Below are positions 1-64,000 of a stretch of DNA of 64,000 nucleotides, piece by piece. The stretch covers positions 496,001 through 560,000 of the forward strand of contig NZ_CP155576.1 of the NCBI RefSeq assembly GCF_039693965.1. The letters are read 5' to 3'. Origin of the DNA: Moraxella sp. K1664. GTDB lineage: Bacteria > Pseudomonadota > Gammaproteobacteria > Pseudomonadales > Moraxellaceae. The stretch's first letter is position 1, and every line of letters begins with the position of its first letter. A program made the translations under genes and the position numbers. The notes beneath the pieces are model-generated. The model ran no database searches. It was not told the DNA's origin and saw only the letters and a program-made list of their open reading frames with translations.

Positions 1-77
1 GTTTGGCAAAGTAATTTCCGACTTTATATACAAAACGTGTGTTAAAATAGAATCTATCGCACTTTTGTCCCATTTTT

Positions 78-1514
78 ATGAAAAAAAATTACAAATACTG
101 GCAACTTAAAATCAGACACACGCTAAATTCTAACACATGGCAGACGGTCAGCATGGTGATTTTTATCGTCTTTGCCAGTATCGCCCTATCGATTTGGCTC
201 ATTTGGCGAAGCCTGTACCTGCCTGAGATTAAGAATCACGCCAGTTATCTGGCAAGCGAGCTGACCTTTATTGACAACGCCAATCAGAGCTTTGCAGACG
301 ACCCTGACATGCTCAAATGGGTGCAAGACAACAGCCATGTACAAATCATCAGTGACCCGAGCGAGTTCCCTGTGGTCAATGACAAGATAGTGGCTGACTT
401 TTTTACCGACATCTTTGCAGGGCAAGTCAGCCGAGAGCTTGGGCGTGAGGTCAAGGTCTATTTTAAATTTAAACCAACCCCGAAGCTGTGGATTTGGGAC
501 AGCAAATACCCCAACGTTTGGTTACGTGAACCTGTCATTCACTACTCGCAGTATAGTGCAGGGCTACTGGCAGGCTTTGTGTTTGGCTTGCCGATTTTGA
601 CCATTTTAGTGAGTCTGATTTTGGTGCGTCGCCTAAATCGCCCACTCAAAAAACTAGAACGCACCGCCAATGACTACATTCATCTAGGACATGCAACCGT
701 GCTACCCGAGGTTGGCTCAAATGAGATTCGTAAAGTCAATACCGCCTTTAATCGCCTGTTTCACACCCTGCACCAAGCCCAAAAAGAACGCACCATCATG
801 CTCGCTGGTATCAGTCATGACTTACGCACACCCCTAACTCGCATGCGACTGACTGCCGAGATGTTGCCTGATGAATTTTTTCGAGAAGGGCTGGTGTATG
901 ACATCGAAGACATGGACGCCATTTTGGAGCAGTTCATGTCATTTATGAAAGATGGTTCGGATGAAGCGGTGCGGGCGACCAATTTGGAGCTGATTTTCCA
1001 TGAAATCAGCGTGCAGTTTAATGACGTGCGTTTTGTCTATGACAATCGAGTCGCCGAAGATGTCATGGTGCGTCCTTTATCCATGAAGCGTCTGATTGTC
1101 AATTTGGTCAATAATGCGGTGCGTTATGGGCGTGAACCCATCCATTTGGGGGCGGTGATTGGCTATCAAGAGTCTGATGATTTGACCGCCAACACCCTTA
1201 AAAAAAGAATACTCACCATCAGCGTGCGTGATGAGGGCGAGGGCGTGGCGGAGAGTGAACTGCAACGCATCATGCAGCCTTTTGAGCGTGGTGAGACAGC
1301 ACGGACGACCCAAGGCAGTGGACTGGGGCTTGCCATCGTCAGTCGTATCGCTCACTTGCACCAAGGCGAGGTCATCGCTCGCAATCATGACAATGGCGGG
1401 CTAGAAGTCCTTGTGCACATTCCTTTGGTGGATACTGTACCAAACACAACCGATACACCATCAGACAACCCGACAAAGCATGATGTCAATCAAAGTAATC
1501 ATCAAACCAAGTAA
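78..1514 (+). CDS. envZ: EnvZ-like sensor histidine kinase
   Basis: Inner-membrane sensor kinase of the OmpR/EnvZ type, 478 residues. Two membrane segments are visible at about residues 24-44 and 161-184, framing a periplasmic sensor of roughly 115 residues. A HAMP linker and a HisKA domain follow, with the phospho-acceptor His247 in AGISHDLRTPLTR. The catalytic domain has an N box (342-350), a G1 box DEGEGV (385-390) and a G2 box GSGLGLAI (413-420). The motif around the His is very close to that of EnvZ, so the family call is firm. The cognate ompR would be expected just upstream, outside the window. The C-terminal tail of about 25 residues is polar (T, D, N, Q rich) and probably disordered. 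The stimulus cannot be read from the sequence. Confidence 0.85.
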   Translation: MKKNYKYWQLKIRHTLNSNTWQTVSMVIFIVFASIALSIWLIWRSLYLPEIKNHASYLASELTFIDNANQSFADDPDMLKWVQDNSHVQIISDPSEFPVVNDKIVADFFTDIFAGQVSRELGREVKVYFKFKPTPKLWIWDSKYPNVWLREPVIHYSQYSAGLLAGFVFGLPILTILVSLILVRRLNRPLKKLERTANDYIHLGHATVLPEVGSNEIRKVNTAFNRLFHTLHQAQKERTIMLAGISHDLRTPLTRMRLTAEMLPDEFFREGLVYDIEDMDAILEQFMSFMKDGSDEAVRATNLELIFHEISVQFNDVRFVYDNRVAEDVMVRPLSMKRLIVNLVNNAVRYGREPIHLGAVIGYQESDDLTANTLKKRILTISVRDEGEGVAESELQRIMQPFERGETARTTQGSGLGLAIVSRIAHLHQGEVIARNHDNGGLEVLVHIPLVDTVPNTTDTPSDNPTKHDVNQSNHQTK

Positions 1515-1529
1515 ACTGCGTTGTGTTTA

Positions 1530-1700
1530 TTATTTTTCACCAATCTCAGGGGGCAGCTGATTGGTCGTATCGGCAAAGCTGACGGGAGCGACAAGACTGG
1601 CTTTGGCTTGCTCAACATTCTTATCGGTGCTAGGCACCAACAGAAAATAACCCAGCAGAGCCGCATTAGCAAGCACCAATAATCCAAAAAGATAAGGCAT
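1530..1700 (-). CDS. Small single-pass membrane protein, unknown function
   Basis: A 56-residue frame on the minus strand begins MPYLFGLLVLANAALLGYF. This is a hydrophobic N-terminal helix of about 20 residues followed by a polar tail ending PPEIGEK. An AGGA ribosome-binding site lies 7 bases before the ATG. The gene fills the space between the convergent EnvZ-like kinase (stop at 1514) and a MITE starting at 1747. The topology suggests an N-terminally anchored inner-membrane protein with a short periplasmic or cytoplasmic tail. It has no recognisable domain and I do not assign a function. The good start context and the clear membrane helix make it more likely real than chance. Confidence 0.6.
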   Translation of the reverse strand: MPYLFGLLVLANAALLGYFLLVPSTDKNVEQAKASLVAPVSFADTTNQLPPEIGEK

Positions 1701-1746
1701 ATTCACATCCTGATAAAGTTTGTGATTTATTTTAGCATAACTTTCC

Positions 1747-1951
1747 TAGGGCGTGTTGAACTTTTATATTTGCAATGAAAAATAGGAAAAATCGCCCGTT
1801 TTTCAAGGAAGAATCCGCAGTTGATATTAAAATATCAACAAGGATTTTGACGCAGAAAAACAAGATTTAGCCATTTTTCATGCAAAAACAGTCGTTTATT
1901 TTTATCAATTTTTAAAATGTAAATAGTGTTATAAAGGTTCGGCACGCCCTA
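1747..1951 (+). repeat. TA-flanked hairpin MITE, copy A
   Basis: This 205-bp element is bounded by TA on both sides. It starts TAGGGCGTGTTGAAC and ends with the imperfect inverse GTTCGGCACGCCCTA. Subterminal arms around GAAAAATAG and CCATTTTTCA pair with each other. The apex is a perfect stem GTTGATAT / ATATCAAC with a TAAA loop. Six more copies occur in the window. It lies between the small membrane protein and the end of bfmS. The TA flanks suggest mobilisation by an IS630/mariner-type transposase, which is not present here. Confidence 0.85.
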
Positions 1952-1977
1952 ACCACGCCAGTTATCTGCATTTATCG

Positions 1978-3657
1978 CTATTCGTCTGTGCCGATGAGTT
2001 TTTTCTCACTTTTTGCCCCTGTCAGCTCATCTGCCACGATGACCACGCCCACCTGTTTGACGGGCCATTCCATGGTAAATCTCGCCCCGTGCAAACTTGG
2101 GCTTTCATCCACACTCATGTTGCCACTAAACCAAAACGCAATCCGTGAGACAATGGACAGTCCAAGCCCATAGCCACCTGACGCACGGGTACGACTGTCA
2201 TCAAGGCGAGCAAAAGGAATGAACACTTTTTCACGGTCAGCTTCGGGAATCCCATGCCCATCATCTTCGACGGTGACAAATGCCATGCCTTTTTTGACCC
2301 CTGCACTGATGATGATGGTGCTTTTGGCATAACGCAGGGCATTGCCTGCTAAGTTTTGTACCACACGGTGTAGATAACGCCTGTCCGCCATCGCTGTCAC
2401 TTTTTGGGCGGGGGGCTTGATTTGAACCGAGATGGGCTTACCCAAAGCATTGGTCTCACGCTCGATTTGTTCAAGGAGCTCTTTTAAGCACACCATTTCC
2501 CAATCCATCTTGGGCGAGCCTTCTTCGAGCTTGGCATAAGTCAAAATTTCATCAATGAGTTCATTTAAAGAAGCGATGTCTTCATCAATATACTGCTTTT
2601 GCATCTGCCGAGAGTCATAATCATCGTCATCAGCAAGCATATCCACCGCAAAACGAATGCGCGCCACGGGTGTTCTTAGTTCATGCGAGACAGCTCTGGT
2701 CAGCTCACGTTGGGACTCGATGAGTCTTTTGATGTGGCGAGTCATGGTGTTAAAGGTTGATGACAGACGGGCAATATCATCATACCCTGCCACCTGCACC
2801 ATGGTGTCGAGCTTGCCTTCGGCAACTTTATTAACCCCCATTTGTAACAGTTGCAAACGTCGCTCCAATGGGAAAATCAGGGCATATACACCAAAACTAA
2901 CCAACAAAAGACAAATTAGGATGATACTGATGATGACATCCAAAGAGAAAAAATTAAACAAAGGCACGGTCACCACCAGCACTTCGTTAGGAATGGTTGA
3001 TGCCATCATGACCGATAGGTGCGGTCTTTGATTTTCATTGTCAAAACTCAGTACTGCCTTGCCGGCACTTAGTCGGTCAAATTGCTCCCGATCCAAGCCC
3101 AAGGTCGGTAAAGGCAACAATGCCATAGAATAGCCAAATTTTTGACTTAGGCGGGCAAGATGTGCTTGCTTATCTGCCAAGGACGGGTAATGTTGCAATT
3201 CATCTAACAAAAATCCCATAACAGCATGGATTTGACGCTCATTAATGCGGTCAAGTTCAGCAGAGAGCACACTGCCATCATTATCTATGGCGTGATACAC
3301 CGTTGAATGACGTGAAATCTCATCATAACGAACCACCGACTTGCCTTCTTTTAGTCTTTTTAACTCACGACCTTTGAGTTCAAGACTATCCATTGGCACA
3401 ATGTGTATCTCCGAGCCAAATTCCCGACCAACCGCCATAAGCCAAGGCTCTTTTTCTTCCACGGAACGTCTATCATAGGACGCTGTCCCCAAATAAAAAG
3501 CGACCGTGGCGATAGATTCTCGATAAGACTGCAAACGCTGCTGATTAATCGCTTGCATGAGAAAATAACCAAAAAAAGCGACCAAAAAGCAGATGAGCAA
3601 AAGCCCTGCATAAATACGAAAAAAGATACTGCGTTCGGTGATGGATGAGATTGCCAT
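1978..3657 (-). CDS. bfmS: Sensor histidine kinase BfmS
   Basis: Membrane sensor kinase of 559 residues, partner of the response regulator immediately upstream. Membrane segments lie at about 14-35 and 238-262, enclosing a large periplasmic domain of about 200 residues. A HAMP region (about 262-315) and HisKA follow, with His325 in AVSHELRTPVARIRF. The HATPase_c domain has an N box (NLAGNALRYA), a G1 box DDGHGI and a G2 box GGYGLGLSI. RstB/BfmS kinases pair with RstA/BfmR regulators. In Acinetobacter this pair controls envelope stress, capsule and biofilm traits; that role is transferred by homology and not visible here. The gene follows bfmR after 94 bases on the same strand and is probably co-transcribed. 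A MITE sits just past its 3' end. Confidence 0.85.
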   Translation of the reverse strand: MAISSITERSIFFRIYAGLLLICFLVAFFGYFLMQAINQQRLQSYRESIATVAFYLGTASYDRRSVEEKEPWLMAVGREFGSEIHIVPMDSLELKGRELKRLKEGKSVVRYDEISRHSTVYHAIDNDGSVLSAELDRINERQIHAVMGFLLDELQHYPSLADKQAHLARLSQKFGYSMALLPLPTLGLDREQFDRLSAGKAVLSFDNENQRPHLSVMMASTIPNEVLVVTVPLFNFFSLDVIISIILICLLLVSFGVYALIFPLERRLQLLQMGVNKVAEGKLDTMVQVAGYDDIARLSSTFNTMTRHIKRLIESQRELTRAVSHELRTPVARIRFAVDMLADDDDYDSRQMQKQYIDEDIASLNELIDEILTYAKLEEGSPKMDWEMVCLKELLEQIERETNALGKPISVQIKPPAQKVTAMADRRYLHRVVQNLAGNALRYAKSTIIISAGVKKGMAFVTVEDDGHGIPEADREKVFIPFARLDDSRTRASGGYGLGLSIVSRIAFWFSGNMSVDESPSLHGARFTMEWPVKQVGVVIVADELTGAKSEKKLIGTDE

Positions 3658-3751
3658 ATCATTGACTTATCATGAGTAAAAATAAAAAGCCAGCGATGTG
3701 GCTGGCTTTATTGTAGCATAGCTTGGATATTGACCGATATTAAGATTACAA

Positions 3752-4474
3752 TTAATTGCCTTCTTTAACAAACAGATAACCTTTGCTACGCACGGTTTTG
3801 ATGCGCTTGGGATTTTCTGGGTCATCGCCAATTTTTGGACGAATACGAGAAATGCGTACGTCAATCGAGCGGTCTTGACCGTCATATTCAATACCACGAA
3901 GTCGCTCAAAAATATCTTCACGAGACAAGATACGACCAGCATTTGATGCAAGCAGCCACAACAAATCATACTCAGCACTGGTGAAATCAACCAACTCATC
4001 GTTTAGAGTTACCGAACGACCACCATTGTCAATGACCAGATCACCAAACTCCAGACGCTGTGGTGTATCATCTGTCGGTGCGGTGTCAGAACGACGTAGT
4101 AAGGCACGGATACGAGCTAACAATACTCGGGGCTGAGCAGGTTTTGCCACATAATCATCCGCTCCCATCTCCAAGCCTAACACTTGATCCATGTCTTCGG
4201 TGCGTGCTGTTAACATTAAAATCGGCTGAGCATAGTGTGGACGCACTTCACGGCACACCGTCAGACCATCGCTACCTGGCAACATGACATCGAGCACCAC
4301 CAAATCAGGCTGTTCACTAATAATGCGACGAATCGCACGAGTGCCATCAGTTTCAATCGCCACGTCCAAACCATTGCGTCTGAGATAGTCTTGCGTTAGC
4401 ATGGCAAGGCGTTCATCATCTTCAACAATCAGAATTCGGGGAATGTCTTCTTTTTCTGGGGTTGTCGTTGTCAT
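3752..4474 (-). CDS. bfmR: Response regulator BfmR (OmpR/RstA family)
   Basis: DNA-binding response regulator of 240 residues. The receiver domain shows the acidic pocket E18-D19-D20, the phosphorylation site Asp62 in VVLDVMLPG, Thr89 and Lys111. A winged-helix output domain (about 140-237) follows, with the recognition-helix region DRSIDVRISRIRPK. Several blocks are near-identical, as I recall them, to Acinetobacter BfmR, including ADDYVAKPAQPRVLLARIRA and SNAGRILSREDIFERLRG. It is transcribed ahead of bfmS. The ATG is preceded by an AAGGAT element. It is expected to regulate envelope and surface-structure genes, and autoregulation is possible. Confidence 0.92.
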   Translation of the reverse strand: MTTTTPEKEDIPRILIVEDDERLAMLTQDYLRRNGLDVAIETDGTRAIRRIISEQPDLVVLDVMLPGSDGLTVCREVRPHYAQPILMLTARTEDMDQVLGLEMGADDYVAKPAQPRVLLARIRALLRRSDTAPTDDTPQRLEFGDLVIDNGGRSVTLNDELVDFTSAEYDLLWLLASNAGRILSREDIFERLRGIEYDGQDRSIDVRISRIRPKIGDDPENPKRIKTVRSKGYLFVKEGN

Positions 4475-4589
4475 ATATTATCCTTGAATACATCAAAATC
4501 AGGCAATGCCATCAATCAATTAAATCTGCTTAATGGACGTGCTTATTCTAACAAATTTTTGAGCAATAAGCACGATTTTTCATCAATAA

Positions 4590-5006
4590 TCAAGCACGAT
4601 TTTTGTACTTTTGAATGGCTTGTAGCTGTGCTAGTGATTCTGCCAATGCTGTTAGGGCAGCGGTCGTATCAATATTGGCACTTTGGTTTGCCAAGGCTTG
4701 CTCGGCATTACGACGAGCTTCGGCAATTTTTGCTTCATCCAAATTACTGGCACGTTCTGCCGAGTCAGCAAGCACGGTCACAACCTTGGGTTGAACTTCC
4801 AACACGCCACCTTGGACATAAATCACTTCATCTGTGCCATCGGCTGATTTTAGGTGCAAAGGACCTGGTTTTAGCAAGGTGATGATTGGCGTGTGACCCG
4901 CCAAAATACCAAGTTCACCGTCGATACCCGAAGCCACAAGCACGCTAATGTCGCCTGAGTAAAGCTCTTCTCTGGCACTGACCACTCGGCATGTAAATGT
5001 TGCCAT
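4590..5006 (-). CDS. atpC: ATP synthase F1 subunit epsilon
   Basis: Last gene of the ATP synthase operon, 138 residues, the usual length. Epsilon sits on the central stalk with gamma. Its N-terminal beta-sandwich (GDISVLVASGIDGELGILAGHTPIITLL) contacts the c-ring, and the C-terminal helical pair, rich in Ala, Glu and Gln (about 85-138), can inhibit ATP hydrolysis. It starts 83 bases after the atpD stop. No convincing rho-independent hairpin follows the stop; only a direct repeat of a 13-base AT-rich word lies between it and bfmR. Confidence 0.95.
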   Translation of the reverse strand: MATFTCRVVSAREELYSGDISVLVASGIDGELGILAGHTPIITLLKPGPLHLKSADGTDEVIYVQGGVLEVQPKVVTVLADSAERASNLDEAKIAEARRNAEQALANQSANIDTTAALTALAESLAQLQAIQKYKNRA

Positions 5007-5089
5007 AATGACTCCTATCTTATTTTATATCATCTTTTGTCAGTGATAAACAGTTAAGATTGGAGTGCTCCAATCTTAACTTTGGGACA

Positions 5090-6523
<1,434 letters not shown>

Positions 6524-6550
6524 CTAATTTTTATATTCAGCTAAACTGAC

Positions 6551-7423
6551 TTATGAAACAGCGGCAGCACCACCAACGATTTCCGAAATCTCTCGGGTAA
6601 TCGCTGCTTGTCTGAGCTTGTTATAAACCAATTGTAAATCTTTAATTAAATTACCAGCATTATCTGTCGCCGCTTTCATCGCTACCATACGAGCAGATTG
6701 CTCTGATGCAATGTTTTCAAGGACGGCTTGATAAACCAATGATTCAATATAGCGTACCATCAAACTGTCAATCAACGTCTTTGTGTCAGGCTCATAGATA
6801 TAGTCCCAACCGTGACTAATACCCTCATCATCGGACAAAGTCCCCTCAGGTAAGGGAACAAGTTGAGTAATTGATGGTTTTTGGGTCATGGCATTGATGA
6901 ACTGATTGTACACCAAATAGATTCTATCTAATTTGCCATTTTGGTAATCATCAAGCATGGTCTGTACAGGACTGCTGATGTGTTCATAGCTTGGGCTATC
7001 GCCATAATCGGTAACTACCGATGTGACATTACCACCGAAGTTTTTGAAAAAGCCAACACCTTTTGAGCCAATGGCTGCAAACTCAACTTCAACAGACTGC
7101 TCTTGGTAAGTTTTGACTGACTTTAATAAACTTTTAAACAGGTTGATGTTTAGACCACCTGCCAAACCACGGTCAGAAGTAACCACGATAAAGCCCACAC
7201 GGTTCACAGGGCGACTGACCATATAAGGATGCTTATAATCGGACTGTGCTTGCACAAGGTGTGAAATCACACGGTGCATACTTTCAGCATAAGGGCGACC
7301 CATGCCCATGCGTTCTTGAGCCCGACGCATTTTACTGGCAGCAACCATCTGCATGGCACGTGTGATTTTCTGAGTGCTTTTAATACTGGTTACTTTTGCA
7401 CGTATTTCTTTTAAGCTTGCCAT
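6551..7423 (-). CDS. atpG: ATP synthase F1 subunit gamma
   Basis: Central rotor shaft, 290 residues. The N-terminal coiled-coil helix begins [20 protein letters not shown] and the C-terminal helix includes [20 protein letters not shown]. These two pair to form the axle within the alpha/beta hexamer. The Rossmann-like middle holds [15 protein letters not shown]. The length matches the family. It lies between atpA (67 bases upstream) and atpD on the same strand. No anomalies are seen. Confidence 0.96.
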
Positions 7424-7489
7424 AATTATTCCAAAACTGGACTCAGTTTAAATGGGTATATGGTGCATCAATGATACACCATATTGCTC

Positions 7490-9034
7490 TTAGTAGCTAC
7501 GAGATGCTTTGAAAGCTTCAATCCCTGCTTTTAGACGACTCTCGATGTCATCATTATAATTGGCAGTCTCATCAATCTCACTCATGAGAACATCATGTTC
7601 GCCACGAAGGAAGCTTAACAAACCTTGCTCAAAAGCACCAATTTTTTCAACAGGTACGTCAGCAAGATAGCCTTCGTTTGATGCATAGATAACCGCCGCT
7701 TGGTCAGCGATAGACATCGGTGCGTATTGTTTTTGCTTCATCAGCTCAGTCACACGCTGACCGTGTTCTAGTTGCTGTTTGGTTGCGTCATCCAAATCCG
7801 ATGCAAACTGAGCAAAGGCAGCCAACTCACGATACTGTGCCAAGGCTGTACGGATACCGCCTGAGAGCTTTTTGATGATTTTAGTTTGGGCTGCACCACC
7901 CACACGAGATACCGAGATACCAGCGTTTACCGCAGGGCGAATACCTGAGTTAAATAGGTTAGATTCTAAGAAAATCTGACCGTCAGTAATCGAAATCACG
8001 TTGGTAGGTACGAACGCTGATACGTCCCCTGCTTGGGTTTCAATGATCGGCAGGGCAGTCAATGAACCAGTTTTACCTTTGACTTCGCCATTGGTGAACG
8101 CTTCTACATAGTCCGCATTGACACGAGATGCACGTTCTAACAGACGTGAGTGCAAGTAGAATACATCCCCTGGGTAGGCTTCACGTCCTGGTGGACGGCG
8201 TAGTAGTAGCGAGATTTGACGATAGGCAACTGCTTGCTTAGACAAATCATCATAGATGATAAGTGCGTCTTGACCGCGGTCACGGAAGTACTCACCCATG
8301 GTACAGCCAGAATATGGGGCGATGTATTGTAGTGCCGCAGGCTCTGATGCTGATGCAACCACAACGGTGGTATAAGCCAATGCACCTGACTCTTCTAGTT
8401 TACGCACCACGTTAGCGATGGTTGAGCGTTTTTGACCAACAGCGACATACACACATTTGATGCCAGAGTCTTTTTGGGCAATGATGGCGTCGATTGCCAT
8501 GGCGGTCTTACCTGTTTGGCGGTCGCCAATGATAAGCTCACGCTGACCACGTCCGATTGGAATCATGGTATCAACCGCTTTATAACCTGTCATAACAGGC
8601 TCATCAACCGATTGACGAGCGATAACGCCAGGGGCGATTTTTTCAACTTTATCAGTTAGCTTGGCATTGATAGGACCTTTGCCATCAATAGGATTACCCA
8701 AAGCGTCAACCACACGACCCAACAGTTCAGGACCTACGGGTACTTCTAGGATACGACCTGTGCAGTATGCTTTTTGTCCTTCTTGTAGGGGCAAATAGTC
8801 GCCCAAAACGACCGCACCGACTGAGTCTTGTTCTAAGTTTAGTGCCATGCCATAGACATTGCCCTCAAACTCAATCATCTCGCCATACATGGCTTCTTCT
8901 AGACCATGAATTTTTACAATACCATCAGAGACACTGACGATAACGCCTTCAGTTTTAGCAGTTGCGCTTACGTCAAGGTCTTGAATACGTTGCTTAATCA
9001 GATTGCTGATTTCAGCTGGATTCAATTGTTGCAT
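7490..9034 (-). CDS. atpA: ATP synthase F1 subunit alpha
   Basis: Non-catalytic nucleotide-binding subunit of F1, 514 residues. It begins [20 protein letters not shown], the segment that contacts delta. The Walker A motif is GDRQTGKT, and the conserved arginine-finger region lies in [12 protein letters not shown]-like form (here [13 protein letters not shown]). Full length. It lies 33 bases after atpH and 67 bases before atpG. Assigned with confidence from the motifs and the operon order. Confidence 0.97.
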
Positions 9035-9067
9035 TGCCTTGTTTCCTATAATTTAGACAGCCACAGT

Positions 9068-9709
9068 TTATGCTGTTAGCTGAGTCTTTAATTGTTTTAA
9101 CTTGCCACGCACCGAGCCATCAGTAAACTTATCGCCCACTTTAATGGTCGCACCCCCTAACAGTGAACTATCCACAGCCTCGTGTAAAATCACGATAGAA
9201 CCTGTTGAGATAGCCAAAGATTCTTGTAGGGATTTGCGTTGGGCTTCAGTTAGTGGGTAGGCTGATGTTACGTAAGCGTCAACCTGTTTTAGCTCTTGTG
9301 ATTTTAGCTTGCTGTAATGAGCATGAATCTCAGGAAGCAAAGACAGTCTATCATTATCAGACAGCTGGCTGACAAAGTTTGTCAATGCCTTATTGGCTGT
9401 CAGATGCTTACTTCCTGCTAATACTTCTGCCGCCGCACTCACGTCCACACCCTGCGACGCCGCTGTCTGCAACGTTTGGGCAAGTGGCGAGTTACTCGGT
9501 CTTTGACTGGTGTAGATGTCCATCAGCACCGAAGTTTTTTGACTGGCGGGAATGGCTGGATTGTGTAGCAAACCAATAAATGCGTCATCACGCACAATAT
9601 CCGATGCCATCAACAAGAAGTCTTCCCATTCGTTAATCGCATTTTGCTCTTTAGCATAGTCAAACGCAGCCTTTGCGTAAGGTCTTGCCAAGGTAGATAA
9701 TTCAGCCAT
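9068..9709 (-). CDS. atpH: ATP synthase F1 subunit delta, with a central insertion
   Basis: Peripheral-stalk subunit that caps the F1 hexamer and joins it to subunit b. It starts MAELSTLARPYAKAAFDYA, the standard N-terminal signature, and ends with SLLGGATIKVGDKFTDGSVRGKL, the standard C-terminal signature. The protein is 213 residues; most delta subunits are about 175-180. The extra length appears to lie near residues 68-105, an Ala/Ser/Gln-rich stretch running from SQRPSNSPLAQ to GSKHL. The frame is open with no sign of a frameshift. The start is 13 bases after the atpF stop. Confidence 0.93.
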   Translation of the reverse strand: MAELSTLARPYAKAAFDYAKEQNAINEWEDFLLMASDIVRDDAFIGLLHNPAIPASQKTSVLMDIYTSQRPSNSPLAQTLQTAASQGVDVSAAAEVLAGSKHLTANKALTNFVSQLSDNDRLSLLPEIHAHYSKLKSQELKQVDAYVTSAYPLTEAQRKSLQESLAISTGSIVILHEAVDSSLLGGATIKVGDKFTDGSVRGKLKQLKTQLTA

Positions 9710-9721
9710 GAGTTCCTCTAA

Positions 9722-10192
9722 TTACAGCTTGGTTGCCAGTTGTGCTAGCATGCTGGCATGTTTTTGTTCATCAACTTTTTCTTCTAGAATCTTTTCAGCA
9801 CCAAGTACTGCAAGAGTCGCAACTTGTGAACGTAGCTGTTCACGAGTTTGGGCAATTTGTTGGTCAACCGTTTGTTGGGCTGCACCAATAATACGCTCAC
9901 TTTCAAGACGGGCTGTGACTTTGGCGTCTTCAATCATTTGATTGGCAGTTTTGTTAGCACGTTCAATGATAGAAGCAGCCTCAGCTTTGGCACTTGCAAA
10001 CTCTGCTTGGACTTGTGACTCAGCAGATGCAAGGTCAGCTTTTGCTTTTTCGGCGGCGTTTAAGCCTTCTTCGATTTTACGTTGACGCTCGTTAATCGCT
10101 CCGATGAGTGGTGGCCATACGAATTTCATGCAGAACCACACGAAAAACGCAAACGCAATCATCTGACCGATAATGGTGGAATTAATATTCAT
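9722..10192 (-). CDS. atpF: ATP synthase Fo subunit b
   Basis: Peripheral-stalk subunit, 156 residues, the standard length. One N-terminal membrane helix (about 6-26, [20 protein letters not shown]) is followed by a long charged and Ala/Glu/Gln-rich coiled coil (about 30-145) that reaches up to delta. It is predicted to dimerise. It sits between atpE and atpH in the operon with short spacing. Confidence 0.96.
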
Positions 10193-10288
10193 CCAATCAC
10201 CTCATTTGTTAGTGAAAGTCAGGTGATAGCCAATTGCTGTCGGCAAGTAAACTGCCGACAAGAATGGACCTAGACTGACCGCTTCAAC

Positions 10289-10543
<255 letters not shown>

Positions 10544-10582
10544 TTAATGACCTATTTGAAGGGTTAGAATAAAAAGTGTCAA

Positions 10583-11476
<894 letters not shown>

Positions 11477-11540
11477 TTATTTTTAACTTGGTTAATCAGA
11501 ACGTGTGAAAAATTCATCACGCAATCCATCAATTTGCAAG

Positions 11541-11564
11541 GTGTTGAATTCTCAACACGCTCTA
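11541..11564. repeat. Solo MITE-end-like palindrome upstream of atpB
   Basis: GTGTTGA-ATTC-TCAACAC is a perfect 7-bp inverted repeat. Its right part, TCAACACGCTCTA, differs by one base from the outward-facing end of the MITE family (TCAACACGCCCTA). It is probably a remnant end of a lost MITE copy. A second loose inverted repeat, AAAATTGCTG / CAGCAATTTT, follows at about 11580-11630. The rest of the 11468-12070 gap holds MITE copy B and AT-rich DNA with no gene that I can support; the atpB promoter probably lies here. Confidence 0.45.
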
Positions 11565-11721
11565 AAATGACACAATAAAAAATTGCTGGTTCAACTTATC
11601 CCATAAATATCAATCAGCAATTTTAAATCATTCATTTAAAGTACATTATTGTCAATCATTTCATACAAATCACTGAAAATAGCATACTTGTAAATTTATG
11701 AAATTTTTATCGAAATGTTTG

Positions 11722-11927
11722 TAGGGTGTGTTGACCGTTGGTATTTGCAATGAAAAATGAGAAAAATCGCACGTTTTTCAAGGAAAAAGTGAAGTTTGAT
11801 AGTCGTTCTATCAAACGAGCTTTTGACGAAGAAAAACAAGATTTAGCCATTTTTCATGCAAAAATTGGTTGAAGTCATTAAACTTTATCACATTGTATAA
11901 AATGTTATCAATGTTCAACACGCCCTA
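11722..11927 (+). repeat. TA-flanked hairpin MITE, copy B (inside the atp locus)
   Basis: A 206-bp copy flanked by TA. The left end is diverged (TAGGGTGTGTTGACC) and the right end is canonical (TTCAACACGCCCTA). The apical stem is TTTGATAG / CTATCAAA with a TCGTT loop, different from copy A but still fully paired. It lies between atpI and atpB, which are normally adjacent, so it interrupts the upstream end of the ATP synthase operon. Confidence 0.88.
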
Positions 11928-12070
11928 AGCAATCCGAAGTATAATACCCTACTTTGGTAGTTCTTGTAAAGGGTAAATATGAGTTTTCTTACAGAATTTT
12001 TTCAATTTTTGGCAAAAAAATGAGCATTAAATTTAAAAAATCTAACTATTTTTAAAAATTAATTGATAAT

Positions 12071-12457
12071 CTAAATACGCCACATTACCATAACATGCAC
12101 AACTTGTAGAGCAAAATAACTCAAAATCACCAAAAACGCCCCAATCGGCTTCGCCAACATAAAAATCAGGGCAAAACCTATCAGCGTGATGAACCATTTT
12201 ATCATCTGCCCCAGATACATGTTGAGCATGATAACACGCCCTGCTCTCGCGCCTGTCGTGCGGTAGGCAATGAGTGTAAACGCACACTGGGCGATGTAGC
12301 TAAGCAGTCCGCCCGATGCCATGCTTTTGGTGGCGTGAGCAACGCCCAATGTTTCAAGAATAAAGCCCACACCGATGAGTATCAATACCGCCCATGCTTG
12401 GCGAAACTGCAAGCGATACACACGGGCTTGCTGATGACGCTGGGCAGGCTTGCTCAT
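12071..12457 (-). CDS. atpI: ATP synthase subunit I (AtpI)
   Basis: Membrane protein of 128 residues with four predicted hydrophobic segments. Its position at the head of the atp locus, on the same strand as atpB, supports AtpI. This protein assists c-ring assembly or Mg2+ supply in other bacteria and is not essential for the enzyme. It begins MSKPAQRHQQARVYRLQFRQ, then a helix around VLILIGVGFILETLGVA. Family similarity is weak, as is usual for AtpI, so context carries much of the call. It is separated from atpB by 613 bases that include a MITE. Confidence 0.8.
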   Translation of the reverse strand: MSKPAQRHQQARVYRLQFRQAWAVLILIGVGFILETLGVAHATKSMASGGLLSYIAQCAFTLIAYRTTGARAGRVIMLNMYLGQMIKWFITLIGFALIFMLAKPIGAFLVILSYFALQVVHVMVMWRI

Positions 12458-12664
12458 GATGCTCTCAAAAACAAAGTGAAAAATCGTAAGGTTCTGTATT
12501 ATAAAAAGTTTTTAAAAAACTTACAAGATTTTATCGGCATTTTTTCATCAGTAAAAAGTGATAATATCATTTATTTTTATGATAAATGTAGCATGGGGCT
12601 TTTGTTGGCTTTATCGGTTTTAAGAAAATAAAATACAACTTTGGTTGTATGCCTAACGAACTGA

Positions 12665-12789
12665 ATATTTGCCACGGGTTTGTAGGGACTGGCTCCGCAC
12701 ATCCTTTAATATTGTCATTTTTATAGGCGTGCTCAGCACGCCCCTACATCCAAACATTATTATGCTTGTAGTAATTTTAAAGTTTCTTA
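12665..12789. repeat. Second intergenic repeat family, copy 1
   Basis: About 125 bp, also present in inverse orientation at 47335-47463 and in shortened form at 42035-42116. Shared blocks are GCCACGGGTTTGTAGGG, the palindrome GGCGTGCTCAGCACGCC followed by CCTAC, and an end block like TAGTAATTTTAAAGTTTCTTA. The rest of the 12458-12861 gap is AT-rich and shows no gene that I can support. Confidence 0.7.
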
Positions 12790-12861
12790 GGTATAGCAGG
12801 TTTGATAGACAAAAAAGGCAATGCTCATCACATCGCCTTTATATACGCCCTATCCGCCAAT

Positions 12862-13716
12862 TTACTTTTGGTCGATACACGCATAAATCTCATTGACGGT
12901 CGCCTGCCATACGTCCACAAAATCGGTGCCGTCTGACATGTCTTCTTGCTTGATAAGCGTGCCGACATTGCCAAGTTTGTTTTTAATGCCGTCCGAAATC
13001 GCCCCTTGCGACAGTAGGCACATATAAGGCGATGGACGGTTATTATTTAAAATGCGAAATTGGCTGGCTTTGGGGGAGAGATGATGGTCGGGGGTCAATG
13101 CCCCTGCAAAATGTAGATTTGCCGAGCGTTCAAGGTAGGCAAACGAATCATGATACGCCCAATACGCCCGCTTGCGGTCTTTTGATACCTGTGCCACCGC
13201 CTTATCCATGGCTTGATGGAACGCCTTGACGTTATTGGCGTACAATCCCTTATGCTCAGGGTTGGCGTGCGAATGCACCACCGCCAACGCTCGCACAATA
13301 GCTTTGGCATTCTCTGGGTCTAGCCAAATGTGCGGGTCAAACGTATCTGCTCGGGGCGTGCCGTCAAGCTGTCGCATGGGCAAGCGATAAAACGCCTTCA
13401 TCTTAAATAGCGAAATGGCGTTCGGGGCGTTGTCTAAGGTCTTAACGAGATTTTGTTCCAGTTCATGCCCAAACCACACCACATAGGTGCTATCGCCCAC
13501 CAGTTTTACCTTGCTTGGCGACAGACTGCCGTGATGACCGACATCGCCTGCCGATAGTAGCATTTGGGCGGGTTCTGCTCCCTGTGTTACTGCATTGGAC
13601 AATAACAACAATGGATAATTACTCACCGTAACCGTGCCTGCATGGGCGGTCGCAGACAGTAGAGCGGGCAAGGCAAATAGGCTTAGTCTGGTAAGGGAGA
13701 ATTTAGAAAATAACAT
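12862..13716 (-). CDS. znuA: Zinc ABC transporter, periplasmic zinc-binding protein
   Basis: Periplasmic solute-binding protein of 284 residues with a signal peptide (MLFSKFSLTRLSLFALPALL, then SATAHA cleavage-like). It delivers zinc to ZnuBC. Candidate metal ligands are His in GHHGSLSP, the WFGHELE region, the DPHIWLDPENAK motif typical of cluster A-I metal-binding proteins, and YHDSFAYLE. The His/Asp-rich loop found in many ZnuA proteins is short or absent. Two C-terminal cysteines (near MCLLSQG and IYACIDQK) may form the usual disulfide. It is divergent from zur-znuC-znuB, with a shared 306-base intergenic region that carries a palindrome fitting Zur control. Confidence 0.88.
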   Translation of the reverse strand: MLFSKFSLTRLSLFALPALLSATAHAGTVTVSNYPLLLLSNAVTQGAEPAQMLLSAGDVGHHGSLSPSKVKLVGDSTYVVWFGHELEQNLVKTLDNAPNAISLFKMKAFYRLPMRQLDGTPRADTFDPHIWLDPENAKAIVRALAVVHSHANPEHKGLYANNVKAFHQAMDKAVAQVSKDRKRAYWAYHDSFAYLERSANLHFAGALTPDHHLSPKASQFRILNNNRPSPYMCLLSQGAISDGIKNKLGNVGTLIKQEDMSDGTDFVDVWQATVNEIYACIDQK

Positions 13717-13902
13717 GGCAACCTTTTAAATTAAATAAATTTATTTGGGAAAATATAAAAAATGGTACAAAACTTGCATAAATTTGCGGTAATGTCTTGT
13801 AAGATTATATCATACATCATGGGTTTTTGTTATAATGTATCTAAATTAAGATTAAACAAGTATTTTTCTTAAAAATTACCAACGCAAACATCGCCCGTTT
13901 GA

Positions 13903-13917
13903 TGATATGTTATATCA
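13903..13917. promoter_or_regulatory. Candidate Zur operator between znuA and zur
   Basis: TGATATGTTATATCA has two perfect 6-bp arms (TGATAT / ATATCA) around GTT. It contains the TGTTATA core of the gammaproteobacterial Zur box and lies in the divergent znuA / zur-znuCB intergenic region. That zinc-replete Zur represses both directions is inferred from the family. No other strong operator was seen in 13717-14022, and the sequence there contains no further gene. Confidence 0.45.
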
Positions 13918-14022
13918 ATGGCATTCATTAGTCATTTTAAAATCACCTAATTATTTTTATGGTAAAATAACGTATATTTTAAATGTAATTTTTATAATTT
14001 TGAACAACCAAAAGAGCCTATC

Positions 14023-14526
14023 ATGACCGACCACGCCTGCCAATGCGACCACCACCATAACGTCCACGAACACCACGACCCCAAACAGCGTATGCTTGAT
14101 GCCAAAGCCCACTGTGAAGCTCGTGGCGTGCGTTTTACGCCCTTGCGTGAAGAAGTGTACGGGCTGATTTTGGAAGCGGACAAGCCACTTGGGGCGTATG
14201 ACCTTATCAGTGCCTTGCAGTCTGCTCGCCACTCATCAGGGGCAAAAAACAAGAATATCGCCCCACCGACCATTTACCGTTCGCTAGAATTTTTGCTTGC
14301 CGAAGGGCTGATTCATCAGTTAAGCTCCATGAATGCTTATGTGCCATGTTGCCACCCACGCTCTCAGCACGCCGCCGCCTTTTTAATTTGCCAACAATGC
14401 CAAAGCGTTGAAGAATGCTCTAACGTGCCTGTGGACGCCATTGTCAATTTTGCCAAAGATGATGCAGGGTTTGACATAGAACGCACAGTCATTGAACTAA
14501 AAGGCGTGTGTCGTGCCTGTCGCTAA
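14023..14526 (+). CDS. zur: Zinc uptake regulator Zur (Fur family)
   Basis: Fur-family metalloregulator of 167 residues. The N-terminus is strikingly His/Cys-rich (HACQCDHHHNVHEHHD). A winged helix follows (about 25-100, including PPTIYRSLEFLLAEGLIHQL). The C-terminal dimerisation domain carries two CxxC pairs, CQQC and CRAC, which form the structural Zn site. Position at the head of znuC and znuB and divergent from znuA supports Zur rather than Fur; fur itself is at 53.6 kb. The stop overlaps the znuC start by 14 bases, so the two are translationally coupled. Confidence 0.92.
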   Translation: MTDHACQCDHHHNVHEHHDPKQRMLDAKAHCEARGVRFTPLREEVYGLILEADKPLGAYDLISALQSARHSSGAKNKNIAPPTIYRSLEFLLAEGLIHQLSSMNAYVPCCHPRSQHAAAFLICQQCQSVEECSNVPVDAIVNFAKDDAGFDIERTVIELKGVCRACR

Positions 14527-15262
14527 TACAGTCGCCAATACAGACGAGCTATTTCGCTTAGACAAGGTCAGCTTTCATGTCGGTCAAAACAAGATTTTAA
14601 CGGACATATCGCTTAGCTTATCCAAAGGCGAAATGGTCAGTCTTATCGGCCCAAACGGAGCGGGCAAGTCCACGCTGGTCAAGCTCATTTTGGGCTTAAA
14701 CAAACCCACGTCAGGCGACATCATCAAGCACAACAGCGTGATAAGTTACGTCCCCCAAAAGTTTAGCGTGCCGAGCATTTTACCGCTCCGTGTTAAAGAT
14801 TTGCTCGCCCAAGCAAATACCAAACGCCTAACGCCTGATGAGCGTGATTTTGTCCTACAAAAGCTATCGCTTGCCCCCCTACTTGACCGCCAAATACACC
14901 ACCTATCAGGGGGCGAGACTCAGCGTGTCCTTATGGCAAGGGCGTTGCTTGATAGACCCGACCTGCTCATCTTAGACGAACCCATGCAAGGGCTAGACCC
15001 CGATAGCGAAGAGTTACTTTATGATTTTATAGACAGCATGCCCCCATTTTTGGCGTGTGCCATGCTCATTGTGTCGCACGATTTGCACTGGGTCATGAAA
15101 GGCACTCGGCGTGTCGTCTGCCTAAACAAACACATCTGCTGTCAAGGTGTGCCGTCCGACATCGCTCATCTGCCTGAATTTGTTGCGTTATTTGGGCAAT
15201 ACCACAACACCCACCAAACCCCCTACATTCATCATCACGACCACTGTCAGCATACTCACTAA
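14513..15262 (+). CDS. znuC: Zinc ABC transporter, ATP-binding protein
   Basis: ABC ATPase of 249 residues powering zinc import. Walker A is GPNGAGKS, the signature is LSGGETQRV, and Walker B is LLILDEPMQGLDP followed by the switch His in IVSHDLHW. The C-terminus is His-rich (HNTHQTPYIHHHDHCQHTH), as in several ZnuC proteins, and may bind or buffer zinc. It overlaps zur by 14 bases and is followed by znuB after 2 bases. Confidence 0.94.
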   Translation: MPVANTVANTDELFRLDKVSFHVGQNKILTDISLSLSKGEMVSLIGPNGAGKSTLVKLILGLNKPTSGDIIKHNSVISYVPQKFSVPSILPLRVKDLLAQANTKRLTPDERDFVLQKLSLAPLLDRQIHHLSGGETQRVLMARALLDRPDLLILDEPMQGLDPDSEELLYDFIDSMPPFLACAMLIVSHDLHWVMKGTRRVVCLNKHICCQGVPSDIAHLPEFVALFGQYHNTHQTPYIHHHDHCQHTH

Positions 15263-15264
15263 CT

Positions 15265-16065
15265 ATGAACGATTGGCTACCGATTATCGCCCCTGCTTGG
15301 CTTGCAGGCTCACTGCTCGCCCTACTGTCCGCCCCGCTTGGCTGTTTGGTGCTGTGGCGACGTATGGCGTTTTTTGCCGATACGCTCGCTCATGGGGCAT
15401 TGCTTGGCGTGGCGATTGGGGCGTGGCTGTCTGTCCCTGCCGACATGGGCGTGGGCGTGGTTAGCATAGGCGTGGTCATCACGCTCATGTTTTTGCAAGA
15501 CAAACGACTGCCGAGCGATGCCACGCTGTCGGTGCTTGCCGTGTCGCTGTTGTGTTTGGGGCTTTTAACGCTTACCCAGCTTACTCAGCAACAAGCCAAC
15601 GTGCTAGGCTTTTTGTTTGGTAGCTTACTTGACATGGATTGGGGCGATTTGCCCCGTTTGACGGTCATGGTTGGGGCAGGGCTTGCCTTTTTGGCGTGGA
15701 TTTGGCAAAAACAGGTCAAACTTGCCACATCAGAAGCCCTAGCGTCTATCGCAGGCATCAATCCTAAGACCGAACAGCTCTTTTTTATGGGACTTCTGGC
15801 GGGGTTTTGTGCCGTTGCCATTCAAGCGGTCGGCAGTTTGCTCATCACAGGGCTACTTATCCTACCTGCTCTTATCGCTCGTCTGCTTGCCCATTCGCCC
15901 ACACAAATGGTCATCTTTGCCATGATAATCGCCCAAATCGCCGTAACCACAGGCGTGTGGGGAAGTGTGTGGCTTGACGTGCAAACAGGTCTTGCCATTG
16001 TCATGACGTTGGCGATTGGGTTTTTTGCGGTGTTTGGCGTGGGGAGGGTGTTGGGTAAGTCGTAA
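15265..16065 (+). CDS. znuB: Zinc ABC transporter, permease
   Basis: Integral membrane permease of 266 residues in the ABC-3 family, with about eight hydrophobic segments. The family block RMAFFADTLAHGALLGVAIG is present near residues 36-55 and contacts ZnuC. It is the last gene of zur-znuC-znuB. The stop codon is the first three bases of a TAAATTGG octamer that is repeated three times. Confidence 0.93.
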   Translation: MNDWLPIIAPAWLAGSLLALLSAPLGCLVLWRRMAFFADTLAHGALLGVAIGAWLSVPADMGVGVVSIGVVITLMFLQDKRLPSDATLSVLAVSLLCLGLLTLTQLTQQQANVLGFLFGSLLDMDWGDLPRLTVMVGAGLAFLAWIWQKQVKLATSEALASIAGINPKTEQLFFMGLLAGFCAVAIQAVGSLLITGLLILPALIARLLAHSPTQMVIFAMIIAQIAVTTGVWGSVWLDVQTGLAIVMTLAIGFFAVFGVGRVLGKS

Positions 16066-16086
16066 ATTGGTAAATTGGTAAATTGG
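16063..16086 (+). repeat. Octamer tandem repeat TAAATTGG x3
   Basis: Three perfect copies of TAAATTGG begin at the znuB stop codon. A similar 8-base unit (GGTAATTT) is repeated upstream of miaB at about 42175-42200. The rest of the gap to the next gene (16087-16267) is AT-rich and shows no clear terminator. Confidence 0.8.
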
Positions 16087-16267
16087 TGAAATTACCCTTT
16101 TTAATTAAAATTGAAATCTGTTTGACATTCTTTATTTATCATATTTTTAAAAGGCATTGTAGGGATAACTCACATTTTCCCTATGAATTTGAACAAAATA
16201 ATATTTGAACAAATGGCAATCTGCCCCACTCATTTACATTTAACCATATTTTTAAACCCATTGCCCC

Positions 16268-17086
16268 ATGACCTACCCCACCCACCTATCCGCCCCGTCT
16301 GATTTTATCATCGCTCAAATCAGCGATTTACATCTATCCACGCACGCCCCTACTAATACCGATAAATTTTTAAAAGTGTTGGACTTTGCCTTAACCTTTA
16401 AGCCCAATTTATTGTTACTCACAGGCGATTTGGTTAATGACGGCAATTTACCCCTTTATGATTGGCTGTTTGCTATACTGGATAAAACACACATTCCCTA
16501 TCTGTGCTTGGCGGGCAATCATGACGTAACGCATGAGATAGGGCATGATTTGCCTTTTGATAAACGCACATTTGCCCCCATTGCCAAAGATAACAGACTC
16601 ATTGACACCCACCGCCTTGTCATAGAGCTACCCCACGCTACTTGGCAACTCTTGGCGGTCAATTCTGCCGTAGGCGGTCATATCTATGGGCGACTTGATG
16701 ATGACAAACTTACCTTTTTAAAGACTCATCTAGCCCACGCCATGCCCACCCTTATCGCCCTGCACCACCACCCCACCCCTGTCGGCTCGGCATGGATAGA
16801 TGAGCATATTTTAAAAAATGGCGATGAGTTTTGGGCAATATTGAACGCTCATGCCATCGATACCGCCAACCGCCCCCATGTTCTCTGTGGACACGTTCAT
16901 CAGGCACATATCTTGCAACAAAACGGCGGAACGCTCTATACCTGCCCTGCCACGTCTCGCCAATTTGCCCCGTACCGAGATGATTTTGGTATTGATGATG
17001 TGGCGAGCGGTTTTCGTTTGCTACAATTACATAACAATCGTACGCTAGACACATGGGTCAAAAGGCTGGATAATAGCGGGTTTTAA
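16268..17086 (+). CDS. cpdA: Metallophosphoesterase, CpdA-like cyclic nucleotide phosphodiesterase
   Basis: Class III calcineurin-like phosphoesterase of 272 residues. The metal-binding signature runs in order: QISDLHL (Asp-x-His), LLTGDLVNDG (Gly-Asp), LAGNHD (Gly-Asn-His-Asp), ALHHHP, and CGHVHQAH (Gly-His-x-His). This order is that of 3',5'-cAMP phosphodiesterase CpdA, which lowers cAMP. The specificity is inferred from overall pattern and size; other phosphoesterases of the family cannot be excluded. It is a single gene ahead of dksA on the same strand. Confidence 0.75.
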   Translation: MTYPTHLSAPSDFIIAQISDLHLSTHAPTNTDKFLKVLDFALTFKPNLLLLTGDLVNDGNLPLYDWLFAILDKTHIPYLCLAGNHDVTHEIGHDLPFDKRTFAPIAKDNRLIDTHRLVIELPHATWQLLAVNSAVGGHIYGRLDDDKLTFLKTHLAHAMPTLIALHHHPTPVGSAWIDEHILKNGDEFWAILNAHAIDTANRPHVLCGHVHQAHILQQNGGTLYTCPATSRQFAPYRDDFGIDDVASGFRLLQLHNNRTLDTWVKRLDNSGF

Positions 17087-17218
17087 AAATAAGGCTAGTC
17101 CTTAATTTTTTTATGGAATTACTTGAAAAATCCAAACATATCCCCATTTAGGACGCAATTTTTTGAGTGTTAATTTTTTCATGCTTGGTCAAATTGACCG
17201 TTTTTAAAGGATAAACGC

Positions 17219-17635
17219 ATGGCAAACGCCACTTTCACCCCCTACACCCCTGCCAAAGACGAAGAATATATGTCGGACGCTCAGTTGGAGCATTTTCGTG
17301 CGATTTTGGTAAACTGGAAAACCGAACTGCTTGCCGAAGCCGAACGCACCAAAGACTACATTAACGAAGAGACAGGGGCAATGGCGGACATCAATGACCG
17401 TGCCACCCAAGAAGAAGAGTTTGCCCTAGCTCTACGCACCCGAGACCGTGAGCGTAAACTGGTGCGTAAGATTGATAAATCACTTGCCGAGATTGATACA
17501 GGCGATTATGGGTTTTGTGAGACGTGTGGCACGGAGATTGGGCTAAAACGCCTAGAAGCCCGCCCCACCGCCACGCAATGCATTGACTGCAAAACCATGT
17601 CCGAGATGAAAGAAAAGCAAAATCACGGACACTAA
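17219..17635 (+). CDS. dksA: RNA polymerase-binding transcription factor DksA
   Basis: DksA of 138 residues. A coiled coil with acidic tip residues near DINDRATQEEEFALALRTRDRE reaches into the RNA polymerase secondary channel and works with ppGpp. The C-terminal zinc finger has CETC and CIDC pairs, so this is the four-cysteine form. An AAAGGA element precedes the ATG. gluQRS starts 7 bases after the stop, an arrangement well known in gammaproteobacteria. Confidence 0.96.
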   Translation: MANATFTPYTPAKDEEYMSDAQLEHFRAILVNWKTELLAEAERTKDYINEETGAMADINDRATQEEEFALALRTRDRERKLVRKIDKSLAEIDTGDYGFCETCGTEIGLKRLEARPTATQCIDCKTMSEMKEKQNHGH

Positions 17636-17642
17636 GCCTGCC

Positions 17643-18569
17643 ATGAACCCACGCCCCATTATCGGTCGCTTTGCCCCGTCCCCGACTGGGGCGTTGCATT
17701 TGGGGTCGCTGTGTACTGCTTTGGCAAGCTATTGTCATATCAAATCATTGGGCGGACAGTGGCTTGTGCGGATTGAAGACGTGGATTTTGAGCGGTGCAA
17801 GCCTGATTATGCCACGTCTATCTTGACTGATTTGGATAATTTAGGACTACACTCGGACGGCGAAATCCTATTTCAGTCCAAACGGACGGATATTTATGAT
17901 GAGTATTTAAGTTACTTGTCAAATATCACTTATCATTGTACCTGCTCTCGCAAGGACTTGTCCGCCCTATCCATACCTGCGTTGAGCTTTTATGACGTTA
18001 ATATCAAAGATTTACACCTTGCTCCGATTTATCCCCGTCTTTGCCTACACAAAAATTTAACCGACAACAAAATCCGCCTATGCCTGCCTGACGTGCTGAC
18101 TGCTTTTTTTGACGGCATACAAGGCGTGATATGGGACAATCCTGCCAAAAGTCTCGGCGATGTGGTTGTCAAACGCCAAAATGGCATGATAAACTACATA
18201 CTCGCCTGCACCATTGATGACGGCTTGCAAGGGATAACGCACGTCATGCGGGGGCTTGACATTATGCCGATGACAGTCGCCCAGCTTTTTATCGCCAAAG
18301 CGCGCCGACTGCCCACCCCTCACTATTTTTATCATCTGCCCCTGCTTGTCAATGCTGACGGGCAAAAACTCTCCAAACAAAACCTTGCCACCCCGATAGA
18401 TACCACCACGCCTGATAAAGTGAGTGATTTACTCTTTACTGCTTTAACCTTGCTTGGGCAAAATCCGCCAACAGAGCTACAAAAAGAGACGCCCGACACG
18501 ATACTCATGTGGGCGGTTAGGCATTGGGATAATGGCGTGTTACAAGGGGCAACATTGGGGGCGGTTTAA
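17643..18569 (+). CDS. gluQRS: Glutamyl-Q tRNA(Asp) synthetase
   Basis: Paralog of the glutamyl-tRNA synthetase catalytic core, 308 residues. It attaches glutamate to queuosine in the anticodon of tRNA-Asp. The HIGH-like motif is in RFAPSPTGALHLGSLCTAL and the KMSKS-like motif is KLSKQN. The zinc-binding pair CTCSR is present. The C-terminal anticodon-binding domain of true GluRS is absent, as expected. It follows dksA by 7 bases, the classical pair. Confidence 0.93.
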   Translation: MNPRPIIGRFAPSPTGALHLGSLCTALASYCHIKSLGGQWLVRIEDVDFERCKPDYATSILTDLDNLGLHSDGEILFQSKRTDIYDEYLSYLSNITYHCTCSRKDLSALSIPALSFYDVNIKDLHLAPIYPRLCLHKNLTDNKIRLCLPDVLTAFFDGIQGVIWDNPAKSLGDVVVKRQNGMINYILACTIDDGLQGITHVMRGLDIMPMTVAQLFIAKARRLPTPHYFYHLPLLVNADGQKLSKQNLATPIDTTTPDKVSDLLFTALTLLGQNPPTELQKETPDTILMWAVRHWDNGVLQGATLGAV

Positions 18570-18583
18570 ACACCCCAACCCTT

Positions 18584-19759
18584 TTAATACTCTCTGTTTT
18601 TATTTTCCAGATAAATTCGCTCGCTTTCTTTGTCCGCCTTTAAAATCATGGCAATCATGATAAGTGCCATCAGCATGGACGAACCGCCAAAGCTATAAAA
18701 TGGCAAGGTCAAGCCCTTGGTTGGCATAAGCCCCATGTTCATGCCTGCATTAATCAGCACTTGCCCAAAAATCACCACGCCAAAGCCAAATACCATGTAG
18801 CTAAGACGCAGTTGGCGACGTTTTAGGGCGGTATGGCTGATTCTCATAATCGTCGCCACAATCAGCACTTCAAGCAGTAACACAAACGCCACCCCCAAAA
18901 AACCCAACTCTTCGCCTGTGATGGCTAGGATAAAGTCGGTATGGGCTTCGGGCAGGTGCGATAGTTTTTGCACACTGTTGCCATAACCCACCCCATCAAA
19001 CTCACCCCGTCCAAAGGCTATCAGACTGCGAGACAGCTGATAATCGGTGTCCTGCACGTCATCAAACGGATCCCAAAACGACATGAGTCGCTCTTTACGA
19101 TAATCCGATGACAGCAGTCCATAGACCAAAGCTGGCACGAACACCGCCGACACCAACGCCACATAATGCGGCAATGGCACCCCGCTGACAAACAAAATAA
19201 TACTCGCCGTGGCGATAATCACCGCCACCGAACCATAGTCAGGTTGCCACAAAATCAGGGCAATCATCGGCAAATACCACACCGTCAGTCGCCACCCTGC
19301 AATCAGGCTGCCCCGCACTTCTGCCGACCGTCTGACCACATAGTCAGCAATGATAAGTACCATCAGCAGTTTGACAAATTCGGACGTCTGGAAATTGAAT
19401 ACCCCAAAGTCAAGCCACCGCTGTGAACCATTAATGACCGTCCCCGTTGCCAACGTCACTATCAACAGCAGTAGTGCCGCAAGCCATGCCAGCACCAGTA
19501 GCCCAATCTCAAAATACCATTTGAGTGGCAAGCGATAGACAATCATACTCACCACCAAACCGATGGCAATATAAGTCGCTTGTGAATAAAAAAAAGTCAT
19601 GGGCGACAAACCTTTGGTCATCGCAAACGGCACCGACGCTGACGCCATCATCAAAAGACTCATGGACAGCAACAAAAACAGGCTCGTCATCAACACCGTC
19701 CGAGCAGACGGTACATAAGGCGATGTGGCTATCGTCTTGGAAATGTTAAAAAAACTCAT
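18584..19759 (-). CDS. ftsW: Septal peptidoglycan polymerase FtsW
   Basis: SEDS-family glycosyltransferase, about 391 residues from the ATG at 19759; an in-frame start at 19834 would add 25 polar residues. About ten membrane segments. Conserved SEDS motifs include RWLDFGVFNFQTSEFVKL, the large loop with SRSLIAFGRGEFDGVGYG, HTDFILAITGEELGFLG, and GLTLPFYSFGGSS. FtsW rather than RodA is preferred because murD lies just upstream on the same strand, a dcw-cluster pairing. murG and other dcw genes are not next to it, so the cluster is broken up. No strong ribosome-binding site precedes either start. Confidence 0.88.
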   Translation of the reverse strand: MSFFNISKTIATSPYVPSARTVLMTSLFLLLSMSLLMMASASVPFAMTKGLSPMTFFYSQATYIAIGLVVSMIVYRLPLKWYFEIGLLVLAWLAALLLLIVTLATGTVINGSQRWLDFGVFNFQTSEFVKLLMVLIIADYVVRRSAEVRGSLIAGWRLTVWYLPMIALILWQPDYGSVAVIIATASIILFVSGVPLPHYVALVSAVFVPALVYGLLSSDYRKERLMSFWDPFDDVQDTDYQLSRSLIAFGRGEFDGVGYGNSVQKLSHLPEAHTDFILAITGEELGFLGVAFVLLLEVLIVATIMRISHTALKRRQLRLSYMVFGFGVVIFGQVLINAGMNMGLMPTKGLTLPFYSFGGSSMLMALIMIAMILKADKESERIYLENKNREY

Positions 19760-19913
19760 GACAGGGCAATGCTTGGGAAAATTTGGGGCTATATTATAAA
19801 CCAAATCCCTGCTAAATGCTTGATTATTTGGCAAAAATTTGGGGAAATCAGAAAGGCTTGGGCAAAAGTTGCGTAGGGTTTGGGTAGGGTTTTGAATAAG
19901 GTTTGATATTGCC

Positions 19914-20120
19914 TAGGGCGTGTTGAACTTTTGTATTTGCAATGAAAAATAGGGGAAATCGCCCGTTTTTCAAGGAAAAAACGCAGGCTGATAGTCATTC
20001 TATCAGACAAGTTTTTGACGATGGAAAACCAGATTTAGCCATTTTTCATGCAAAAACATTACTTCATTTCTAAAATATTTCTATATTGTAAATAGTGTTA
20101 TAAAGGTTCAACACGCCCTA
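19914..20120 (+). repeat. TA-flanked hairpin MITE, copy C
   Basis: A 207-bp copy with canonical ends TAGGGCGTGTTGAAC and GTTCAACACGCCCTA. The apical stem is CTGATAG / CTATCAG with a TCATT loop. It lies between murD and ftsW, separating two cell-wall genes that are close neighbours in most relatives. Confidence 0.9.
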
Positions 20121-20164
20121 AATTATAAGGTAAAAAATATACCACAAATTCAAATAATGTCTGG

Positions 20165-20275
20165 CGTAGGGGCGTGCTGAGCACGCCTTATACACTCTAC
20201 AAAATGAAAAAGTGTGACGGTTTCCGTTCGTGGTGAGCCTGTCGAACCATGACGGGAACCGCACGCACTATAAAG
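20165..20275. repeat. Fragments of two palindromic repeat families
   Basis: GTAGGGGCGTGCTGAGCACGCC at the left is the palindrome of the second repeat family (start and end only partly kept). To its right, around 20215-20275, a REP-like arm reads CCGTTCGTGGTGAGC, then CTGTCGAACC, the inverse of the arm seen at 62541-62563. The remainder of the 19760-20353 gap has MITE copy C and no supportable gene. Confidence 0.6.
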
Positions 20276-20353
20276 CCTGCAACAAACATCAAATTGGCAG
20301 GTGTATTCTCACTTGATATCAGCCAAGATTAAAGTAAATTTATAAAAACCCAA

Positions 20354-21748
20354 TCACGCCAACGCTTTGACACATGCCACAAACCGCTCGCCACGCTCAT
20401 TATAGCTCTTAAATTGGTCTAGGCTTGCACACGCAGGCGACAATAGCACGACTTTGGCGGAGCTTTGACTGGCAAGCTCCACCGCTTTGTCAAGCGTACC
20501 TGCCTGTGTCATTTTGCTTGCCAAATCAGGGCTGTTTGCCAACGTTTTTTCTATCAAGCCCGCATCTTGTCCGATAAGATAAATGCTATGGGCAAACTGC
20601 TCGGCAAAAGGGGCAAGCTCGGCAAAATCCTGCCCCTTGCCCTGACCGCCCAAAATCAAGGCAAGCGAGTGCTCGCCATACACCGCCCCAAGCCCGTCAA
20701 TGGCGGAGAGTGTCGCCCCAATATTCGTGCCTTTTGAGTCGTTAAAATACACCTTGCCATTCACGTCCGCCACATATTCACAGCGGTGTGGCAAGCCCTT
20801 AAATGTCCGTAGCACGTCAAGCATGGCACTCATGTCAAGCCCCACCGCACTGCCCAAGGCTAAGGCGGATAGGGCATTTAGCAGGTTGTGTTTACCCTTA
20901 ATCAAAATTTCATCAGATGAGATGAGCTTGTCGCCATTATGACACAGCCAAATACTTTCGCCATTTTCGCCATTGTCATCACGCTCGCCTTTTAGACAAA
21001 AGTCCGCCGAAAAGCCTTCGCCAATCCCCCCTGACGTACTTATCATCTGGGCGTGTTTGGGCAAATGAGCGATACAAGTGCGAGCAAGCTCCTTATCGTC
21101 CAGCCACACCACGGCATTTTTGGCGTTATCAAAAATGCGTAATTTTTGGGCAAGATACCCTGCCATGTCGCCATGACGGTCTAGGTGGTCGGCAGATAAA
21201 TTCAAAATGGTCGCCACGTCCGCCCCAAGCCCGCCCATCATTTCAAGTTGAAAGCTCGAAAATTCAAGCACCACCATGTCCATGCCGTCAATGTTTAATA
21301 AATCAAGAGCAGGCGTGCCGATGTTACCGCCCACGCCCACCGTTTTGCCTGACTTTTGTGCCATAAGTCCGACCAGCGTGGTTACGGTGGATTTGGCGTT
21401 GGAACCTGTAATGGCAATGATGGGCGTGTGCGTGCCGTTGTCCGCATCTCGCTTTTTTAGATTTTCAACGAACACTTGTACATCGCTCACCACGCTCACG
21501 CCCTGCTCTATGGCTTGGGCTATGGCGGGCGTGGTGGGGTCGATACCAGGGCTGATGACGACTTTGTCCGAAGCGAGCAAAACATCGGCATGAATACCGC
21601 CAAAATAAGTCGCCACACCGCTTGGCAATTTGTCCGCCAACGGGGGAAAATTACCGTCTGTTACGGCAACCGTATGCCCTTGATTTACCAAAAATTGAAC
21701 CGCAGACAGCCCAGAACCGCCCAAGCCGATGACTGTATAATTTGCCAT
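20354..21748 (-). CDS. murD: UDP-N-acetylmuramoyl-L-alanine--D-glutamate ligase
   Basis: Cytoplasmic Mur ligase of 464 residues that adds D-glutamate to UDP-MurNAc-L-Ala. The N-terminal Rossmann domain begins YTVIGLGGSGLSAVQFL. The ATP-binding loop is ITGSNAKSTVTTL, with Ala where E. coli has Gly, a common variant. The mid-domain has LNLSADHLDRHGDM and the C-terminal domain starts after GLPHRCEYVADVNGKVYFNDSKGTN. All catalytic blocks are present. It is transcribed toward ftsW. Confidence 0.95.
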   Translation of the reverse strand: MANYTVIGLGGSGLSAVQFLVNQGHTVAVTDGNFPPLADKLPSGVATYFGGIHADVLLASDKVVISPGIDPTTPAIAQAIEQGVSVVSDVQVFVENLKKRDADNGTHTPIIAITGSNAKSTVTTLVGLMAQKSGKTVGVGGNIGTPALDLLNIDGMDMVVLEFSSFQLEMMGGLGADVATILNLSADHLDRHGDMAGYLAQKLRIFDNAKNAVVWLDDKELARTCIAHLPKHAQMISTSGGIGEGFSADFCLKGERDDNGENGESIWLCHNGDKLISSDEILIKGKHNLLNALSALALGSAVGLDMSAMLDVLRTFKGLPHRCEYVADVNGKVYFNDSKGTNIGATLSAIDGLGAVYGEHSLALILGGQGKGQDFAELAPFAEQFAHSIYLIGQDAGLIEKTLANSPDLASKMTQAGTLDKAVELASQSSAKVVLLSPACASLDQFKSYNERGERFVACVKALA

Positions 21749-21765
21749 GAATGTGCCTTTTTTAA

Positions 21766-22206
<441 letters not shown>

Positions 22207-22208
22207 AC

Positions 22209-22232
22209 AAAACCCCACCGAAGTGGGGTTTT
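22209..22232 (+). terminator. Rho-independent terminator of glnB
   Basis: AAAACCCCAC-CGAA-GTGGGGTTTT is a 10-bp perfect stem with a CGAA tetraloop and a T-run, starting 3 bases after the glnB stop. It may also serve the converging DUF2147 gene. Confidence 0.9.
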
Positions 22233-22262
22233 GTGTGTTTGACTAAATCATTAAGCCTTTGG

Positions 22263-22628
22263 TTATTGTCTAACACCTGTTTGAGTGCCAGCACGGCTTG
22301 TGATGGTGATGTTATTTCCGTTTAACGTGATGTTGGCGGTGCCTGAGATGGGTAGGGTTGGGTGTTTGCCTTTACCTGCATATTTGCCACCACCTTGGGC
22401 TTTGATGTCTCTGATGACGGTCGTGCCTTCACGCTTTTTGGCTTTTTCGGTCAAGCCTTTGGTCATCACGGCTTGGTAGCCACTGCCTGACTTGCTGATT
22501 TTGATGATGGCTTTGGCTTCGCCTTTTTCGCTCATTTTCCAGTTGCCCACAATGGCGTCATCATTGGCAAATGCACTGGCAGATACTGCAACACCTAGAC
22601 CGATGGCAAGTAGTTTGTTCAATTTCAT
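22263..22628 (-). CDS. Secreted DUF2147-family protein
   Basis: Protein of 121 residues with a clear signal peptide (MKLNKLLAIGLGVAVSASAFA). The mature part begins NDDAIVGNWKMSEKGEAKAI and has the DUF2147 pattern: a GxW near the start, alternating basic and hydrophobic strands, and a second half with GKHPTLPISGTANITLNGN. DUF2147 proteins are lipocalin-like exported proteins without a firm function. It is a single gene, convergent with glnB, and has a good ribosome-binding site (AGGAG). Confidence 0.75.
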   Translation of the reverse strand: MKLNKLLAIGLGVAVSASAFANDDAIVGNWKMSEKGEAKAIIKISKSGSGYQAVMTKGLTEKAKKREGTTVIRDIKAQGGGKYAGKGKHPTLPISGTANITLNGNNITITSRAGTQTGVRQ

Positions 22629-22795
22629 GGCTTACTCCTGTTTACAAAAATCTCATTAATTCAAGCCAGTCAGTACTCGTACTGACAACTGTTTACCCAT
22701 TATAAACAAGGATTTTTTAAATTGCAAACATTAACTTTGTAAGCCATTTGCCTTTTTGTAAGTGCTTGGTAAAAATGTTTCTGCCTAGGGCGTGT

Positions 22796-23050
22796 CTACT
22801 CAAAAGGGTTGTTTACCATCACTACTTTGGACGGGTCTTTATCAGCAGTGGCAGGCAAACCTTGGCTATCCAACTCATCAAACGCCCCGCAAAGTGCCTG
22901 TGCAAAGTCAAGCAATGCCTGTGCCTGTGCCTTACCCGCCTGCGTTTTGGCAATTTCCACATCACCACTGATGATGACACTGTCCGTGCCGTTCTCTATG
23001 GTCAAAGCCCCAATTTGTAGGACTTCGCTGTCATTGTCAAAGATATTCAT
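22796..23050 (-). CDS. Small acidic conserved-type protein, unknown
   Basis: Protein of 84 residues with a strong acidic bias and no signal peptide. It begins MNIFDNDSEVLQIGALTIEN, continues with a beta-like segment (SVIISGDVEI) and an Ala/Gln/Leu-rich helix (KAQAQALLDFAQALCGAFDEL), and ends VVMVNNPFE. It starts 16 bases after the stop of the secreted nuclease gene on the same strand, with a GGAGAGACG element before it, so co-transcription is likely. No domain is recognised. Its stop codon TAG runs straight into ACACGCCCTA, which resembles a MITE end. Confidence 0.7.
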   Translation of the reverse strand: MNIFDNDSEVLQIGALTIENGTDSVIISGDVEIAKTQAGKAQAQALLDFAQALCGAFDELDSQGLPATADKDPSKVVMVNNPFE

Positions 23051-23066
23051 CGTCTCTCCTATTAGA

Positions 23067-24023
23067 TTATTTTAACAAACCAATTAAAAATTCTAAAATC
23101 ATCATAATCAGTCTTATCCAGACATCATCTTGACCATCGGTGTCAGCCTGCTGTTTTGGGTCAGACGCAGCAGGCAGATTAAAAGCCACTGACTGCACCT
23201 GTGGCGACAGCGATGGCATGGCATTGACGCCCGTGCGTTCGGACAACTCGGCAAGGCTAATATGTTCAATCTTGCCCGAGTCGTCATTGGGTGTATAGTA
23301 CACGCCTGCACGGTTGATGCCAGGGACATAGACCGCCTTAAAAAAGTGGCTCGGCACCAGTACGCCATCGCCGATTTGGGCGACTTGACGACCTTGGAAC
23401 ACCACACCTGTCACGACATACAGCTCGCCATATTTCAAGGTCAAGTTGCGTGTGTCTCGCTCTATCTCCTGCCACAGTCCACGGTTGTGTGTGCCGTTTT
23501 GGGGGGCGATGTTGGCAAGGCTAAAACTGTCAAACTGCTGTGAGACGTTCGCCATGTCGCCATTGGGTGATAAATGCCCCCTGTCATAGCCCGAACGGCG
23601 ATAGTCATTGAGTGTTGCTCGCACGTTTGTGGGCAGGCGACTCTCTTCGTGAAAGCTGTCTTTGCGAGCCAATGAACGTGCCTGATTGATGCGTTCACAA
23701 GTCAAGTACTCGGCAGAGTAGATGGGCGTGCGTGAGATGCCCGAATACAACACGGCAAAGCCATCAAAGCACAGCTCATAATTTTTACGAGCCAGTTTTT
23801 GCCCTTTGGTGCCGACCAACTGTGGGGCGGTATTGGCATAAAAATGCTCAGGGCAACTGGCGAGATTTTGGGCGTTTACTGGATTGTTTTGCCCCACAAA
23901 AGTCCCCTGCTCGCCATACGCCACCGCTATCTTGGCATGACTGGCGGAGCATAACAGCAGTAACGGCAACACAAGCAGTCGCTGACTGGCACGACATGAT
24001 GAGAAAAATGGGGCTAAATACAT
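23067..24023 (-). CDS. Secreted DNA/RNA non-specific endonuclease
   Basis: NUC-type beta-beta-alpha-metal nuclease. From the ATG at 24023 it is 318 residues; the longer frame begins with TTG at 24041. A signal peptide covers the first 30 residues or so (LVLPLLLLCSASHA). The catalytic motif is SGYDRGHLSPNGDM with the general-base His, followed by the Mg-binding Asn in NIAPQNGTHNRGLWQEIE. An extra region of about 80 residues before the core contains four cysteines that could form disulfides. The C-terminus carries a hydrophobic helix (LIMMILEFLIGLL), which may anchor the enzyme in the envelope. It would degrade nucleic acids outside the cytoplasm. Confidence 0.85.
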   Translation of the reverse strand: MYLAPFFSSCRASQRLLVLPLLLLCSASHAKIAVAYGEQGTFVGQNNPVNAQNLASCPEHFYANTAPQLVGTKGQKLARKNYELCFDGFAVLYSGISRTPIYSAEYLTCERINQARSLARKDSFHEESRLPTNVRATLNDYRRSGYDRGHLSPNGDMANVSQQFDSFSLANIAPQNGTHNRGLWQEIERDTRNLTLKYGELYVVTGVVFQGRQVAQIGDGVLVPSHFFKAVYVPGINRAGVYYTPNDDSGKIEHISLAELSERTGVNAMPSLSPQVQSVAFNLPAASDPKQQADTDGQDDVWIRLIMMILEFLIGLLK

Positions 24024-24231
24024 GACAAACTCTAATGACAAAACACGACATTATAACCGATTTTTGATGACAAAGGGTGTTATCTCGCCTGTTTTTGAGC
24101 GTTAAAAGACTTACCAGACCATCATGGACATGCCCCACCATGCTTATACCACCTAGAAATCCATCACATCGCCCCCATTATTGTTTCTTATTTTATTATT
24201 TTTATTTTTCCAGTCCATTTATCTCCCGCTC

Positions 24232-25377
24232 ATGAACCACGCCACTTTTGCCCCACGCCTGCTTACTTGGTTTGCCACACACGGTCGTCATGACTTGCCT
24301 TGGCAATATCATCATGCCGACACGTCCGACATTTATGCCGTTTGGCTGTCTGAGATTATGTTACAGCAAACCCAAGTCGCCACCGTTTTGGGTTATTTTG
24401 GGCGGTTTATGGATACATTTCCCACCGTACAAGACTTGGCAAATGCCGACTGGGATGACGTGGCAAACCCATGGGCAGGGCTTGGCTACTATGCTCGGGC
24501 AAGAAATCTACATCAAGGGGCAAAGCAAGTGGCGGATTATGTCGCCACGCATGGGCATTTCCCACAGACGGTGGATGAATGGCAAAACGTGCGTGGCGTG
24601 GGACGCTCCACCGCAGGGGCGATAGTGGCGATGGGCGTGCGTGGGCGTGGCGTGATATGCGATGGCAACGTCAAACGGGTGCTGACACGCTGGGCAGGCA
24701 TAGACGGCGACATCACCAAATCCGCCACCGACAAGGTACTGTGGGAGCTTGCCGACACGCTCACGCCCACAGATGATAGCGGTAAGTTCGCCCAAGCGAT
24801 GATGGATTTGGGGGCGATCGTCTGCACTCGCACTCGCCCTGCTTGCATATCTTGTCCATTATCAGACGACTGCACCGCCCATAAGAACGACAATCCCACC
24901 GCCTATCCTGTCAAAGCCAAAAAGGCAGACAAACCCCACCGCCATTCGCTCGTGTTCGCTCTGATGCATGATGACAAACTGTTATGGATAAAACGCCAAA
25001 GCGATACAGGGACAGGCATTTGGGACGGACTGTACGCCTTGCCCATGCTGATGATAAATGATAAACAAGGCGATATGCCCCATGATTTACATCACGCCAA
25101 AACCATGCATGATAAATACGCCCACGCCCATAAGCCTAGCCTTGCTGAAAGTCAAGTTTTGGATAATCTGCCAAACATCACCATCAATCACCCCAAAACC
25201 ATCAAGCACACACTCACGCATTTTCATTGGCATTTGTCATTGGTCTATATCAATGTTGATAAAATGCTTTATGACAACATCAACCACGCCCTAACTGCCA
25301 TTCATGCCGATTTTGTTTGGCAAAAAGGGTATGATGGGCTGGGCGTACCAAAGGCGATGGGGAAATTAGTAGGGTAG
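24232..25377 (+). CDS. mutY: A/G-specific adenine glycosylase MutY
   Basis: Base-excision repair enzyme, 381 residues from the ATG at 24232; a longer frame begins at TTG 24181 but would add a hydrophobic leader and is unlikely. It removes adenine opposite 8-oxoguanine. The catalytic Glu lies in SEIMLQQTQV (about residue 41). The helix-hairpin-helix motif is VRGVGRSTAGAI with the following catalytic Asp in ICDGNVKRVL. The [4Fe-4S] cluster ligands form the C-x6-C-x2-C-x5-C pattern in CTRTRPACISCPLSDDC. The C-terminal NUDIX-like domain (about 240-380) recognises 8-oxoG. Confidence 0.93.
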   Translation: MNHATFAPRLLTWFATHGRHDLPWQYHHADTSDIYAVWLSEIMLQQTQVATVLGYFGRFMDTFPTVQDLANADWDDVANPWAGLGYYARARNLHQGAKQVADYVATHGHFPQTVDEWQNVRGVGRSTAGAIVAMGVRGRGVICDGNVKRVLTRWAGIDGDITKSATDKVLWELADTLTPTDDSGKFAQAMMDLGAIVCTRTRPACISCPLSDDCTAHKNDNPTAYPVKAKKADKPHRHSLVFALMHDDKLLWIKRQSDTGTGIWDGLYALPMLMINDKQGDMPHDLHHAKTMHDKYAHAHKPSLAESQVLDNLPNITINHPKTIKHTLTHFHWHLSLVYINVDKMLYDNINHALTAIHADFVWQKGYDGLGVPKAMGKLVG

Positions 25378-25447
25378 GCTTGAAAAGGTTATTAATTCAA
25401 ATCGTAAAACTAAAAATTTGAAATTTTTCCAAACATCAAAACTCTGT

Positions 25448-26359
25448 TTAATAATCCCGTTTTTGTAGCCAATCCACCATTTGCAAAAGTAGATTATCAT
25501 CGCCCAAATCCGCCACCTGCTCCCTTGCCCTATCAAAGAGTTCATCGGCATAGGCACGGGCGTTATCCACGCCAAGCAGTTTGACATAGGTGGACTTGTC
25601 CAGTTTTTCATCACTGCCTGCCATTTTGCCAAGCGTTTGGGTGTCCGCCACGACATCTAGCACATCGTCTTGCACCTGATAGGCAAGCCCGATGAGCCGT
25701 GCATACTCGCCAAGGCTTGCCATACGCTCATCAGACGCACCGCCACACACCGCTCCCATCAACACACTAGCTTCTATCAACGCCCCTGTTTTGTCCTTGT
25801 GAATGGCTTCTAGCTCATCTTGGCTAAGCTGTTTTTGCTCACCGCTCAAATCCGCCTGTTGCCCTGCCACCATACGCCGAGCGTTGGGAGCAAGTATGCC
25901 AAGTAGCCTTGCCACGACATCAGCCCCAACCGCCCCGAGCTCATAATCTCCGCCCAACACATCAAAGGCAAGCGACTGCAATACATCGCCTGTCAGCACC
26001 GCCGCCCCTTCGCCATAAACCACATGACAAGTCGGCTTGCCACGGCGTAGCTCATCATCGTCCATAGACGGTAGGTCATCATGCACAAGCGAATAACCAT
26101 GCACGCACTCTATGGCAAGCATGGCACGGCGTACCGCTCCAAAGGCAGGCATATCCACACGCCCCCCAACTGCCAAAAAAGTCGCCAATACAAGCAAAGG
26201 ACGCACCCGTTTGCCACCGTTAGAAATGGCATAGCGAGACGCTTCACCCAAGGGGTGTGGCAGATTGGCAGTGTCAAATAATAGGTCAAAATCTGCCATT
26301 AGCTGATTTTTGGTAAAATCTTGTACGCTGTTTAAATCATCGGTGTGCAATTTACTCAT
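25448..26359 (-). CDS. ispA: (2E,6E)-Farnesyl diphosphate synthase
   Basis: Short-chain polyprenyl synthase, 303 residues from the ATG at 26359; an in-frame start at 26389 would add 10. It condenses IPP with DMAPP and GPP to make farnesyl diphosphate. The first aspartate-rich motif is DDLPSMDDDELRRGKP (DDx4D form, typical of bacterial type II FPP synthases) and the second is QVQDDVLDV. The segment SNGGKRVRPLLVLA precedes them, as in IspA. It stands alone here, without the usual xseB or dxs neighbours. Confidence 0.9.
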   Translation of the reverse strand: MSKLHTDDLNSVQDFTKNQLMADFDLLFDTANLPHPLGEASRYAISNGGKRVRPLLVLATFLAVGGRVDMPAFGAVRRAMLAIECVHGYSLVHDDLPSMDDDELRRGKPTCHVVYGEGAAVLTGDVLQSLAFDVLGGDYELGAVGADVVARLLGILAPNARRMVAGQQADLSGEQKQLSQDELEAIHKDKTGALIEASVLMGAVCGGASDERMASLGEYARLIGLAYQVQDDVLDVVADTQTLGKMAGSDEKLDKSTYVKLLGVDNARAYADELFDRAREQVADLGDDNLLLQMVDWLQKRDY

Positions 26360-26520
26360 GTCCGCCCCCACGTCAAAAAACGCTATCATACCCCAAAATG
26401 CAAGGATTTTGGGTAAAAATCATCGGTTTTTAAAAATTTTTCAAAAAATATGCAAAAAGTGCTTGCAAAGTTTTTAAAATCATATATAATACGCACCACT
26501 TAGCCAATAAAGCTAAACAT

Positions 26521-26596
26521 GGCGCGGTAGCTCAGTCGGGAGAGCAACGGATTGAAAATCCGTGTGTCGGCAGTTCGATCCTGCCCCACGCCACCA
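26521..26596 (+). tRNA. tRNA-Phe (GAA)
   Basis: A 76-nt cloverleaf with an encoded CCA. The anticodon loop reads TTGAAAA with GAA. The D arm (TAGCTCAG...GAGCA), the anticodon stem (ACGGA / TCCGT) and the T arm (GGCAG TTCGATC CTGCC) are all good. The acceptor pairs GGCGCGG with CCACGCC, which leaves one C-A mismatch at the fifth pair. It is on the plus strand between two minus-strand genes and has its own terminator. Confidence 0.95.
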
Positions 26597-26604
26597 TATT
26601 TTAA

Positions 26605-26632
26605 AACACTCAACTTCGGTTGGGTGTTTTTT
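26605..26632 (+). terminator. Terminator of tRNA-Phe
   Basis: ACACTCAAC-TTCG-GTTGGGTGT followed by TTTTT, a stable UUCG-loop hairpin starting 9 bases after the tRNA. Confidence 0.88.
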
Positions 26633-26723
26633 GTTGTGCGTGATAAAAATAATGCCATCAAAGGATGTATTCAGCACGCCCATTGGCATATTTTAAAATC
26701 AAATGAGCATAAAGCCAAACCAC

Positions 26724-26754
26724 AAAAAACCCTGCCATGTCAGCAGGGTTTTTA
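26724..26754 (-). terminator. Terminator of rplS
   Basis: AAAAACCCTGC ... GCAGGGTTTTT, an 11-bp arm hairpin with T-runs on both strands, 22 bases past the rplS stop. Confidence 0.88.
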
Positions 26755-26775
26755 TTGGATAAATCAGATAAGACA

Positions 26776-27144
26776 TTAAGCGTCTTTTTTGGCACCCAAT
26801 TTTTCTTTGATACGGGCAGACTTACCAGAACGCTCACGTAGGTAGTAAAGTTTGGCACGGCGAACATCACCACGACGCTTAACTTCGATACCACCGATGA
26901 TTGGTGAGTGTAGTTGGAATGCACGCTCAACACCCACACCGCTTGAAATCTTACGTACGGTGAAAGATGAGTTGAGACCACGGTTACGCTTAGCGATAAC
27001 CACGCCTTCAAAGGCTTGTAGACGCTCTTTGTCGCCTTCTTGGACACGAACTTTAACCACAACAGTATCACCAGGGGCGAATGAAGGGTGGTCTTTTAGC
27101 TGTGATTGTTCAATTTGTTGAACCAGGGGATGTTTGTTACTCAT
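26776..27144 (-). CDS. rplS: 50S ribosomal protein L19
   Basis: Ribosomal protein L19 of 122 residues from the ATG at 27144; the upstream in-frame start would add 10 residues. The body starts [18 protein letters not shown], with the family signature [21 protein letters not shown] and [19 protein letters not shown] at the end. In most gammaproteobacteria rplS is the last gene of rpsP-rimM-trmD-rplS. Here the gene upstream is glmS and no rpsP, rimM or trmD is present, so rplS has its own promoter and terminator. Confidence 0.96.
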
Positions 27145-27300
27145 GGAATACTCCAATAAATGACATAGGCTCATACCTTTCTACATGGCTCAAAGGTCGC
27201 ATATCATATCATCATCAGATTGAAAAACTCAATCCACGTCCGAGCCACACGGACACATAAAACGGCTCATTATAATAAAAAGCCAAACAAAAATCAAGGG

Positions 27301-29145
27301 TTATTCCACTGTCACCGACTTGGCAAGGTTACGGGGTTTGTCCACGTCCGTACCACGCACCAAGGCGACATGATAGGAGAGCAGTTGCACGGCAATGGTA
27401 TGGACAATGGGCGATAACACTCCGATATGGCGTGGCGTGCGAATGACGTGTACGCCGTCTGTTTCGGTAAAGTCGCTGTCAAGGTCGGATAAGACAAACA
27501 GCTCGCCACCCCTAGCTCCAACCTCTTGCATATTGGCTTTGACCTTATCAAGCAGTTTGTCATTGGGGGCGATGACCACCACGGGCATGTTTTCATCAAC
27601 GAGTGCCAAAGGACCATGTTTGAGTTCGCCTGCAGGATAAGCCTCGGCATGGATATAGGTCAGCTCTTTTAATTTTAACGCCCCTTCTAGGGCAATCGGA
27701 TAATGAATGCCACGCCCCAGATATAACGCAGATGGCTTGGTGGCAAACTCTTTTGCCCATACGGCAAGCTGTGGCTCTAAGTTTAAGGCGTGCTGTATGC
27801 TCCCTGGCAACTGACGTAAATCATCAGCATAGCCTACCAACTCATCATCAGACACATGCCCACGAAGTTTGGCAAGCGTCACTGCCAGTCCAAACAAAAT
27901 CACAAGCTGGGTGGTAAATGCCTTAGTACTCGCCACGCCAATCTCTGCCCCTGCTCGGGTATAGATGGCAAGCGTACTGGCTCGGGGCAAGGCAGATTCT
28001 AATACATTACAAATAGATAGGCTGTACTCATGCCCTTGGGATTGGGCGTACTTTAACGCCTCCATCGTGTCTAGGGTCTCGCCCGACTGGCTAATCGTGA
28101 TGATAAGCTCATCAGGGTCAGCGATGACATCACGGTAGCGATATTCGCTAGCTATCTCTACATCGGTACGAATACGAGCGATGGATTCTAGCCAATATTT
28201 GCCCGTGAGTGCCGAATAATAAGACGTGCCACAGGCTAGGATTTTTATGCTTTTAGTTTTTGAGAAAATCTCTGGGGCATGCTCACCAAAATTCTCTGAC
28301 ACAAAACCGCCATCTAGGAAAATTTCTGCCGTATCCGCCACCGCTTTTGGCTGTTCATAAATCTCTTTTTGCATAAAGTGGCTATACCCACCCAGCTCCA
28401 AACTTGCCAATGACAGCTCGGAAGTTTTTACCGCACGCTCGGTTTTGTCGCCATTTTTATCAAGGAGCATGTCAATGCCGTTAGCGGATAACAAAGCAAT
28501 ATCGCCATCTTCTAAATAAGTGACTTTACGGGTAAAGGCAATGACTGCCGACACATCGGATGCGATAAATACTTCTTCATCGCCAAATGCCACCAGGAGC
28601 GGACAGCCCATGCGAGCCACCACCATGTGAGCAGGGTCATCATGGCACATCACAGCAATGGCAAATGCCCCATGAAAACGACTGCACGCTGTTTGTACTG
28701 CACGGTACAAATCCTTGCCGTTATTTTCGTATTCGTGGCGGACGCTGTGAGCGATGACTTCGGTGTCGGTTTGCGATTCAAATTCATAACCCAATGCTTC
28801 TAGGCGAGTACGTTCGGCTTCAAAATTCTCAATAATGCCGTTATGCACCACCGAGATGAGTCCGCCTGAGATGTGCGGGTGAGCGTTTGGCTCGGTAACA
28901 CCGCCATGTGTTGCCCAGCGGGTATGTCCGATGCCGATATGACCTGTCAGCCCTTTTTGCCTGACCGCCTCTTCCATGAGAGCGACACGCCCCACACGAC
29001 GAACTCGTTTAATCTTTTGTTCGCTCTCACTATAGACCGCAATGCCTGACGAGTCATAGCCACGATATTCTAGGCGTTTTAGCCCGTCTGTTAAAAAATC
29101 CACCACATTGGCATGGGCACGAATTGCCCCAACGATACCGCACAT
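27301..29145 (-). CDS. glmS: Glutamine--fructose-6-phosphate aminotransferase (isomerizing)
   Basis: Makes glucosamine-6-phosphate from fructose-6-P and glutamine, the first step of UDP-GlcNAc synthesis for wall and LOS. 614 residues. The glutaminase domain begins with the Cys nucleophile (MCGIVGAI). Two SIS domains (about 290-430 and 460-600) hold [27 protein letters not shown] and the end signature [15 protein letters not shown]. Complete. About 140 bases upstream of the start, a run of nine A and nine G on the coding strand could affect promoter spacing. Confidence 0.96.
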
Positions 29146-29285
29146 ATTTGTTCCTTAGTATCTGGTTAATGTTACAATGACAAAGATTGCCACAAAAAGT
29201 CCTACCCCAAATCGTTAGGTAAGGCGTGTATTATAGCAGATTTGGCAGTCGCTGTGACATCTGCTTTGGTGGTAGTTTTGCAACG

Positions 29286-29303
29286 CCCCCCCCCTTTTTT
29301 TTT
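29286..29303. repeat. Homopolymer tract C9T9 (A9G9 on the glmS strand)
   Basis: Nine C followed by nine T between glmS and the tuf terminator. Read on the glmS strand it is nine A followed by nine G, about 140-158 bases upstream of the ATG. Tracts of this length are prone to slippage. Confidence 0.9.
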
Positions 29304-29322
29304 CCTTTGCAAACCCCACCCC

Positions 29323-29365
29323 AAAAACCCAAACCCCCCACCATCTCTGGCAGGGGGTTTGGTTT
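29323..29365 (-). terminator. Terminator of tuf
   Basis: On the minus strand the arms CCAAACCCCC and GGGGGGTTTGG are followed by GTTTTT. The loop is about 13 nt. It starts about 43 bases past the tuf stop. Confidence 0.88.
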
Positions 29366-29407
29366 GACTTGGTTGGTCTTGTTTGCTGTTAAGCCAATCT
29401 TGTTAGA

Positions 29408-30598
29408 TTAGTTCTTAACGTTAGCAACAACACCAGCACCTACGGTGCGACCACCTTCACGAATCGCGAAGCGTAGACCTTTGTCCATGGCGATTGGGTG
29501 GATAAGCTCAACACTCATCTCAACGTTGTCGCCAGGCATAACCATTTCAGTACCTTCTTGTAGGGTGATGGCACCTGTTACGTCAGTGGTACGGAAGTAG
29601 AATTGTGGACGATAGCCATTTAGGAATGGAGTATGACGACCACCTTCTTCTTTTGACAGTACGTATACTTCAGCGTCAAAGTTGGTGTGTGGGGTGATTG
29701 AACCTGGCTTGGCTAGTACTTGACCACGTTGAACTTCTTCACGCTTGGTACCACGTAGTAGAACACCACAGTTCTCGCCAGCACGACCTTCGTCTAGTAG
29801 CTTACGGAACATCTCAACACCAGTACAGGTGGTTTTGGCGGTGTCTTTGATACCTACGATTTCAACTTCATCACCAACTTTGATGATACCAGATTCAACA
29901 CGACCTGTTACCACAGTACCACGACCAGAGATAGAGAATACGTCTTCGATTGGCATTAGGAATGCTTTATCGATGTCACGCTCAGGCTCAGGAATGTAGC
30001 TGTCTAGGGTGTCTAGTAGTTCTAGGATGGCAGGCTCGCCATATTGACCAGCATCACCGTTTAGACCTAGAAGAGCAGAACCTTTGATGATTGGGGTGTC
30101 ATCACCTGGGAAGTCATAGTCAGATAGAAGTTCACGTACTTCCATTTCTACTAGTTCTAGTAGCTCTTCGTCGTCTACTAGGTCGCACTTATTCATGAAT
30201 ACCATGATGTAAGGTACACCAACCTGACGAGACAGAAGGATGTGCTCACGAGTTTGTGGCATAGGACCATCTGTGGCAGCAACAACTAGAATCGCACCGT
30301 CCATTTGAGCGGCACCAGTAATCATGTTTTTAACGTAGTCGGCGTGACCGGGGCAGTCTACGTGTGCATAGTGGCGAGCTGCAGTGTCATACTCGATGTG
30401 AGAAGTGTTAATGGTAATACCACGAGCTTTTTCTTCAGGAGCTGAGTCAATGGCAGCGTAGTCTTTTGCTTCACCACCGTGGTGCTTAGCAGCAACGGTA
30501 GCAATCGCAGCAGTTAGGGTAGTTTTACCGTGGTCAACGTGACCGATGGTACCAACGTTTACGTGTGGTTTGTTACGTTCGAATTTGGCTTTGGCCAT
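29408..30598 (-). CDS. tuf: Elongation factor Tu
   Basis: GTPase that delivers aminoacyl-tRNA to the ribosome, 396 residues. G1 is GHVDHGKT, G2 is [15 protein letters not shown]3 is [13 protein letters not shown]4 is NKCD and G5 is SALLGL. The C-terminal [24 protein letters not shown] block is intact. A GAGGACATACCC element precedes the start. It stands alone, not in a str operon, and only one copy lies in this window. Confidence 0.97.
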
Positions 30599-30925
30599 GG
30601 GTATGTCCTCTTATTAACCTATGAATTTAGGTATGGAAATTTTCGCTCGGATTGTCTTAATTTCACAGACAAATTTATGACAACATTCAAACGAATTTGC
30701 CATATCTTGCTAATTATAACACAACTCTTTATAATTTAAACCACCGTCAATGTAAAATTATGCCAATTTTACAGGAAAATTTGTGGGTTTTATCCCAAAT
30801 ATGATGAATTTTTAGACAAATTGATAAAAATAATTTATAAGGATGTAAAATAAATACATTGGTTTTGTTGATAATTTCATCATTTATCAAGTAGTTTTAC
30901 AGATTTTCAATACAAATTTAACCAA

Positions 30926-30959
30926 CAAAAAAGCCCAAACCTTTCGATTTGGACTTTTT
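30926..30959 (-). terminator. Terminator between tRNA-Gly and tuf
   Basis: On the minus strand AAAAAGTCCAAA and TTTGGGCTTTTTT form a hairpin just after the tRNA, followed by T residues. It ends tRNA-Gly transcription, so tuf should have its own promoter in the AT-rich 30599-30925. That stretch holds no other feature that I can support. Confidence 0.82.
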
Positions 30960-30965
30960 AAAATT

Positions 30966-31041
30966 TGGAGCGGGAAACGAGATTCGAACTCGCGACCCCA
31001 ACCTTGGCAAGGTTGTGCTCTACCAACTGAGCTATTCCCGC
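30966..31041 (-). tRNA. tRNA-Gly (GCC)
   Basis: A 76-nt cloverleaf with an encoded CCA. The acceptor GCGGGAA pairs perfectly with TTCCCGC. The anticodon loop carries GCC in CTTGCCAAG, and the T loop is TTCGAAT. It lies upstream of tuf on the same strand, as in several gammaproteobacteria where glycine tRNA and tufB are linked. Confidence 0.96.
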
Positions 31042-31163
31042 TTATCAGCATTCGCTGTATGGGTGCGTATTATATAGGATTTTTGGCAGACGTCAAGCAC
31101 TTTTTTAAAAATTTTAAAAAAAAATTCAAAAAATTTTAGCCGTTTTAAATTTTTAAAAATAAA

Positions 31164-32651
31164 TCAACGACTTAGCACATCCAAAGTCACGCCCCACGAC
31201 AGAAAGTTATCAATCTCATCAACCAGCCCCGTGAACAGCTTCTCTTTTTGCATGTCCAGCACCCAGTGCGTCGGACTGTGCAGGGTGAATTTGATGTCAG
31301 ACTTTTGGATGTCGGTGCGAGTGTGGTTAATCGCCACCGCCAAACGCAGTAGTAGTGCCAGCTTGGTCATTCTGTCGGTGCTGATGCCCATCAATGCCTT
31401 ATGGTCGTTTGCGGTGATTTTTCGGCGGTGATAACGCACCATGCCTGCCAGTCTGGTCTGCTCCATCTGCGAAAACCCTGCTATCTCGCCAAACTCCAAG
31501 ATATACGCACTGTGGCGATGATAGCTACTATGCCCGATACTCATGCCAATCTCATGCAACAGTGCCGAGCGTCTGAGCAGGTCATGGTCGTTTTGGTTTA
31601 ACCCCAGTGGCTCTTGGGCGACATCAAAGAGCAAACGGGCGGTCTTAGCGACTCGCTTGGCTTGTTTTTTGTCCACATTGAACTTATCAATGAGCTTCAT
31701 CACCCCGCCATCACGGGCGTCATTGCTGTCAAAACGTGAGAGCATGTCATACATGACCCCTTCACGAAGAGCCCCATCAGAGTAGCTCATCGCCTTGACC
31801 CCAAAGGCTTCCATCACCGCCAGCAGTATCGCCACGCCAGCAGGGAAAATCGCCTTACGATGAGCCTTGACCCCTTGTAAGTCAATATGCTCAATATGCC
31901 CAACATCCATCAAATGCTGTTTTAGAGCCAATACCGCCCCTTTGGTAATCAGTCCATGCTTGATAAGCCCAAGCCCCGTCAATGCCCCCAGCACCGCCTT
32001 AATCGTCCCTGATGAGCCAATCACTCGCTCAAAGCCCATTTTCTGATAGCGTCTAATGTGCTGAGCCATCTCTTTTTTGGCAGAACGCATGGCATGCCCA
32101 AAGGCTTCATCATTTATCACGCCATCTTTAAAAAACTTCTGCGTAAAGCTCACCGCCCCCATCTGTGCCGACTCGGTCAGGAGCGAATGACCACCCTGCC
32201 CGATGATAAGCTCAGTTGAACCACCACCGATGTCAATGACAAACCGAAGTTCATCACTAGGGTTTGTGTTCGCCACGCCCAGATAGATAAGGCGAGCTTC
32301 TTCACGCCCTGAGATGACTTCAATGGGGCAAGGCAAAATCTGATTTGCCTTGGCGATAAACTCATCGCTGTTGATCGCTTGCCTTAGGGTGTTGGTCGCA
32401 ACCACACGCAAACGCTCGCCTGCCACATTATCCAAGCGACCCATAAAGCGAGACAAGCAAGCAAGTCCACGCTCTTGGGCGTCGGCACTTAAATGACCTT
32501 GCTCATCTAGCCCTGCCCCCAGTTGGACTTTTTCGGACATGGACGCAATTTTTTTTAGCTCGCCATCTTTGACATAGGCGATTGCCATGTGAAAGCTGTT
32601 TGACCCCAAATCAATGGCACATAAGAGTTCATCATCGATGATACTTGACAT
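31164..32651 (-). CDS. ppx: Exopolyphosphatase
   Basis: Ppx/GppA family phosphatase of 495 residues that releases Pi from polyphosphate ends. The ASKHA fold shows AIDLGSNSFHMAIA at the start, EARLIYLGV, and the second phosphate loop DIGGGSTELIIG. The C-terminal HD-like domain has RRSALLHEIGMSIGHSSYHRHSAYIL. It is the last gene of the pst-pho gene cluster and lies 179 bases past phoR, in line with a role in phosphate mobilisation. GppA activity on pppGpp cannot be excluded, but size and context favour Ppx. Confidence 0.9.
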   Translation of the reverse strand: MSSIIDDELLCAIDLGSNSFHMAIAYVKDGELKKIASMSEKVQLGAGLDEQGHLSADAQERGLACLSRFMGRLDNVAGERLRVVATNTLRQAINSDEFIAKANQILPCPIEVISGREEARLIYLGVANTNPSDELRFVIDIGGGSTELIIGQGGHSLLTESAQMGAVSFTQKFFKDGVINDEAFGHAMRSAKKEMAQHIRRYQKMGFERVIGSSGTIKAVLGALTGLGLIKHGLITKGAVLALKQHLMDVGHIEHIDLQGVKAHRKAIFPAGVAILLAVMEAFGVKAMSYSDGALREGVMYDMLSRFDSNDARDGGVMKLIDKFNVDKKQAKRVAKTARLLFDVAQEPLGLNQNDHDLLRRSALLHEIGMSIGHSSYHRHSAYILEFGEIAGFSQMEQTRLAGMVRYHRRKITANDHKALMGISTDRMTKLALLLRLAVAINHTRTDIQKSDIKFTLHSPTHWVLDMQKEKLFTGLVDEIDNFLSWGVTLDVLSR

Positions 32652-32830
32652 AACTGTCCTTTGGCTGTGTGGCTAAGTGGATAAAAAGTGATAAAATTGT
32701 CAGATTAATTTTAAAATCAAAAAAAGCTTTTAAAATTTGGTGTTATCAATATCTGCACACCCATTTTTAATACACTTTTAACATATTTTTAAAAAACCCT
32801 AAATCATGGTCACGCCCAATTTTAAAATCA

Positions 32831-34063
32831 TCAAACCAATCGCTCTTTGGGAAATAGGATTTTAAAGGTAGAACCTTGACCCAACACCGAATCGATGTGC
32901 AGACTTGCCCCATGTTTGTGCAGGACATGCTTGACAATGGCAAGCCCAAGCCCCGTCCCACCCGTGGCACGAGAACGCCCACTATCAACCCGATAAAACC
33001 GCTCGGTCAGGCGTGCCAAATGCGTCTCTTCAATGCCAATGCCATTATCAGCAATGCTTAGCAGTCCGCCATCTGACGTCTCTTCCCACAAAATGCTAAT
33101 CTCGCCCTGCCTGCCTGTCTCGGTGCTGTCCGTGGGCGTGTATTTCATGGCGTTGATGACAAGATTTAAAATGGCACTGTATAAATATTTCTCAATGCCC
33201 AGCACATGACGCTCGGTGTCTAGGTGTATGTCTAGCAAATGCCCGAACTCTTTGTTGGTCGCACGGGCGTCATCAAAGACCTGCATGAGCAATCGGGGCA
33301 TGTCCACCGCCACTTGTTGCTCGCTGTCATCATGTTCTAGTCGTGACAACATGAGCAGGTCATTGACTAAGTTGTTCATCCGCCGTGCTTGCTCGCTCAT
33401 CAAGGCAAAGCCCCGTTGCCATTTGGGTTCTAGGCTCGGGGCGTTTGAGAATGTCTCAATATAACCCATCAGCACCGTCAAAGGCGTTCGCATTTCGTGC
33501 GACACGTTACCCACGAAGTCGGTTCTCATTTGTTCTAGATGATGAATGTAGGTGTGATTGGCGACGGTCAAAAGCACGTGGTTATGGGCGTTATTAATCC
33601 TAGCGAGTGTAACCTTATAAATCTCGCCACGGTAAATCTGCCCAAAAAACTCAAAGGCTTGTTTGGTGGATTTGGCGGTATTGGTTGGGTTGGGTTGGTT
33701 GGTTGGATTAGCCGATTTGGCAGATTGATAAATGGCATGAAAAATGTCAGGGAATTTTTCCAAAAATTCATGATTTAAAATCAGCGATGACACCTTAGCA
33801 CCGATAATCGGCTTATCCACATAAGCGGTCAAGATAAACAGTGCCGATGAGTTATGCCACACTATGCGTTCGTGTTCATCTAATATCATCAGCATGTCAT
33901 CGGATGATTCTAATATCTGATAAAAATCATCGGATAAATCAGGGGCTGTGTCTAACTTTGCATTGACAGCCTTTGCATTGATAGCCGATGACCGACCGAC
34001 AACATCTGCCGTCGTGTCTGTCTTATCAAGCCCCTTCTTATCAAGCCCTTTATCGTCCAACAT
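32831..34063 (-). CDS. phoR: Phosphate regulon sensor kinase PhoR without membrane segments
   Basis: Sensor kinase of 410 residues partnering PhoB. A PAS domain (about 45-170) precedes HisKA with His189 in GNVSHEMRTPLTVLMGYIET and a HATPase domain with NLVINAMKYTP, DNGIGI and GGTGLGLAIVKHVL. PhoR proteins usually begin with one or two membrane helices. This one instead starts with a charged, repetitive segment (DDKGLDKKGLDKTD) and a hydrophilic linker, and no hydrophobic stretch long enough for a helix is seen before the PAS domain. The PAS domain also contains a Asn/Pro/Thr-rich insert (about 116-134) coded by GGTTG-like repeats. It follows phoB by 54 bases. Confidence 0.9.
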   Translation of the reverse strand: MLDDKGLDKKGLDKTDTTADVVGRSSAINAKAVNAKLDTAPDLSDDFYQILESSDDMLMILDEHERIVWHNSSALFILTAYVDKPIIGAKVSSLILNHEFLEKFPDIFHAIYQSAKSANPTNQPNPTNTAKSTKQAFEFFGQIYRGEIYKVTLARINNAHNHVLLTVANHTYIHHLEQMRTDFVGNVSHEMRTPLTVLMGYIETFSNAPSLEPKWQRGFALMSEQARRMNNLVNDLLMLSRLEHDDSEQQVAVDMPRLLMQVFDDARATNKEFGHLLDIHLDTERHVLGIEKYLYSAILNLVINAMKYTPTDSTETGRQGEISILWEETSDGGLLSIADNGIGIEETHLARLTERFYRVDSGRSRATGGTGLGLAIVKHVLHKHGASLHIDSVLGQGSTFKILFPKERLV

Positions 34064-34117
34064 GAAACTTGCCTTGCTTTTGTTATATCATTTTGATTTT
34101 TAAAATATTTTTATTAA

Positions 34118-34798
34118 TCATTGATTAGAAAACCGATAACCCGTCCCACGCACCGTCTGAATCAGCCCATCCACGCCATGCGGGGCAAGCACTTTACGCA
34201 AACGGCGAATATGCACATCAATGGTACGCTCATCAATGTACACATTACCACCCCACACATGGTCTAATATCTGACTGCGACTGTACACTCGCTCAGGGTG
34301 GGTCATGAAAAATTTTAACAGCTTATACTCGGTGCTACTGACCGCCACAGGCGACTCAGCGACCGAGACACGCTGACTTTTGTCATCAAGGCACAGCTCG
34401 CCCACGCTCAGCACTTTATCAGTTGGCATGCTACGGCGTAACACCGCCTTGACACGGCTAACCAGCTCCTTGGTGCTAAATGGCTTGGTCATATAATCAT
34501 CCGCCCCAGCGTCCAGCCCCAGTACTTTATTGTCTTCTTCGCCTTTGGCGGTCAGCATGATGATAGGAATGTCATCGGTACTGCTGTCTTTTTTGAGCAA
34601 GCGACAAAAATCCACCCCCGATGTGCCTTGGGGCAACATCCAATCCAATATCATCAAATCAGGGCGAGCGTCCACAATCTGACGATGAGCCGTCTTGACA
34701 TCATACGCCGACACCGTCTCAAAATCCGCCATCTGTAACGTCGTGGCAATCAGCTCGTTAATGGCAGGTTCGTCTTCAACGATTAAAATGGTAGGCAT
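34118..34798 (-). CDS. phoB: Phosphate regulon response regulator PhoB
   Basis: OmpR-family regulator, 226 residues. The receiver has the acidic pair E8-D9-E10, phospho-acceptor Asp52 in LMILDWMLPQGTSG, and the GLDAGADDYMTKPF segment. The winged-helix domain has SSTEYKLLKFF, VWGGNVYIDERTIDVHIRRLRK and ends TVRGTGYRFS. It activates genes with Pho boxes under phosphate limitation; a near-perfect box lies upstream of pstS at 42007-42023. An AAGGAT element precedes the start. Confidence 0.95.
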   Translation of the reverse strand: MPTILIVEDEPAINELIATTLQMADFETVSAYDVKTAHRQIVDARPDLMILDWMLPQGTSGVDFCRLLKKDSSTDDIPIIMLTAKGEEDNKVLGLDAGADDYMTKPFSTKELVSRVKAVLRRSMPTDKVLSVGELCLDDKSQRVSVAESPVAVSSTEYKLLKFFMTHPERVYSRSQILDHVWGGNVYIDERTIDVHIRRLRKVLAPHGVDGLIQTVRGTGYRFSNQ

Positions 34799-34907
34799 GG
34801 GTTATCCTTAATTCACACAACAGCCCATATAGGGCATTGCCAAAAAATAACAATACTATAACAATAACACAAAACATCACAAAAGTGGGTAACTATTTGC
34901 AACCACC

Positions 34908-35579
34908 CTACTCCCCCACAACATCACGCACCACACTCATCTCGCTATGGCGAATGTCCGTACCGCTACTGGTATAGATGACAAGCTCCGCCACGTTACG
35001 GGCATGGTCGCCCACCCGCTCCAACGCTCGCAATACCCACAGCGTGTGCATAATCTCGGACGACTTTATCTCATCTTTGTCCTGTAATGCCACCAACAGT
35101 TCGCCATACTCGCTATCAACAAGCTCGTCCATCTGCATGACATCAAAGGCAAAACGACTGTCGTGATTATTAAAGGCTTCCAAAGCGTCCAGCGTCATCA
35201 TACGCACATTGTCGGCAAGGGTGTGGACATTGGCATGAATGGGCGTGTCATATAGGGCAATGCGAGCGATTTTTACTGCTTCATCGCCAATCCGTTCAAG
35301 GTCAATCACCGCCTTACTCATGCTCATGATATACCGCAAATCCACCGCCGTGGGCTGACGCATGGCGACAAGTTTGACCACTTTGTCATCAAGCTGTCTT
35401 TCATAGTCATTGATTGTCTTGTCTGACTCAATGACCGCCCGTGCCAGCTCTTTGTCGCCATCGGATAGGGCTTTGATGGCTTTACCGACATTACTGATTG
35501 CCAAATTGCCCATCGTTAGGAGCAATTCTTTGGCAACGGTTAATTCGTGGTCGTAGGATTTTGAAGTGTGTTTTTCCAT
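34908..35579 (-). CDS. phoU: Phosphate transport regulator PhoU
   Basis: Negative regulator of the Pho signal, 223 residues from the ATG at 35579. An in-frame TTG at 35591 is possible but the GGA element before 35579 fits better. It has two PhoU domains of three helices each. The signatures DLRYIMSMSKAVIDLERIGDEAVKIA (first half) and LRALERVGDHARNVAELVIYTSSG (second half) carry the metal-binding Glu/Asp repeats. It couples PstB activity to PhoR. It should follow pstB directly, but an IS110-family element lies between. Confidence 0.93.
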   Translation of the reverse strand: MEKHTSKSYDHELTVAKELLLTMGNLAISNVGKAIKALSDGDKELARAVIESDKTINDYERQLDDKVVKLVAMRQPTAVDLRYIMSMSKAVIDLERIGDEAVKIARIALYDTPIHANVHTLADNVRMMTLDALEAFNNHDSRFAFDVMQMDELVDSEYGELLVALQDKDEIKSSEIMHTLWVLRALERVGDHARNVAELVIYTSSGTDIRHSEMSVVRDVVGE

Positions 35580-35663
35580 TATTTTTTCCAAATTTTAATT
35601 AAAAATTATTAAAATTGTCAATTAAACTTCCTAAAAAACCAGTTTTCCGTTCGCCCTTGTATC

Positions 35664-35850
35664 AACCCAACACCAAACCTAGATTATCTGCTAGAATGTT
35701 GTTGGGTTATACAAGCAAAGAGAACACGGGTTCGCCCTTAGTGTCTTAACACTGGTGCTCAGATGGTGTCCTTTGCTTGTCATCTTAACTCTGAATGGTA
35801 TCTAAGTGCGTTTATTAAAACAGACACTGCATAAACAAGGCAAGAGACAG
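35664..35850 (+). ncRNA. Predicted bridge RNA of the IS110-family element
   Basis: Three stem-loops are visible. (1) AACCCAAC / GTTGGGTT (35664-35671 with 35701-35708). (2) ACAAGCAAAG / CTTTGCTTGT (35711-35720 with 35771-35780), extended by ACAC / GTGT; inside, GTTCGCCCT (35730-35738) equals the left target and GCTCAG (35757-35762) is the reverse complement of CTGAGC at the right target, with a hairpin AGTGT / ACACT between the two. (3) A less regular domain where ATGGTATCT (35795-35803) equals the right end of the element and ACAAG (35835-35839) is the reverse complement of CTTGT at the left end. These are the expected places of left and right target guides and left and right donor guides in a bridge RNA. 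The exact 3' end is uncertain. Confidence 0.8.
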
Positions 35851-36834
35851 ATGATACACTATATTGGCATAGACATCAGCAAAGCAAAGTTTGATGTTGC
35901 ATTTATAAACCCAAGCACAAATAAAGTAAAAACCAAGGTTTTTAACAACAACAAAGCAGGCTTTGATTTACTGCTTGCTTGGTTAAAAACCAATGTCAGC
36001 AATCATCTTGATGAGCTACACATCATCCTAGAAGCAACAGGGGTTTATCATGAACACCTAAGTGAGTTTCTTGATGATAATAATATCAAGCAAAGCATTG
36101 TCAATCCTAACTATGTCCGCAAATTTGCAGACAGTTTGGGGGTAATCCATAAAACTGATAAAAAAGACAGCATTATTTTATCAAGGTATGGTTATAGCCA
36201 CAAGCCTGAGGTTTGGGTAGCACCTAGCATTGAAGCCAAACAGCTAAAAGCTCTATTGGCTCGCTTAGAAGCACTCAAAGAAGATTTGCAACGAGAGCAA
36301 AACCGACAAGAGTTGCTCTTATCACCCAATCTGCCCGATTTGGTTAAAGCATCCATGCAAACAGTCATCAGTGTCCTTCAAGAGGAAATTGCCAAACTCA
36401 CCAAAGACATTGATGACTTTGTTGACAAACAACCAAGTTTAAAGCAAGACAAAACCTTACTTGAAACCATTGACGGCATTGGTTCTGTTATTGCCAAAGA
36501 AGTGGTATGCTTAATACATACCAAACAATTTAAAAAAGCCTCACAGATGGCTTCGTTTTTAGGCTTAATACCCAAACAAAGACAGTCAGGTGTCTTTAAG
36601 GGAGCAACCAAACTGTCCAAACAAGGGCAAGTCTCTTTGCGTGCTAAGCTGTATATGTCTGCAATGAGTGCCATTCGTTATAATAGCACCATTAAGGCAT
36701 TTTATGAACGATTACAACAAAACGGTAAAACCAAAATGCAAGCCTTATGTGCTTGTATGCGTAAATTGGTACATATCTGTTTTGGTGTTATCAAAACCCA
36801 AACATCCTTTGAGCAACAAGTATCTTTAAGTTAG
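35851..36834 (+). CDS. IS110-family transposase (DEDD recombinase)
   Basis: Transposase of 327 residues from the ATG at 35851. The frame is open 45 bases further up, but AAGGCAAGAG before this ATG and the conserved start MIHYIGIDISKAKFD fit better. The N-terminal RuvC-like DEDD domain shows Asp8, Glu61 in LEATGVYHEHL, and Asp103 / Asp106 in KTDKKDS. A coiled-coil region (about 130-190) links to the C-terminal Transposase_20 domain with ETIDGIGSVIAKEVV and FLGLIPKQRQSGVFKG, where Ser246 is the likely catalytic serine. Full length and intact. IS110 recombinases act with a bridge RNA; the one predicted here lies directly upstream. Confidence 0.93.
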   Translation: MIHYIGIDISKAKFDVAFINPSTNKVKTKVFNNNKAGFDLLLAWLKTNVSNHLDELHIILEATGVYHEHLSEFLDDNNIKQSIVNPNYVRKFADSLGVIHKTDKKDSIILSRYGYSHKPEVWVAPSIEAKQLKALLARLEALKEDLQREQNRQELLLSPNLPDLVKASMQTVISVLQEEIAKLTKDIDDFVDKQPSLKQDKTLLETIDGIGSVIAKEVVCLIHTKQFKKASQMASFLGLIPKQRQSGVFKGATKLSKQGQVSLRAKLYMSAMSAIRYNSTIKAFYERLQQNGKTKMQALCACMRKLVHICFGVIKTQTSFEQQVSLS

Positions 36835-36897
36835 TTTGTAAGATACTAGATACCAGATACTTAAAAAACCATTGACTTAGGTGGGGTATCATGGTAT

Positions 36898-36990
36898 CTG
36901 AGCCATGCCTGCGGGTGGCGGAAAACCGTTATGGGCAGGCATAGCTCACCACGAACGGTTTTCTTTAATTCAGGGTTTTGCAGAAAGTCT
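36898..36990. repeat. Right part of the REP-like palindrome split by the IS
   Basis: This continues the repeat whose left part is at about 35625-35657. Its features are GAGCCATGCCTGCGGG, GGCGGAAAACCG, then GGGCAGGCATAGCTC and CACGAACGG, and an end block GGGTTTTGCAGAAAGTCT. The arm TGCCTGC pairs with GCAGGCA. In the copy at 62472 the corresponding arms are CTTGTCGAA and TTCGACAAG: different sequence, same pairing. Confidence 0.8.
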
Positions 36991-37071
36991 ATTGTCTTTT
37001 TTAAAAAAATCATTTAACAAAAATGATTTTTAAAGTTAACTTTTTATAATCAGCATTTAACTAAAAACAAA

Positions 37072-37947
37072 TCAACCATACCGCCCTGTAATATAATCTT
37101 CGGTTGCTTTTTGTTTGGGGTTGGTAAATATCTCTTTGGTCTCGCCCATTTCAATCATATCGCCCAAATACATATAAACGGTATAATCAGAACACCGTGC
37201 CGCTTGTTGCATATTATGCGTAACAATGGCAATGGTATAATCTTCTTTTAAATCATCAATCAAATCTTCAATCGCCCCTGTGCTAATCGGGTCAAGGGCG
37301 GACGTTGGCTCATCAAGTAGCAAGACTTCGGGACGGGTTGCCACGGCACGGGCGATACATAGGCGTTGCTGTTGTCCGCCTGATAAGGACAGCCCTGACG
37401 CTTTTAGCTTATCCTTGACTTCATTCCATAGGGCGGACTTTTTTAATGCCCACTCCACCCTGTCGTCCATCTCCGACTTTGAGAGTTTTTCATACAGTTT
37501 TACCCCAAAGGCGACATTGTCATAAATGGACATCGGAAAAGGCGTGGGCTTTTGAAACACCATGCCTACTCTGGCACGGAGTAAGTTTACGTCCACCGAT
37601 TTATCCAAAATATTCTCGCCATCTAAGATAATCTGCCCGTCCGCTCTCATGCCTTGATACAAATCATACATTCTATTAAACGTGCGAAGTAAGGTAGATT
37701 TGCCACAGCCTGAGGGCCCAATAAAGGCGGTTACTTTTTTGTCGGCAATGTCCAAGTTGATGCCTTTTAGGGCTTTAAAATCGCCATAATAAAAGTCCAA
37801 TTCACGCACCGACATTTTTGGCACGATGACTTTATCAGTTTGGCGAGTATGGTTATCCACAATGGGGGCATTTAGGGTCATAAAATCTGCCTGATGATTG
37901 GTAAATGAAGTGTGGGTTTGGGTGGGTTTTTCTAATAACGCTGACAT
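37072..37947 (-). CDS. pstB: Phosphate ABC transporter, ATP-binding protein
   Basis: ABC ATPase of 291 residues energising PstCA. Walker [10 protein letters not shown] (about 77-85), the signature [14 protein letters not shown], Walker [14 protein letters not shown], and the switch His in [15 protein letters not shown] are present. An N-terminal extension of about 45 residues before the core ([10 protein letters not shown]...) is longer than in E. coli PstB. A TTAGGAAAAATCCC segment precedes the start. It is transcribed after pstA with a 186-base gap that holds two short palindromes. Confidence 0.95.
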
Positions 37948-38013
37948 GGGATTTTTCCTAATGAATAATTAAACTTTTGGTATTGTTAATTCAATCTACC
38001 TTTGGGTGGATTT

Positions 38014-38080
38014 GTAGGGGCAAATTGCAATTTGCCCTTTATTGAATTTTGATAATTGGGCGAATGTGATTCGCCCCTAC
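38014..38080. repeat. Paired small palindromes between pstA and pstB
   Basis: GTAGGGGCAAATTGCAATTTGCCC and, inverted, GGGCGAATGTGATTCGCCCCTAC sit about 20 bases apart. They can form two hairpins or pair with each other through the GTAGGGGC / GCCCCTAC ends. Similar words are found between the other pst genes and at 40443-40570 and 47500. Confidence 0.7.
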
Positions 38081-38133
38081 ACGTCCAATTTTTAAAATGT
38101 ATCTTTATTAAGCAATGCTAAATTTTAAAATAC

Positions 38134-39051
38134 TTATTTATATTCCTTACCGCCAATAAATCTTGCCAAGATATTTAATGACAAAACAGCAAGGGTAATC
38201 AAGAGTGCCGCCGACCACGCCAATTTATTCCAAGTAATATCAGGATTCATGGAGAATTGATAAATCGTATTTGGCAAATTGGCAATCGTCTGACTCATGT
38301 CCATGCTAAAATACAAGTTATTTAAAGCGGTGAACAGTAGCGGAGCGGTCTCGCCTGTGATACGGGCAAAGGCAAGGAGTACGCCTGTAATCACGCCTGC
38401 TTTGGCGGATTTTAGGGTAACGTGTCCCACGAGCTTATATTTGGGCGTGCCTAGGGCGTAGGCGGATTCTCTAAGGGCATTTGGCACAAGGGCGAGCATA
38501 TTCTCGGTGGTACGCACGACCACAGGAATGACGATAAGAGCCAAAGCAACCGCCCCTGCCCAACCCGAAAACCCCCGACCGCCTGACACCATAAGAGCAT
38601 AGACAAACAGACCGATGACGATACTCGGAGCGGACAGCAAAATGTCATTTAAAAAACGAGTAACACCGCCAAGCGTCCGCCCAAATTTGCCATCATTATC
38701 GGCAAATTCCGCCAAATAAATCCCTGCCATCAGCCCCACAGGCGTGCCAATAAACAGCCCCGAAAAGGCAAGCATTGCCGAGCCGACAATCGCGTTTTTT
38801 AGACCGCCCACGGTGGCAGGGGGCGGAGTGTTGGCGGTAAAAATGGGCAATTCCATAAAGCCTGTCGCCCCACGAGAAAACAGCGTAATCAAAATCCAAA
38901 CAAGCCAAAACAGCCCAAACACCATCGCTGACATGGTAAAACCAATGCCAAGGGCGTTTTTGAATTTGCGTTTTTGGTACAACGTGCCATTCATCCGCTC
39001 ATGGAATTTGGGCGTTGGGGCAGTTGGTTTGCTTTGCGTGAGTGTGGTCAT
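38134..39051 (-). CDS. pstA: Phosphate ABC transporter, permease PstA
   Basis: Inner-membrane permease of 305 residues with about six membrane segments after a polar N-terminus of about 35 residues. The cytoplasmic coupling loop is in VPNALRESAYALGTPKYKLVGHVTLKSAKAGV (the EAA motif). It forms the channel with PstC. An AAGAAGG element precedes the start. It lies between pstC and pstB on the same strand. Confidence 0.94.
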   Translation of the reverse strand: MTTLTQSKPTAPTPKFHERMNGTLYQKRKFKNALGIGFTMSAMVFGLFWLVWILITLFSRGATGFMELPIFTANTPPPATVGGLKNAIVGSAMLAFSGLFIGTPVGLMAGIYLAEFADNDGKFGRTLGGVTRFLNDILLSAPSIVIGLFVYALMVSGGRGFSGWAGAVALALIVIPVVVRTTENMLALVPNALRESAYALGTPKYKLVGHVTLKSAKAGVITGVLLAFARITGETAPLLFTALNNLYFSMDMSQTIANLPNTIYQFSMNPDITWNKLAWSAALLITLAVLSLNILARFIGGKEYK

Positions 39052-39171
39052 GATAACCTTCTTTTAACCTTTGGGGTTGGTGGTGTATTTATTTGGGCGA
39101 ATAAATTGCCCTTACAATTTTATTTAAAATACATTTATTTAAAATTAAAAACTTACCTTTAATCTATCGCC

Positions 39172-40143
39172 TTATTTCCCTGCCTTTTTATCAATTTTCA
39201 TGAGCATAATTTTAGAAATTGACAACACAATAAAGGTAATGACAAATAAGATAAGACCCAAATGCAGAAGCGATGATAAATGTAGCTCGCTGGACGCTTC
39301 GGCAAATTCATTGGCAAGGGCGGACGTGATGGACACCCCTGATGCGAACATACTGGGCGTGATGTTAAAGGTGTTGCCGATAAGAAACGTTACCGCCATC
39401 GTCTCGCCCAAAGCACGCCCCAGTCCCAAAATCACACCGCCAACCACGCCTGCTTTGGTGTAAGGCAGGACGATTTTGGTCATGACTTCCCATGTGGTCG
39501 CCCCCACGCCATAGGCGGATTCTTTTAGCAGGTCAGGCACAACAGCGAACACATCTCGCATGGTGGCAGCGATAAAGGGGATAATCATGATGGCAAGGAC
39601 AAGGCTTGCGGTAAACAGCCCAATGCCCATGGGAGCCCCATTAAACAGCGTACCAACCACAGGCAATCCGCCCAAATGCTCAATGAGCCACGGCTGAACC
39701 TTATCGCCAAACCACGGAGCAAACACAAACAAGCCCCACATCCCATAGATGATAGACGGCACACCTGCCAAAAGCTCAATGGCGATGCCTAGGGGCTTTT
39801 TGAGCATTTTTGGGCATAGCTCGGTCAAAAACACCGCAATGCCAAAACTCACTGGCACGGCAATCAAAATGGCGATAAATGACGTAACAAGCGTGCCATA
39901 AATCGGAGCCAACGCCCCATACTCACCCGACACAGGATTCCATTCGCTACTGGTATAAAAGCCCAAGCCAAAGGCTTGCATACTTGGGATTGCCCCGATA
40001 ACAAGCGATGCCAAAATCCCGCCCAACGACAACAATACAAGCAGGGCAAAAAATTTGGTGGCAAGCACAAAGATGGCGTCTAGCTTTTTTTGTTTGTTTA
40101 ATTGCCCTTTTAGGCTATCGGCATGGGCGGTGTGTGTTGTCAT
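39172..40143 (-). CDS. pstC: Phosphate ABC transporter, permease PstC
   Basis: Inner-membrane permease of 323 residues with about six to seven membrane segments. The EAA loop is [33 protein letters not shown]. The conserved segment [21 protein letters not shown] is present. A good AAAAGGTC element lies before the ATG. The distance to pstS is 571 bases because of a MITE and small palindromes; pstA follows after 120 bases. Confidence 0.94.
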
Positions 40144-40181
40144 GATTGACCTTTTGATTTTTAAAGTAAACTTTATTTAAA

Positions 40182-40389
40182 TAGGGCGTGTTGAACCTTT
40201 ATAACACTATTTACAATATAGAAATGTTTTAGAAATAAACTAATCGTTTTTGCATGAAAAATGGCTAAATCTTGTTTTTCCTCGTCAAAAACTTGTCTGA
40301 TAGAATAACTATCAGCCTGCATTTTTTCCTTGAAAAACGTGCGATTTTTCTCATTTTTCATTGCAAATACAAAAGTTCAACACGCCCTA
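40182..40389 (-). repeat. TA-flanked hairpin MITE, copy D (between pstS and pstC)
   Basis: A 208-bp copy in the orientation opposite to copies A-C. Ends are TAGGGCGTGTTGAACC and GTTCAACACGCCCTA. The apical stem is CTGATAG / CTATCAG with a TTATT loop. It is inserted in the pst transcription unit 38 bases upstream of pstC. Confidence 0.9.
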
Positions 40390-40442
40390 GTAATGCAAAA
40401 TAATTTGGAAAATTGGCTATTTTTATTAACATCACTTTATAA

Positions 40443-40570
40443 AATTATAGGGGCAATCACATTCGCCCTGTGTGATATTAAATTATAGTGAATTAACCAC
40501 AATTTGCACCAATTCCACATTTTTTAAATAATGCCTTTGTAGGGGCGTGTTGCACACGCCCATTGGTGCA
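40443..40570. repeat. Small palindromes downstream of pstS
   Basis: AGGGGCAATCACATTCGCCCT at the left and GTAGGGGCGTGTTGCACACGCCC at the right, the same families as those at 38014 and 12665. The rest of 40390-40714 is AT-rich without a supportable gene. These hairpins follow the pstS stop and could shield or end the pstS message. Confidence 0.6.
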
Positions 40571-40714
40571 TTTTGAAATTAAACAACTATATTTTATAGC
40601 TCATTTAAAACATTACGAGTTCCAAATTATTTTAAATTGCGATTTATATATTTTTGATTAACCCAATTTAATTTGGCATAAGGGCGAAAATATCCGCCCT
40701 TACTTTTATTCACA

Positions 40715-41899
40715 TTATTTATTAAACAACGGCTGACCGTCCGCCCCTTTGACTTCTGCCCAGCTTGCCTTAAACAAGCCAACTGCCGTATCGCTAAATG
40801 GCACATAATCCAAGGCTTTGGCAGAATCATCGCCATTGGCATACGCCCAGTTAAAGAATTCAAGCACGCCCTTGACTTGTTCGGGGTTTTGGGGATTTTT
40901 GTGGACGATGATAAAGGTCGCCGCCGCAATCGGCCATGCCCCTTTGGTGTCTGAATTGGTCAGCACTTTGTTAAAGCCTGCTTCTGCCGACCAGTCAATG
41001 TCGCCTGCCGCCGCAAAGCTGTCTGCCGATGGCTGGACAAATTCGCCTTGGGCATTTTTTAAGGAGACGTGAGCCATGTTGTTTTGTTTGGCAAAGGCGT
41101 ATTCCACGTAGCCGATGGAGTTTTTGACACGCCCCACATAGCTTGCCACGCCGTCATTGCCCTTACCACCCATGCCTGTGGCGGACGTTGGCCATTTGAC
41201 CGCTTTGTCCACGCCAACTGCACTTGCCCAGTCGGGCGACACTTTGGTGAGATAGTCGGTGAAGTTGAAGGTCGTGCCTGAGCCGTCCGAGCGGAACACG
41301 GTGGTAATGTTGGCGTCAGGCAAGGTTACGCCTTCGTTTAGGGCGGTGATGGCAGGGTCGTTCCATTTGGTGATTTTGCCCAAATAAATCTTGGCAAGCG
41401 TGTCGCCATCTAGCTTTAATTGCCCTGCACTCACGCCATCAACATTGATGACAGGCACGACACCGCCAATCACGGTTGGGAACTGGATAAGCCCATCAGC
41501 GTTTAGCTCGTCCACGGTAAGCGGTGCGTCAGACGCCCCAAAGTCCACGGTTTTTTCTTTGATTTGCTTGATACCGCCTGATGAGCCGATGGATTGGTAA
41601 TTGACCTGTCCACCTGTGGCAGAATTAAAATCAGCCGACCATTTGGCATAGATGGGCTGTGGGAACGATGCCCCTGCCCCTGTGATTTTTAGCTCGGCAA
41701 ATTCGCCCGTGCTTGGGGCGGTGGTTTGTCCGTCAGCAGGAGCGGTGGCGGTGGTAGTGGGGGCAGATTCGACAGGTTTGCCATCGGCACCGATGGGCGT
41801 GCCTTCGGCGGGGGTGTTTTGGTTGCACCCTGTTAGGGCAAATACGCCTGCCACGCTTAGGGCAAGCAGTTTATGAGTAAAAGATAATTGAACTGACAT
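40715..41899 (-). CDS. pstS: Phosphate-binding lipoprotein PstS
   Basis: Phosphate-binding protein of 394 residues. The signal peptide ends with a lipobox ALTGC, so Cys25 is lipidated, unlike the soluble E. coli PstS. A Thr/Ala/Pro-rich linker (about 26-66) precedes the binding domain. The phosphate ligands lie in ITGAGASFPQPIYAKW, SSGGIKQI, DFGASDAPL and RSDGSGTTFNF. It starts the pst-pho gene cluster; a Pho box with three half-sites lies 85-125 bases upstream. A GGAG element 6 bases before the ATG sets the start. Confidence 0.95.
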   Translation of the reverse strand: MSVQLSFTHKLLALSVAGVFALTGCNQNTPAEGTPIGADGKPVESAPTTTATAPADGQTTAPSTGEFAELKITGAGASFPQPIYAKWSADFNSATGGQVNYQSIGSSGGIKQIKEKTVDFGASDAPLTVDELNADGLIQFPTVIGGVVPVINVDGVSAGQLKLDGDTLAKIYLGKITKWNDPAITALNEGVTLPDANITTVFRSDGSGTTFNFTDYLTKVSPDWASAVGVDKAVKWPTSATGMGGKGNDGVASYVGRVKNSIGYVEYAFAKQNNMAHVSLKNAQGEFVQPSADSFAAAGDIDWSAEAGFNKVLTNSDTKGAWPIAAATFIIVHKNPQNPEQVKGVLEFFNWAYANGDDSAKALDYVPFSDTAVGLFKASWAEVKGADGQPLFNK

Positions 41900-41983
41900 A
41901 CAAACTCCGATGTAATGGGGAAATTGGTGCGACTGCTTGCAGATGGCAATTTACAATCGCTGTGCGTATTTTGCCGTATTTGT

Positions 41984-42023
41984 ATGACAGCTTAGTGAAT
42001 GTTTGATGACAGTTTTATGACAG
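41984..42023 (-). promoter_or_regulatory. Pho box upstream of pstS
   Basis: On the minus strand CTGTCATAAAACTGTCA (42023-42007) matches the PhoB consensus exactly, with two CTGTCA half-sites 11 bases apart. A third half-site GCTGTCATA lies two further turns on (22 bases, ending near 41984). The box points toward pstS. The wider gap 42024-42312 holds a shortened repeat (42035-42116), an octamer repeat near 42175 and the miaB promoter region. Confidence 0.92.
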
Positions 42024-42034
42024 AGTGCACCAAT

Positions 42035-42116
42035 AAACTTCAAAACTACCACAAGCTCAATGATGTGTGGATGTAGGGGCGTGCTGAGCCAGTCCCCACA
42101 AACCCGTGGTAAATAT
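42035..42116. repeat. Second intergenic repeat family, short copy
   Basis: It begins AAACTTCAAAACTACCACAA, then GTAGGGGCGTGCTGAGCC, and ends ACAAACCCGTGGTAAATAT. It is the same framework as 47335-47463 without the middle 45 bases or so. Confidence 0.7.
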
Positions 42117-42312
42117 CAAGTTGGTTGAATGCAAAACAGGCATGAGTATGAAATAGATAAAGTTAGCAATTTGACAATTTGGTAATTTGGTAATTTGGGC
42201 AATTTAAAAAAGAACAAACCGCAAATGAGCGAGCCATATTTTTCCAAAATACCACTGCCATATGCTATAATAGTCCCTTTACCCCCCATTTGGCAAACCC
42301 TTGGAGAAAACC

Positions 42313-43815
42313 ATGACCGTTGCTACTTTTAATCCCAAAACCGACACCAAGCCCCACGCCCCCACGCTATCGCAGTTGGATTTGTCTCACTTAGAACAAC
42401 TACCCAAAGACCCAACCGCCCCCAAAAAAGTCTTTATCGCCACCCAAGGCTGTCAGATGAACGAATACGACAGCCAAAAAATGGGCGATGTGTTAGGCGA
42501 CAGTCATGGCATGATCGTTACCAATGACATCAATGAAGCCGATGTGCTGATTATGAATACCTGCTCTATCCGTGAAAAAGCCCAAGAAAAAGTATTCTCC
42601 GAGCTGGGGCGTTGGCGTAAACTCAAAGACAAAAACCCCCATTTGGTTATCGGCGTGGGGGGCTGTGTGGCATCCCAAGAAGGCGATAATATCCAAAAAC
42701 GTGCCCCTTATGTGGACATGGTTTTTGGCCCGCAGACCTTGCACCGCCTGCCCCAGATGTATGATGAGCTGACCGCCAAGACCGCCCGTGCCAAAGCGTT
42801 GAACGTAGAGCATACCAACACTGGCAAAAACGGCAAAACTCGCATTGGCGTGGTTGATGTATCATTTCCTAGCATTGAGAAATTTGACTTTTTGCCCGAG
42901 CCAAAGGTCGAAGGCTATAAGGCATTCGTCTCTATCATGGAAGGCTGTTCAAAATACTGCTCGTTTTGTGTCGTGCCTTATACTCGTGGCGAAGAGCTGT
43001 CTCGTCCGCTTGATGACGTGCTTGCTGAGATTGATAGCCTAGCCGAACAAGGCGTGCGTGAGATTAACCTTTTGGGACAAAACGTCAATGGTTATCGGGG
43101 CGAAAAAGATGACGGCACGATTTGCCGATTTAGCGAGCTGTTGCACTATGTCGCCCACATTGACGGCATTGAACGCATTCGCTACACCACAAGCCACCCC
43201 TTAGAGTTCACCGATGACATCATTGACGCTTATCGCCACATTCCCAAACTCGTCTCGCATTTGCACCTGCCTGTCCAATCTGGCTCTAATGCCATTTTGC
43301 AAGCGATGAAACGCAATCACACCATTGACATTTATATCAATCAAATCAATAAGTTAAAAGCCATTCGCCCTGATTTGCACTTATCTAGCGACTTTATCAT
43401 CGGCTTTCCTAATGAGACCGATGAAGACTTTGCCGATACACTAAATCTTGCCAAAGAGTTAGATTTTGACCATTCATACAGCTTTATCTACTCAAAACGC
43501 CCTGGCACGCCTGCATCCGATTTGCCCGATAATGTCAGCTTTGAGACCAAAAAAGAGCGATTGGCGACTTTTCAGGAAGTCATCAAGGATTCTACCTTTG
43601 CCAAGACCCGAGCGATGGTCGGTCAGACCGTGCGAGTACTGGTCGAAGAGCGTGCCAACCGCCGAGATGGCTATCTGCATGGCACAGCCGACAACACCCG
43701 TTCGGTGATTTTTCGTGGCAGTGATGAACTGCTCGGTAAATTTGTCAATGTCCGCATTGATAAGGCGATTAGCATGCATTTGGTAGAAGGCGAGCTGGTT
43801 GAAGTACTGGGCTAA
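42313..43815 (+). CDS. miaB: tRNA-2-methylthio-N6-dimethylallyladenosine synthase MiaB
   Basis: Radical-SAM methylthiotransferase, 500 residues from the ATG at 42313, which has GGAG 6 bases before it. It turns i6A37 into ms2i6A37 in tRNAs reading UNN codons. The N-terminal UPF0004 domain has three cysteines (about 47 in [11 protein letters not shown], 84 in NTCSI, 118 in GGC) for the auxiliary cluster. The radical-SAM cluster is CSKYCSFC (about 212, 216, 219). The C-terminal TRAM domain (about 435-500) binds tRNA. An N-terminal extension of about 38 residues precedes the usual start. Confidence 0.95.
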
Positions 43816-43866
43816 GTCTCTTGGCTTGGCTCATCTTGGTTTGTTTTGGCTGATTAAGGAGTTATT

Positions 43867-45300
43867 TTGTCAAACAATAGTCCGACCGTCTCCATCAAGG
43901 TGCTACATCTGCCCGTGCAGACAGACGAGCAGGGCAAACCTGCATACCTAGACCTTGCCATGCTCAGCAAAAACTTGCGTGATGATGTTCTACCCATCAC
44001 GCAGGACGACAGCCACGGCGAGCATGGCACCATTCCCACGCCCAAACAAATCTTTGAGCAGGCAAGTCGCTATGTCCTACATCAGCCGAATGCCCTGCGT
44101 GAGCTATCCACCGTCTTTTTCTATCACCTAACCAGTCAAAAAGACAGACAAACACAAAAAACTTATCAATCTCAAAGCGACCGACAAAAATTCCTTGATG
44201 AATTTGGTAAAGCCCTTGGTCTTGATGATGACTTTTTTAAAACACTAGATGACATAGAAAATAAAAATACGGACAACAAAACCACCGACGGCAAAACAAA
44301 CAATAAAACAGAGAGCCAAAATACAGACAAAGCCACAGACAGCAAGGATAAAACCAAACACAGTCTCAACAGCCCCGACAGCCACACCAGCACCGCCCCC
44401 ATCTTTTTGACGGGTAAGACAGGCAGTGGCAAAACCCACATCATCAAACAGCTGTGTAAAATGTTTGATGTCAATTTTTTGGCGGTCAATGCCCCAAGTA
44501 TCAGTAACGCAGGCTACAAAGGCATGACGTTGGCAGACATCGGGGCAAGCCTGCTACAAGCGAGCAACAAGAACATCGCCAAAGCAGAGCATTCGGTCAT
44601 CTTTTTTGATGAGTTTGATAAATTATTCATCAATGATGGTCTGATGTTAGGGGCGTATCATCTGTCTTTGGTGACTGAGATTTTGACCATCATCGAAGGC
44701 ACGACCCCCTTTCCCGTCAAAGACAGCGACAATGGCGGTATTGACAGCAGTCGCATGCTCTTTGTCCTAGGCGGTAGTTTTAACATCCATCAGCGTAATG
44801 AGAGAGCCCCCATCGGCTTTATGAATGCCAAAACCCAACAAGGCACGCCCGACCACCAGCTTAGGCTCACCGACTTTGGCTTGCCTGATGAGCTAGCAGG
44901 GCGTATCGGCACCATCATCACCCTAGATGACATCAGCCAAGAGCAGATGATTGACATCCTAAAAAACAGCCCAACATCGCCCTTTGTCGCCTTTAAAAAC
45001 AAACTTGCCATGATAAGCTGTACCGCCAGTATCAGTGATGCCGTACTGTCCGACATGGCGGACAAGCACCATGATGCCATTGAGAAGTTTGGCGTGCGTG
45101 GACTCTATCAAGCCTTTTACCGTCTGCCCCAAATCAGCGACATCCTACACGAAGCCCCCGACCATCCCCACTCGCATTATCACATCACGCCCACAGGCTT
45201 TGACCGCACCGACCATCCCAAGGTAGAGCTAGAAGTGACCGTTACTCCACCACCGCCCAAGCCATCACCATTTGACCTGTATGATGACATGCCGTTTTGA
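43867..45300 (+). CDS. ClpX-like AAA+ ATPase with SSB-like C-terminal tip
   Basis: AAA+ protein of 477 residues starting with TTG, supported by AAGGAG 6 bases upstream. Residues 1-130 form a domain that I do not recognise; 131-175 is a Asn/Lys/Thr/Asp-rich linker. The ATPase core has Walker A GKTGSGKT (183-190), Walker B VIFFDEFDKLF (about 244-254), then IEGTTPFPV, LFVLGGSF, GLPDELAGRIG and FGVRGLYQAFY. These line up in order with ClpX blocks. The ClpX zinc-binding domain is absent. The tail is Pro-rich (TPPPPKPSPFDLYDDMPF) and its last six residues resemble the DDDIPF tip by which SSB recruits partners. It follows miaB by 51 bases. ClpX has a ClpP-docking IGF loop; I see no clear IGF here, so peptidase partnership is doubtful. 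Confidence 0.75.
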   Translation: MSNNSPTVSIKVLHLPVQTDEQGKPAYLDLAMLSKNLRDDVLPITQDDSHGEHGTIPTPKQIFEQASRYVLHQPNALRELSTVFFYHLTSQKDRQTQKTYQSQSDRQKFLDEFGKALGLDDDFFKTLDDIENKNTDNKTTDGKTNNKTESQNTDKATDSKDKTKHSLNSPDSHTSTAPIFLTGKTGSGKTHIIKQLCKMFDVNFLAVNAPSISNAGYKGMTLADIGASLLQASNKNIAKAEHSVIFFDEFDKLFINDGLMLGAYHLSLVTEILTIIEGTTPFPVKDSDNGGIDSSRMLFVLGGSFNIHQRNERAPIGFMNAKTQQGTPDHQLRLTDFGLPDELAGRIGTIITLDDISQEQMIDILKNSPTSPFVAFKNKLAMISCTASISDAVLSDMADKHHDAIEKFGVRGLYQAFYRLPQISDILHEAPDHPHSHYHITPTGFDRTDHPKVELEVTVTPPPPKPSPFDLYDDMPF

Positions 45301-45360
45301 TGGTTAAATGTTTTCAAAGCGTGATACATCAAACACTCATTGTCATGACGACACCCAATA

Positions 45361-45389
45361 AAAAACCCAAAGCCACGCTTTGGGTTTTG
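45361..45389 (+). terminator. Terminator after the ClpX-like ATPase gene
   Basis: AAAACCCAAAG-CCACG-CTTTGGGTTTT, an 11-bp arm hairpin ending in a T-run, about 60 bases past the stop. Confidence 0.85.
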
Positions 45390-45405
45390 TGCTTTGTATT
45401 TTGAC

Positions 45406-45612
45406 TAGGGCGTGTTGAACTTTGGTATTTGCAATGAAAAATGAGAAAAATCGCACGTTTTTCAAGGAAAAAACGCAGATTGATAGTTATTCTATCAAGC
45501 AAGTTTTTGACGATGAAAAACAAGATTTAGCCATTTTTCATGCAAAAATTGATAAAAGCGTTAAATTTTCATCTTATTTTATAAAAATGTTATCAATGTT
45601 CAACACGCCCTA
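45406..45612 (+). repeat. TA-flanked hairpin MITE, copy E
   Basis: A 207-bp copy with ends TAGGGCGTGTTGAAC and GTTCAACACGCCCTA. The apical stem is TTGATAG / CTATCAA with a TTATT loop. It lies at the 3' side of the alcohol dehydrogenase gene; copy F lies at its 5' side. Confidence 0.9.
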
Positions 45613-45623
45613 AAAATACGATA

Positions 45624-46718
45624 TCAATATTCAATAATCACTTTCATCGCCTTATTCTCTGACGCATGTTTGAACACGTCATAGGCTTTTTCCATCTCAT
45701 CAAATTTAAAATGGTGCGTGGCAAGTTTGTCCATCGGCAATTTACTGCATTCACAGGTCTTTAACAACATGCCTGTGGTGTTAGCATTGACCAGCCCTGT
45801 GGTGATTTTTAGGTTTTTAATCCACAGTTTTTCAAGCTCAAAGTTCACCGACGTGCCATGTACGCCCACGTTGGCGATATTACCGCCTTCTTTGACAGTC
45901 TTTTGGCAAATGTCCCATGTATCAGGAATGCCCACCGCTTCGATGGCACAGTCCACGCCACGTCCGTCCGTGATGGCACGAATGGCTTCTACGGCATCCG
46001 CCACGCCCGATGATGAATTGACCGTGTGGGTCGCTCCCATCTCTTTTGCCATCTGCAAACGGTTATCGTCCATGTCCACCATGATGATGGTCGCAGGCGA
46101 GTACAGTTGTGCTGTTAGTAGCACGCCCATGCCCACAGGCCCTGCCCCCACGATGACGATAGAATCCCCTGGTTTGACATCGCCATACTGCACGCCAATC
46201 TCATGCCCTGTCGGCAGAGCGTCTGACAAGAACACCGCCACGTCTGTGTTTAGGTTGTCGGGCAGATGATACAAGGAGTTGTCGGCAAATGGCGTACGCA
46301 CATACTCTGCTTGCGTACCGTCAATCATATATCCCATAATCCAACCACCGTCAGCACGGCAATGGGCATAGAGCTGTTTTTGGCAGTTTTCGCACGAACC
46401 ACAGCGAGACACGCACGAGATGATGACTTTATCGCCTTTTTTGAAGTTTTTGACGGCTGAACCAACTTCTTCCACAACACCCACGCCTTCATGTCCTAGG
46501 ATGCGCCCTGTCCACTCGCCAGTCTTGGCACGAGCAGTCGCTTCAATCTCAGGGTTTTTGCCTTTCCAAATCCCCAAATCCGTCCCACAAATCGTGGTCT
46601 TGGTCATGCGAATCACCGCATCGGTGGGGTCAATAATTGCTGGCGTGGGTCGCTCTTCAAAACGAATGTCATCGGCTCCATAATAGGTCATCGCTTTCAT
46701 CGTGGCAGGCTTGGTCAT
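45624..46718 (-). CDS. Zinc-dependent alcohol dehydrogenase
   Basis: Medium-chain dehydrogenase/reductase, 364 residues from the ATG at 46718, chosen because GGAG lies 6 bases before it; an ATG at 46730 is also in frame. Catalytic zinc ligands: Cys in TICGTDLGIW and Glu-His in GHEGVGVVEEVG. The structural zinc lobe has four cysteines in CVSRCGSCENCQKQLYAHC. The NAD(P) fold shows VIVGAGPVGMGV, with Asp in IIMVDMDDNRL, which favours NAD. Products of this subgroup act on short alcohols, but the substrate cannot be read from sequence. The gene is flanked within 1.7 kb by two MITE copies in the same orientation. Confidence 0.85.
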   Translation of the reverse strand: MTKPATMKAMTYYGADDIRFEERPTPAIIDPTDAVIRMTKTTICGTDLGIWKGKNPEIEATARAKTGEWTGRILGHEGVGVVEEVGSAVKNFKKGDKVIISCVSRCGSCENCQKQLYAHCRADGGWIMGYMIDGTQAEYVRTPFADNSLYHLPDNLNTDVAVFLSDALPTGHEIGVQYGDVKPGDSIVIVGAGPVGMGVLLTAQLYSPATIIMVDMDDNRLQMAKEMGATHTVNSSSGVADAVEAIRAITDGRGVDCAIEAVGIPDTWDICQKTVKEGGNIANVGVHGTSVNFELEKLWIKNLKITTGLVNANTTGMLLKTCECSKLPMDKLATHHFKFDEMEKAYDVFKHASENKAMKVIIEY

Positions 46719-46866
46719 GATTGTCTCCATTTACTGATATTTATCAAAATAACCAATAAAAATCATCGGTCATCATTGATAAAGAAAATATTCTTACCAA
46801 TCATCATTTTCATTTGACAAAATAATCATTGGCAAACCTAGAAATTTATTTGTCTGATAAATTCCT

Positions 46867-47070
46867 TAGGGCATGTTAAATGTTGATATTTGCCATGAAA
46901 AATGAGAGAAATCGCACGTTTTTCAAGGAAAAGTCCGCAGTTGATATTGAAATATCAACAAGGATTTTGACGATGAAAAACAAGATTTAGCCATTTTTCA
47001 TGCAAAAATTGATTAAATCATCAAACTTTATCAATTCCAATAAAATGTTATCAATGTTTAACATGCCCTA
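46867..47070 (+). repeat. TA-flanked hairpin MITE, copy F (diverged ends)
   Basis: A 204-bp copy. Both ends carry matching changes: the left is TAGGGCATGTTAAATG and the right is TGTTTAACATGCCCTA, so the terminal pairing is kept. The apical stem is GTTGATAT / ATATCAAC with a TGAA loop, as in copy A. It sits upstream of the alcohol dehydrogenase gene, about 150 bases from its start. Confidence 0.9.
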
Positions 47071-47334
47071 ACTCTAATGTAGCAAAATTTTTGGGGAATT
47101 TCCAATGAAATTTTTATGACAATTTAAAGATTTTCCTAATAAATCATTTGGGTAATTTTTTATGCCATCGTATTTGTATTTTTTGTTATGTTATATTATT
47201 TTATTTTAAAAAATGAATGATAAAGGGTGTTTTTAAAAATATGAAAATTTATTTTAAATTGGGATAATTTTTTATAAAAATGACAATTTTAAAAAAACAA
47301 AATTCCCCTTAAAATCATTTTTTATCATTTAAAC

Positions 47335-47463
47335 CTAAGAAACTTTAAAATTACTACAAACATAATGATGTTTAGGTGTAGGGGCGTGCTGTGCATGCCT
47401 TGTGTAGTAACGTCATCAAAGGGTGTGCTCAGCACACCCCTACAAACCCGTGGTAAATATTAA
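47335..47463. repeat. Second intergenic repeat family, copy 2
   Basis: About 129 bp. It runs from TAAGAAACTTTAAAATTACT through GTAGGGGCGTGCTGTGCATGCC and, 30 bases on, GGGTGTGCTCAGCACACCCCTAC to AAACCCGTGGTAAATATTAA. It is the inverse of 12665-12789. The rest of the 47071-47645 gap is AT-rich and without a supportable gene, apart from a small palindrome AGGGCAAATTGCAATTT near 47500. Confidence 0.7.
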
Positions 47464-47645
47464 GTTGGCTGGGCATATATAAGCAATTCATTTATCAAGG
47501 GCAAATTGCAATTTATCCTGCAAGCCCATTCAAAACTTTATAAAATTTATGAAAATGACAATTTTAAAAAGGACATGTTCGCCACGTCCTTTTTAAAATT
47601 GTCAAATTTGTCAAATCCACAAAAACCGATTTTGGATAGCCCCAC

Positions 47646-48293
47646 CTACTGCTTTTTATCCATCGCATTAAACACAGGCGGTAGCTCCTTTTGGGCTTCG
47701 TGTTCTTTTTGGATTTCGCTGGCGGTGAGACGGTCGGGGGATAAGCCTTTGATGATGGACAAATCCGCCACGTTTTTGCGTTTGCGATTAGATAGGCTCA
47801 CTGGCACCATGCGGGCAAATTCAAATAAGTACAGATACTCTTCTTCGTCGCCATCAAACTCATCTTCTTCGTCAGGGCGGATACTGGCGATTTTGGCAAG
47901 GTCAGCCACCTGCTCACGTTCATCTGCCGTCAAAGCGACTTCTGCCACGCCAAGCCCCGTGATAAAGCCCCCTGCCCAGTCTTTTAATGCCAAAAACCGC
48001 TCGGACAACTCATGCTCATCATCAGGCACCAGTGGCTCATAGCCATAGGCGTCATCTTTGTCTTTTAAGGCAAAACTTACGTCTTCACCATACTCCGCCA
48101 ACAACTCCAACGCCCGCTCATCAGGCAGGGCAAAGCTAAGCTCGGTTAATATCGCCGACCATCCTGCCACGTCCGTGGGATGACAGGCGGTCATCAAGGC
48201 ACTCATGAGACCATGTAATTCACTGATAGAGACATCTGTCCATGTGCTAAACGCTTCTGTCCAGTCATTAAATCCTGATAAATCATCACTCAT
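47646..48293 (-). CDS. ygfB: UPF0149 family protein YgfB
   Basis: YgfB/UPF0149 protein of 215 residues. The family signature is visible in ISELHGLMSALMTACHPTDVAGW, in the strongly acidic middle (DEHELSERFLALKDWAGGFITGLGV) and in the later KIASIRPDEEDEFDGDEEEYLYLFEFARM block. In E. coli and Pseudomonas it is divergent from zapA, and the same holds here, which supports the call. In Pseudomonas YgfB affects beta-lactamase regulation; that role is not testable here. The C-terminal extension of about 30 residues (SEIQKEHEAQKELPPV...) is charged. Confidence 0.88.
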   Translation of the reverse strand: MSDDLSGFNDWTEAFSTWTDVSISELHGLMSALMTACHPTDVAGWSAILTELSFALPDERALELLAEYGEDVSFALKDKDDAYGYEPLVPDDEHELSERFLALKDWAGGFITGLGVAEVALTADEREQVADLAKIASIRPDEEDEFDGDEEEYLYLFEFARMVPVSLSNRKRKNVADLSIIKGLSPDRLTASEIQKEHEAQKELPPVFNAMDKKQ

Positions 48294-48451
48294 AAGGCTC
48301 TCGCTGTTGGTTACTGTTGGTTAAACTGCCCTATAAATGCCGTCATTTTGGCAAAAGTCAAGGGTGTTTTGTGTTTTTAAAATCTCATGCTACAATAACA
48401 CACCAATCATCGCTGAACAATCGCTTATCGCCCATTATCCTAGGAACACCC

Positions 48452-48817
48452 ATGCTAACCCAATTACAACTCTTAGAGCAGACCATCACCGAGCTAAAAG
48501 CACGCTACAACATCACCGCCACCGAACTTGCCAATCTCAAACACAAATTGGCACATGATGACAGCCCCCGTCAAATCAGCCAGTTACAGCTTGAAATCAA
48601 CCAAAGCAAAGACGAAAACAACGCCTTGCACGCCCGTATCAAAGAGCTACTGTCCGCCCAAGATGAACTGGACAAACGCCTAGATGAGCTAAGCCAAGAC
48701 AACGAACGCCTAGCCAAACAAAACAAGGATCTTGCTGAGAAAAATGCCCTTGCCATCAGCCGTGCCGAAGTCATCCAAACATGGCTTAGCAAAATTGATA
48801 ACCAAAATCACCAATAA
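48452..48817 (+). CDS. Coiled-coil protein upstream of zapA (TIGR02449-like)
   Basis: Protein of 121 residues that is almost wholly predicted coiled coil: a heptad-like pattern of Leu with Lys/Glu/Asn/Asp from MLTQLQLLEQTITELKARYN to the end. The ATG at 48452 was chosen because the longer frame starts at a TTG inside the ygfB promoter region. In Pseudomonas a short coiled-coil protein of the TIGR02449 family lies between ygfB and zapA, and this gene has the same position. The similarity in shape to ZapB suggests a divisome accessory role, but that is inference. zapA starts 20 bases after its stop. Confidence 0.8.
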   Translation: MLTQLQLLEQTITELKARYNITATELANLKHKLAHDDSPRQISQLQLEINQSKDENNALHARIKELLSAQDELDKRLDELSQDNERLAKQNKDLAEKNALAISRAEVIQTWLSKIDNQNHQ

Positions 48818-48837
48818 AAATCAACAAGGACACACTC

Positions 48838-49500
48838 ATGAACATTCATTCCGCCATCAAATTCGGTGCCAAAAACAACATCAAAGTCAGCCCATCGCAT
48901 GAGACATCTGCCCCAAGCGAGCCGAGCAAGACCGCCGAGCAAAAAACACAACAAAACCCAAACCCAAGCCAAAGTTCAAACCCAAGTTTAAGCTCAAACC
49001 AAAATCTAAGCCAAAATCTAAGCCAAAGCCAAAATAATCAAAATACAGAAAATCCAGCCCCTGCCAAACCTGCCACGCCCACGCCTGCCCCAAAAGCAAG
49101 TGACAGCACGCTTGGCAATATTGGCAATACCCCTGCCACGTCCCACGCCACACCCACAACATCCAAAGTCCCGACAAAGCCTGCCGATAAAACGGACAAG
49201 CCGAGCTTTAAGGCGGTTGATTTGAGCATTGCAGGGTCATCACACCGCATTACCTGCCCTGTCGATGAAGTGGCACAGTTGGAGCAAGCAGGGGCATACA
49301 TCAATGACAAAATCCGTGAGCTTCGCCGTGCCGTCAAAGGCAAAAACCCCAGTAACGAAGAGCTGTTGGTACTGACTTGCTTGGAGCTGTACGACCAATG
49401 CCAAAGCCTAAAAAACGACCGCAAAAATCAACTGCTAGATAACGAACGTGCCAAAGCCTTGATTGAGAAAATCACCAAAGACGCCCGTTCGGTGTTGTAA
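48838..49500 (+). CDS. zapA: Cell division protein ZapA with long disordered N-terminus
   Basis: FtsZ-ring stabiliser. The conserved ZapA domain is residues 124-220 (FKAVDLSIAGSSHRITCPVDE, then the long C-terminal helix with NEELLVLTCLELYDQCQ and NERAKALIEKITKDARSVL). Typical ZapA is about 100 residues. This protein has 220, because of an N-terminal region of about 120 residues very rich in Ser, Asn, Gln, Pro, Thr and Ala, with no hydrophobic core. Codon use is normal, and an AAGGACACACTC segment precedes the ATG. The short-form alternative would lack a start near residue 120, so the extension seems real. Confidence 0.88.
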   Translation: MNIHSAIKFGAKNNIKVSPSHETSAPSEPSKTAEQKTQQNPNPSQSSNPSLSSNQNLSQNLSQSQNNQNTENPAPAKPATPTPAPKASDSTLGNIGNTPATSHATPTTSKVPTKPADKTDKPSFKAVDLSIAGSSHRITCPVDEVAQLEQAGAYINDKIRELRRAVKGKNPSNEELLVLTCLELYDQCQSLKNDRKNQLLDNERAKALIEKITKDARSVL

Positions 49501-49511
49501 TCCAAATGATA

Positions 49512-49552
49512 AAAGGCATGTTTGTAAAACCCATCAAACATGCCTTAGTTTT
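49512..49552 (+). terminator. Terminator of zapA
   Basis: AAGGCATGTTTG / CAAACATGCCTT, a 12-bp perfect stem with a 10-base loop and then AGTTTTA. It lies 12 bases after the zapA stop. The 6S RNA gene that follows zapA in E. coli is not seen here. Confidence 0.82.
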
Positions 49553-49607
49553 ACCCATCAAATTAAACCATTAAAATCAAACCATCAAAAATTAAAAAGG
49601 ATTTCTC

Positions 49608-50483
49608 ATGACAACTTTCGCCCAAAAACGCCGTCAGAAGTTTATGACCAAAGCGTATTATGAGAAAATGAAAGAATACTATGATGATGTTACCGATTAC
49701 AGTATACAAGACCAAAACCATTATGTGGATGAATTTAATTTCTTGTCTGTGGATTTACAGCCAGACTGGATAATCCTATTTGATATATATTACGGACAAC
49801 TCCTACTCGCCTACACCGCAGGTGATGACATCAAAACTCTGATTCCTTATCTATACAAATGTATCGAATGCAAAGAAAATGAAGCCGCAGCGATTGCCAA
49901 ACATCATTATGAGGAGGGTAGCTTGCCCTGTGTGCTTGGCTTTGGCTCTGGTTCTGACAAAGTCTTACAATTTATCAGCCTAGCCTACCTGTTAGATTGT
50001 CGTGATTTATTACCCACCATCAAACGACTGGCAGAAGGTCAAAACCAAGATGTCTTTGATGCTACTGATGCATTGACTGACCGCTTGTTTAGGCTTATTG
50101 ACCCCAACCAAGCAGTACGACCTGGAAAAGGCGATAATATTTTATACAACAACCCTTGGTACACGATTATCTGTGATTGTCTGGATGATTTATATCATCA
50201 CAAAGGCAACACCCAAAAAATCAAAGACACCATCATCGATGAGTTAAGACAAAACCTAGAAGAATGGTACGAATACCACAATCACAAGCTATGGCATAAC
50301 AGCCATCTTAGAATGGAAGAAGAATACGGCTATTTTGGCTACTGGGAATTTGTGCCAGCATGCCTTGTCTATCTTTTTGACTTGGACGATACACCCTTGC
50401 ACAAATTTATTCATTACCCCAAAGATTTGGTGGCGTGGGCAAGACAAAACAGCCCCAAAGAGCCTATGCTACATCAACCATAA
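49608..50483 (+). CDS. Orphan PoNi-type immunity protein (DUF1911-like)
   Basis: Protein of 291 residues, soluble, rich in Tyr, Asp and Leu. The second half matches the PoNi C-terminal pattern: a helix of the type DDLYHHKGNTQKIKDTIIDE, then GYFGYWEFVPACLVYLFDLDD and a PKDLVAWAR motif. PoNi proteins neutralise polymorphic nuclease toxins (PoNe). No PoNe-type toxin, VgrG, Hcp, Rhs or CdiA gene is near, so this looks like an orphan immunity gene; general domain matching is from memory. An AAGGAT element precedes the start. Its 3' end overlaps the convergent yggS gene by 10 bases. Confidence 0.7.
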   Translation: MTTFAQKRRQKFMTKAYYEKMKEYYDDVTDYSIQDQNHYVDEFNFLSVDLQPDWIILFDIYYGQLLLAYTAGDDIKTLIPYLYKCIECKENEAAAIAKHHYEEGSLPCVLGFGSGSDKVLQFISLAYLLDCRDLLPTIKRLAEGQNQDVFDATDALTDRLFRLIDPNQAVRPGKGDNILYNNPWYTIICDCLDDLYHHKGNTQKIKDTIIDELRQNLEEWYEYHNHKLWHNSHLRMEEEYGYFGYWEFVPACLVYLFDLDDTPLHKFIHYPKDLVAWARQNSPKEPMLHQP

Positions 50484-51178
50484 TCCCGCTCACCAAATAT
50501 CGCCGTTCCCACTCGCACCATCGTTGAGCCGTGGGCGACCGCCTGCTCCATGTCGCCACTCATGCCCATGGACAATGTGTCAAAGTCAGGCAAATCAAAA
50601 CGCCCTTTGATGTCATCAAATATCGCTTTGGTGCGGACAAATGCGTCCGTACCGTCTTTGCTAGGGATAATCATTAGCCCCCGTAAGGTTAGCTTTGGCA
50701 GACCCATCACGGCTTGTACCAGCCCATCTAATTCATCAATATGGCAGCCCGACTTACTCGCTTCATCGTCGATGTTGATTTGGATAAGCACGTTTAGGGG
50801 CGGGCGGTCATCTGGGCGTTGGTCGCTTAGCCTTTGGGCGATGATGGCTCGCTCCACCGTCTGCACCCAATCAAAATGCGTGGCGATGTCTTTGGTTTTG
50901 TTTCGCTGAATATGCCCGATGTAGTGCCATGTTATCGGCAGATGTGCCAGTTCGTTGATTTTTATCAAGGCTTCTTGTAAGTAATTTTCACCAAAATCAC
51001 CCTGCCCTGCCTGATACAGTGTGGCAATGTCCGATGATGGCTTGGTTTTTGAGACAACAAGTAGCACCGCTTTGGGGTTGGCTTGGTAGGTGTCATTGAT
51101 GGCGTCTAGACGCTCTTTGACTGCCGTATGACGCTCGATGAGTGCGTTGGATGATGAATGATGGGGAGCTTGTGTCAT
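50474..51178 (-). CDS. yggS: Pyridoxal phosphate homeostasis protein YggS
   Basis: PLP-binding protein of 234 residues (PLPBP/YggS). It has no catalytic role known but keeps free PLP low. The PLP lysine is in VLLVVSKTKPSSDIATLY; other blocks are GENYLQEALIK, HYIGHIQRNKTKDI and LRGLMIIPS, then LSMGMSGDMEQAVAHGSTMVRVGTAIFG, which binds the phosphate. It is divergent from pilT, the usual order in Pseudomonas-like genomes. An AAGGAAAAACC element lies before the ATG. Confidence 0.93.
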   Translation of the reverse strand: MTQAPHHSSSNALIERHTAVKERLDAINDTYQANPKAVLLVVSKTKPSSDIATLYQAGQGDFGENYLQEALIKINELAHLPITWHYIGHIQRNKTKDIATHFDWVQTVERAIIAQRLSDQRPDDRPPLNVLIQINIDDEASKSGCHIDELDGLVQAVMGLPKLTLRGLMIIPSKDGTDAFVRTKAIFDDIKGRFDLPDFDTLSMGMSGDMEQAVAHGSTMVRVGTAIFGERDYG

Positions 51179-51345
51179 GGTTTTTCCTTAAATCTTTGTA
51201 TTTTAGCAGAAAATCCCCACAAATGGCATAAACTTTGGCATAAAATGGATTGTAATATCTGACGGGACGTGGTTTAATGGCAAAGCAAAATATTGTATAA
51301 TAAGCCCATAATTTATCCAGTTTATTCATTTTTTAAGGCAATCCC

Positions 51346-52392
51346 ATGTCAGCTCCTAGTATTGAAGACCTACTGCGTTTTGTGGTAAAAAATAAAGCGT
51401 CCGACTTGCACTTATCGGCAGGACTACCACCCATGATTCGTGTGGATGGTGAAGTGGTGCGTATCAACACCCCCGAGATGGATCACTCTACCGTGCATAA
51501 GCTCATTTATGACATCATGAATGACAAACAGCGTGCCGACTACGAAGAGTTTTTAGAAACGGACTTCTCGTTTGAAATCCCCGGGCTTGCTCGTTTTCGT
51601 GTGAACGCCTTTAACCAAAACCGTGGTGCTGGTGCGGTATTTCGTACCATTCCATCCAAGGTTCTGACCATGGAAGATTTGGGCATGGGTCCTGTCTTTA
51701 AAAAGGTCTCTGACTTTAAGCGTGGCGTGGTACTGGTCACAGGCCCGACAGGTTCGGGCAAATCAACCACACTGGCGGCGATGATTAACTACATCAACGA
51801 AAGCCGTAAAGAGCATATCCTAACCATCGAAGACCCCATCGAGTTTGTCCACGAATCCAAAAAATCGCTCGTGAACCAACGTGAAGTACACCGTGATACC
51901 CTAGGCTTTGATGCTGCTTTGCGTTCGGCACTGCGTGAAGACCCCGACATCATTCTGGTCGGTGAGATGCGTGACTTGGAGACCATCCGCCTTGCCTTGA
52001 CTGCTGCCGAGACAGGACACTTGGTGTTTGGGACACTCCACACCAACTCTGCTGCCAAGACCATTGACCGTGTGATTGACGTATTCCCTGCCGCCGAAAA
52101 AGACATGATTCGTGCGATGTTATCCGAGTCCTTGCAAGCAGTTATCTCGCAAGCCCTACTCAAAAAAGTCGGGGGCGGTCGTGTGGCGGCTCATGAGATT
52201 ATGCTTGGCACACCTGCCATTCGTAACCTTATCCGTGAAAACAAAATCGCCCAAATGTACTCTGCCATCCAAACAGGGGCAGGCGAAGGCATGATTACCC
52301 TTGACCAGACGTTAAAGAACTTGGTCGCGTCTCGCACCATCACCAAAGAGACGGCACGTGTCTATGCCAAACAGCCAGAAGCATTCTTATAA
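51346..52392 (+). CDS. pilT: Type IV pilus retraction ATPase PilT
   Basis: Hexameric AAA-like ATPase that pulls back type IV pili, giving twitching motility and DNA uptake; 348 residues. The N-terminal PAS-like domain begins MSAPSIEDLLRFVVKNKASD. Walker A is GPTGSGKS (133-140). The Asp and His boxes are TIEDPIEFVHE and GHLVFGTLHTNS. The conserved C-terminal AIRNLIRENKIAQMYSAIQ helix, with the retraction motif, is intact. pilU follows after 9 bases. Confidence 0.97.
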   Translation: MSAPSIEDLLRFVVKNKASDLHLSAGLPPMIRVDGEVVRINTPEMDHSTVHKLIYDIMNDKQRADYEEFLETDFSFEIPGLARFRVNAFNQNRGAGAVFRTIPSKVLTMEDLGMGPVFKKVSDFKRGVVLVTGPTGSGKSTTLAAMINYINESRKEHILTIEDPIEFVHESKKSLVNQREVHRDTLGFDAALRSALREDPDIILVGEMRDLETIRLALTAAETGHLVFGTLHTNSAAKTIDRVIDVFPAAEKDMIRAMLSESLQAVISQALLKKVGGGRVAAHEIMLGTPAIRNLIRENKIAQMYSAIQTGAGEGMITLDQTLKNLVASRTITKETARVYAKQPEAFL

Positions 52393-52401
52393 GGAGCTTA
52401 C

Positions 52402-53529
52402 ATGGATTTTGATAAACTACTACAAGTGATGATTGCCAAAAACGGCTCTGACCTTTTTATCACCGAAGGCGTTCCCCCGTCACTCAAAGTCAATGGTACC
52501 ATTTTGCCCATGACCAAAACGCCACTGACTGCTGAGCAAACCATGGCACTGGTGACCAGTATCATGACCGAAGCTCAAAAAAAAGAGTTCCATGAGACCA
52601 ACGAGTGCCAATTTGCCATCTCTGATAAAGCCGAAACCGCTCGTTTTCGTGTGTCAGCGATGATTCAACGTAACAAGGCGGCGATGGTGTTGCGTAAGAT
52701 TGAGACGCAAATTCCCACGACCGAAGATCTAAAACTACCGCCGATTCTAAAAGAGCTTGCCATGAAAAAGCGTGGCATTATCCTACTTGTCGGTGCGACA
52801 GGTACAGGTAAATCCACCACGCTGGCTGCCATGATTGGACATCGTAACGAGAACTCTCGTGGTCACATCATCACCATCGAAGACCCGATTGAATACGTCC
52901 ATCAGCACAAAGGCTGTATCGTCACTCAGCGTGAAGTGGGTATTGACACACTCTCGTTTGAAGAAGGGCTAAAAAACACCCTACGTCAAGCCCCTGATGT
53001 TATCCTTATCGGCGAGATTCGTAACCGTGAAGTCATGAGCTATGCCATCCAGTACGCTGAGACGGGTCACTTGGTATTTGCCACACTCCACGCCAACAAC
53101 GCCAACCAAGCCATCGACCGTATCATTCACTTTTTTGAAGCGGACAGACACGGACAGTTATTCATGGACTTGTCACTCAACTTGCGTGCCATCATCGCCC
53201 AACAGCTTATCCCAACCCCTGATGGCAAAGGTCGTCGTGCCGCCATCGAGATTCTACTAGGCACACAGCTCATCGCTGACTACATCCGTAAGGGCGAGAT
53301 TCATGAGATTAAGCCTGTGATGAAACGCTCTCGTGACATCGGCATGCAGACCTTTGACCAAGCGTTGTTTGACCTGTATGAATCAGGGCAAATTACCTAT
53401 CAAGACGCACTCAAACACGCTGACAGCCCGAACGACCTACGCTTACAAATCAAACTGGAAAGCAAAAATGCTGCCGCGGTCGAAGAAGAGTCTGCCAAAC
53501 TCTCTATTGATATGGGCGACTACCCATAA
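52402..53529 (+). CDS. pilU: Type IV pilus retraction ATPase PilU
   Basis: PilT paralog of 375 residues that aids PilT under load. Walker A is GATGTGKS (131-138). The Asp box is TIEDPIEYVHQ and the His box GHLVFATLHANN. The C-terminal extension (about 350-375) is charged and ends SAKLSIDMGDYP, the typical PilU tail, which PilT lacks. AAGGAG precedes the start. A strong terminator follows. Confidence 0.96.
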   Translation: MDFDKLLQVMIAKNGSDLFITEGVPPSLKVNGTILPMTKTPLTAEQTMALVTSIMTEAQKKEFHETNECQFAISDKAETARFRVSAMIQRNKAAMVLRKIETQIPTTEDLKLPPILKELAMKKRGIILLVGATGTGKSTTLAAMIGHRNENSRGHIITIEDPIEYVHQHKGCIVTQREVGIDTLSFEEGLKNTLRQAPDVILIGEIRNREVMSYAIQYAETGHLVFATLHANNANQAIDRIIHFFEADRHGQLFMDLSLNLRAIIAQQLIPTPDGKGRRAAIEILLGTQLIADYIRKGEIHEIKPVMKRSRDIGMQTFDQALFDLYESGQITYQDALKHADSPNDLRLQIKLESKNAAAVEEESAKLSIDMGDYP

Positions 53530-53545
53530 CCTGGCGATAGGCAAA

Positions 53546-53576
53546 CAAAAAGACTGGCATGACCAGTCTTTTTTTA
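53546..53576. terminator. Bidirectional terminator between pilU and fur
   Basis: AAAAAGACTGG-CATGA-CCAGTCTTTTTTT, with A- and T-runs on both sides, so it can end both the pilU and the fur transcript. Confidence 0.9.
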
Positions 53577-53587
53577 TAACTCTTAGC

Positions 53588-54034
53588 CTAGCTTTTATTG
53601 GCAGGGTCAAGAGTTTTTTGACACTCTTCGTTATCGCACACGCCATGCAAGACCAGTGAGTGCCCTGACAGCTTGAAGTTATACTTTTCAGCGATTTTCT
53701 CTTGCTCATCTTCGATGATGGCATTATGAAACTCTTCAATCTTACCACAGACATCACACACCAAATGGTCATGATGCTCTTCTTGGGCAATCTCAAACAC
53801 CGATAGGTTATTTTCAAAGTTATGACGCTCAACAATACCTGCCTGTTCAAACTGGGTCAGCACACGGTACACCGTCGCCAAGCCGACATCTTCGCCCTGC
53901 TCGGCAAGTGCCTTGTACACGTCTTCGGCACTCATGTGGTGGTGTTCTGCGTTCTCTAATAGCTCTAAAATCTTCATGCGGGGCAAGGTTACTTTCAGAC
54001 CTGCCTTGCGTAAATCTTTGTTAGTAAATGCCAT
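53588..54034 (-). CDS. fur: Ferric uptake regulator Fur
   Basis: Fur repressor of 148 residues from the ATG at 54034; two upstream in-frame starts (GTG 54043, ATG 54040) are possible, but AAAGG is best placed for 54034. The N-terminal winged helix starts MAFTNKDLRKAGLKVTLPRM and has the recognition helix GLATVYRVLTQFEQAGI. The regulatory His/Glu motif is HHDHLVC, followed by CDVC and the second pair CDNEEC for structural zinc. The promoter region (54044-54227) contains a Fur-box-like palindrome, so autoregulation is likely. Confidence 0.95.
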   Translation of the reverse strand: MAFTNKDLRKAGLKVTLPRMKILELLENAEHHHMSAEDVYKALAEQGEDVGLATVYRVLTQFEQAGIVERHNFENNLSVFEIAQEEHHDHLVCDVCGKIEEFHNAIIEDEQEKIAEKYNFKLSGHSLVLHGVCDNEECQKTLDPANKS

Positions 54035-54100
54035 GTTCATCACCTTTTAAATCGTGGACTTAGTCGCTGATTATTGATTTTATAAATCATCACAGCTCTT

Positions 54101-54122
54101 TTGATTATCATTTGATAATCAG
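54101..54122. promoter_or_regulatory. Fur-box-like palindrome upstream of fur
   Basis: TTGATTATCATTTGATAATCAG contains GATTATC and GATAATC. It matches the GATAAT hexamer arrangement of Fur boxes and lies about 70-90 bases upstream of the fur start. Confidence 0.55.
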
Positions 54123-54227
54123 TTACAAGATAAGTGTACTTTAACACACTTTTGATAAAATTTCATCCATCAATTGAGGATTTGTGGACAAAATGCCTGA
54201 TTTTTGGGATTGGTTTTTTTAATCTTG

Positions 54228-55304
54228 CTACAACGTCAGCAAAAACGCCGTCAATGCGTCCATCTCGTCAGCGGTCAGCCCTAGCGGTTTGATGAGTGGG
54301 TCTAAGTGGTCAGCGTGGGCAATGGGTGGGGCGGTGCTGGTGGGTGGTATGTCCATGCCTGTGTTATAAATCGCCACCACGCCACGCAAATTGGTAAACA
54401 GTCCATGATGAAACCACGGTTTTGATGTGCTAAGGTTTCGCAAAGACGGGGTTTTAAATTTACCAAAATCGGCAGGGTCGCCTGTGATTTCATATTTGCC
54501 AAAATCTTGGCGGGTGCGTCCTGCTAGGGTTTGATTGAGATTGTGAAAATCGCCATCGCTCATCGCTTGCCCAAAATGACAATTCATGCACCGCCCCTTG
54601 GTGCGAAATAGGTGCAAGCCCAACAGTTCGGCATCACTCAAAGCCGTGATGTCGCCCTTTAAAAACTCATCAAAACGGGTGGGCGTGGGGGTCAGCGTGT
54701 GTAGATAGGCAGTCAGAGCGTGGGCGACTTGATTGATGTCAATGGCGGTCATCTGCCTCCCAAACACCGTCCGAAAGTGTGGCAGGTATCCTGCATTTGC
54801 CAAGCGGTTTGGCACGCTGTCTAGCGTGATGTCCATCTCGTTGGGGTCGGTTAGGGGCATAAGTACTTGCTCATGCAAGGTCTTGGCTCGTCCGTCCCAA
54901 AAAAAGGCGTGTTGTGGGCTGTCTAATCCTAAATGTGTCAAGGATTGGCTGTTGCGGGTGCCTTGTCGGTCATATACGCCAAGCGATACGGGACGTGGGT
55001 CGGCAAAGGCGTGGTGCGGGTCATGGCAAGTGATACAGGCGATTTGTCCGTCTGATGACAAGGCGGTTTCAAAAAATAACCGTTTGCCAAGCTCGCTTAG
55101 GGGTGTGGGCATGGGTGGCGTGCCAATGGGGGCAAGCTCTGCCCATGCCACGCCGTCATCAATGGTCGGTGCCAACCACTGGTCGGTAGGCTTGGCATAG
55201 GCAAGGCGTAAACATTGTATGTCGCATTCGCCTGATGATGTGTGAGCTACTGCCTGACAGGTGCCAAACATGATAGCCAACACCACAAAAACCACTCGTA
55301 ACAT
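54228..55304 (-). CDS. Periplasmic di-heme cytochrome c peroxidase family protein
   Basis: Exported protein of 358 residues with two c-type haem sites: CITCH (Cys90, Cys93, His94) and CMNCH (Cys239, Cys242, His243). The signal peptide covers about the first 21 residues. Other family blocks are LGKRLFFETALSSDGQIACITCH, RNSQSLTHLGL, AFFWDGRA and FGKFKTPSLRNLSTSKPWFHHG. This order fits the CcpA/MauG family, which reduces H2O2 or catalyses radical chemistry. Whether it is a true peroxidase depends on axial ligands not fixed here. A Fur-box-like site lies 63-81 bases upstream, so iron control is probable. Confidence 0.83.
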   Translation of the reverse strand: MLRVVFVVLAIMFGTCQAVAHTSSGECDIQCLRLAYAKPTDQWLAPTIDDGVAWAELAPIGTPPMPTPLSELGKRLFFETALSSDGQIACITCHDPHHAFADPRPVSLGVYDRQGTRNSQSLTHLGLDSPQHAFFWDGRAKTLHEQVLMPLTDPNEMDITLDSVPNRLANAGYLPHFRTVFGRQMTAIDINQVAHALTAYLHTLTPTPTRFDEFLKGDITALSDAELLGLHLFRTKGRCMNCHFGQAMSDGDFHNLNQTLAGRTRQDFGKYEITGDPADFGKFKTPSLRNLSTSKPWFHHGLFTNLRGVVAIYNTGMDIPPTSTAPPIAHADHLDPLIKPLGLTADEMDALTAFLLTL

Positions 55305-55366
55305 TGCGATAAATCAGCTTGTTATGTTTGGTGGGTTATTATAAACCTGTTTTATAAAACTGTAAA

Positions 55367-55385
55367 GCGAATGATTATCGTATGC
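55367..55385. promoter_or_regulatory. Fur-box-like site upstream of the di-heme peroxidase
   Basis: On the minus strand GCATACGATAATCATTCGC matches 13 of 19 positions of the Fur consensus and has GATAATCATT intact. It lies between the esterase stop and the peroxidase start. Confidence 0.45.
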
Positions 55386-55403
55386 TTTTTGGCTTGACAA
55401 GAT

Positions 55404-56296
55404 TTAACAGTTTGAGTCCGCCTTACACGCCTGATACGCCATGTTCACGCCTTGTATGATAGACGGATAGGCATTTTCGCCGTGGGCGTGGTTGGGATTA
55501 AAGTCAAAAGTTACGTTGGCATGGGGCAGTTTATTTTTTAAAAACTCACTCATCAAAAACGCATCGCTATTTTCTAGCGTGGTGGGGGCGTTGGGGCTTC
55601 GGTGTCGGGCATTTAGCTCGTGTTCGCCGAGTGTGATAAGGACGTTTTTGATGTTGGGCGTGGCGATAATTCCCTTTTGATGAGCCAAAATGCTTTTGTC
55701 ATTCCACCAAATAGACGGACTGACGATGACATAATTATCAAAACTCTCGCTACGAGCCATGAGCAGATACAGCCCAAACAATCCACCATAAGAATGCCCG
55801 ATGAGCGTGCGGTGATTGGGGTTAATGCCAAATTCTTTATCTAGCATGGGGGCAAGTTCATCAGCGATAAAAGCATGAAAATAATCCGCCCCACCAAATG
55901 CCGTCTGCTCGCCTGTTGGAGCAGGGTAGCTGTCGGACGGTGGCGTATAGTCGTGTGTGCGGTTTGGTATGTCAAAGGCTCGCCCTGTGGGGTAGCCGAT
56001 GCCCACAACCATGAGCGATTTGGGATTTTTTTCGCTCGGCTTGTCGTGATTCATTTGAGCGATAGAGCTTGCCACCCCAAAAAACGCATTGCCGTCTAGC
56101 ACATAGATGACAGGATAGCCGTTGGCAGGTTTGTCGCCGATGGTGGCGACTTGTATCAGGTAATTTTATCGGTGTAGCTAGAATACACCACTTTTTCATG
56201 ACTGTTTAACATGGTGGCAGGTTGCCATGCGTGGGCGGTTAAAATGGTGCTACATAAACCCCATGCCATCATCAGCATTATAATGTATTTTTTCAT
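55404..56296 (-). pseudogene. Alpha/beta-hydrolase, siderophore-esterase-like, with a frameshift
   Basis: Two frames together make one protein. Frame one starts at 56296: a signal peptide (MKKYIIMLMMAWGLCSTIL, then TAHA) and QPATMLNSHEKVVYSSYTDK, then a stop soon after. Frame two resumes with LIQVATIGDKPANGYPVIY and runs to 55404. They join by adding one base at the TTTT run at 56164-56167 (AAAA on the coding strand), which gives DKNYLIQVAT and a 297-residue protein. The downstream frame has the Ser nucleophile in GHSYGGLFGLYL and the His near NPNHAHGENAY. This resembles IroE/Fes-like esterases that cut ferric siderophores, in line with nearby Fur-like sites. It may be a pseudogene, a phase-variable gene or a sequencing error. 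A MITE lies 30 bases before the start. Confidence 0.75.
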
Positions 56297-56326
56297 GATT
56301 GCTCACAAATTGTTCAAAATCAAAAC

Positions 56327-56534
56327 TAGGGCGTGTTGAACTTTTGTATTTGCAATGAAAAATGAGAAAAATCGCACGTTTTTCAAGGAAAAAACGCAGG
56401 CTGATAGTCATTCTATCAGACAAGTTTTTGACGAAGAAAAACAAGATTTAGCCATTTTTCATGCAAAAACGATTAGTTTATTTCTAAAACATTTCTATAT
56501 TGTAAATAGTGTTATAAAGGTTCAATACGCCCTA
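56327..56534 (+). repeat. TA-flanked hairpin MITE, copy G
   Basis: A 208-bp copy with left end TAGGGCGTGTTGAAC and right end GTTCAATACGCCCTA (one change). The apical stem is CTGATAG / CTATCAG with a TCATT loop, as in copy C. Its right TA supplies part of the stop codon of the amidotransferase gene. It separates that gene from the frameshifted esterase. Confidence 0.9.
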
Positions 56535-57419
56535 AACACTCGCCCCCACACTTCTTGCCAAAGCGATACCATCTTCTATGGACAAGTAAGTTTTTTTGCT
56601 GGGCGTGTCCCTAAATACCACGTCGCCATCCCTAAATACCACACATTCGTCCACGGCAATCTGTTGCCATTTTTCATTGATGGTCAGCGGTATGGTAACC
56701 AATATCGTCACTTTGTCTTTGCTGGTGGTGACATCGCCAAAGTTGACACTCATCTCCCCATCCGACAGATGAGCTTCGCCAAAGGGGGCTTTGCGAGTGA
56801 GATAAAAGAGCAGACTGCCTGCATATGCCAGTTGCCAATTTCCATTAGAAATCAAGCAGTTAAATAGCCCATTGGCAGACAGATAACGGCATTGTGCGGT
56901 CAAAAAGGCAAATAAGGCTTCATCGGACGGACGGGACTTAAAGGTGGCTTTTAGACGGTTTAAAAGATAACAAAACGCAAGCTCGCTGTCGGTCGTACCT
57001 ACGGGGGTATAATGCTCGGCATTGCCGTTGGCGTGTAGGCGTTCGGTGCGACTGATAAAGCTGTCGGTCATCTGCCCGTTGTGAGCAAATGCCCACTGCT
57101 CGCCCCACACTTCACGCACAAAGGGGTGAATGTTGGACAGGTTATTTTTCTCGCCAATGGTCGCCCGTCTGATGTGGGCGATGACGTTCATGGCTTTTAT
57201 GGGATAATGGTTTATCAAATCCGCCACAGGCGATAGGTGCGACGGCTGATTGTCATGGAACTGGCGTAAGCCTATCTTACCCGTCTCGCCACGTTCAAAA
57301 AAGGCGATACCAAACCCATCTTCGTGATGGTCAGTCCCCCCGCCCCGCTGGCGAAAGCCTGTAAAGCTAAATCCGATGTCGGTAGGGGTGTTGCAGTTCA
57401 TTCCAAGTAGTTGGCACAT
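56532..57419 (-). CDS. Class II glutamine amidotransferase (YafJ-like)
   Basis: Ntn-hydrolase of 295 residues. The nucleophile is Cys2 (MCQLLGMNC), followed by GFRQRGGGTDHHEDGFGIAFF, the GATase_4/YafJ pattern, then HIRRATIGEKNNLSNIHPF and FAHNGQM. YafJ-type proteins hydrolyse glutamine-like amide bonds, but their natural substrate is not established. The stop codon TAG is made from the TA flank and first base of MITE copy G, so the final residues may have been altered by the insertion. The upstream region (57420-57537) holds the small RNA on the opposite strand. Confidence 0.82.
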   Translation of the reverse strand: MCQLLGMNCNTPTDIGFSFTGFRQRGGGTDHHEDGFGIAFFERGETGKIGLRQFHDNQPSHLSPVADLINHYPIKAMNVIAHIRRATIGEKNNLSNIHPFVREVWGEQWAFAHNGQMTDSFISRTERLHANGNAEHYTPVGTTDSELAFCYLLNRLKATFKSRPSDEALFAFLTAQCRYLSANGLFNCLISNGNWQLAYAGSLLFYLTRKAPFGEAHLSDGEMSVNFGDVTTSKDKVTILVTIPLTINEKWQQIAVDECVVFRDGDVVFRDTPSKKTYLSIEDGIALARSVGASV

Positions 57420-57435
57420 GGTTTTCTCTATTTTC

Positions 57436-57464
57436 TTGCAATTATTTATATCAAATGTTATACT
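57436..57464 (+). promoter_or_regulatory. Near-consensus sigma70 promoter of a small RNA
   Basis: TTGCAA and TATACT are separated by exactly 17 bases, with an extended -10 element TGT before TATACT. It reads toward the terminator hairpin at 57512-57531. Predicted start near 57471. Confidence 0.75.
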
Positions 57465-57470
57465 AAACTT

Positions 57471-57538
57471 AGCAGTCTGACCTAAGGCGAGACCTTACAG
57501 TAGGACTCATCGGGTCTGAGCAATCAGACCCTTTTCTT
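57471..57538 (+). ncRNA. Predicted small RNA, 3' neighbour of the DUF3800 gene
   Basis: About 68 nt from the predicted start to the T-run. It has a first hairpin UAAGG-CGAGA-CCUUA (57483-57497) within an outer pairing AGUC / GACU (57475-57478 with 57504-57507). A terminator hairpin GGGTCTGA-GCAA-TCAGACCC (57512-57531) follows, then TTTTCTTT. An alternative pairing joins GTCTGA near the 5' end with TCAGAC of the terminator arm. The T-run exists only on the plus strand, so the hairpin is not a terminator for the minus-strand DUF3800 gene. Structured RNAs linked to DUF3800 genes have been described by comparative genomics; whether this one belongs to a known class I cannot say. Confidence 0.6.
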
Positions 57539-58308
57539 TATCTTATCACGATACCCAAAGGATGTGTTTTGCTTGCTTGAACAAACAAAACAGGCTTTAA
57601 ACGCTCAACATAATTCCGCCCACCCTTTTTCTTTACGTAGCTACATGGTGAGAATTTTTGTCCCAAAAAGTAAGCCTTCACATCAGCCAATTGAATAAAA
57701 TAAGAATGGGCTGAATCTCTATGCACAGCATCTTCAATAATAAACTTCAAAGGCATCATGCGATAACCCGAACCAAGACCAATTTGGTTGGGTATGGGGT
57801 TATAGCGTCTCATTCTACGATTTAAATTTCTTAACTTGATTTCATCAGTTTTATCAACAAATAAAATGGCCAAATCGTGATTTTGTGCTGTTGAACGAAT
57901 AAAGTTTTTGTAGCCCAGTGTGTTATCAATGCGTTGCATTAAAGTTTGCCATGCTAATTCAAAGATATCAGCATGTGCGGTTTTGTTTTTCTTATTAACG
58001 ACAACGTTTATGATTTGATAGTTGGGCAGAGTTGCTTGAAAATCCAAAACATCTCTTAATAGTCTAAGTCTTAATGATTTGGCGATGCGTTTTGAGTCTT
58101 TGGGTTTGTGAATGAAATGAGAGCTGTGAATTTCTTCTCTTAATTTAAATCCATAACGCCCCTTTAAGTGGCGACGAAAATTGATGACGGCTTCCAAAGT
58201 GGCGTGCCAATCTTGTTCATGAATAATAATCGCACTTAGGCAAAAATAATCCGAAGGGCTGTTATTAACCCCCACGTCTCCACTTTCATCAACATAAATC
58301 AAAAACAT
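57538..58308 (-). CDS. DUF3800 protein, predicted RNase H-like nuclease
   Basis: DUF3800 protein of 256 residues from the ATG at 58308. The start matches the family: MFLIYVDESGDVGVNNSPSDYFCLSAI, with the YVDESG motif. Later acidic residues occur in AILFVDKTDEIKLRNLNRR and FIQLADVKAYFLGQ, the expected sites of the RNase H-like fold. The real substrate is not known. Its start overlaps the thrB stop as TGATG, so translation is coupled to thrB. A predicted small RNA on the opposite strand ends next to its stop codon. GC content is lower than in thrB, which may point to acquisition. Confidence 0.8.
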   Translation of the reverse strand: MFLIYVDESGDVGVNNSPSDYFCLSAIIIHEQDWHATLEAVINFRRHLKGRYGFKLREEIHSSHFIHKPKDSKRIAKSLRLRLLRDVLDFQATLPNYQIINVVVNKKNKTAHADIFELAWQTLMQRIDNTLGYKNFIRSTAQNHDLAILFVDKTDEIKLRNLNRRMRRYNPIPNQIGLGSGYRMMPLKFIIEDAVHRDSAHSYFIQLADVKAYFLGQKFSPCSYVKKKGGRNYVERLKPVLFVQASKTHPLGIVIR

Positions 58309-59309
58309 CAGGCAACACGCCCCCAATGAAAACTCGCCAGCCGTTTCATCAAATCAGGATTTTTTACCATAATATCATCGCCCGTCCGCCCTTGCTCACG
58401 GTTATAGTAGATGACGTTTAGACGCAGTAGCCAAAAAATCGTGGCAGAGTAGGCAAGCATGACAGGCAGGGCGGTTTTTTCGTTGTCGGTTAAGGGGCGG
58501 ACACGCTCGTAGCCGTCTATAAAAGCAGTCATTTTGTCGGTGTTAAAATTCACGCTCTCGCCGTCTGTGGCATTGCCCCAAGTCGTACAAAAATCGTTAA
58601 TGGTAATGGCAATGTCCATCAGATAATGCTCAACCGACACTTCGGTAAAGTCCAAAAGCCCTGTCAGGCGAGCCGTATCGCCTGAAAAATCCCATAAGGT
58701 ATTATCAGTAAACATATCCAAATGACAAAGCCCCTTTGGCAAATCATCGGGCAGATTGGCGTAGGCTGTCCAGATGTCGCTTATGAGACGGGCTTCATCG
58801 GTGGGCATATAGGCGGTTTCACGCTCTTTGACCCTTGCCCAGTCGTACAGTGGCACGCCATAGTTTTCGGCAGGTTGCAGGGTTTGTAAGGTCTCATGCA
58901 GAGTTGCCAACGCTTGCCCCATAGTACGACACATGGCGGTGTCGGTGGCGGTGGGGTGTGAGCCTGAGAGCTTTGGCACGACTAGGATTGCTTTGTTTTC
59001 GTATCGCATGACGCAGTCGGAGCCGATGTCATCGCCTTTGGCGGTGAGTTTGACAAGTGGTGGGGCGATTGGTAATTTGTCTTGTAGGGCGTGCATGACG
59101 GTTGCCATTTTGATGATGTCGGCAGGTACACGCTCTTCAAATAGCGTAAACACATAGCTAAACTCATCGCCCACGTCGCTGTCGGTTTGGATAAACCAGT
59201 TGGAATTTTTGATGCCTTGGGTAATTGGAATGGCTTTTTTAAATTTTACGCCAAACAAACCACAAAACGCAAAAAATTCATCATCAGATAGGTGGGTATA
59301 GACGGACAT
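58308..59309 (-). CDS. thrB: Homoserine kinase, type II (APH fold)
   Basis: Kinase of 333 residues that phosphorylates homoserine in threonine synthesis. It belongs to the aminoglycoside-phosphotransferase-like (HSK2) family, not the GHMP type of E. coli. Motifs: GIKNSNWFIQT near the nucleotide site, the catalytic loop GLCHLDMFTDNTLW, and metal-binding Asp in TGLLDFTEVSVEHYLMDIAI. An AAGG element 7 bases before the ATG supports the start. It is followed by the overlapping DUF3800 gene. APH relatives for other substrates are possible; length and motif set favour HSK2. Confidence 0.88.
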   Translation of the reverse strand: MSVYTHLSDDEFFAFCGLFGVKFKKAIPITQGIKNSNWFIQTDSDVGDEFSYVFTLFEERVPADIIKMATVMHALQDKLPIAPPLVKLTAKGDDIGSDCVMRYENKAILVVPKLSGSHPTATDTAMCRTMGQALATLHETLQTLQPAENYGVPLYDWARVKERETAYMPTDEARLISDIWTAYANLPDDLPKGLCHLDMFTDNTLWDFSGDTARLTGLLDFTEVSVEHYLMDIAITINDFCTTWGNATDGESVNFNTDKMTAFIDGYERVRPLTDNEKTALPVMLAYSATIFWLLRLNVIYYNREQGRTGDDIMVKNPDLMKRLASFHWGRVA

Positions 59310-59424
59310 GGGTTAGCCTTTTTTGTTGAATAAAATCTTTATTTTAAAACTTTTTGCAAAAATTTACGACTACTTTTTGACTTTTTAAGTATTTATACCC
59401 AAGCGGTTGCCCTTGTTTTTAACC

Positions 59425-59441
59425 ATGATAACGTTTATCAT
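59425..59441. promoter_or_regulatory. Operator-like palindrome upstream of the DUF6493-like gene
   Basis: ATGATAA-CGT-TTATCAT, perfect 7-bp arms about a 3-base centre, 47 bases upstream of the start at 59489. It is a good size for a dimeric repressor. No regulator gene lies next to it in the window. Confidence 0.45.
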
Positions 59442-59488
59442 AACCAAACACCCCAATCCACCCAAAATCTACCAAACAAGGAACGCCC

Positions 59489-62467
59489 ATGACCCAACCC
59501 GCCCCCAAAACCAAAAAAGACATCTTAGCCGAATTTGACCACATCATCGCCACAGGCGAGCTTAGCCAAATCATTCCCTTTTTGGACGCTCACAAACAAG
59601 GCAACGTAAGCGAGCTTAAAAAACAGCTCAACAAAGCCCGCCGATATTATCTGGACCGGCATGAAGTCAAAGAAAACGGCAGAACGGTTGGCACAGGTGT
59701 GCGTGGCACGCCCAATCACGAGCGAATGCTGTTTTGTTTGGCATTGGCGTTATTATCGCCCAGTGATTTTAATGGGCGTTGGTTTGATTGTTTTGCACAG
59801 GTGTTACGGTATATGTCCAACCCTGATTATTATAAAAGTTTGGATAACAAAAACAATACCACGCCCATGGTTTTTGACATCATCAAGCATTTTGATTTTA
59901 AAGAGCTGTTTAATGCTTTTACGGCAGAATGTGTTAAAAGAGAGATAATGTGGGGATTAGATTATCCATTATTAAGACGATTAGAAAATGACAAGCTGAT
60001 AGACCATCACCCCCAACTATTTGCCATGACAATCGCTAGATTTACAATGCCAAATGCTATGCCTAAAAAGAAATTAAGCATTGATGAATACCGAGAGTTT
60101 ATCTTGTCATCAGACATTTTGGTTCGTGATGTCAAGTTATTATTTGAATATGAAACTGATGTGAGTTGGGTATCATTTGACTATTTAGACAGGCAGACAT
60201 TTAAAGAATATAAAAACGGTGAATTTTGGCTTTATTTTATTCCTGAATTTATCAAACAGGGCAAATTAGACCGTCAATTTGTCCTACAAAAATGCCTAGA
60301 AATCCAAACAGGACTTTGGAAAACAACCAGCAAAAGTTTTTTTAAAGAGCTATTTAAAGCACTCTCCCCAACCATAGATGAGCTTATCACACACCAAGAG
60401 CAGATTTTTGTTTTATTGCACAGTGATTATAAACCTGCGGTTAATTTTGCCATTGAACTTATCAAACAAATCATTCTTGATGAGCGGTTTTTATTAGATG
60501 AATTTATAGAATTCGTTAGTCCTGTGATGATGAATGCCGATTTTAAAGGCGGTATCAAATCGCTACTTGTGTCCTTTGATAAATTATTAAAAACCAAGCC
60601 ACATTTGATTAAAGATTTGTATCCTATCATCAGCTCGGTGTTATTTGTCAATGAATTAGCCCTACAAGAGCGAGCGGTAAAAATACTTGCCAAATACGCC
60701 AATAAAAAAGCCTTAGATGATGAATACGACAATCTACAAAATACCCTGCACGCCATTTATGATACTTTGCCAAATGACATCAAATCAGGATTAGCCCCAA
60801 TTTATACGCCCATGCTAGATAATGGCGAGCATGATTTATCAAATAATGTCTCTAATGAACCGATGAATGACACAGGCACAGATTATTATTATGATAACAG
60901 CGTCAATATTGATTATTTTGCCGATGAGCGAAAAATCACGCTTTATGATGATTTTAATGAGTTGTTATTTAATTTTGGGCAATTAGAACATGGCGATAAC
61001 CCCATAGAGATTGAGATTTATATGGCAAGTTATTTAGCCTTAAAACAACAAGGCAAATTCCCAAGCGATGATAACACCCAATTAAAATCAGTATTGGATA
61101 AATACCGTCATCAGTGGTCAGACAATGATGTCTTTACAATTTTTGAAACAGAATTTTTAAATCACATTTATCAAAATAAAGATGAAAAAATCGGCACTCA
61201 TCAATATAAATTTTTAAACTCTTATCATGCCATAGTGAAGCAGTTTATTGCACTTGATAAGATAAATGACGGCAAAAGTGATAATCCCTTATCGCTATTA
61301 TCCACGCCAACCCATGCACCTGCTTATATAGAGCCTGCGATATTGGTAGAGCGACTCATCGCCTATCAGAAGGCGGGGGTAGAGATTGATTTGACCGATT
61401 ATGCCATAGCATTGGCTCGCACGCCACGAGCGAGTGTAGAGCCTGCCCTTAGTTTATTGCCCCAAATCACAGATGAGCTTATCCGTGAGAGCTTGGCATT
61501 TGCCTTTGGGCAGAGCGAATTACCCAAGACCATTCCACCCCAAGCAATCAGCGAAAAGTTTGGTTATGAAAAAGGCGAGCATTATCAAGCATGGCGGGGC
61601 ATATTTGCAACCATAGCCAAAACGCATTATCCTAATATAGAGCTGGATTATTCTCATGAATATGCCAAACTATTTGATAAGGTGGTGGTTAATGATAAAT
61701 TGGGGCAAGATTATTACCGCAAGCAAATATTGGCATATGATTGGCAAAGTGGCAGAAATATTGAAACGGGTAGTTATTATATCGGGTTTGATATCAGTGC
61801 TTATTTAAAATATGCTCATACTTCGGACATTTATCGCCAAAGTTGTTATTATGCAAGAATATATACAGATATTTATGATAATCAGATATTGACATTATCC
61901 AAATTTTTAACACCACTTAATCAAACAGACAGTGATAAATTTTTGTCAAATTATGTATTTGATGATTCAGAGATGTACGCTCAAATTGCCTTACCATTAT
62001 TGCAAATCATGGCGAGCGATGATTATCCTTATAATCCTTATACTCAGTTTATCATGACGGCGTGCTGTTTTGCCAAAGACAAAGCCATAAGATTGGCGGT
62101 GGTGGATTTGATGAGTTTTGCCATTAGTCATCACAGATTGGATATTGATACCTTTACCCGACATAGTAGCGAATGGACCAATCATAACTCCGCCCCATTT
62201 AATCGTTATGTAGAATGTATCCAAAGCCTGTCTGAATATGGTGGTGATTATGCGGTCATTGTCAAAGAGATTATTGAAAAGACGTTATTAAAACTTTGTT
62301 TTGATGATAAATTACCAACCAATTTTAAAAAGTATTTGGAGCTGTATTATTTATTATTGTCCCAATCAAACACCAAAGCCGATGATGAAATAATGACAAA
62401 GCTACATGAATTTGTGGCGATATCGGGTAGCGTCAAGGCAATCGTAAATAAAATTGGTAAATTATAA
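59489..62467 (+). CDS. DUF6493-like large helical protein
   Basis: A 992-residue soluble protein starting MTQPAPKTKKDILAEFDHII with AAGGA upstream. It is all helical in appearance, with repeated Leu-rich segments (for example about 230-430) that suggest HEAT-like repeats. It contains no catalytic motif that I recognise and no membrane segment. I assign it to the DUF6493 type by length, helix pattern and neighbour. The SWIM-finger protein downstream suggests a pair like yehM-yehQ of E. coli, linked to the YehL class of MoxR AAA+ ATPase and a VWA protein. Those would lie outside the window. From about 59,900 on, the AT content is higher than in the flanking housekeeping genes. Confidence 0.6.
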   Translation: MTQPAPKTKKDILAEFDHIIATGELSQIIPFLDAHKQGNVSELKKQLNKARRYYLDRHEVKENGRTVGTGVRGTPNHERMLFCLALALLSPSDFNGRWFDCFAQVLRYMSNPDYYKSLDNKNNTTPMVFDIIKHFDFKELFNAFTAECVKREIMWGLDYPLLRRLENDKLIDHHPQLFAMTIARFTMPNAMPKKKLSIDEYREFILSSDILVRDVKLLFEYETDVSWVSFDYLDRQTFKEYKNGEFWLYFIPEFIKQGKLDRQFVLQKCLEIQTGLWKTTSKSFFKELFKALSPTIDELITHQEQIFVLLHSDYKPAVNFAIELIKQIILDERFLLDEFIEFVSPVMMNADFKGGIKSLLVSFDKLLKTKPHLIKDLYPIISSVLFVNELALQERAVKILAKYANKKALDDEYDNLQNTLHAIYDTLPNDIKSGLAPIYTPMLDNGEHDLSNNVSNEPMNDTGTDYYYDNSVNIDYFADERKITLYDDFNELLFNFGQLEHGDNPIEIEIYMASYLALKQQGKFPSDDNTQLKSVLDKYRHQWSDNDVFTIFETEFLNHIYQNKDEKIGTHQYKFLNSYHAIVKQFIALDKINDGKSDNPLSLLSTPTHAPAYIEPAILVERLIAYQKAGVEIDLTDYAIALARTPRASVEPALSLLPQITDELIRESLAFAFGQSELPKTIPPQAISEKFGYEKGEHYQAWRGIFATIAKTHYPNIELDYSHEYAKLFDKVVVNDKLGQDYYRKQILAYDWQSGRNIETGSYYIGFDISAYLKYAHTSDIYRQSCYYARIYTDIYDNQILTLSKFLTPLNQTDSDKFLSNYVFDDSEMYAQIALPLLQIMASDDYPYNPYTQFIMTACCFAKDKAIRLAVVDLMSFAISHHRLDIDTFTRHSSEWTNHNSAPFNRYVECIQSLSEYGGDYAVIVKEIIEKTLLKLCFDDKLPTNFKKYLELYYLLLSQSNTKADDEIMTKLHEFVAISGSVKAIVNKIGKL

Positions 62468-62471
62468 TTAA

Positions 62472-62590
62472 ACTTCCTGCAAAACTAGGTTTTCCGTTCG
62501 CCCTGAGCTTGTCGAAGGGTAGCGGAAAACCGTTATGGTTCGACAAGCTCACCACGAACGGTTTTCTTCAATTGGAGTTTTGCAGGAAGT
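62472..62590. repeat. REP-like nested palindrome, unoccupied IS110 target homolog
   Basis: Outer arms ACTTCCTGCAAAACT (62472-62486) and AGTTTTGCAGGAAGT (62576-62590) are perfect inverses. Inside, CCGTTCGCCCTGAGC and CTTGTCGAA pair with TTCGACAAGCTC and CGAACGG. GTTCGCCCTGAGC at 62496-62508, with core CT at 62503-62504, is the same site that the IS110-family element occupies at 35656. It lies between two genes of the same strand. Confidence 0.9.
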
Positions 62591-62613
62591 CTGTTAGTTA
62601 AAAGGATAAAAAC

Positions 62614-63966
62614 ATGAGCCTTGCCGATATTGATGTCAGTTATCAATCCCCCAGCCGATTGATAAAAAAACCAACCTTTGATGAATTGGTATTATCTCAT
62701 CATACCGACATCGAAGAGCTGACCGACATTCCATGCTTTTTTTGGGGCGAAATCACCGAGCCACTGCCGACTGCCAAAGCCTTGATGTGCCTAAGCCGTG
62801 TGGTGCGGTCAAGTTTTGCCCCCATACCTGTATCACTAAGAGACCCGATTATCAGTGCAGGGCGAGATGAGTTGCGTTTTGAAGGCTTTTCATCGTGCAA
62901 TGGGGTGTATGCCCGTTTGGATTTGTTATCGGACGGCATGGACGGCGAATTTATCGCACATGGCACGACCAATGTGGATTTTAATGAACCGATGATAAAT
63001 GCCCTAAATGCCGTCAAAAAGAATGAACTTATGATGATGAGCGTGGGCGATAAAGAAGTTAATATCAGCACCGATGTGGGTAACATCAAAGAGAAAAAAG
63101 TGAAATTGCCCGACCGCTGGATAAAGGGGCTAACCAGTGTGCAGGTCTATATGGCGGACATGGTGGAGATATTTAGATTAAATAAAATGCAAAGTATGCA
63201 GTTTTTTAATACCATACCCAAATCCAAAAATAACGCCACACTATATTTGACTTATAAATTAAATAAAGTCGTGATAAGTCCCATTTATGCCAAAGGGAGC
63301 ATAAAAGTGGGTGGTTTGGAGCGACTTCGGTTATTAGAAAATCTGGTGCCGTATATTGATAACATGGTGTTTTTTCAAAATATCAATGATGATAAAGACA
63401 GCCAGAGTATGGCAATACAGATTTATATGAAACATATGCGATTGACATTGGCAATATCACCGCACAATCATCGGGGATTTTCGGGGGAAGGTAATATATT
63501 ACAAAAAATAACGCATGAATTGCCAACTGAATATATTTATGCCTTTAATCATTTATTAAAAAGTAATGAGAATTTTGACCCGACCACATTAGCCATAGAC
63601 AATGATTTATATATTGACGATGTTAAAAGTTTGACCACGCATTTATCCATGATTGGGCTGTTGGGATTTGATTTGTATAGCGACAGTTATTATTATCGCC
63701 GACTGCCTTTTAACATGAATAAATTATTATCGCTCAATCCCCGCCTAAATAACGCCAAAAAACTCATCAAAGACGATAACATCACGCTCGTTCATCATCG
63801 CCCCAATGACACCCTTGCCCATGTCAAAAGTGGCGAGCATACTTATACAGTGGTCATCACAGACACCCATGCCAAATGCACCTGCCAATGGTATGCCAAA
63901 CATCAGACCAAGCGTGGACTGTGTAAGCATATTTTGGGCGTGCAGATGATGATAAATGCGTTGTGA
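62614..63966 (+). CDS. SWIM zinc-finger protein (YehQ-like)
   Basis: Protein of 450 residues with a C-terminal SWIM finger, Cys422-x-Cys424-x12-Cys437-x-His439, in KCTCQWYAKHQTKRGLCKHI. The N-terminal 400 residues are mixed alpha/beta without a recognisable catalytic motif. SWIM fingers bind DNA or proteins. With the large helical protein upstream it resembles the yehM-yehQ part of the YehL MoxR AAA+ locus in E. coli. An AAGGAT element before the ATG is well placed. The stop is near the window end; further genes of the locus would lie to the right. Confidence 0.7.
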   Translation: MSLADIDVSYQSPSRLIKKPTFDELVLSHHTDIEELTDIPCFFWGEITEPLPTAKALMCLSRVVRSSFAPIPVSLRDPIISAGRDELRFEGFSSCNGVYARLDLLSDGMDGEFIAHGTTNVDFNEPMINALNAVKKNELMMMSVGDKEVNISTDVGNIKEKKVKLPDRWIKGLTSVQVYMADMVEIFRLNKMQSMQFFNTIPKSKNNATLYLTYKLNKVVISPIYAKGSIKVGGLERLRLLENLVPYIDNMVFFQNINDDKDSQSMAIQIYMKHMRLTLAISPHNHRGFSGEGNILQKITHELPTEYIYAFNHLLKSNENFDPTTLAIDNDLYIDDVKSLTTHLSMIGLLGFDLYSDSYYYRRLPFNMNKLLSLNPRLNNAKKLIKDDNITLVHHRPNDTLAHVKSGEHTYTVVITDTHAKCTCQWYAKHQTKRGLCKHILGVQMMINAL

Positions 63967-64000
63967 AATATAAAAATACCGCCCAAACTTGACTAATACA

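Follow-up and report, generated by a model that had tools for sequence, protein, structure and literature searches.

An IS110-group insertion element that lies between phoU and pstB, where it splits a REP-like palindrome, appears to carry its own insertion guide: its noncoding 5' end, from 35658 to about 35853 of the 64,000-nucleotide stretch of Moraxella DNA analysed here (the window), very probably (we put it at about 95%) encodes a bridge RNA of the IS621 type for the recombinase gene just downstream, and would direct insertion into REP-like sequences at a CT core. The evidence lies in sequence comparison: (i), the guide segments match the flanks and ends of the element, (ii), 34 copies in the genome sit at the site in question, (iii), guides and flanks change together in relatives and, (iv), the predicted structure is maintained by compensatory changes. 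Production of the RNA, its complex with the protein and the chemistry would follow the work on IS621. A first-pass annotation had assigned the IS621-type mechanism to this element, and the assignment is supported.

The element and its predicted bridge RNA

The neighbouring genes, phoU (34908-35591) and pstB (37072-37947), lie on the minus strand, as do phoB and a phoR-like gene past phoU; PhoU, PstB and PhoB score above the curated cut-off of their best model and PhoR slightly under it. The left end of the element is a structured noncoding stretch of 195 nt upstream of the transposase gene, and its 5' end shows the IS621 layout of a 5' stem-loop, a target loop, a donor loop and four guides. 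The features are:

35649-35657, plus strand: left target GTTCGCC with the core CT, the left half of the split REP-like repeat (GTTCGCC in 32/34 copies, GTTCACC in 2/34)
35656-36899, plus strand: IS110-group insertion element, both copies of the CT core included; ends fixed by 34 copies with differing outer flanks
35663-35709, plus strand: 5' stem-loop, predicted by RNA folding
35711-35780, plus strand: target-binding loop; closing stem ACAAGCAAAG (35711-35720) / CTTTGCTTGT (35771-35780)
35730-35738, plus strand: left target guide GTTCGCCCT, identical to the left flank (35649-35657) and co-varying with the flank in relatives
35740-35753, plus strand: hairpin separating the target guides, from covariation
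35757-35762, plus strand: right target guide GCTCAG, reverse complement of CTGAGC (36898-36903), co-varying in relatives
35763-35764, plus strand: target-loop handshake guide AT, complementary to the two donor bases preceding the core; AT in 55/56 loci
35781-35853, plus strand: putative donor-binding loop, read from the sequence only; a possible closing stem CATCT/AGATG contains the transposase ATG
35795-35803, plus strand: left donor guide ATGGTATCT, identical to the right end (36891-36899)
35805-35828, plus strand: hairpin separating the donor guides, from covariation
35831-35839, plus strand: right donor guide ATAAACAAG, reading CTTGTAT (35656-35662) with two bases skipped
35851-36834, plus strand: IS110 DEDD recombinase, 327 aa (Pfam PF01548, PF02371; NCBIfam NF033542; PDB IS621 8wt6)
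36872-36877, plus strand: -35-like TTGACT; with TATCT (36895-36899) and T (35658) a putative circle-form promoter with a 17-bp spacer
36891-36899, plus strand: right end (left donor) with the core CT
36900-36965, plus strand: right target GAGC with the rest of the REP-like repeat

Much of this had been read by the first-pass annotation. The matches of GTTCGCCCT, GCTCAG and ATGGTATCT are exact at the positions it gave, both target guides do lie inside one stem with a hairpin between them, and the likeness that it saw to the IS621 bridge-RNA architecture is in line with the available text of PMC11208160 and PMC11208158. Two of its claims stand in part. ACAAG (35835-35839) is indeed the reverse complement of CTTGT (35656-35660), but the guide is 9 nt long (35831-35839) and not 5. 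The bridge RNA was placed in 35664-35850, but its 3' end may lie further on: a possible stem closing the donor loop (35781-35785 / 35849-35853) reaches into the transposase ATG (35851-35853), which would put the end of the RNA at about 35853 or beyond. AGATG arms are found in several relatives too, and folding of the bridge RNA and translation may compete at this putative stem.

How easily such matches arise was gauged by drawing 20,000 random sequences with a first-order Markov model fitted to the 193-nt region. One of them contained the 9-base left flank and 13 contained the 9-base right end; the complement of the right flank (6 bases) turned up in 899, which makes this single match weak, and the three occurred jointly in none. 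The same region folds better than its dinucleotide shuffles (z -2.59; 2/200 shuffles as good). At the gathering score, Rfam 15 returned two tRNAs and no bridge-RNA family match in the whole window; a loose E-value search of 35600-36950 gave two sub-threshold matches, none within 35658-35853. As for the handshake, whose guide role is taken from PMC11208158, the donor side is less complete: G35840 can pair with the target base preceding the core and C35841 cannot pair with the next base.

The recombinase keeps D8, E61, D103, D106 and S246, of which the four acidic residues would have the roles usual in this family. Its domains score 91 bits against PF01548 (DEDD/RuvC), 76 bits against PF02371 (Transposase_20) and 221 bits against NF033542. 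Residues 1-320 of a query lacking the initial Met align to 8wt6, the solved structure of the IS621 recombinase (E 1.4e-54), and, over the same span, to the homologous ISCro4 recombinase (PDB 9t56, E 2.8e-49). The catalytic serine of the IS621 recombinase is named in PMC11208158.

We propose that the excised element would circularise, joining its right and left ends, and that the joined ends would rebuild a promoter, TTGACT-17-TATCTT, from which the bridge RNA would be transcribed. The target loop would then read both strands of GTTCGCC-CT-GAGC within a REP-like repeat while the donor loop would read ATGGTAT-CT-TGTAT, the junction of the element's own two ends; the recombinase would swap strands at the CT core, giving insertion with no bases lost or added. 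On sequence alone the TTGACT-17-TATCTT arrangement would arise at the joined ends, and TTGACA or TTGACT is similarly placed in two relatives. A promoter scan of the integrated form, in which the circle junction lies outside its view, gave no plus-strand site in the element.

Copies and target sites in the genome

The 2.78-Mb genome holds 34 full-length copies (identity 99.36-100%). Aligned with their differing outer flanks, as the first-pass annotation had suggested for other copies, all 34 sit at the site predicted by the guides, GTTC(G/A)CC-CT-GAGC (32 G, 2 A), and all show the CT core at both junctions, where intact sites GTTC(G/A)CCCTGAGC have a single CT. Since the first 198 bases are the same in 34/34 copies, these copies confirm the site and cannot test whether guides change with flanks. 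The intact site is left 40 times (29 G, 11 A) and a reversed control pattern 0 times. One intact unfilled site lies inside the window, at 62496-62508 (G000:C1:558496-558508).

The flanks are mostly REP-like palindromes, whose arm right of GAGC takes one of two forms, (T/C)ATGCC (type B) or GTCGA (type A); among the 40 empty sites two have an arm of neither form, and one of these two apparently lies within a gene. Filled sites comprise 24 of type B and 10 of type A, empty sites 5 of type B, 33 of type A and the two unclassified (Fisher p 7.6e-7 on the classified sites), and the guides do not read the arm (36904-36914 here). GAGC(C/T)ATGCCTGCGGG has 28 exact occurrences, 24 of which, in a comparison by eye, lie directly at a right end of the element. 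Filling is not explained by the guide match alone. The excess of type-B arms possibly reflects some property of the DNA that promotes insertion, flank sequences exchanged between IS copies by gene conversion, or history.

Two other ideas were rejected. Longer pairing of the right guide does not seem to account for the arm preference, the preceding TGGT pairing no better with that arm when compared by eye. A preference for G over wobble A at the site (filled sites 32 G and 2 A, empty sites 29 G and 11 A, p = 0.029) is confounded with arm type and was dropped because it is gone within type A (8 G and 2 A filled, 22 G and 11 A empty, p = 0.70). In two of the copies, L029 and L032, the left and right REP halves resemble different REP types by eye, which suggests recombination between IS copies.

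Guides, flanks and structure in relatives

Relatives were sought in 299 genomes of the family, 24 of which, the source genome included, have a match at 1e-70; in most of the 299 no more than seven candidates were scored, so that copy numbers are lower bounds. A genus search and a scan of named genomes with an alignment query (9 loci) supplied further relatives; a scan of the named-genome contigs with a single protein query gave 0 loci, and a plasmid collection searched at 1e-60 gave no match. The genus matches at 30-38% identity (L106-L113) were kept outside the co-change test. Of 64 loci given, 63 were matched (L148 had none at 1e-20), and seven without the CTTGTATC left end (L124, L128, L129, L144, L145, L146, L167) were set aside, leaving 56; the window's own element brought these to 57, and removal of L140, the same DNA as L117, gave the 56 loci analysed. 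Guides were taken from fixed alignment columns defined by the window's element and not by matching each flank.

Over its seven non-core bases, the left guide matches its own flank at 7 positions in 24 loci, 6 in 22, 5 in 4 and 4 or fewer in 6. With the commonest flank taken for each, the 18 distinct left guides match their own flank at a mean of 5.6/7 positions and swapped flanks at 2.2; none of 100,000 permutations, which are uncorrected for relatedness, reached the observed sum (highest 78 vs 101). For the 13 distinct right guides the figures are 3.4/4 and 1.1, again with 0/100,000 permutations and relatedness uncorrected, and the first two bases after the core match the right guide in 51 of the 52 loci with a right end. 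One genome has ACCCAACCT with CTAC in 9 copies (one with flank GCCCAACCT), another genome has ACGCACCCT with CTAC in 2 copies (one G-to-A wobble), and another genus has GTATAACCT with CTCTTA. The poor left-guide loci are L122 (1/7), L123 (2/7), L139 (1/7), L157 (4/7), L158 (3/7) and L125, which scores 0/7 in register but 8/9 at a one-base shift.

The donor side is read with more caution. In the window's element both donor guides match its own ends. Among the loci with the CTTGTATC left end the right donor guide fits AT-NN-(A/G)-CAAG in 57/57, a fit with some circularity, since having this left end was the entry condition. Against GGTATCT, the left donor guide has no mismatch in one of the 56 loci (this element), one in 52 and two in 2, and is unread in one; since the CTTGTATC and GGTATCT ends themselves served as the condition for taking in a locus or a right end, these donor matches are no independent test of co-variation.

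Structure is conserved as well. The pairs examined were picked by eye from the alignment in three stems, which make up the whole set (ten in the target-loop closing stem, four in the inner hairpin, five in the donor hairpin). Over these 19 pairs in 22 sequences, 96.6% of 408 cells are paired and 133 are changed on both sides, against averages of 67.9% paired and 40.8 doubly changed cells in shuffle controls and at most 50.2% paired in slid controls. In the closing stem 9/10 pairs are changed on both sides with 93.3% of cells paired in the 22 sequences; in the inner hairpin (35740-35753) 4/4 and in the donor-loop hairpin (35805-35828) 3/5 pairs are so changed, with 100% of cells paired in both. 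The first-pass annotation had staked its reading on guides that follow the flanks of other copies and on a 5' structure conserved among relatives: relatives with other flanks do carry matching guides, 6/56 loci being poor, and compensatory conservation is strong.

These results bear on other ways to explain the element. The recombinase might read REP sequences through protein-DNA contacts, the 5' matches being remnants or chance: REP targeting has been reported for IS elements of several families (available text of PMC1525189), and the preference at filled sites for one REP-arm variant beyond the guide match fits this as well. We nevertheless hold it to be very unlikely, as the 18 left guides change along with the flanks, chance matches are improbable and the loop structure is conserved. 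A structured leader that regulates transposase translation, with the start codon held in the closing stem, would account for the ATG within the possible CATCT/AGATG stem and for the AGATG arms of several relatives; it predicts no loops that copy changing insertion flanks, and we give it equally little credence as an alternative, while it may be an added role of the same RNA.

An IS1111-type seekRNA element, which belongs to the same wider family, is less probable still. The noncoding region lies upstream of the transposase gene and the bottom-strand match comes before the top-strand one, as in the IS110 type according to the available text of PMC11187229. IS1111 elements have sub-terminal inverted repeats of 7-17 bp, and none was found in the terminal 40 bases, where the longest exact inverted match is 5 bp and lies at unequal distances from the ends.

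A second IS110 group and comparison with known systems

The genome also holds three copies (L111-L113) of a second IS110 group, 30% identical to the first. In the left end of this group lies TTCGCCCCT, identical to the left flank of L111, one base off that of L113 and several off that of L112; the same end also carries GTAG, which corresponds to the right flank CTAC shared by all three. In L112 (reverse strand, roughly 675-796 after reversal of the locus) the first 60 bases are tandemly duplicated and joined exactly at the core CT of the guide. The element may have inserted into its own guide DNA (TTCGCCC-CT-AG vs the target TTCGCCC-CT-AC) with a later deletion, a possibility to be set against slippage between short repeats, which is the simpler explanation; it looks as if L112 may have recombined at the guide of another second-group copy. 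Across guide programs, the base after the left guide equals the base after the target core in 2/20 against 6.5 expected (p = 0.005, permutation), a signal of self-target avoidance that is weak since guide programs cluster by clade. It is tempting to speculate, with odds clearly against us, that rules beyond pairing operate, filling depending on the REP arm (through a DNA feature that the guides leave unread, or gene conversion) and the post-guide base being kept different from the post-core base so that the guide gene escapes its own targeting; where this fails, as L112 suggests, the element could jump into its own guide.

Four loci (G000:C1:222600-223547, L106, L107 and L109) carry a 38%-identical IS110-like gene, perhaps Piv-like, whose surroundings are alike over about 1.5 kb, unlike those of scattered IS copies.

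The interest of the element lies in its numbers: one genome offers 34 filled and 40 empty sites that match the guides, and relatives carry 18 different left guides. This high-copy natural system lends itself to a study of how bridge recombinases, enzymes attractive as programmable tools for inserting DNA, select their targets, and it prompts the questions of what beyond the guide decides insertion and how the element spares its own guide gene. In literature on Moraxella together with IS110, or together with insertion sequences and REP, no paper title describes the element, ISfinder lying outside this search. IS110 bridge RNA, natural guide variety and REP targeting are in print, as the available parts of PMC11208160, PMC11208158, PMC11187229 and PMC1525189 attest.

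Among known systems, IS621 of Escherichia coli is alike in its homologous recombinase, its left-end bridge RNA with a 5' stem-loop, target and donor loops, its CT core, its REP target and its CTTGTAT right donor, which a 9-nt guide reads while flipping out two of its bases (PMC11208160, PMC11208158, in the text available). In that guide A157-U158 and 161-165 read seven donor bases and 159-160 are flipped out, the target loop holds a non-canonical G-T pair (both PMC11208158), and a junction promoter is reported in PMC11208160. The target differs, being GTTCGCC-CT-GAGC here, and so does the right target guide, with six bases including the core here vs four in IS621; that the bridge RNA may reach the transposase start codon is given as a feature of this element, outside the comparison. 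The likeness to ISCro4 (PDB 9t56) covers the homologous recombinase, guides standing outside it. ISEc21 (PMC11187229, available text) is also of the IS110 type, with its seekRNA upstream of the transposase gene and the bottom-strand match first, but its transposase belongs to a size class of 345-385 aa (327 here) and that text describes no donor guides; natural redirection is reported there for its relative ISMch6. ISPa11, ISPpu9 and ISPpu10 belong to IS110 in the wide sense and have all counted copies in REP (6/6, 7/7 and 7/7; PMC1525189, in the part available), but differ in host and target, and PMC11187229, as far as its available text goes, places ISPa11 in the IS1111 family. The element described here is a well-supported additional member of the IS621 type.
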